IMG/VR virus record: IMGVR_UViG_3300007960_003955
Span: 1 to 24,424 of that record
Direction: 5' to 3' (one strand)
DNA from: a virus
Length of the DNA: 24,424 nucleotides
The position numbers and the translations under genes are program-made. Under the pieces are notes generated by a model. It was not told the origin of the DNA, did no database searches, and saw only the letters and a program-made list of their open reading frames with translations. Below are positions 1-24,424 of this stretch, in pieces. Within the stretch, counting starts at the first letter, position 1; each line of letters opens with the position of its first letter.

Positions 1-2
1 GG

Positions 3-539
3 ACTGCTATTCTGATAGATGCTCTAAAGAATGCAGGTGGCGGTACGTGGTTTACGGTGGTAGAAAGAAATAGAATTGACAATCTTGCTAAGGAAAGGCA
101 GATTGTCAGGCAACAAAGAGATGAGTACGAAGGAGATAATGCTACAAAACTTCAACCGATGCTTTTCGCTGGGCTGATAGTTGAAGGTGGTATCGTAGGT
201 TACGATACAAGTTTAATGACAGGAGGTGCTGGTGCTAGGTATCTCGGAATCGGTGGTACTCATCAATATAAGAAAGACCAAGTTATAGTTTCGTTAAGAG
301 CAGTTTCGACAAATACAGGAGAAGTTATTCTTAACGTTCAAATATCGAAGACGATTTATTCTTATGGAAATGATCTTTCGGTATTTAAGTTTGTTGATGC
401 TGGCACAGATTTAGTTGAATTTGAAACTGGTATGACAGAAAACGAAGCAAACACAATGGCAGTAAAGATGGCGATAGAGGCTGCAGTCGTGGAAATGATT
501 AAGCAAGGAATAGAAAGGGATATTTGGAGGTACAAATGA
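3..539 (+). CDS. csgG: CsgG curli secretion channel, C-terminal part
   Basis: The open frame enters from outside the window; the 178 codons here are the C-terminal part of CsgG. CsgG forms the outer-membrane pore that exports curli subunits (type VIII secretion). Visible signatures are GGGTWFTVVERN followed by a LxxERQIVR stretch, then GARYLGIGGTHQY and DQVIVSLRAVSTNTGEV. These match the part of E. coli CsgG that carries the membrane-spanning hairpins, and GIERDIWRYK matches its GIDRGLW end. The protein stops soon after that point, so it lacks most of the C-terminal tail of the E. coli protein. A GTG at 57 is only an internal codon, because CsgG-like sequence continues upstream in frame. The stop overlaps the start of the next gene (ATGA). 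CsgE and CsgF are not in the window and could lie upstream. The family is clear; its presence in a phage is the odd part. Confidence 0.93.
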   Translation, partial: TAILIDALKNAGGGTWFTVVERNRIDNLAKERQIVRQQRDEYEGDNATKLQPMLFAGLIVEGGIVGYDTSLMTGGAGARYLGIGGTHQYKKDQVIVSLRAVSTNTGEVILNVQISKTIYSYGNDLSVFKFVDAGTDLVEFETGMTENEANTMAVKMAIEAAVVEMIKQGIERDIWRYK

Positions 540-1231
540 AATTAATCAAGAATTTCTTGGTTATGTTTACATTAATGATACCAGCGATTGCACACGGACA
601 GTCAACAACAAACTCGATCTACATTGAGCAGATCGGCGATGGTTCAACGATAACTATCGAACAAACGGGGAACACTAATACGATTGGTGATACTGTTTTG
701 GATATTCCATTTGATCTTAATGGAGCATCACAAAACATTACAGTAACTCAAGATGGCAACTCTAACTCACTTGATGGGTCGATTAAAGGAGCAAACATTA
801 CTGCTAGCATCGATACAACAGGTGATACAAACGATCTTGATTTTGATGTCGGAGCAACAGCTGCAAGTGGTTCTACACTTGACTTTGATGTAATAGGCAG
901 CGGCAACGATGTCGACTTTACACAGGGTTCGTTAAACTCTGCTACCAATGCTGATGTCACCGTTGGTATCACTGGTGACTTTAACACGTTTGATTCCACT
1001 ATCGAAACAGATGATGTTACAAATACATTTGCGGTTACCGGTGATTCAAATGACATGACTATTGTTCAAGATGGTTATGCCGGTAAGAACATTGACATGG
1101 ATCTTACAGGATCGACGAATACCGTAACAGTCAATCAGAAGAGCACGTTGAATGTTGATTCAATTAATCTCACGTCTACGACGAGCAACAGTACTATTAG
1201 CATTAATCAGTGCGACTCCACTGGTTGCTAA
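536..1231 (+). CDS. curlin-repeat secreted protein (CsgA/CsgB-like)
   Basis: A 231-residue protein, probably the cargo of the CsgG pore. It begins with a signal peptide (about residues 1-21, MKLIKNFLVMFTLMIPAIA). Repeats of the curlin type follow, S-x5-Q-x-G-x2-N-x5-Q. The clearest is SIYIEQIGDGSTITIEQTGN; others are NITVTQDGNSNSL, MTIVQDGYAGKN and LTGSTNTVTVNQ. Repeats in the middle drift towards T/G/D-rich versions without Gln. The protein ends in CDSTGC, a Cys pair at the extreme C-terminus. ATG 536 was chosen because GGAGG lies just upstream at 526-530 and because it overlaps the csgG stop. By analogy it would assemble as amyloid-like fibres outside the cell, but the divergent middle means a soluble secreted role is also possible. 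The last 80 bases are shared with the next gene in another frame. Confidence 0.8.
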   Translation: MKLIKNFLVMFTLMIPAIAHGQSTTNSIYIEQIGDGSTITIEQTGNTNTIGDTVLDIPFDLNGASQNITVTQDGNSNSLDGSIKGANITASIDTTGDTNDLDFDVGATAASGSTLDFDVIGSGNDVDFTQGSLNSATNADVTVGITGDFNTFDSTIETDDVTNTFAVTGDSNDMTIVQDGYAGKNIDMDLTGSTNTVTVNQKSTLNVDSINLTSTTSNSTISINQCDSTGC

Positions 1232-2225
1232 TGATATTGGTTCGGTAACACAATCAAGGGGGACTGGCGAAGTAGTTCGTAATCAAACGAAGTACAACGT
1301 CAGGCCCCAGTTACCTATTCGTCAAAACGATACAGTAAAGACAGGCAATGGTCGTGTCAGGATTACGTTTGTCGATGATTCGACCGTTAATGTTACCGAA
1401 CAGTCTCGTTTAGTTATCGATGACTTTGTTTACAATGGTAACCCATCTGCATCAAGGATGGCACTTCGGTTCGCATCTGGGACTGCTAGATTTACATCTG
1501 GTTCAGGAAGAATTGCCAAACCAAACATAGCACTCAGAACACCTTCTGCAACAATCGCTGTTCGTGGAACAGACTTTACAACAACTGTCGACGAGTTCGG
1601 TAAGAGTCTAATTATCTTATTGCCATCTGATGATGGAACGGTTGGAGAGATCACAGTTTCTAACGCAGCAGGAATTGTCGTCCTCAACCAAGCATTCCAA
1701 GCAACACTTGTTGAGACGTTTGATTCCCGACCATCGCAACCTCTAATACTCAATCTTTCATTGGATATGATCGACAACATGATCATTGTTAATCCACCCG
1801 AAGAAATAAAAGAGTATGAAATAGCAGATTCAAGAACTAATATTCTTGATCTCTCAGAACTCGATATAGATTACCTAGAATTTAAGGATCTTGAAAAAGA
1901 TGATCTAATCTTCGATCAATTGGATAAGGATCTATTGAGTGTAAACTTCTTGGAAGACTATCTCGATGATGGCGGTGGTGATTTGTCCGATTCGGTAGAT
2001 GGTGTATCGATCACGGGAACTACTTTTGGTTATAATGAAAGTACGCAGATCTATGCAATCATTGCACAGGATTCTATAAATATATCAAGGTATGTTGGTG
2101 GCACAATAAGCATCAACTTATCTAAAGATGAAGGAAAGAATATTCTTCTTAATCAAAATAAAATTATATATGATTTAAAGGTAAATGGCGGTGGATCAGA
2201 AATCATTATCACACAATCTGACTAA
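1152..2225 (+). CDS. FecR-domain exported protein
   Basis: A 357-residue protein. It starts with a convincing signal peptide (MLIQLISRLRRATVLLALIS, then ATPLVA before the likely cut). A FecR domain follows at about residues 28-190. Its hallmarks are the N-terminal G-x-V...R-x-G-x-x-x-V-V pattern, VRITFVDDSTVNVTEQSRLVI, and IALRTPSATIAVRGTDFTT. After residue 200 the chain is acidic and repetitive (DLSELDIDYLEF, LEKDDLIFDQLDKDLL). It ends in a beta-type tail finishing GGGSEIIITQSD, which faintly recalls curlin strands. Related FecR-domain proteins act as periplasmic sensors or scaffolds, and they often neighbour CHASE2 proteins (from memory). The start lies inside the curlin gene, and the signal peptide is encoded entirely in that overlap; this supports ATG 1152. 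Probably co-translated with the cyclase that overlaps its 3' end by 41 bases. Confidence 0.85.
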   Translation: MLIQLISRLRRATVLLALISATPLVANDIGSVTQSRGTGEVVRNQTKYNVRPQLPIRQNDTVKTGNGRVRITFVDDSTVNVTEQSRLVIDDFVYNGNPSASRMALRFASGTARFTSGSGRIAKPNIALRTPSATIAVRGTDFTTTVDEFGKSLIILLPSDDGTVGEITVSNAAGIVVLNQAFQATLVETFDSRPSQPLILNLSLDMIDNMIIVNPPEEIKEYEIADSRTNILDLSELDIDYLEFKDLEKDDLIFDQLDKDLLSVNFLEDYLDDGGGDLSDSVDGVSITGTTFGYNESTQIYAIIAQDSINISRYVGGTISINLSKDEGKNILLNQNKIIYDLKVNGGGSEIIITQSD

Positions 2226-4257
2226 GATACTCTTATCACCATGGATGGCAGTGTTTACCTTCGCCATATTATTAATGGTGAAGATGCAAGATCCGTTTCT
2301 AGTTGAAACTGCTCGCCTGAAGTATTATGACTATATCATGCTTGATGAATCAACACAATCAGAACAGATTGTAGTCGTAAACATAGGGGAGAAAGCAATT
2401 GAAACATATGGGCAATGGCCGTTTCCAAGAGAGGTCCATGCTGAAATTATTGAGGGACTTTATGGTAGAGGGGCTGCTCTTGTTGGCAGCACTATACTTA
2501 TGCCTGAGTCTGATCGTCTGGGGACTGACGGAGTTCTTCAGAATACCCTAAGTCAGTATCCAGTTATTCTCAGTCAGACAGTTTCTAATCAATGCTCGAG
2601 AGATTCTTCGTCGATTCGTCGTACTGGTGTTGCTGTGATTGGAGACGGTCGTGCAACTGATTATCTACCACAATACCCATGCGTTCTAAGTAATATCGAT
2701 ATTCTTCAGACAGCAGCCGTCGGTGTTGGAGTAACATCGACCTTACCTGAAACTGATGGGGTCGTAAGGCGAGTTCCTCTTCTAGCACAATCATCAGACG
2801 AATACTATCCCGCATTTGCTCTAGAGATGCTGCGAGTTGCCGCAGGAGATCCCTCGTATCAAGCGAAGATAAATCAGACTGGGGTCGAAGCATTACGAAT
2901 TCCTTCATTTGAAACCATTAAAACGGATGAATATGGTCGTGTGTTTATTAATCCGAACTATCGGTTTTCTTCTGTAGAAATTGGCGAACCAATTCCTGAT
3001 CTGACTGGTAAGATAGTGATTCTTGGCGTAACTGCCGCAGGAGTTGCGAACCCTGTAGCGACTCCAGCAGGTGCGCAATATCCCCATGTCCTTCAGGCGA
3101 GTATACTTGAAACTCTGATAAATGGAGATTCTGTGTCGATTCCGAACTGGTCAGTAATTGCGGATCTTGCTGCTCTGTTGATTCTGGTTCTTTCATTAAT
3201 AGTTCTTTCGCGTTCTAAATATTCTCTCATTTATATAGCGATTCTGTTGGGTGTGTATTTTTACCTGCCTATCTATTTGTTTGCGCAAAATAACATTTTG
3301 TTCGACGTTTCGTTCAATATTTTTGCGATAACTCTGATCTACATGCATATCTATACTGTTAAGTATATCTCTGAGTATCTACAGAAGCAACAAATTAAAA
3401 AGCAATTCGGAACGTATCTCTCGCCAGATCTTGTCGCGCAACTTCAACGACAACCAGAGTTACTACAACTTGGTGGTACCGAGCAAGAACTGACGATCAT
3501 GTTTACAGACGTTCGTGGGTTTACAACTATCTCTGAACACTATGGTAAAGACGTTCAAGGACTAACGAAGATTATGAATCGTTATATGACAACTATGACA
3601 AAGGCGATTCTTGAGAACAAAGGCACACTAGATAAGTATATTGGCGACGCTCAAATGGCATTTTGGAATGCACCATTGGACGACAGACAACATGCACTTC
3701 ATGCGGTTCAAACTGCTTTTGTAATGTTAAAAGATTTGAAGGAGTTTAATGATGAAATTACTCGAGAAGGCATTCCTGCTTTCGGGATGGGCCTTGGTAT
3801 CAACACTGACACTGTTGTCGTGGGGAATATGGGTTCTGATCAACGTTTTGATTATACCTGCCTTGGTGATGGTGTTAATCTCGCGAGTCGTCTTGAGGGT
3901 CAGTCTAAACCTTACGGAGTCAAGATCGTTATTGGACCAAAAACTGCGGAATACATTCAGGACTGCTACCAAGTAATCGAACTAGATCTTATTGCAGTTA
4001 AAGGTAAAACTGAACCGACAAGAATCTTTACTGTTCTTGAAAAGAATGATATGGTATCTGAGACACAACATAAAAAGTTTTTGGAACTGTATCGTCAAGG
4101 ATCTTTTGCAGTTGCAAAAAGGTTCGCCATCTCACTCCGTACAGGGTGGAATGGCGAACTAGATGCTTACTACGAAATGATGATCGAACGTATCAACAGT
4201 ATGAAGAAAAATCCTCCTACTGATTGGGATGGAATTTATAGAGCCCAGGCCAAGTAA
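2185..4257 (+). CDS. CHASE2 transmembrane class III adenylate cyclase
   Basis: A 690-residue membrane receptor that should make cAMP from ATP. In order: one N-terminal membrane helix (about 18-36), an extracytoplasmic CHASE2 sensor domain (about 40-310, with VVVNIGEKAIETYGQWPFPR), three closely spaced membrane helices (about 320-400), a short linker containing FGTYLSPDLV, and a class III cyclase domain (about 430-610). All catalytic positions appear present. They are the metal-binding Asp442 (MFTDVRGFT) and Asp488 (YIGDAQMAFW), the substrate-binding Lys484, and the N-x3-R pair Asn565/Arg569 (VNLASRLEG). The Lys supports ATP rather than GTP as substrate. It starts inside the FecR gene behind AAAGG, and its 3' end overlaps a convergent small gene. 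A complete receptor cyclase is unusual in a phage genome. The domain calls are firm; the signal sensed is unknown. Confidence 0.92.
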   Translation: MAVDQKSLSHNLTKILLSPWMAVFTFAILLMVKMQDPFLVETARLKYYDYIMLDESTQSEQIVVVNIGEKAIETYGQWPFPREVHAEIIEGLYGRGAALVGSTILMPESDRLGTDGVLQNTLSQYPVILSQTVSNQCSRDSSSIRRTGVAVIGDGRATDYLPQYPCVLSNIDILQTAAVGVGVTSTLPETDGVVRRVPLLAQSSDEYYPAFALEMLRVAAGDPSYQAKINQTGVEALRIPSFETIKTDEYGRVFINPNYRFSSVEIGEPIPDLTGKIVILGVTAAGVANPVATPAGAQYPHVLQASILETLINGDSVSIPNWSVIADLAALLILVLSLIVLSRSKYSLIYIAILLGVYFYLPIYLFAQNNILFDVSFNIFAITLIYMHIYTVKYISEYLQKQQIKKQFGTYLSPDLVAQLQRQPELLQLGGTEQELTIMFTDVRGFTTISEHYGKDVQGLTKIMNRYMTTMTKAILENKGTLDKYIGDAQMAFWNAPLDDRQHALHAVQTAFVMLKDLKEFNDEITREGIPAFGMGLGINTDTVVVGNMGSDQRFDYTCLGDGVNLASRLEGQSKPYGVKIVIGPKTAEYIQDCYQVIELDLIAVKGKTEPTRIFTVLEKNDMVSETQHKKFLELYRQGSFAVAKRFAISLRTGWNGELDAYYEMMIERINSMKKNPPTDWDGIYRAQAK

Positions 4258-4396
4258 GTAGGAATTCGTTTCGGGCACTAAAGTCGATCGGTTTTTCAGT
4301 TCCGATAGTTGGTTCTGACACTGTCAGTGTGAACAATTCATCCTCCATCTTACGGAAATGGAGTTCCAACTCTAGTTGGTGAATAGATGTAGTCAT
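4217..4396 (-). CDS. small unknown phage protein, 59 aa
   Basis: A 59-residue frame running MTTSIHQLELELHFRKMEDE to a C-terminal GLYKFHPNQ. I do not recognise it. The N-terminal third is probably an amphipathic helix rich in Leu and Glu. Its ATG overlaps the stop of the upstream minus-strand gene as TAATG, which suggests translational coupling and is the main reason to believe it. Its 3' end runs 41 bases into the convergent cyclase gene. It would be the last gene of a short minus-strand operon read from the promoter at 4637-4665. No catalytic motif, membrane segment or Cys cluster is visible. Confidence 0.6.
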   Translation of the reverse strand: MTTSIHQLELELHFRKMEDELFTLTVSEPTIGTEKPIDFSARNEFLLTWPGLYKFHPNQ

Positions 4397-4611
4397 TATG
4401 CTGCAATCCTTTGTGATACATCACTACGAAGTGATTGTATCCAGTTGAGTTTCCCCGAAAGGAAATCCTCAAAAGAAGCGTATACGGGGATACCATTCGC
4501 TTCAAGTTCGAACTGAATTTCGAGGAAGTCCTCGACAACCCAACCCCATTCTTGTTCGTCGTAACCAATCGCGGTCATGAGACGTTCTGCCTTTTCAGAA
4601 ATATCAAACAT
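4396..4611 (-). CDS. small unknown phage protein, 71 aa
   Basis: A 71-residue acidic protein with motifs EQEWGWVVEDFLEIQFELEA and FEDFLSGKLNWIQSL; it is probably all helical. I do not recognise a family. The start is well supported: on the minus strand GGAG lies about ten bases before ATG, and a consensus sigma70-type promoter lies 26 bases further upstream. Its stop overlaps the start of the 59-residue gene. Small acidic proteins read from strong host-type promoters in T4-like phages are often early host-takeover factors, but that is only inference here. Confidence 0.72.
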   Translation of the reverse strand: MFDISEKAERLMTAIGYDEQEWGWVVEDFLEIQFELEANGIPVYASFEDFLSGKLNWIQSLRSDVSQRIAA

Positions 4612-4636
4612 ATCAATTCTCCATTACAATATATTC

Positions 4637-4665
4637 ATTATACTTGGATATTGGCATAAAGTCAA
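4637..4665 (-). promoter_or_regulatory. sigma70-type promoter for the 71-aa gene
   Basis: Read on the minus strand: TTGACT (4665-4660), exactly 17 bases, then TATAAT (4642-4637). The -10 is a perfect consensus and the -35 has one mismatch. The start codon at 4611 is 26 bases downstream of the -10, which leaves room for a short leader with its own GGAG. This would be a host-polymerase, hence early, promoter. Confidence 0.85.
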
Positions 4666-4712
4666 GGGTTTTTATGTCCCAAACCAAACAAAAGATCCAT
4701 CAGTATTACGCT

Positions 4713-5108
4713 TCACGCAGCAATCCCTATATCCGCTAGAGTTTCGAACTCATACTTACGACCATTCTTGCGCAAGTAACCAACGACCGGACCTGGATCC
4801 TTAGTATCGTACCATGAATTTGCGTCAGTAGAAACCTGAAACACTGGCATAGTACCATCACGATCGAAATCATGTTCTTTCGGATTACCAATCGTAATCA
4901 GGTCAAGATCAGGATTTGCTTGACGAGCCTTCTCAGCAAATGCATGAGATCGACCAACATGACGGCGGAAGTATCCTGGTTCATCCCAACCATTCCAACA
5001 CTTATAGGCAAACTGTGCATAACCGATTTCCGGTTCGACAACAACGCCACCGAGGTCCCGAGTCGTCTTGATTGTATTCTTGCGAAGTGTGTAAACGTAA
5101 ATACCCAT
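4713..5108 (-). CDS. unknown phage protein, 131 aa
   Basis: A 131-residue protein beginning MGIYVYTLRKNTIKTTRDLG. It continues through a Trp-rich middle (CWNGWDEPGYFRRHVGR) to a C-terminal half with DFDRDGTMPVFQVS and VVGYLRKNGRKYEFE. Composition is mixed alpha/beta with no membrane segment or signal peptide. I do not recognise the family. The start is supported by AAGGAAA about eight bases upstream and by a separate strong promoter at 5139-5167. It is the first gene of the minus-strand island and is read separately from the two genes below it, which have their own promoter. Probably early expressed; function unknown. Confidence 0.78.
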   Translation of the reverse strand: MGIYVYTLRKNTIKTTRDLGGVVVEPEIGYAQFAYKCWNGWDEPGYFRRHVGRSHAFAEKARQANPDLDLITIGNPKEHDFDRDGTMPVFQVSTDANSWYDTKDPGPVVGYLRKNGRKYEFETLADIGIAA

Positions 5109-5138
5109 TTCAATTTCCTTTTCTCATCTTACAATTCC

Positions 5139-5167
5139 AATATACCCTAAAAATGAGAAAATGTCAA
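5139..5167 (-). promoter_or_regulatory. sigma70-type promoter for the 131-aa gene
   Basis: On the minus strand: TTGACA (5167-5162), 17 bases, TATATT (5144-5139). The -35 is a perfect consensus. The start codon at 5108 follows 30 bases after the -10. It faces away from the plus-strand promoter at 5201-5229, forming a compact divergent pair. The 33 bases between the two -35 boxes include T-runs at 5181-5188 and 5190-5196. Confidence 0.85.
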
Positions 5168-5200
5168 GCCCCCAAATCATCTTTTTTTGTTTTTTTAAGC

Positions 5201-5229
5201 TTGCTTTCTATCGGCGGTTAGGGTATAAT
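5201..5229 (+). promoter_or_regulatory. sigma70-type promoter for the plus-strand run
   Basis: TTGCTT (5201-5206), 17 bases, TATAAT (5224-5229). It lies 26 bases before the ATG at 5256, with GAGGAG between. It is the obvious promoter for the long, nearly gapless plus-strand run that follows, and the divergent partner of the promoter at 5139-5167. Confidence 0.8.
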
Positions 5230-5255
5230 GACTATGTCGTTTGAGGAGATAAAGA

Positions 5256-5660
5256 ATGACTATGCATATGATGTCACCCGCATATACCACCAACAATACC
5301 CGCAAGCGCAAGTCGAAGGTTCCGACTTCGAAGTATGCAAAAGACTGGACAGATTACAACAAGCAGATGAAGCGTCTCGGTTGTAAGACCAAGACTTTTG
5401 AAGAATATGTAGCATATCGTCAGGGTAAGTATAAACCCAAACTCCGTGGTGTTGTAAAAAATCCGATGGAAGCGCAGACTCTTCGGCGCGAAGCACCTAA
5501 ATACGAAAGTGGTGCTGGTATCGGTGTTGCCTTTGGTCGCAAGGAACAGGTATACACTGGCACTCTTGTCACTGGCATTGCTACTATGCATAAGAGCAAC
5601 GCAGTTCCCGTCATCAATAAGAAGCAAGCAGAAGAGATAGCAAGGATGCGTCGTGGTTGA
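5256..5660 (+). CDS. conserved small T4-like phage protein, 134 aa
   Basis: A basic 134-residue protein with an unstructured, Lys/Arg-rich N-terminus (NTRKRKSKVPTSKYAKDW), a YNKQMKRLGCKTKTFEEYVAYRQGK-type helical middle, and a C-terminal half with IATMHKSNAVPVINK and QAEEIARMRRG. The IATMHKSNxVPV pattern resembles a short hypothetical protein I associate with marine T4-like phages; I know no function for it. The start has a good GAGGAG ribosome site at 5243-5248; a second in-frame ATG at 5262 is possible. It is the first gene after the plus-strand promoter, and its stop lies inside the next gene. Confidence 0.82.
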   Translation: MTMHMMSPAYTTNNTRKRKSKVPTSKYAKDWTDYNKQMKRLGCKTKTFEEYVAYRQGKYKPKLRGVVKNPMEAQTLRREAPKYESGAGIGVAFGRKEQVYTGTLVTGIATMHKSNAVPVINKKQAEEIARMRRG

Positions 5661-6234
5661 ATTTGATATTGTAATGAAATGGATGGAGTATATCCGCAAC
5701 AACCCCGAAAATGCATATCGCTTCTCGGAAAACTTCTGGCAAAGTCAGATTGATAGTAAGAAGTGGTTGCTCGAGCACATAACTGAAGAAGATCATTCCA
5801 TAGTTATCTTTGGTGGATGGTATGGCGTTCTGGCGCAATTTATTGCACAGAAATTTCCTGATTCTTATATCGTAAACACTGACATCGATCCAGAATGTGA
5901 ACATGTGTTCAATCAGATCAATACCAATTCAGATATCCGATTTAGAACGCACGATATGGAAGATGGTATGCCAGTTGCATGCAGTAATCCCAAACTGGTT
6001 ATTAATACCAGCACGGAACATGTCAGTCAATCGAAATATAATTCTTGGTGGCACTCCATTCCAGACGGAACTAAATATATTGTGCAAGGCAATAATCTTG
6101 TTAATCCTGAACATATTCGTCTTGCGGATAATCTAGAAATGTTCTTGGATATTAACAAAGTCAAAGATCCACTTTATGCAGGAATGTTGGGGTGTGGTCA
6201 TTTTTATAGATTTATGGCAGTGGGCATTAAATGA
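5653..6234 (+). CDS. class I SAM methyltransferase-like protein
   Basis: A 193-residue protein with a Rossmann-like layout. There is a hydrophobic strand then a glycine loop (IVIFGGWYGVLAQF, loop near residues 54-58), a second strand ending in acidic residues (YIVNTDIDPE, Asp77/Asp79), then DMEDGMP and LVINTSTEHVS, as in class I S-adenosylmethionine methyltransferases. The glycine loop is an imperfect motif I, so the substrate and even activity are uncertain. It begins at GTG 5653, overlapping the previous stop by eight bases; ATG 5674 is an alternative. Its stop overlaps the radical SAM gene start (ATGA), so the two are likely co-translated and may act on the same substrate. Confidence 0.65.
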   Translation: MVEFDIVMKWMEYIRNNPENAYRFSENFWQSQIDSKKWLLEHITEEDHSIVIFGGWYGVLAQFIAQKFPDSYIVNTDIDPECEHVFNQINTNSDIRFRTHDMEDGMPVACSNPKLVINTSTEHVSQSKYNSWWHSIPDGTKYIVQGNNLVNPEHIRLADNLEMFLDINKVKDPLYAGMLGCGHFYRFMAVGIK

Positions 6235-7631
6235 CAGATCATGTTGACAGAATACGCGATGTAATTGACATAACAAATAAGATTAGTCCAACGTTCTGTT
6301 TTGCTAAGTGGTATCACACATCCATCTACATGTATTCGGGGCAAACACATAGTTGTTACCACCCTCGACCGCACAATATATCGACGGAAGAAATTAAGAC
6401 CAATCCTTCTGCTCTTCACAACACGCTGATTAAAAAGAAAGAGCGAGCAGAAATGCTTGTCGGCGAGAAACCATCTGGTTGTCAATATTGTTGGAACGTT
6501 GAGAGTCTCGGAAGCGACCATGTTTCAGATAGAATGATTCGCAATGCATCTATTATAACTGATGAAAGACACAAAGAAATCCTAGACAATCGTTGGGACT
6601 TTGATGTTCAACCTGAATACATTGAAGTAGCATTTCACAATGAATGTAATTTCAAATGCGGTTATTGCCATCCAGCAGTAAGCAGCAGTTTCTATAACGA
6701 GATCAAAAAATTTGGACCATATAACACTGTTAAAAATCATGCACTCAACGTAGACTACATCAAGAAACAAAATGAAGATGACAATCCCTACGTAAAGGCA
6801 TGGTGGGAATGGTGGCCTGAAGTCTCGAAGAACCTCAACATTCTACGCATCACAGGCGGAGAACCGCTACTTCATAAAAGCACTTGGCGTCTTTTTGATG
6901 ATCTTCGCGCAGATCCCAAACCACATCTAGAAATTAATATCAACTCCAATCTTGGCGTTAAATCATCGCTTGTTCAAAAATTAGCAGACAATGTTGTCGA
7001 TTTAACCGAGAACAATACGATTCGTAGTTTCAAGTTGTTTACATCAGTAGATACTTGGGGTGCTAGAGCAGAATATCTGCGGACTGGTTTGGATATAGAA
7101 TTATTTGAAAAGAACATAGATATCTTTGTCAGAAATGCCAGAACTCATCTGGCGTTTATGTGCACGTTTAATATTCTCAGCGTAACTTCGTTTACAGATT
7201 TCTTGAAGAAAATCTTAATTATGCGCAGACAATATGACCATGTTATTCCTATACTGAATCCACGCGAACCAAACATGAGAAAGATTCGGTTTGACACACC
7301 ATATCTCAAAGAACCATTGCAGTATGACATGCACTTGTTACCGAAGAAACACTTTCTAAAGTATTTTGATCAAACATTAAAGTTTATTCAAGACAATTTA
7401 GATGATGCTGACACAACAAAGTTCTCCAATCTAGAGTATGAGAGATTCCGTCGTGTTCGAGACTACTTTGCTACTGTTCAATATGAACCTCAGAAAGTAA
7501 AGGAAGGTCGAGCGGACTTCTACAACTGGTTTACCGAATATGATCGTCGACGCAATACCAACTTCCTAGAAACTTTCCCTGATATGGAAGAATTCTGGAA
7601 GTTGTGTAAGAAATCCGCAGAGGAAAAGTAA
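6231..7631 (+). CDS. radical SAM protein with N-terminal Cys quartet (copy 1)
   Basis: A 466-residue radical SAM enzyme. The cluster motif CNFKCGYC gives Cys139, Cys143 and Cys146, and GGEPLL at 209-214 is the usual SAM-binding motif. The N-terminal 90 residues hold four further cysteines, Cys23, Cys42 (THSCYHP), Cys84 and Cys87 (GCQYCW). They probably bind a second iron-sulfur cluster, the twitch-type arrangement I associate with marine phage radical SAM proteins. The substrate is unknown. Neighbours are a methyltransferase-like protein, an epimerase and a glycosyltransferase, so a sugar or surface molecule is a reasonable guess. The stop overlaps the epimerase start (TAATG). A second copy with the same N-terminal Cys spacing lies at 11957-13459. 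Confidence 0.9.
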   Translation: MTDHVDRIRDVIDITNKISPTFCFAKWYHTSIYMYSGQTHSCYHPRPHNISTEEIKTNPSALHNTLIKKKERAEMLVGEKPSGCQYCWNVESLGSDHVSDRMIRNASIITDERHKEILDNRWDFDVQPEYIEVAFHNECNFKCGYCHPAVSSSFYNEIKKFGPYNTVKNHALNVDYIKKQNEDDNPYVKAWWEWWPEVSKNLNILRITGGEPLLHKSTWRLFDDLRADPKPHLEININSNLGVKSSLVQKLADNVVDLTENNTIRSFKLFTSVDTWGARAEYLRTGLDIELFEKNIDIFVRNARTHLAFMCTFNILSVTSFTDFLKKILIMRRQYDHVIPILNPREPNMRKIRFDTPYLKEPLQYDMHLLPKKHFLKYFDQTLKFIQDNLDDADTTKFSNLEYERFRRVRDYFATVQYEPQKVKEGRADFYNWFTEYDRRRNTNFLETFPDMEEFWKLCKKSAEEK

Positions 7632-8632
7632 TGAAGATTCTAATTACTGGCGTCGCCGGATTTCTCGGCAGCCATTTAGCGGATAGATTTATCTCCCTCG
7701 GTCACACAGTCATTGGTGTTGATAATATGATCGGTGGAGATATTAGCAATGTTCCCGAGGAAGTAGAACTTTACACGATTGATTGTTGTGATCTGGAAAG
7801 TATGAAGTATGCTATGACTGGCGTGGATCTAGTCGTTCATGCAGCAGCGACTGCTCACGAGGGACTAAGTGTTTTCTCGCCATCATTTATTACCAGAAAT
7901 ATCTATGAAGCATCGGTATCTACAATCAGTGCTGCGATCTCATCGGGGGTAAAACGTTTTATATTTTGCACAAGTATGGCAAGATACGGAGTCGGCAATC
8001 CTCCATTTAGGGAAACTCATCCGACTGCACCAATAGATCCATATGGGATTGCTAAAGTTGCAGCAGAGGAAACTTTAAAGATTCTTGCCAATGTCCACGG
8101 GATGGAATATAATATCGTAGTCCCGCACAATATCATTGGACCAAAACAGAAATACGATGATCCATATCGTAATGTTCTTAGCATTATGTTGAATCGCAGT
8201 TTAGCAGGTAAACCAATCTATATCTATGGTGATGGTGAACAGATGAGATGCTTTTCTTACGTCGATGATTGTGTCGATTGTATTGAGAGAGTATGTTTTG
8301 ATCCAGCAATTCAAGAGCAAGTTATAAACATAGGACCAGATCGAGGTGAAGTTACGATCAATCAGTTATCCGCGATGGTACTGAACGAGACAGGTTCTAA
8401 CATAGAACCGATTCATATAGATCCTCGCCCGCAAGAAGTCAAGTATGCATATTGTTCTTCGGACAAAGCACGATTGTTGTTGGGTTATGAAGAAACAATT
8501 AATTTACAATCTGCTATAACAAAGACTGCTGACTGGATTCGCGAGAAAGGTATTCGCGAATTCTCATATAACTATCCTCTGGAAATTATAAATGATAAAA
8601 CACCAAAGACTTGGGTTGAGAGAAAGATGTAA
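7631..8632 (+). CDS. NAD-dependent nucleotide-sugar epimerase/dehydratase
   Basis: A 333-residue extended short-chain dehydrogenase, the usual length for GalE/WcaG-type enzymes. The NAD-binding loop GVAGFLG (Gly7, Gly10, Gly13) starts the protein. The catalytic set is Ser115 (CTSMARYG), Tyr138 and Lys142 (PYGIAK). VVPHNIIGP, the GDGEQMRCFSYVDDC stretch and NIGPDRGEVTI follow in the usual order. It should interconvert or dehydrate an NDP-sugar in the cytoplasm; I cannot tell which sugar. It is joined by TAATG overlaps to the radical SAM gene before it and the glycosyltransferase after it, which implies a common pathway. Confidence 0.92.
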   Translation: MKILITGVAGFLGSHLADRFISLGHTVIGVDNMIGGDISNVPEEVELYTIDCCDLESMKYAMTGVDLVVHAAATAHEGLSVFSPSFITRNIYEASVSTISAAISSGVKRFIFCTSMARYGVGNPPFRETHPTAPIDPYGIAKVAAEETLKILANVHGMEYNIVVPHNIIGPKQKYDDPYRNVLSIMLNRSLAGKPIYIYGDGEQMRCFSYVDDCVDCIERVCFDPAIQEQVINIGPDRGEVTINQLSAMVLNETGSNIEPIHIDPRPQEVKYAYCSSDKARLLLGYEETINLQSAITKTADWIREKGIREFSYNYPLEIINDKTPKTWVERKM

Positions 8633-9924
8633 TGTTATTTGCGTTCGAGAATCTAGAAGAGTATGATAATTTTATAGATTGTCCCGATGTAAATCCGTCG
8701 GGAATCCGACGATTCAGTCCATGCCCCATAAGCACCAGAATCATCAGAGAAAACTCTAATAAAAACAAATACTTAAATGTAGATATATCTAATTGCCGAG
8801 CGGTAGAAGTAACTCCGGAACTAGAAAATTACATTATTTCTTCTGGGGTTAATCATAGTCCCAATGATTGGTGTGGCGCAGATGACAATAATGTTTTCGC
8901 GCATCTGTCTGAGAAATATTTGTCGGATCTTAGAAATAGAAAAGCATTGCTTTTACTCGACCAATCGCACGAAGGGTATCAAACTAAATGGTTGTGGCAA
9001 TGGTTTCACAACAGTTTCGAGACATTTAATGTCCCAGCAGAATCGGTCATATATGTGACTGGTAATTTGCTTGCTAGGAAACAATATGCCAAATATTGCG
9101 CAGAAAAAAATATCAAAAACCAAATGCAAATTCTCCCATATACTCATTTTGAGAACATGATATATGAAACAGGTTTGAATCGTTGGAGAATAGAAAAGAA
9201 GAAACCGCTTCCTACATTTGAGGATCAACTTCGATATAAGACCGAGCATTTAGCAGATATTAAAGATTACAATTTTCTTCAGAAAAGACTTCGTTCTCAT
9301 CGAGCATGGGGATATAAAGCATTTCATGCTGGTGGATTACTGCCATATGGATTGTTGAGTATGAACTCGTTCAAGAGCATACAAACACACATGGAAGGTA
9401 AGTTTATAACTGAAGAAGAAGCGGAAGAAATTAATAAAGATCTTCCTGCTAGAGTCTATGGTATTCCTAATAACACTGAGTCTGATGAATACTACATCAC
9501 AAGATTTAATGATGATGTTATATTAGATAGTTGGGTGTCAGTTATAAGTGAAGCATCATTTTCAGACAAAGAAGGAACATGCTTCATCAGCGAGAAAAGT
9601 TTTAAACCCATTGCTTGTTATCACCCATTCATAATCTTTGGTAATAAAAATTCATTGCACTATCTACGAGACCTCGGATATAAATCTTTCCACCCATTCA
9701 TTGACGAATCATATGATAAGATGGAAACTTGGGATAGACTAGATGCTATAGTAAACACACTAAAAAAGTTTAACGCTGTGGAAAATAAGATTGAATGGTA
9801 TAAATCCATATCAGATATCCTGCACCACAATGCAGAAATTCTACGTAAGAACTCCATAGATACTCTACCAACTGCTATTAGAGTGCTAGACGCATATTAC
9901 CGGAAATACTTCAATGTTCACTAA
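8632..9924 (+). CDS. putative glycosyltransferase, GT10-like C-terminus
   Basis: A 430-residue protein. The informative part is at about 310-380: FISEKSFKPIACYHPFIIFG, LHYLRDLGYKSF and FIDESYDK. This resembles the sugar-nucleotide binding half of fucosyltransferase-like (GT10) proteins and a common family in marine phages. The N-terminal half includes ALLLLDQSHEGY and ESVIYVTGN strands, consistent with a GT-B fold. No signal peptide or membrane segment is seen. It starts directly at the epimerase stop (TAATG) and its own stop overlaps the next gene by 11 bases. Likely role: transfer of the sugar made by the adjacent epimerase. The specific sugar and acceptor are unknown. Confidence 0.62.
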   Translation: MLFAFENLEEYDNFIDCPDVNPSGIRRFSPCPISTRIIRENSNKNKYLNVDISNCRAVEVTPELENYIISSGVNHSPNDWCGADDNNVFAHLSEKYLSDLRNRKALLLLDQSHEGYQTKWLWQWFHNSFETFNVPAESVIYVTGNLLARKQYAKYCAEKNIKNQMQILPYTHFENMIYETGLNRWRIEKKKPLPTFEDQLRYKTEHLADIKDYNFLQKRLRSHRAWGYKAFHAGGLLPYGLLSMNSFKSIQTHMEGKFITEEEAEEINKDLPARVYGIPNNTESDEYYITRFNDDVILDSWVSVISEASFSDKEGTCFISEKSFKPIACYHPFIIFGNKNSLHYLRDLGYKSFHPFIDESYDKMETWDRLDAIVNTLKKFNAVENKIEWYKSISDILHHNAEILRKNSIDTLPTAIRVLDAYYRKYFNVH

Positions 9925-10936
9925 GCAATACAAAAATCTCAAACGTTCGCTGAAGAAAACTGATCGTGCTATAATCGGAATCGGTTGTTCTTTCATGCAG
10001 GGGCAGGGTGCGATAGATGAAGAGTTGGAAAGACTGGATGGTTGGGTAATAGAACAAGGAAGAATGGTTCTAGATGTGAGTTTAGAGAAGAAAAAAGAAC
10101 TTGCGATAAAACATGATTTACCCATGACAGAAACCATGACAGAAGCGAATGATCTAGAAGTTGATCTAGGCGTTTCGGAGCAAGAATATAAAAACAGTTT
10201 CTTAAATGTTCTTTGCGATGATTTGCTCGAAGGATCTTGGACCCCAATTAACTTTGGTATGCGGGGTAATGGCAATAGAGCATCTATAAAACAACTATAT
10301 TACCATCCCGAATTAGAATTAGAAAAAGTAAAAGAAAAGATAGTAATTTATTGTCCAAGTGGGGTCGAGAGATTTGATTTTGCACTACCGAAGTTGTCTG
10401 ATCACTTTGGATTTGTGACCATGTGGCCGCACTATAAGTCTGTGTCTGAAAAAAACAGAAAAATGTTGTGGGAGGGTTATGCTAAAACTATTTGGAGCGA
10501 CTACCATGAGGTCATCGAACAGTTATTTAATGCGGCAGAGTTGGTAACTTGGTGCAAGTTAAATAATGCTAAATTGGTGGTATTCCCAGGATTTGATACG
10601 CGATACAACAAGAAATACTTTTTTGATATTCTGTTTGCAGAATCCTCTAAATTCAACAATGTTCGACTGCCGCATAAGATGAATCTTATAATAGAAAATT
10701 TTCCATGGAAAGATGTGATCACTGTTGATAAGTGTGACACCGTAATAGATGTGCTGCAGAAAAAAATAAGGGGAAAGGTGGACAGAAGAAATTGGAACTA
10801 CTGGGATTATCTTGGAAAGGGAAGTCCTGATGGTTTGATAACAAGATGTGCACATCCAAGTAAATCAGGTCATCGCTATTTTGCTGGTAAATTACACGAA
10901 GAATTGTTAAAACGAGGAATTCTAAATGTCGGTTGA
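9914..10936 (+). CDS. SGNH-fold protein, possibly inactive (copy A)
   Basis: A 340-residue protein with the SGNH/GDSL block layout. Block I is IIGIGCSFMQGQG with the nucleophile at Ser26. A glycine/asparagine block NFGMRGNGN follows. A C-terminal block has CAHPSKSGH with His314. The catalytic Asp normally three residues before that His is Arg311 here (RCAH instead of DxxH), so activity is doubtful unless another acid substitutes. A long acidic helical insertion sits at about 35-95. Family members remove or move acyl groups on sugars and lipids. It overlaps both neighbours by 11 bases and is one of three SGNH-like proteins in this run. Confidence 0.7.
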   Translation: MFTKQYKNLKRSLKKTDRAIIGIGCSFMQGQGAIDEELERLDGWVIEQGRMVLDVSLEKKKELAIKHDLPMTETMTEANDLEVDLGVSEQEYKNSFLNVLCDDLLEGSWTPINFGMRGNGNRASIKQLYYHPELELEKVKEKIVIYCPSGVERFDFALPKLSDHFGFVTMWPHYKSVSEKNRKMLWEGYAKTIWSDYHEVIEQLFNAAELVTWCKLNNAKLVVFPGFDTRYNKKYFFDILFAESSKFNNVRLPHKMNLIIENFPWKDVITVDKCDTVIDVLQKKIRGKVDRRNWNYWDYLGKGSPDGLITRCAHPSKSGHRYFAGKLHEELLKRGILNVG

Positions 10937-11849
10937 TGCGTATAGACAAAATTTGTTGCAATATCACGAGGATCTTGATATCGAGAGAAAGAACCTCAAT
11001 GATCGCGAAAAGATCATGAGTCCAGGATATTTTCCCGCATACTGTTGGATGACTGACAAGTATCCGTTTGTGTTTAACAGATCTCTCACACGAAAATTAC
11101 CGCACCAAGATATAATAACTGACAAATTTATGTCAACAGATAGTTATGAGAAGTTCTTGGACAGTTGTGCAAAACTACCAGATACTTGGGTTTACAGGAA
11201 TAAGAATGTATCATACAAAGTTAATTCCTTGGGATACAGAAACAGAGAATTTTCGGAAATAGAAAACTGGAAAGACACCATAGCATTTTTTGGATGTTCT
11301 CATGTTTTTGGCGTAGGGTTGGCGCTTGAGGATTCTCCAGCATATCTAGTAGAGCAGCAGACCGGCAAAGAAGTTGTTAACTTCGGATATCCCGCTGGAT
11401 CCAATGAACTAATACTTATGAATATTGTCAATCTCTGCCACTACGTTAAAGATGAAGATTTCCCTGAAAATATAGTTATTGCTTGGACTTGCACTGATAG
11501 AATGGTTTACTTCAACAGGGATATAGTTAACTTGGGTACTTGGTCTTTGCTCGGAGATGTTCACGATAAAAATAAACCGCCATATAGATACATAGAAGCA
11601 GCAGTAGAGATTCCAACAAACGAACATATGAAACAATTCTACTTAGCGAAAACTGCACGGGAATTGTTGCGAGGAAGAACGAATCTAGTCGAATTTTCAT
11701 ACTTCCCGACATCCGCTAAATATATGAGATGCGATTTACCAGTATATGGCACTCCGGAGGATCCGTGGGATTATGCTCGGGATTTATTGCATCCTGGTAT
11801 ACAATCTTCTAAGAAGATAGCAAACTACATAACTGGAAAAATTATATGA
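10926..11849 (+). CDS. SGNH-fold hydrolase/acyltransferase-like (copy B)
   Basis: A 307-residue protein with a complete SGNH pattern: TIAFFGCSHVFGVG with the nucleophile at Ser125, NFGYPAGSNE for the oxyanion region, and RDLLHPG giving Asp286 and His289. The first 115 residues lie upstream of block I and contain KVNSLGYRNREFS, a sequence style often preceding phage SGNH domains. It could deacylate, or acylate, a surface glycan made by neighbouring enzymes. The start overlaps copy A by 11 bases and the stop overlaps the 34-residue frame as ATGA. Confidence 0.75.
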   Translation: MSVDAYRQNLLQYHEDLDIERKNLNDREKIMSPGYFPAYCWMTDKYPFVFNRSLTRKLPHQDIITDKFMSTDSYEKFLDSCAKLPDTWVYRNKNVSYKVNSLGYRNREFSEIENWKDTIAFFGCSHVFGVGLALEDSPAYLVEQQTGKEVVNFGYPAGSNELILMNIVNLCHYVKDEDFPENIVIAWTCTDRMVYFNRDIVNLGTWSLLGDVHDKNKPPYRYIEAAVEIPTNEHMKQFYLAKTARELLRGRTNLVEFSYFPTSAKYMRCDLPVYGTPEDPWDYARDLLHPGIQSSKKIANYITGKII

Positions 11850-11950
11850 TCAAATTTATTTTACGTTGGTTCGCCGAAAGACGCAGAATCCGTGCTCTCA
11901 ATAAAAGAATCGAAGAGATTAGGAAACAAGATCCATTCATTTACGATTGA
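11846..11950 (+). CDS. very small phage protein, 34 aa
   Basis: A 34-residue frame: an initial hydrophobic stretch MIKFILRWFAE, a basic helix RRRIRALNKRIEEIRKQ and the ending DPFIYD. The ATG overlaps the SGNH stop (ATGA) and the stop lies six bases before the second radical SAM gene, so it fits perfectly into the operon. A basic helix ending in DPFIY is a pattern I recall from small hypothetical proteins of marine T4-like phages, which argues it is real. Its place directly before a radical SAM gene invites the idea of a modified peptide, but it has no Cys, no Gly-rich core and no leader-like break. Confidence 0.6.
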   Translation: MIKFILRWFAERRRIRALNKRIEEIRKQDPFIYD

Positions 11951-11956
11951 TTTATC

Positions 11957-13459
11957 ATGAGTATATACAATGATTCTGCGGATGTCGCAGAGAACCAATT
12001 GAACAGAATTTCTAAATCCATGTGTTACGCTAAATGGGCGCAGGTATCTATGCACCTGACCAATGGTATGACACATAGTTGCTACCACCCACCCACGCAC
12101 AAAATAGACGTTCTAGAACTTGAGAAAAACCCATCTGCGCTACACAACACCAAACAGAAAAAAGAAGAACGTCGGCAGATGTTGAAGGGCGAGCGACCAA
12201 AGGGTTGTTCGTATTGCTGGAAAATCGAGGATGCTGGTGCGAGAAGCGACAGAATTTACAGGTCGGGTGAATACTGGGCACAAAATGCTCGCAAAGACAT
12301 CATAGAATCACTTGATACTGGTAATGTTACTCCGCGATATGTCGAGGTCAATTTTAATCAGGCATGCAATTTTAAGTGTATGTACTGTTCTCCTCATCTG
12401 AGCACAAGTTGGGAAACTGAAATTAATCAGCATGGACCAATTAAGATTCTAGACGCTGATGGTAATGTTTCAGAACACAATAACATACAGTATCTGACCG
12501 AACAGGGGTTAATGCCGCTGAAGGTTTCTCAAAAGGATAATCCTTATCTCACTGCATTCTGGCGCTGGTGGCCTGAGTTGTATAAGAAACTCGAAGTCTT
12601 TAGAATGACGGGTGGCGAACCGTTGATGGATGCGAATACCTTCAAAGTCTTGGATTATATCCACGAAAATCCGAATGCTTGGTTGGAAGTTAGCGTAACA
12701 TCTAATATGTGTCCACCTGACCAAAAGTTAATGGATAGTTTCATACAGAAGTTAAAGAAACTCGAAGAAATCCAAATATGGAAAGACGACGAACGGTTCA
12801 ATCCTGGATCGGGTAATCACTGGTATGTAAACATGGCATTGAAAAATTTCTCCATGTTTGTCAGTCTCGATTCAGTAGGTTCTCAGGCAGAGTATATCAG
12901 AACGGGATTAGACTATCAGGTTATGCAAGAAAACGTAGAACGAGTTCTATCAGAAACTTGCAACACCAATGTAACTTTTATCAACACGTTTAATATTCTT
13001 TCGGTGTTTGGGGTAACGGATTATCTCAAATATGTTTTATCTTTGCGAAAGAAATACTCCAGAGACAATCAAGGTATTAAGAAGATACCTATATACGACA
13101 AATACAATACGCATCCAGATTTTGAAGTGCATTCTAGGCAGCGGATCTGGTTTGATATTCCGTTGTTGCGATATCCAGACTGGATGGCAATAAATAAATT
13201 GCCGCAAGAGTTTGATAAATACTTAGAAGAAGCGATTCAGTACATGCGCGAAAACCCAGAAACAGGCGATTTCGTTGGATTTTATGATTTTGAAATAGAT
13301 AAAGTGCAACGAAACTTAGATTGGATGCGCGAACATAGGGATGTATCTGATCAGCACAGAAAGAATATACGAATGCATTTTGAGCAGCATGATTCTAGAA
13401 GAAACACAAATTATCGAGAAATTTTTCCTGAATTGATAGGATATCTTAGTAATGATTGA
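11957..13459 (+). CDS. radical SAM protein with N-terminal Cys quartet (copy 2)
   Basis: A 500-residue paralogue of the protein at 6231-7631. The cluster motif ACNFKCMYC gives Cys137, Cys141 and Cys144; TGGEPLMD follows with GGEP at 219-222. The N-terminal cysteines fall at residues 23, 42, 84 and 87, exactly as in copy 1, with the shared strings THSCYHP and NPSALHNT. Differences lie in an insert before GGEP (about 160-190) and in the C-terminal third. The two enzymes probably do the same chemistry on different substrates. No clear ribosome site precedes ATG 11957, so it likely depends on coupling to the 34-residue frame. It is followed by SGNH copy C. Confidence 0.9.
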   Translation: MSIYNDSADVAENQLNRISKSMCYAKWAQVSMHLTNGMTHSCYHPPTHKIDVLELEKNPSALHNTKQKKEERRQMLKGERPKGCSYCWKIEDAGARSDRIYRSGEYWAQNARKDIIESLDTGNVTPRYVEVNFNQACNFKCMYCSPHLSTSWETEINQHGPIKILDADGNVSEHNNIQYLTEQGLMPLKVSQKDNPYLTAFWRWWPELYKKLEVFRMTGGEPLMDANTFKVLDYIHENPNAWLEVSVTSNMCPPDQKLMDSFIQKLKKLEEIQIWKDDERFNPGSGNHWYVNMALKNFSMFVSLDSVGSQAEYIRTGLDYQVMQENVERVLSETCNTNVTFINTFNILSVFGVTDYLKYVLSLRKKYSRDNQGIKKIPIYDKYNTHPDFEVHSRQRIWFDIPLLRYPDWMAINKLPQEFDKYLEEAIQYMRENPETGDFVGFYDFEIDKVQRNLDWMREHRDVSDQHRKNIRMHFEQHDSRRNTNYREIFPELIGYLSND

Positions 13460-13464
13460 GCATT

Positions 13465-14322
13465 ATGTCTAAATTTCCATACAAACGAATCATAAGTTAT
13501 GGATGCAGTTTTACTGCAGGTGCTGAAATTACTGACCATGATTTTATTGGTATAACTGAAGAAGAATTGGCTACATGTGCTAGACGAAATGGATACACAG
13601 GGTCGCGCGAATTATACGAGCATTTTTCTGTTGATGAAGATACGCGAAGAAAGATTTTAGAGAGCAATCGTGAAAAAAGTTGGCCGAATTATATTGCGCA
13701 AAGGTATAACATACCTCTATTAAATCAAGCAATTCCTGGATCAAGTTTATCTCATGCATCATATTGCATTTTGCGTGATATACATTCAAACGTAGTGCAA
13801 CCCACCGACTTAATTCTTGTCGGTATAACTTCTCCTAATAGATGGTTTCAATTTACCGAGACTGGTAGACCGTTCTTTGGTGTTTTTAATCGAGGATGGA
13901 ATCTTTTAAAGCATTCACCTATATCGAAAACTTATAGACTAGAACTGGAAAGAAACTGGTTTAACATGTATAACACAATATATACTCATCATAAAGAGAT
14001 ACTATTTTTATCAAATTTATCTGATAAAATGAATGGGCAGATTAAATTGTGTTATGCACTCGCAACGCCAAAGGAAATGTTTAGTAGAGTTGCATCCTCA
14101 TATACATCAGAACAAGATCTTGAGTTTTTTGATTTATGCGATAAAATAATTCCGAACAATAATTTTTTATATGCAGAAAAATCTATGTCAGATCTCACAA
14201 GGTCCATTGATGACACAACGGCCATTGATGCCATTCATATGTTTGGACATCCTCGAGTAGAATATCATAAAAAATTCGCAAACATATTAATTGAAAAACT
14301 GGAAGAAATGTATAATGATTGA
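13465..14322 (+). CDS. SGNH-fold hydrolase/acyltransferase-like (copy C)
   Basis: A 285-residue protein with SGNH features: IISYGCSFTAGAE with the nucleophile at Ser15, NQAIPGSSLSHA for the Gly/Asn block, LILVGITSPNRW, and a C-terminal DAIHMFGHP giving Asp255 and His258. The catalytic set looks complete. An in-frame TTG at 13456 would overlap the radical SAM stop, but ATG 13465 is preferred. It is short at the N-terminus relative to copy B. Its stop lies eight bases inside the carbamoyltransferase gene. It probably works on the same glycan as the neighbouring transferases. Confidence 0.72.
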   Translation: MSKFPYKRIISYGCSFTAGAEITDHDFIGITEEELATCARRNGYTGSRELYEHFSVDEDTRRKILESNREKSWPNYIAQRYNIPLLNQAIPGSSLSHASYCILRDIHSNVVQPTDLILVGITSPNRWFQFTETGRPFFGVFNRGWNLLKHSPISKTYRLELERNWFNMYNTIYTHHKEILFLSNLSDKMNGQIKLCYALATPKEMFSRVASSYTSEQDLEFFDLCDKIIPNNNFLYAEKSMSDLTRSIDDTTAIDAIHMFGHPRVEYHKKFANILIEKLEEMYND

Positions 14323-15748
14323 GTGGGGTATTTCTGCCGCATCCCATGATGCTGCATTGACTGTAGTTTCTGGGAAAGAGATTCTCTTCGCATCGCACGC
14401 AGAAAGATATTCTAGAGTAAAAAATGACAAAGATCTTAACGATTCTTTAATAGATGCTGCTATAAAAGTTGGAAAACCAGATGTGATACACTGGTACGAA
14501 AATGCAAGGTTGCGCGCATTTCGCCGATTTTTAGCAGGACAGGGAATTATCAGATTTAGTGTTCGCAAGTATTTGGAGGATTATGGATTAGAAGGTGTTC
14601 CGGTATTATTTTCACGACACCATGAATCGCACGCAGCAGCAGGTTTCTATACCTCCCCATTCGATTCAGCGACTGCTCTTGTAATCGACGCGATAGGTGA
14701 ATTTGACACCACTTCTATTTGGAATTGCGCAGATGATAATCTCACAAAAGTTTGGTCTTTAGAGTATCCAAAATCTCTGGGTCTATTTTATTCTGCCATG
14801 ACTGCAAGAGTTGGATTAAAACCCAACGAAGATGAATACATTTTGATGGGGATGGCAGCATATGGCAATCCTTACAAGTATTATGGTGAGATAAAAAATC
14901 TCTGGAAGAAAGAAAATCTTCATAGAGGATGCCGATGGTGGAGACTTGATGATTCTAATCTAGATGTTTACAGTGTTGCTGCTGCAACTCAAAAGATCTA
15001 CGAAGAAGAATTTGAACTTTTATTGAAGAAAGCAAAGTCTAAAGGCGAAGACAAAGATAATTTAGTTTTGATGGGTGGTTGTGCTCTCAACTGCAGCGCC
15101 AATCATATTGCTGCAAAATACTTTAAGAATGTTTGGATAATGCCTAATCCTGGAGACGCAGGTAGTTCTCTGGGTGCCATTGCTGCAAACGGCAGAAAAA
15201 AACTTAATTGGGTCGGTCCGTATCTCGGTGAAGATATGGGCGGTGATTACCCCATAGAAAAACTATTGACAGAACTCGACAAATGCGGTATAGTAGGTGT
15301 TGCTAATGGGAAGGCGGAGTTTGGTCCAAGAGCTCTTGGCAATCGAAGTCTCTTAGCAGATCCTACTAAACCAGACATGAAAGACAGAGTTAATGCAATT
15401 AAGCAACGACAAGAATTTCGTCCATTCGCACCAGTTATTATGGCAGAACATGCAGCGGAATATTTCGATATGCCTGTTGCGTCATCCCCGTATATGCAGT
15501 TTACTTCTAGATGCAAATTTCCTGAAAAGTATCCTGCTATTGTCCATGTTGACGGCACAAGTCGCGTCCAGACAGTGACAGAAGAAGAGCATCCTGGGTT
15601 ATATTCGTTGTTAAAAACTCGTTTAAAAACAATGGGTTGCCCGATGCTCTTAAATACCAGTTTAAACATTAAGGGACAACCTATTGTGAATACTGAAGAA
15701 GATGCCAGAAGTTTTGAGCAAAAGTATGGCGTAAAGGTGTTCACATAA
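14315..15748 (+). CDS. NodU/CmcH-type O-carbamoyltransferase
   Basis: A 477-residue enzyme that should move a carbamoyl group from carbamoyl phosphate, by way of a carbamoyl-adenylate, to a sugar or similar hydroxyl. The N-terminal ASKHA-fold half starts IEWGISAASHDAA and carries the metal/catalytic HHESHA (His102, His103, His106) followed by ALVIDAIGEFDTTS. The C-terminal YrdC-related part has FGPRALGNRSLLADP, FRPFAPVIM and the STSLN-like LLNTSLNIKGQPIV. It is shorter than many bacterial members but has all the marks. ATG 14315 was chosen over an upstream in-frame TTG at 14291 because family proteins begin right before the GIS strand. It closes the sugar-modifying run and overlaps the SGNH stop. 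Confidence 0.93.
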   Translation: MIEWGISAASHDAALTVVSGKEILFASHAERYSRVKNDKDLNDSLIDAAIKVGKPDVIHWYENARLRAFRRFLAGQGIIRFSVRKYLEDYGLEGVPVLFSRHHESHAAAGFYTSPFDSATALVIDAIGEFDTTSIWNCADDNLTKVWSLEYPKSLGLFYSAMTARVGLKPNEDEYILMGMAAYGNPYKYYGEIKNLWKKENLHRGCRWWRLDDSNLDVYSVAAATQKIYEEEFELLLKKAKSKGEDKDNLVLMGGCALNCSANHIAAKYFKNVWIMPNPGDAGSSLGAIAANGRKKLNWVGPYLGEDMGGDYPIEKLLTELDKCGIVGVANGKAEFGPRALGNRSLLADPTKPDMKDRVNAIKQRQEFRPFAPVIMAEHAAEYFDMPVASSPYMQFTSRCKFPEKYPAIVHVDGTSRVQTVTEEEHPGLYSLLKTRLKTMGCPMLLNTSLNIKGQPIVNTEEDARSFEQKYGVKVFT

Positions 15749-15759
15749 TAAATAGAGTT

Positions 15760-16047
15760 ATGGGTGAGGTAGTAAAATTTCCATCTAAAGATCCGCTGAT
15801 TCCTCGGCGATATAGAATATCACTCTTTACCGAGTTTCAGGTAGAGTGCGTTATTGCTGCATTAAACATATTCCCCAAATGTTTAGAAAAAATAAATGAA
15901 GAAAATCTTTCGACGTTAGATCCAATTTTTATCAGACAATCCCTTGACTTTGCCATAGAGTCAGGTATACTAAGTGAAGCAGTGAAAAATGAATTGAGAT
16001 CTCTTATCAAATATAATATTGAAGAGATCACCTTTGAGGATATTTGA
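15760..16047 (+). CDS. unknown phage protein, 95 aa
   Basis: A 95-residue protein starting MGEVVKFPSKDPLIPRRYRI, followed by helices with VECVIAALNIFPKCLE and IESGILSEAVKNELRSLIKY. No family is recognised and there is no membrane segment or signal. The frame is supported by its fit between two genes: 11 bases after the carbamoyltransferase stop, and its stop three bases before the next ATG. Ribosome-site support at its own start is weak. Codon use looks like that of its neighbours. Confidence 0.68.
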   Translation: MGEVVKFPSKDPLIPRRYRISLFTEFQVECVIAALNIFPKCLEKINEENLSTLDPIFIRQSLDFAIESGILSEAVKNELRSLIKYNIEEITFEDI

Positions 16048-16049
16048 AT

Positions 16050-16589
16050 ATGAATATTTTTTACTTACATCCCGATCCTAAAATCTGTGCTCAGATGCAC
16101 GTCGACAAGCATGTTGTGAAGATGATTCTCGAATATGCTCAGTTACTTTCGACTGCGCATCGTATGCTAGACGGCACAGAATATATTGATGCGTCTTCCG
16201 GTCGCAGAATTAAACGTTGGCGATTGCCTGATCCAGATTTAGAGCAGCATCTATACAAGGCATCGCACGTTAATCACCCAAGCGCTGTCTGGGTTCGTCA
16301 GTCTAACAACAACTACAACTGGTTGATGTGTTTGTTCCAGGAACTGCTGCTAGAATACACTCATCGTTATGGCAAGCACCATTCTACCGAGCGTCTTGTC
16401 TATTGGTTGCGCAAACCACCTGCGAATATTCCCGTAGGTTATTTCACGCAACCCACCCCTGCTATGCCCGACGAATACAAAGTTCCTGACTCTGTCCAAT
16501 CGTATCGTAACTATTATATCGGCGCGAAAAATAAAATGGCAAATTGGAAAAAAAGATCGATTCCAGAGTGGTATGAGGTTGCTGCTTGA
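16050..16589 (+). CDS. conserved phage protein, 179 aa
   Basis: A 179-residue protein starting MNIFYLHPDPKICAQMHVDK, then HVVKMILEYAQLLSTAHRML, a HPSAVWVRQSNNNYNWL stretch and a C-terminal YRNYYIGAKNKM..W. His, Trp and Asn are frequent and a conserved-looking HxDKHxVKM segment is near the N-terminus. I associate this sequence type with hypothetical proteins of T4-like marine phages but know no tested function. ATG 16050 was chosen over TTG 16044; GAGG at 16035-16038 suits it. It is the last gene before the strong terminator. Confidence 0.8.
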   Translation: MNIFYLHPDPKICAQMHVDKHVVKMILEYAQLLSTAHRMLDGTEYIDASSGRRIKRWRLPDPDLEQHLYKASHVNHPSAVWVRQSNNNYNWLMCLFQELLLEYTHRYGKHHSTERLVYWLRKPPANIPVGYFTQPTPAMPDEYKVPDSVQSYRNYYIGAKNKMANWKKRSIPEWYEVAA

Positions 16590-16638
16590 ATAAATACCTG
16601 TATGCAGAGAAAAAATAAAAACATAAACAATTAAACTC

Positions 16639-16673
16639 ATGGGGTAGCGGTTCCACCGCTGCCCCATTTTTTT
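16639..16673 (+). terminator. intrinsic terminator
   Basis: A 12-pair stem, ATGGGGTAGCGG (16639-16650) with CCGCTGCCCCAT (16656-16667), one T-G wobble, a five-base loop TTCCA and then seven T. It ends the long plus-strand run just before phoH. The reverse strand has no T-run after the stem, so it works in one direction. I see no good promoter in the 30 bases between it and phoH. Confidence 0.92.
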
Positions 16674-16703
16674 GTAACTAAGTAACTCTCGCAAAGGAAT
16701 GTT

Positions 16704-17450
16704 ATGACTAGAAAAAAATCCTCTCTTCACCTCGTGGATACTTCTAATCAGGAGAAAAGTTCTAAATGTAAAGTTCTCATGACAGATATGAGACAAGATA
16801 TAAAGCCATTAACATTCAATCAAGCAGCATTCTTTGATCTTTACGATAAACAAGAAACAGCAATATTATTACATGGTGCTGCTGGTACGGGAAAAACATA
16901 TATCGCCTTGTATAAGGCATTATCCGAAGTTTTACAAAAAGACACAGAATTTCATAAAGTGGTTATCGTAAGGTCGGCAGTCCCATCGAGGGAAATTGGG
17001 CATCTTCCTGGTGGCGCTGATGAAAAGACCGAAGTCTATCAGTTACCATATCACGATATATGCGCCGATCTATTCAATCATGTTCAACCATTTCAAAGAT
17101 TAATGGAACAAAAGTCAGTGGAATTTATGATCACTTCGTTTGTTCGTGGATTAACTTTGGACAATGCAATCGTCATTGTTGATGAGTGCCAGAATATGAA
17201 CGACATGGAACTTAATTCTATCATGACTCGAGTTGGGTCTAATTCCAAAATTATCTTCTGTGGAGATTTCCGTCAGACAGACCTATATAGAAGGACTGAC
17301 ACGAGCGGATTGCACAAATTCATGAAGATCGTCGACATGATGCCATCCTTCAAATCGGTGGAATTTACGATGGACGATATCGTGCGTTCAGATATTGTCA
17401 AGGAATATCTCATCGCGAGAATGGAATACGAAGAAAGAACTGCAGCGTAA
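16704..17450 (+). CDS. phoH: PhoH-like ATPase
   Basis: A 248-residue P-loop ATPase of the PhoH family, very common in marine phages. Walker A is GAAGTGKT (58-65). VVIVRSAVPSREIGHLPG is the family-specific segment. Walker B is IVIVDECQN (Asp160, Glu161), and NSKIIFCGDFRQTDL corresponds to sensor I. The first 30 residues are a variable, Lys/Ser-rich extension; ATG 16704 has AAGGA about six bases upstream. The role in phages is unproven; RNA or phosphate-stress functions have been proposed for the family. It follows a strong terminator and is followed by a promoter, so it may be its own transcription unit or depend on read-through. Confidence 0.95.
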   Translation: MTRKKSSLHLVDTSNQEKSSKCKVLMTDMRQDIKPLTFNQAAFFDLYDKQETAILLHGAAGTGKTYIALYKALSEVLQKDTEFHKVVIVRSAVPSREIGHLPGGADEKTEVYQLPYHDICADLFNHVQPFQRLMEQKSVEFMITSFVRGLTLDNAIVIVDECQNMNDMELNSIMTRVGSNSKIIFCGDFRQTDLYRRTDTSGLHKFMKIVDMMPSFKSVEFTMDDIVRSDIVKEYLIARMEYEERTAA

Positions 17451-17460
17451 AAAAAAAGGC

Positions 17461-17489
17461 TTGACTTTTTCGCAATTTTATAGTATAAG
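17461..17489 (+). promoter_or_regulatory. sigma70-type promoter, nearly leaderless
   Basis: TTGACT (17461-17466), 17 bases, TATAAG (17484-17489), in the 44-base gap between phoH and the nuclease gene. A start point about seven bases after the -10 would coincide with the ATG at 17495 or 17498, which would make the message leaderless or nearly so. AAGAG overlapping the -10 could serve as ribosome site only on read-through transcripts. Confidence 0.75.
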
Positions 17490-17494
17490 AGTAT

Positions 17495-18178
17495 ATGATG
17501 TTTAAAACGATATATGAATATGAAGATTTCGCCCAATCAACCACGAACGAAGATGGTAGCAGAGTTTATGTTAATGCCTCTGGTGTAGCATATCCCTCTG
17601 CTACCACTGTTCTCTCAGTTCTTAGCAAAGATTCAATCAAAGAATGGCGCCAACGTGTTGGCGAAGAAGAAGCGAATCGTATTTCTTCGGCTGCTGCTAC
17701 ACGTGGCACCAAGATTCATACGTTGGTTGAGAAATATCTCGGCAACGAGGAAATAACTTCTGAAACATACGAAGAGCAGAAAGTTGATCCTTTCAACGCA
17801 CAACTCTTCGAAGACTACAAGAAATTTCTTAATCGCATTAACAATATTCATGCACAAGAACTTGCTCTTTACAGCGACCACCTTCGCATGGCAGGTCGTG
17901 TAGACTGTATCGCCGAGTTTGAGGGTAAACTTGCAATTATCGACTTCAAAACTTCTAGGAAACTGAAGAGAAAAGATTGGATTGAAAGTTACTTTCTTCA
18001 AGCAACAGCATATTCCATCATGTATGAAGAACGCACAGGTATACCTGTGCCAAATCTAGTAATCGGTATTGCTGTCGATCACGAATCAGAACCTCAGATC
18101 TTCCTAGAGAAGCGTGATAACTGGGTTAAAAAACTACTAAATACTCGTGATTACTTTGAGTCTGGTAGATTTTTTTAG
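17495..18178 (+). CDS. PD-(D/E)XK exonuclease (RecB/Cas4/MGME1-like)
   Basis: A 227-residue nuclease of the RecB-like PD-(D/E)XK type. It has RGTKIH (His75), an upstream acidic helix, Glu122 (AQELALYS), GRVDCIAE (Asp137), IIDFKTS (Asp150, Lys152) and Gln169 with Tyr173 (LQATAYS). This is the full set expected for a metal-dependent single-strand or 5' exonuclease and resembles Cas4/MGME1-type proteins. It is too small for a helicase-nuclease and carries no Cys cluster, unlike Cas4. A role in recombination or host DNA breakdown is likely. It begins at ATG 17495 or 17498 straight after its own promoter. A 63-residue gene follows 11 bases later. Confidence 0.87.
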   Translation: MMFKTIYEYEDFAQSTTNEDGSRVYVNASGVAYPSATTVLSVLSKDSIKEWRQRVGEEEANRISSAAATRGTKIHTLVEKYLGNEEITSETYEEQKVDPFNAQLFEDYKKFLNRINNIHAQELALYSDHLRMAGRVDCIAEFEGKLAIIDFKTSRKLKRKDWIESYFLQATAYSIMYEERTGIPVPNLVIGIAVDHESEPQIFLEKRDNWVKKLLNTRDYFESGRFF

Positions 18179-18189
18179 GAGAAAATATT

Positions 18190-18381
18190 ATGAGCGATTT
18201 TAAAGGCGGCACTTTTGCTCCAGCGGATTATCCTCTGATTAAGAGAGCATTGCATTCCTATTTGATTGATTGTCTTCGCACCGAGGGGTTCAGTGAACGA
18301 GATTCGCATCCAGATGTAACACCAATCGCTAATCTTCTTCATCGAATCGGGAGGATTGATGGAAGTCGAATGGAAGGGTAA
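18190..18381 (+). CDS. small unknown phage protein, 63 aa
   Basis: A 63-residue protein, MSDFKGGTFAPADYPLIKRA at the start and PIANLLHRIGRIDGSRMEG at the end. It is helical in character, with no recognised family. The start is supported by a good TAGGAGA eight to fourteen bases before ATG 18190. Its last 23 bases overlap the next gene, whose GGGAGG ribosome site lies inside this one, so the pair is coupled. Confidence 0.72.
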   Translation: MSDFKGGTFAPADYPLIKRALHSYLIDCLRTEGFSERDSHPDVTPIANLLHRIGRIDGSRMEG

Positions 18382-19093
18382 GATCGGATATGGTGATATT
18401 GTATCACCTATATGTTATGTGCATAACGAGTCTCTTCGTCGAAAAGAAAATGTGAATTTGAAATTTTTCTGGGGGCATTCTCCTGGAACAAAATTTAAAC
18501 CACAAGATCCCGAGACTATCGATCAACGAGCAGATTTTATTTTTACACACACTGAACGAGTAGACGGTGTAACCATGCAACACGTTTACAATCAGTCTAT
18601 AGAATATAATCATACAAATTATTTCGATAAAAATCTTGGATTGCACAATCTTCGTTTTAGCGACACATATAGGTGGAAGGGGGATGGCAATCACATAGTT
18701 GTGGTTTCTTCTCTTAATAACAAAAAACAATTTTCCGAATATGCCAAACATAAGATGTGGAAGGATCCGCTGGCAGGTAAGTGGGAAGATTATATAACAG
18801 AACTGCGCAAGAACCATAAAGTTGAGATGGTTGGTTATGATACACCAGTAAAAGAATTGGCAGAATTAATTCAAAGCAGTAAGTTGCTCATAGGTTATCA
18901 TGGTAGTGCTGTCTGGATGGGGAAGTGGATCGGTGCACCGATGCTGATATATTCATCAGACAAGTTAACTGACCGTTGTCTTCCATGGTGTGTAAGAAGA
19001 GAAGAACCAACTTTGGAATTAGAAGCGATAATTGATACGAGCGTTTCTCTGATTGAAAAAACAGAACTCGATCTAAAGGAATATCTAAAATGA
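18359..19093 (+). CDS. putative GT-B glycosyltransferase
   Basis: A 244-residue protein with GT-B-like elements in its C-terminal half: VEMVGYDTPVKELAELIQSS, then LLIGYHGSAVWMGKWIGAP and LIYSSD. This recalls the nucleotide-sugar binding part of GT9-like and related transferases, where a Gly-His-Ser/Ala segment contacts the donor. The first 30 residues (GKIGYGDIVSPICYVHNESL) also look like the start of a GT-B Rossmann domain. GGGAGG precedes ATG 18359 by four bases, and a TTG at 18356 is less likely. It is short for a complete GT-B enzyme. It is linked to the next transferase by an ATGA overlap. Donor and acceptor are unknown. Confidence 0.55.
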   Translation: MEVEWKGKIGYGDIVSPICYVHNESLRRKENVNLKFFWGHSPGTKFKPQDPETIDQRADFIFTHTERVDGVTMQHVYNQSIEYNHTNYFDKNLGLHNLRFSDTYRWKGDGNHIVVVSSLNNKKQFSEYAKHKMWKDPLAGKWEDYITELRKNHKVEMVGYDTPVKELAELIQSSKLLIGYHGSAVWMGKWIGAPMLIYSSDKLTDRCLPWCVRREEPTLELEAIIDTSVSLIEKTELDLKEYLK

Positions 19094-19761
19094 TTTTCGT
19101 CGGACATGACTCCAGAGAACAGGAAGCATTTGATGTTTGTAAGTTCTCAGTTGAATCTAGAAGCAATCTTAAAGTTTATAAACTCTCCAGCGCAGATATC
19201 CCAGAGTATTCTCGGAATTTTGGAGAACCGCAGTCGACTGATTTTACATTCACACGATTTTGGGTTCCCTATCTGTCAGGATACAAAGGATTTTCTATTT
19301 TTTGTGATTGCGATTTTCTATTCTTAGAAGATCCCAATGAGTTGATTAAGATCGCGAAGATGGATCCGACAAAGGCAGTTTGGGTGGCGCAGCACCCAAC
19401 TTATATTCCTAAGTCTGCATTAAAGATGGACAATATTTCTCAAAATTCTTATGAAATGAAAAACTGGTCGAGTTTGATGGTCTTCAATAACGAACACTAT
19501 GATTGTTCCAAACTGACACCCGAATGGTTAAACAATCATCCAAGGGGTATTGATTTTCATAAGTTTAATTGGACTGATGCAAATAACATCGGAAGTATTC
19601 CTTTAGACTGGAATTGCCTCGATGGATATTATCATCTAGAAAATCCAAAGGCGATTCATTACACAGATGGTGGACCATGGTTCGAAGATTATCGAGAGAC
19701 ATTTTATTCTGATTTATGGTATAAAGAGCGAAAAAAGAGCTTGACATTAGAGAAAAAATAA
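19090..19761 (+). CDS. GT-A glycosyltransferase (GT8-like)
   Basis: A 223-residue GT-A fold transferase. It starts with IFVGHDSREQEAFDVCKFSV, a characteristic N-terminal donor-binding strand and helix. The metal-binding DxD is in SIFCDCDFLFLED (Asp73, Asp75). NWSSLMVFNN and a later DWNCLDGYYHLENPKAIHYT match the acceptor side and the C-terminal His of GT8-type and similar phage enzymes. It would use a nucleotide sugar with Mn2+. It overlaps the previous transferase (ATGA), so the two may add successive sugars. Its last codons and stop lie within the first 60-bp direct repeat. Confidence 0.82.
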   Translation: MIFVGHDSREQEAFDVCKFSVESRSNLKVYKLSSADIPEYSRNFGEPQSTDFTFTRFWVPYLSGYKGFSIFCDCDFLFLEDPNELIKIAKMDPTKAVWVAQHPTYIPKSALKMDNISQNSYEMKNWSSLMVFNNEHYDCSKLTPEWLNNHPRGIDFHKFNWTDANNIGSIPLDWNCLDGYYHLENPKAIHYTDGGPWFEDYRETFYSDLWYKERKKSLTLEKK

Positions 19762-19812
19762 AGTATAAATAATCTATCAGTTGATGACAATCAACAATAA
19801 AAACGAAGTAGA
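19753..19812 (+). repeat. 60-bp direct repeat, copy 1
   Basis: This segment matches 20454-20513 at 57 of 60 positions by eye, offset 701 bases. It begins in the last two codons plus stop of the glycosyltransferase (AAAAAATAA), includes TATAAATA and a GTTGAT-GACA-ATCAAC hairpin, and ends at the methyltransferase ATG. In copy 2 the same sequence forms the upstream part of the tmRNA gene. Copy 1 therefore looks like a truncated tmRNA 5' flank that now acts as leader for the inserted gene. Confidence 0.93.
19764..19771 (+). promoter_or_regulatory. T4-type late promoter before the methyltransferase
   Basis: TATAAATA, the T4 late -10 consensus, lies in an intergenic space with no matching -35. It is 40 bases before the methyltransferase ATG. 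The gp33-like co-activator gene in the same window supports use of such promoters. The same octamer occurs in the second repeat. Confidence 0.68.
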
Positions 19813-20462
19813 TGACTGAAATGAATTGTTCTATATGTAAATCTACCAGTTTTACAGACTTTAACAATCGTATTAACGCACGATGTACAAGATGTGGTAG
19901 TCTAGAAAGACACAGAGCAGTTTATACTGTATTAGAAAATAAAAAAATTATTAATTCAACATCAAACATTTTGCACTTAGCACCGGAACCATGTTTAGTA
20001 AACATTATTAAAAAAATAGTTAAAAATAAAAACTATGTCTTAGCTGATACTAACATAGATCATTATAAAAGCGCATTTGATTTAGACTGTGTAAAATTAG
20101 ACTTAGATGAAGAATTACAGTTTGATTCAAACGCATTTGATTTAGTTCTGCATAACCATGTGTTAGAGCATTTAACAGGTAATCATATAGATCATCTAAA
20201 CGAAATGATTAGAATTACGAAGACTGGTGGTTATGTTATTTTTACTATCCCGTTTTATAAACATATAAAACACACTATTTGTGGAGGAGAATTATTATCC
20301 TCTGACGCAGAGAGAAAAAAAATATTTGGACAAGAAGATCACTATAAAGTCTTTGGAAAAGACTTCCTTTATCATTTATCTAATCTAAATAGTGTCAATT
20401 ATGAAACCGTATTGCTAGATGAATACTCAAGTATTAACACTGTTTTTATACTTAAAAAATAA
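19812..20462 (+). CDS. SAM methyltransferase with N-terminal zinc ribbon
   Basis: A 216-residue protein. A zinc ribbon (Cys6, Cys9, Cys25, Cys28) is followed by GSLERHRAVY. A class I methyltransferase domain follows: ILHLAPEPCL in the motif I position, LADTNID as motif II, FDLVLHNHVLEHL as motif IV, then TKTGGYVIFTIPF. This arrangement resembles methyltransferases found in surface-polysaccharide clusters. The gene is much poorer in G+C than its neighbours: the 120 bases from 19921 to 20040 contain only 25 G or C. That base use, together with the flanking 60-bp repeats, marks it as a recent arrival. ATG 19812 is created at the repeat border (GATG here, GACG in copy 2); ATG 19821 is an alternative. 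It ends in LKK-stop within the second repeat. Confidence 0.83.
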   Translation: MTEMNCSICKSTSFTDFNNRINARCTRCGSLERHRAVYTVLENKKIINSTSNILHLAPEPCLVNIIKKIVKNKNYVLADTNIDHYKSAFDLDCVKLDLDEELQFDSNAFDLVLHNHVLEHLTGNHIDHLNEMIRITKTGGYVIFTIPFYKHIKHTICGGELLSSDAERKKIFGQEDHYKVFGKDFLYHLSNLNSVNYETVLLDEYSSINTVFILKK

Positions 20463-20513
20463 AGTATAAATAAAATATCAGTTGATGACAATCAACAATA
20501 AAAACGGAGTAGA
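20454..20513 (+). repeat. 60-bp direct repeat, copy 2 (tmRNA 5' flank)
   Basis: Partner of 19753-19812 with three substitutions. It covers the last codons of the methyltransferase, the TATAAATA box, the GTTGAT-GACA-ATCAAC hairpin and the bases leading into the tmRNA T arm. Similarity stops exactly where the T stem starts, so only the upstream half of the acceptor piece is duplicated. Confidence 0.93.
20465..20472 (+). promoter_or_regulatory. T4-type late promoter for the tmRNA gene
   Basis: TATAAATA about 40 bases before the T arm of the tmRNA. A start point near 20480 would give a precursor that begins with the hairpin and runs through the acceptor piece, intervening segment and coding piece. 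It implies late expression of the RNA. Confidence 0.7.
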
Positions 20514-20542
20514 CGGGGGTTCGAATCCCCCCACCTCCACCA

Positions 20543-20646
20543 TAGATGCATCCGCCAATCAATACATATATGCGGAGTATCCATGGTCACCTTCCGACGG
20601 GTTAGATAGCGGGTTGCAAACTGCTGTCGTTGGGTGCATCTATGAT
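20543..20646 (+). other. intervening segment of the tmRNA precursor
   Basis: These 104 bases separate the acceptor CCA from the coding-piece 5' end. They are closed by a ten-pair stem, CATAGATGCA (20541-20550, which includes the CA of CCA) with TGCATCTATG (20635-20644), that would stack on the acceptor stem. An inner CCGC/GCGG hairpin is also present. In two-piece tmRNAs this segment is cut out by RNase P and 3' processing enzymes. Confidence 0.88.
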
Positions 20647-20727
20647 GGGGGTGTTACTGGGAATCGATACACGTGGAATAGGGCGGTTCGAGACTGATTG
20701 CTTGGCAAAGTGCCACTAAACATAAAT

Positions 20728-20766
20728 GCAAACGATAATAACGTTTCATTTGCTCTAGCAGCTTAA
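20728..20766 (+). other. tmRNA tag reading frame (ANDNNVSFALAA)
   Basis: The resume codon is GCA and the frame reads ANDNNVSFALAA then TAA. With the alanine carried by the tmRNA itself, the tag would be AANDNNVSFALAA. The start matches the AND of E. coli and many alphaproteobacterial tags, and the ALAA end is the usual ClpXP/ClpAP recognition end. CATAAAT directly before GCA stands in for the conserved resume-setting sequence. Confidence 0.93.
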
Positions 20767-20879
20767 GCTAGCATTGGGTTCCGTGGGGTTTCCTAGAAAC
20801 AGAAAACCCCACATTTTGTTTTCAGTGTGGGGAGTCACTGACTAATAACCTCTCGAGTACAACAATAAGAGTAAAACTA

Positions 20880-21404
20880 ATGACGCAATTAAAGAAACCG
20901 ATTGTATTCGTAATTTCTTTACTTGGGATTTCATTATTATCTACCGCGAATATTTCTTTTGCTAGTGAGAGACGACCAACTCCGAATGATGTAGTCGTCG
21001 TCCAAGTTCCTCCTGTTGATCAACGGGAACTTAAATGCCTTGCTGACAATATCTATTACGAGTCTAGAGGCGAATCTCAAAATGGTAAAATTGCAGTTGC
21101 TGGTGTGACACTCAATAGAGTGTCAAGCAACAAATTCCCAGAAAATATATGTTCTGTCGTATACCAGAGAACTCGCAGTACTTGCCAGTTCTCATGGACT
21201 TGTTCTCGTAAACGCAAACCTAATCCTGTTGCTTACGAAGAATCGTTCAAGATCGCTGAAAAAGTATTGACAGAAGAGATAGATCATAGTAATATAATTG
21301 GTGACAACGTAATGTGGTATCATGCGGATTATGTGAATCCTAGATGGTACAACCTAAGAAAAGTGACTAAGATCGGTAGGCATATTTTCTATCGGCAAAA
21401 ATAA
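20880..21404 (+). CDS. SleB/CwlJ-type cell wall hydrolase
   Basis: A 174-residue exported protein. The signal peptide covers about residues 1-28 (KKPIVFVISLLGISLLSTA, cut near SFA). A Hydrolase_2 domain follows with CLADNIYYESRGES (likely catalytic Glu61), IAVAGVTLNRV, FPENICSVVYQ and CQFSWTC, ending with VMWYHADYVNPRW and GRHIFY. The family cleaves peptidoglycan, probably as a lytic transglycosylase-type enzyme. In a phage it likely serves lysis or wall passage. The signal peptide means it could reach the periplasm without a holin. It lies just after the tmRNA; a weak AAGAG precedes its ATG. Confidence 0.92.
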   Translation: MTQLKKPIVFVISLLGISLLSTANISFASERRPTPNDVVVVQVPPVDQRELKCLADNIYYESRGESQNGKIAVAGVTLNRVSSNKFPENICSVVYQRTRSTCQFSWTCSRKRKPNPVAYEESFKIAEKVLTEEIDHSNIIGDNVMWYHADYVNPRWYNLRKVTKIGRHIFYRQK

Positions 21405-21420
21405 GGATTAGATTTTCTGA

Positions 21421-21945
21421 ATGGATAAAGAAATCGTGAGTGCGGGTGTGGAGATATATCGAAATATCTTTACACCCGCAATTTGTCAGGAGTTAATAGA
21501 AATGACTCCTGCATTATCTGAGGAATACGACACGTTTGCTGGGGTTCGAACGAAAAGAAAACTCACTTCCTCAAGAAGATCGCCTGTAACTTTCTTTCTT
21601 CATCAGTTATCTGAAACCGAATCGCAAAAGTATTGCGATATAATCTATGATAGAATCCCCAATACTAAAACCGCAGCGTTTAGGATTATGCAATATCCTG
21701 TTGGTTCTTGTATAAAAGACCATTATGATACATGGCATCCAATAGATGGTCACAGTAACACAGGTTTAATTATCCAGTTAAATGATCCTAATTCCTACTC
21801 TGGCGGGCAACTTACTATTCAAGGACGCAAAATAAACCTTGACATTGGCGATGGAGTATTATATGATTACTCTCGTATTCATGGAGTTACTACGATAGAA
21901 GGTTCTGAACGATGGATCTTAAATCTTAGGGTGGAAAAATCTTGA
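21421..21945 (+). CDS. 2OG-Fe(II) oxygenase (prolyl hydroxylase type)
   Basis: A 174-residue oxygenase using 2-oxoglutarate, O2 and Fe(II). The iron ligands are His101 and Asp103 (DHYDTWHP) and His154 (YDYSRIHGV). Arg164 (GSERW) would bind 2-oxoglutarate ten residues later. YSGGQLTIQG and LDIGDGVLYDY are the usual core strands. Such small single-domain enzymes are common in marine T4-like phages, where the substrate is mostly unknown. AAGGA overlaps the SleB stop, somewhat far from ATG 21421. A sulfotransferase-like gene follows two bases after its stop. Confidence 0.93.
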   Translation: MDKEIVSAGVEIYRNIFTPAICQELIEMTPALSEEYDTFAGVRTKRKLTSSRRSPVTFFLHQLSETESQKYCDIIYDRIPNTKTAAFRIMQYPVGSCIKDHYDTWHPIDGHSNTGLIIQLNDPNSYSGGQLTIQGRKINLDIGDGVLYDYSRIHGVTTIEGSERWILNLRVEKS

Positions 21946-21946
21946 T

Positions 21947-22651
21947 ATGATGGTATTTGAGAATAGTGATTATTTGTTCTATGCAGCAGGTAAAACTGGT
22001 ACTAGAACTTTATACACCATCCCAGATATTGTTGACGTTACGGTGCACGAGGAATTCTATTCTCCACTCAGAGAACGTTCTCTAATGTGTTTAGACGAGA
22101 GGAAAGAATTGACAGGAAAGCAAATAGTGGCAATTATTCGCGAACCATGGTCAAGGATGTATAGTGGTCTGTATGAAATTATTGTAAAAATCGTAGCAGG
22201 ACCATTTATAGAAGAAATGATCGAGCAAAATGCTGATGTTTCATTTATAGAAAATGCTTCTATTTGGTCCAGGATGTTCGAGCGATGCATAAAGATGTCG
22301 CCTCGACAGTGGATTCCAGACCAAGAAATGGATAGTCACCGTTGGCAGTTTCACATCGGTAATTGGTTGACTGATATAGAAATGTTGGCGGAGAAATACC
22401 CAGATACTATAATTCTTGATTTATCAGACCTGAGTAGATTTCTAGATGAAAACAGTATCAAATACGAACATAAAAATAAAATGACTGATTTTCTGGGCGA
22501 TAAAACTCTTTCTAAAAATTGCTTCGAGGCATTCAAATGTGCGATTGCCAATTCTGGTTACCAGAGAAGAAAACAAATATTCGATTATCTACTCCCTGAA
22601 GTGGATTGTTACAAGCGACTAAATAGTAAGCGTTATTATGGGATGACATAA
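21947..22651 (+). CDS. sulfotransferase-family protein
   Basis: A 234-residue protein with the two PAPS-binding motifs of sulfotransferases. The P-loop-like FYAAGKTGTRTL has Lys16, and IIREPWSRMYSG (64-74) supplies the Arg and Ser that contact the 3'-phosphate. The remainder (LTDIEMLAEKYPDTIILDLSDL) fits the fold. It probably sulfates a sugar or protein hydroxyl, and the preceding oxygenase could create such a hydroxyl. ATG 21947 or 21950 are both possible, and no clear ribosome site separates them. It ends one base before the GTG of the gp33-like gene. Confidence 0.75.
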   Translation: MMVFENSDYLFYAAGKTGTRTLYTIPDIVDVTVHEEFYSPLRERSLMCLDERKELTGKQIVAIIREPWSRMYSGLYEIIVKIVAGPFIEEMIEQNADVSFIENASIWSRMFERCIKMSPRQWIPDQEMDSHRWQFHIGNWLTDIEMLAEKYPDTIILDLSDLSRFLDENSIKYEHKNKMTDFLGDKTLSKNCFEAFKCAIANSGYQRRKQIFDYLLPEVDCYKRLNSKRYYGMT

Positions 22652-22652
22652 A

Positions 22653-22928
22653 GTGGAAGACTTATTTTTTATCAATATAGAAGAAACAGAACTTGATATG
22701 AGAAGAAAGAAATTCAAGACTGCGAATGAATTTTCAATTCATATCGAGAAACTTGCCAAAGAATATAATTTACCAGTAATGGATGTTTTGGTGGATTATT
22801 GTCAGAAAGAGGAGATTGAGTTTGAATCAGTTTCCTCGATGATTAGTACTTCGTTGAAGGATAAACTTCAAGCGGAAGCGATTCGTCTTCACTTAATCAA
22901 AGGTAGCAATGAGAGGTTGCCGATCTGA
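22653..22928 (+). CDS. 33: gp33-like late transcription co-activator
   Basis: A 91-residue protein resembling T4 gp33. That protein binds the host polymerase beta flap and links it to the sliding clamp for late transcription. The matching part is the C-terminal two-thirds: IEKLAKEYNLPVMDVLVDYC and LKDKLQAEAIRLHLIKG against T4 IEKMVEEFGMSYLEA... and IIEKIQSEAIDENLL (recalled from memory). Gene order 33-59-32 also matches T4. It starts at GTG 22653. The stop overlaps the gp59 start (TGATG). The clamp-binding C-terminal hydrophobic end of T4 gp33 is only weakly matched by NERLPI. Confidence 0.78.
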   Translation: MEDLFFINIEETELDMRRKKFKTANEFSIHIEKLAKEYNLPVMDVLVDYCQKEEIEFESVSSMISTSLKDKLQAEAIRLHLIKGSNERLPI

Positions 22929-23515
22929 TGGATCCTTATGAGGTTTATAGATTATACCTCGCTCTTCGGTTGCACTTTACCAATGAGAAATATGATATAA
23001 CCAAGACGCGAGGTGGTGTTAGACCAAGCAGACAAGCATTCTTGAAACGGAATGATCTTTTCTCCATACGCAAAATGGCAAAGACCAAAACTAAAAAAGA
23101 GATTATCGACTTCTTGGTTGCCAATTTCGTCGCGGGAAACAGATGGGGTGGGGTGTTCGACTCAGAAGCAGAACAGAATTATAAAGAATGGCAGACGAGA
23201 ATGCAGCGCCTGACTTATCAATTTAAAGAAGATCTTCAAACAATGTTCAAAGACGGTGATCCGTTTTACTTTGAAGATGGTAAACACCCAGCAATATTAA
23301 AATTGTATTTGGGTAAAAAAATTTCTATAGAATCTATTGCTATTTTGGAAAAACTAGGGTATGTTAGTTCTATAGAAAACGAGTTCTTGGCGGATGATAT
23401 TATTTGGAAAGACTTTATTCATCTGATCAAGAAATACAAGATCTTTGTTAGTGTTGACAAAGATAAATTCAATCACCTCTATTTACAGGAGAAGAACGGA
23501 GTGATGGAAAGTTAA
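22928..23515 (+). CDS. 59: gp59-like helicase loader
   Basis: A 195-residue protein matching T4 gp59, which loads the gp41 helicase onto gp32-coated forks. The N-terminus DPYEVYRLYLALRLHF..KYDITK parallels T4 SVYKLYLMIKQH..KYDVIK. FLVANFVAGNRWGGVFDSEAE parallels FISNLVANQDAWIGDISDAD, and the C-terminal half keeps the helical FKLLQ/FLAD...W pattern. It is slightly shorter than the T4 protein. It overlaps gene 33 by one base and precedes gene 32 with one small gene between, consistent with a replication operon. Confidence 0.88.
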   Translation: MDPYEVYRLYLALRLHFTNEKYDITKTRGGVRPSRQAFLKRNDLFSIRKMAKTKTKKEIIDFLVANFVAGNRWGGVFDSEAEQNYKEWQTRMQRLTYQFKEDLQTMFKDGDPFYFEDGKHPAILKLYLGKKISIESIAILEKLGYVSSIENEFLADDIIWKDFIHLIKKYKIFVSVDKDKFNHLYLQEKNGVMES

Positions 23516-23519
23516 GACA

Positions 23520-23681
23520 ATGAGCAATACACACTCAAGAAAGAATTACGACGAGTATGGGAAGATTCGCCGCAACGAAAAAGATATGAAGAAACCCAGA
23601 AAGCATCGTAAGCAGTATTATAAATATTCCAATGAGGATGAGTATGATGACTTTGACGAATATGATGAATACAAATTTTAA
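23520..23681 (+). CDS. charge-split small protein between genes 59 and 32
   Basis: A 53-residue frame. The first 32 residues are basic (KIRRNEKDMKKPRKHRKQYY) and the last 17 are acidic and Tyr-rich (NEDEYDDFDEYDEYKF). No family is recognised. ATG 23520 lies four bases after the gp59 stop, and the ribosome site would be GGAG about 20 bases upstream or coupling to gene 59. The acidic, aromatic tail resembles C-terminal tails of single-strand binding proteins that recruit partners, which is suggestive given its place before gene 32. The alternative is a spurious low-complexity frame, but its spacing fits well. Confidence 0.62.
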   Translation: MSNTHSRKNYDEYGKIRRNEKDMKKPRKHRKQYYKYSNEDEYDDFDEYDEYKF

Positions 23682-23717
23682 ACACCGCATATACAACGCA
23701 TATAAAGGATATACTGT

Positions 23718-24424
23718 ATGACTAATTCACTATCTGAACTTCGCCGCAATCGCGGTAACTTTGACTCTCTCATGCAAGCAGTTGAGTCTATCTCTGAAAA
23801 CAAAAGCAACAGCAAGGGCGATGATCGCATCTGGAAACCAACTGTCGACAAGGCAGGTAATGGTTATGCTGTGATTCGCTTCCTCCCCGCACCAAAGGGC
23901 GAGAATCTTCCATGGGTTCGGGTCTGGGATCATGGATTCCAAGGTCCGACTGGTAAGTGGTATATTGAGAACTCTCTGAGCACTCTCAATCGCGACGACC
24001 CTGTTATGGAACTTAACTCGGAACTTTGGAACTCTGGTATCGAAGCGAATAAGGAAATCGCTCGAAAGCAGAAGCGTCGTCTCTCTTACTACTCCAACAT
24101 TCTCGTAGTTAAAGATCCTGCCAACCCCGCAAACGAGGGTCAGGTTTTCCTTTACAAGTATGGTAAGAAGATCTTTGACAAGATCAAGGACGTTATGCAA
24201 CCCACTTTTGAAGACGAGAAACCTGTCAATCCATTCGACTTCTGGGATGGTGCTGATTTTAAACTGAAGATTCGTCAAGTTGAAGGTTATCGCAACTACG
24301 ACAAGTCTGAATTTGATGGTCCGCGTCCTATCTCTGATGATGACGATGATATTGAGGCAATCTGGAACAAGCAGCATTCTCTGCAGGAATTCCTCGATCC
24401 GAAGAACTTCAAGTCCTATGATGA
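23718..24424 (+). CDS. 32: gp32 single-stranded DNA-binding protein, 5' part
   Basis: The first 235 codons of gene 32; the end lies beyond the window. It matches T4 gp32 through most of the core: AGNGYAVIRFLPAPKG, WDHGFQGPTGKWYIE, LSYYSNILVVKDPANPANEG, QVFLYKYGKKIFDKI, FDFWDGADFKLKIRQVEGYRNYDKS. The N-terminal cooperativity part has LRRNRGNFDSLM in place of the T4 LAST-like region. The T4 zinc site is missing: the stretch after WYIENS is LSTLNRDDPVMELN with no Cys or usable His. AAGGAT lies about seven bases before ATG 23718. This stretch is more G+C-rich than most of the window (65 of 120 bases at 23881-24000), as expected for a highly expressed gene. Confidence 0.94.
   Translation, partial: MTNSLSELRRNRGNFDSLMQAVESISENKSNSKGDDRIWKPTVDKAGNGYAVIRFLPAPKGENLPWVRVWDHGFQGPTGKWYIENSLSTLNRDDPVMELNSELWNSGIEANKEIARKQKRRLSYYSNILVVKDPANPANEGQVFLYKYGKKIFDKIKDVMQPTFEDEKPVNPFDFWDGADFKLKIRQVEGYRNYDKSEFDGPRPISDDDDDIEAIWNKQHSLQEFLDPKNFKSYD

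Follow-up and report, generated by a model that had tools for sequence, protein, structure and literature searches.

The question raised by this locus is whether a virus carries a functional, circularly permuted tmRNA gene, to which kind of tmRNA it belongs and when during infection it would be expressed. The window (the whole stretch of DNA analysed, 24,424 nt) is a 24.4-kb virus record with T4-type genes, including those for PhoH, an exonuclease, a gp33-type coactivator and a gp59 loader.

Identity and structure of the tmRNA gene

Reading of the sequence together with Rfam matches identified positions 20478-20812 of the plus strand as a circularly permuted two-piece tmRNA with the tag ANDNNVSFALAA, in agreement with the preliminary description. 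At gathering thresholds, RF04321 (tmRNA_permuted) matched over its full length (1-213) at 20480-20766 on the plus strand with 98.8 bits (E 2e-18), and RF01849 (alpha_tmRNA), likewise full-length, at 20442-20813 with 82.3 bits (E 3.4e-21), both above the curated bit-score thresholds of 47 and 50, respectively. The second match, which includes the proposed tag, bears out the earlier assignment to the alphaproteobacterial type. The acceptor piece precedes the spacer and the coding piece, the limits of both pieces resting on sequence reading, Rfam and the alignment of relatives:

20478..20542, plus strand: tmRNA acceptor piece
20543..20646, plus strand: intervening sequence (spacer) of 104 nt, predicted to be removed on processing
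20647..20812, plus strand: tmRNA coding piece
20728..20766, plus strand: tag reading frame ANDNNVSFALAA-stop, with a GCA resume codon and an Ala-Ala end

The acceptor piece comprises the 5' strand of P2, a local hairpin (20481-20496), the T arm, the 3' strand of the acceptor stem, an A discriminator and an encoded CCA (20540-20542). The coding piece contains the acceptor 5' strand GGGGGUG, the D-loop region, the 3' strand of P2 (GACUGA, 20692-20697), the tag frame and a 3' hairpin (20783-20812), which is followed by a T-rich run and may, together with it, act as a terminator. The gene had been placed at 20480-20855; the locus is correct, while the functional 3' end lies at about 20812. All seven pairs of the acceptor stem described earlier, G3-U70 among them, could be read between 20532-20538 (CACCUCC) and 20647-20653 (GGGGGUG). 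The stem closing the spacer is present as well, with 12 pairs (20542-20553 with 20632-20643) and not the ten originally counted. The two pieces are paired by the outer P2 (UCAGUU/GACUGA); the inner P2 has three mismatches in the register of the family, and pairing in another register (ACG/CGU plus GUA/UAC) is possible. The folding energy of the locus was 4.7 sd below that of shuffled sequences. ARAGORN, the other program suggested as a check, did not call the gene. It calls most of the relatives as permuted tmRNAs and also misses two of them (L353 and L378) which share the acceptor type of the window, CGGAGTAGACGGGGG, so its failure is probably a detection limit. As a separate observation, the spacer shares 81% identity with that of another viral locus (L103), against 72% for the coding pieces, and the spacer itself may therefore be conserved or exchanged.

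Viral relatives and known systems

Pattern and covariance-model (CM) searches yielded a first set of 94 unique viral permuted tmRNAs, and a second, hairpin-defined set comprised 70 complete tmRNAs sharing the 5' element ATCAGTTGNTGACA..CAATAA; after merging, 138 unique mature forms were parsed. In all 138 the acceptor stem is paired at seven of seven positions, with 12 pair combinations. Position 3 opposite U70 is always G and never A; U70 was given by construction, since the parser accepted only sequences with TCCACCA and six or more acceptor pairs, and this did not apply to the G. In 60 aligned members, both-side changes were compared with control columns slid by 1-3 positions, giving 66 changes versus at most 6 for the T stem, 58 versus at most 31 for the inner P2 and 110 versus at most 70 for the 3' hairpin. 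In the coding piece, the hairpin preceding the tag is supported as well as the 3' hairpin. The outer P2, whose pairing had been named as a test of the proposal, is formed in all 60 (100% paired) but invariant, hence it gives no covariation support; as noted, the inner P2 of the window is imperfect. Judged from the alignments, the 138 forms covary as would be expected of a functional tmRNA. Chance similarity or a misread tRNA was rejected on the basis of the CM scores and the covariation. The tags are diverse, with 79 types, 76 of which end in AA and 67 in LAA. Overall, the window gene is likely to be genuine and probably functional, a two-piece tmRNA of the alphaproteobacterial type carried by a T4-like (Kyanoviridae-like) aquatic phage.

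The earlier view that permuted tmRNAs have hardly been recorded in phages is not borne out by the literature: one study described a two-piece tmRNA in phage Melnitz, 53 two-piece tmRNAs among phage genomes, and one in 17 of 47 related contigs (PMC9004378, 2022), and 79 unique tmRNA sequences from bacteriophages are listed in a tmRNA database (PMC11915505, 2025). More than 130 were found in viral contigs here, and HTVC008M and Mosig carry one too. Since such genes are already published, the gene is not new in kind; it is its regulatory context that is probably unusual. A BLAST search with the tmRNA in phage records returned short T-arm/acceptor matches only.

The closest known systems are the permuted alpha-type tmRNAs of the Methylophilales phage Melnitz EXVC044M (MZ577097, 45984-46436) and the Pelagibacter phages HTVC008M and Mosig. 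Their tags differ from that of the window, being ANDNYVPVDYALAA in Melnitz, ANFNEYALAA in HTVC008M and GEDNFALAA in Mosig (ARAGORN reading). The Caulobacter-type two-piece tmRNA (RF01849/RF04321) has the same gene order, tRNA-like domain and resume codon context; the window gene, in contrast, is phage-borne, has a phage-type promoter and neighbours, and the patterns applied to species genomes did not retrieve its tag.

Promoter of the tmRNA gene

The preliminary description had placed the gene behind a phage late promoter. By motif and position, a T4-type late element does lie just upstream of the intact gene:

20465..20472, plus strand: T4-type late promoter motif TATAAATA of the intact tmRNA

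A -35 box is missing here, with GTTTTT at a spacer of 17 before TATAAATA, so that the late element stands alone. Among 91 unique viral permuted tmRNAs, 36 have TATAAATA at -18..-10 before the CM start, compared with about 0.1 expected from a background rate of 1.4e-4 per position. Of the 70 genes in the hairpin set, 62 carry a late-like octamer at -13..-11 before ATCAGTTG, 41 of them in its exact form. Motif and positional enrichment, with TATAAATA a few nucleotides before the start and a -35 box dispensable, are those of a T4-type late promoter. A purely late reading is incomplete, however, as the promoter of the relatives is a composite of sigma70 and late elements: a -35 box (at most one mismatch to TTGACA or TGTACA, at exactly 17 nt spacing) accompanies 57 of the 62 tmRNA promoters with a late-like octamer. 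At the same loci, such a box was present at 6 of 44 tmRNA-lysin intergenic TATAAATA sites and at 3 of 46 TATAAATA sites elsewhere. It is therefore the tmRNA promoter in particular that combines host-type and late-type elements. The promoter of the Melnitz tmRNA is composite too (TTGACA-N17-TATAAATA), which may explain its earlier "early" label: an early action was proposed because a sigma70 promoter precedes the gene, with recycling of host proteins as its role (PMC9004378).

Since TATAAATA is also a good sigma70 -10, the late activity rests on the motif, its position and the cases without a -35 box. The same ambiguity allows the promoter to be read as a strong sigma70 promoter of the host type, which came along when a bacterial ssrA was captured; TATAAATA would then be an incidental -10 variant and the gene early or constitutive. 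Consistent with this are the near-consensus TTGACA-N17-TATAAA in most relatives, a plain TTGACA-N17-TATAAT at several viral loci with other tags, and the early label given to the Melnitz promoter. Yet the exact eight-base motif recurs in those 41 genes of the hairpin set and has few alternatives there, a late-like motif without any -35 box has been retained in the window copy and in several relatives, and the lysin is preceded by the same late-like motif without a -35 box, all of which makes this reading rather unlikely.

Gene neighbourhood

Downstream of the tmRNA lie the following genes:

20880..21404, plus strand: cell-wall hydrolase (lysin, PF07486), conserved as downstream neighbour of the tmRNA
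22653..22928, plus strand: gp33-type late-transcription coactivator, a syntenic neighbour
22928..23515, plus strand: gp59 helicase loader, a syntenic neighbour

The linkage with the lysin was counted in the hairpin set, which had not been selected for lysins, at the 57 loci with at least 1 kb of downstream sequence; a Pfam-checked PF07486-type hydrolase follows within 1.8 kb of the tmRNA in 52 of them. In the relatives, gp33 and then gp59 usually come after this pair. TATAAATA occurs between tmRNA and lysin at 32 of the 52 lysin loci, which gives many of the lysins a separate late promoter; in the window, TATAAATA is absent from this gap. The locus is syntenic across many phages, which lends no support to a recent date for the host capture suggested earlier. 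Melnitz has the same order as the window (PhoH, PDDEXK nuclease, tmRNA, gp33, gp59), except that its lysin is not adjacent to the tmRNA. A glutamine riboswitch was matched in Melnitz (locus L220) at 1886-1934, just 3' of the tmRNA (match end at 1878) and before the downstream genes; judging from this position, it is placed to control what follows and not the tmRNA, contrary to the published wording. The window has no match to it.

Two other regions of the window were recorded. Positions 57-4257 hold a CsgG - curlin repeat - FecR - CHASE2/adenylate cyclase cassette similar to the curli/FecR/cyclase cassettes of Melnitz and HTVC008M, its CsgG being 51% identical to that of HTVC008M and 45% to that of Melnitz. 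Two radical-SAM-like proteins are encoded at 6231-7631 and 11957-13459 in a phage sugar/carbamoyltransferase-type gene cluster.

Duplication and probable insertion at the 5' end

In contrast to Melnitz, the window has a methyltransferase gene and a 60-nt duplication directly upstream of the intact tmRNA:

19741..19771, plus strand: intact composite promoter TTGACA-N17-TATAAATA of the partial copy
19753..19812, plus strand: partial copy, covering the late/-10 portion of the promoter and the initial ~35 nt of the acceptor piece
19812..20462, plus strand: lineage-specific methyltransferase (Methyltransf_11) ORF between the copies

The segments 19753-19812 and 20454-20513, which are 701 nt apart, are identical at 57 of 60 positions. 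The ORF begins at the end of the first copy and has its stop codon inside the second. An assembly artefact was ruled out, as both copies were found at about 99.8% identity in two further metagenome contigs, possibly from related samples. The partial copy is the sole orphan 5' piece among 71 sites; three other sites flagged for lacking CTCCACCA have a compensated CAGGTCCACCA acceptor and hence are not orphan pieces. The methyltransferase had no relatives in phage records that would mark it as a known phage mobile gene, and only two near-identical copies in viral contigs. A search for other 5' duplications of tmRNA genes gave one case only (L237, contig G037). There, an intact permuted tmRNA is preceded at 1.4 kb by a broken 5' copy, in which a reverse-strand HNH-like gene interrupts the T loop; this appears to be a mobile insertion into a phage tmRNA that took place independently.

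The simplest reading of the arrangement is that a gene entered the 5' end of the tmRNA and that the duplication restored a full-length tmRNA. The composite promoter at 19741..19771 is probably the ancestral tmRNA promoter. The tmRNA is intact despite the insertion, and the -35 box was kept upstream of the first copy and not beside the intact gene; insertion and duplication would therefore have changed the regulation, leaving the tmRNA with a late-only proximal promoter. Recombination between the 60-nt repeats could remove the methyltransferase again.

Alternatively, the insertion damaged the promoter and the tmRNA is a decaying, non-functional relic which ARAGORN no longer recognises. The absent ARAGORN call, the inner P2 mismatches and the lost -35 box agree with such decay; on the other hand, the acceptor stem, T arm, CCA, tag and 3' hairpin are all complete, the CGGAGTAGACGGGGG acceptor type is missed by ARAGORN in both relatives as well, and the duplication rebuilt a full-length gene, so that a relic appears quite improbable.

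Tag, SmpB and proposed function

The tag had been described as novel-looking, and it does look unusual. Its pattern, ANDN-x-V-[S/A/T]-F-ALAA, had no match in 84,980 prokaryote species genomes, and neither had a narrower pattern, both scans being run without a positive control; the two scans thus gave no host by tag. The suggested search for smpB was likewise negative: SmpB was found in none of 25 related records (the complete Melnitz, HTVC008M and Mosig genomes and 22 large contigs), with 10 of 14 controls detected, while the window is a 24-kb fragment of an incomplete genome whose own SmpB could lie outside it. Given the absence from these records with controls detected, the RNA most likely uses the SmpB of the host, as is assumed below.

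From the sequence, the structure with its covariation, the synteny, the promoter motifs and the duplication, we infer the following course of processing, charging, SmpB use, tagging and timing. The precursor would start at about 20478 and be cut by the tRNA-processing enzymes of the host, with removal of the spacer, after which the acceptor stem and P2 would hold the acceptor and coding pieces together. G3-U70 would allow charging by the host AlaRS, and host SmpB would bring the tmRNA to ribosomes that had stalled on a broken mRNA. Translation would then switch to the ANDNNVSFALAA frame and end at a normal stop, and the -LAA end of the tag suggests host proteases as the destination of the products. 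From established tmRNA biology and the promoter motifs, the main role is most likely to free ribosomes that stall when mRNA is broken in the course of infection; most relatives would do so both early and late, and the window phage late. In most relatives, the sigma70 -35/-10 and the phage late element, within a late-transcription/lysis neighbourhood, would keep the tmRNA made throughout infection. In the window phage, methyltransferase insertion and 60-nt duplication would leave the intact tmRNA beside the late element only; the composite promoter would now drive the methyltransferase, with possible read-through into the tmRNA. Tentatively, the permuted tmRNA of a family of aquatic T4-like phages can be regarded as a dedicated gene of the lysis neighbourhood, with a promoter read by both the unmodified host and the phage late polymerase for rescue and tagging during the whole infection, which became late-only in the window lineage after the duplication split the two halves.

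A different function would be interference, in which the phage tmRNA competes with that of the host and stalled products receive a phage tag with an altered protease fate. The tag type missing from all 84,980 species genomes (again, in scans without a positive control), the 79 tag types among phages and the interfering CDS-less phage tmRNA of DS6A mentioned in PMC11915505 could be taken in this sense. The ordinary AND...LAA tag ends are kept, however, as expected for host proteases, which favours ordinary tagging and makes interference improbable.

The only published proposal found on the role of permuted phage tmRNAs is an early one (PMC9004378). The motifs predict late expression as well, beside a lysin and a late-transcription coactivator; the prediction extends to many uncultured phages and also to Melnitz, which is in culture. 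No report of the composite promoter, the tmRNA-lysin pairing or a gene in the tmRNA 5' end was found in the open-licence papers searched.

Genes within tmRNA loci

Other genes appear to have settled in the tmRNA gene, either in the duplicated 5' end or in the excised spacer, which bears on the evolution of permuted tmRNA genes. Such hosting of extra, sometimes mobile, genes is shared with the group I intron form of tmRNA, some of which carry homing endonuclease genes (PMC11915505). Unlike in the intron form, the extra genes lie in the excised spacer (L369) or the duplicated 5' end (window), and no self-splicing intron was seen. Small genes in the excised spacer, including that of an HNH endonuclease, have apparently not been reported in the searchable literature. 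The 505-nt spacer of L369 encodes a 156-aa HNH endonuclease (PF01844, E 1.9e-5), comparable to the homing genes of intron-form tmRNAs. The spacers of five other loci (L129, L346, L402, L411 and L423) contain a conserved small ORF with a ribosome-binding site, MVICSCRDIRDSQYTN..CCGTC, and a CxC/CxxC motif, which runs into the coding piece; it resembles a BFD-type ferredoxin, with no Pfam match. Small ORFs were also present within the spacers of Melnitz, L287/L285, L334 and L431.
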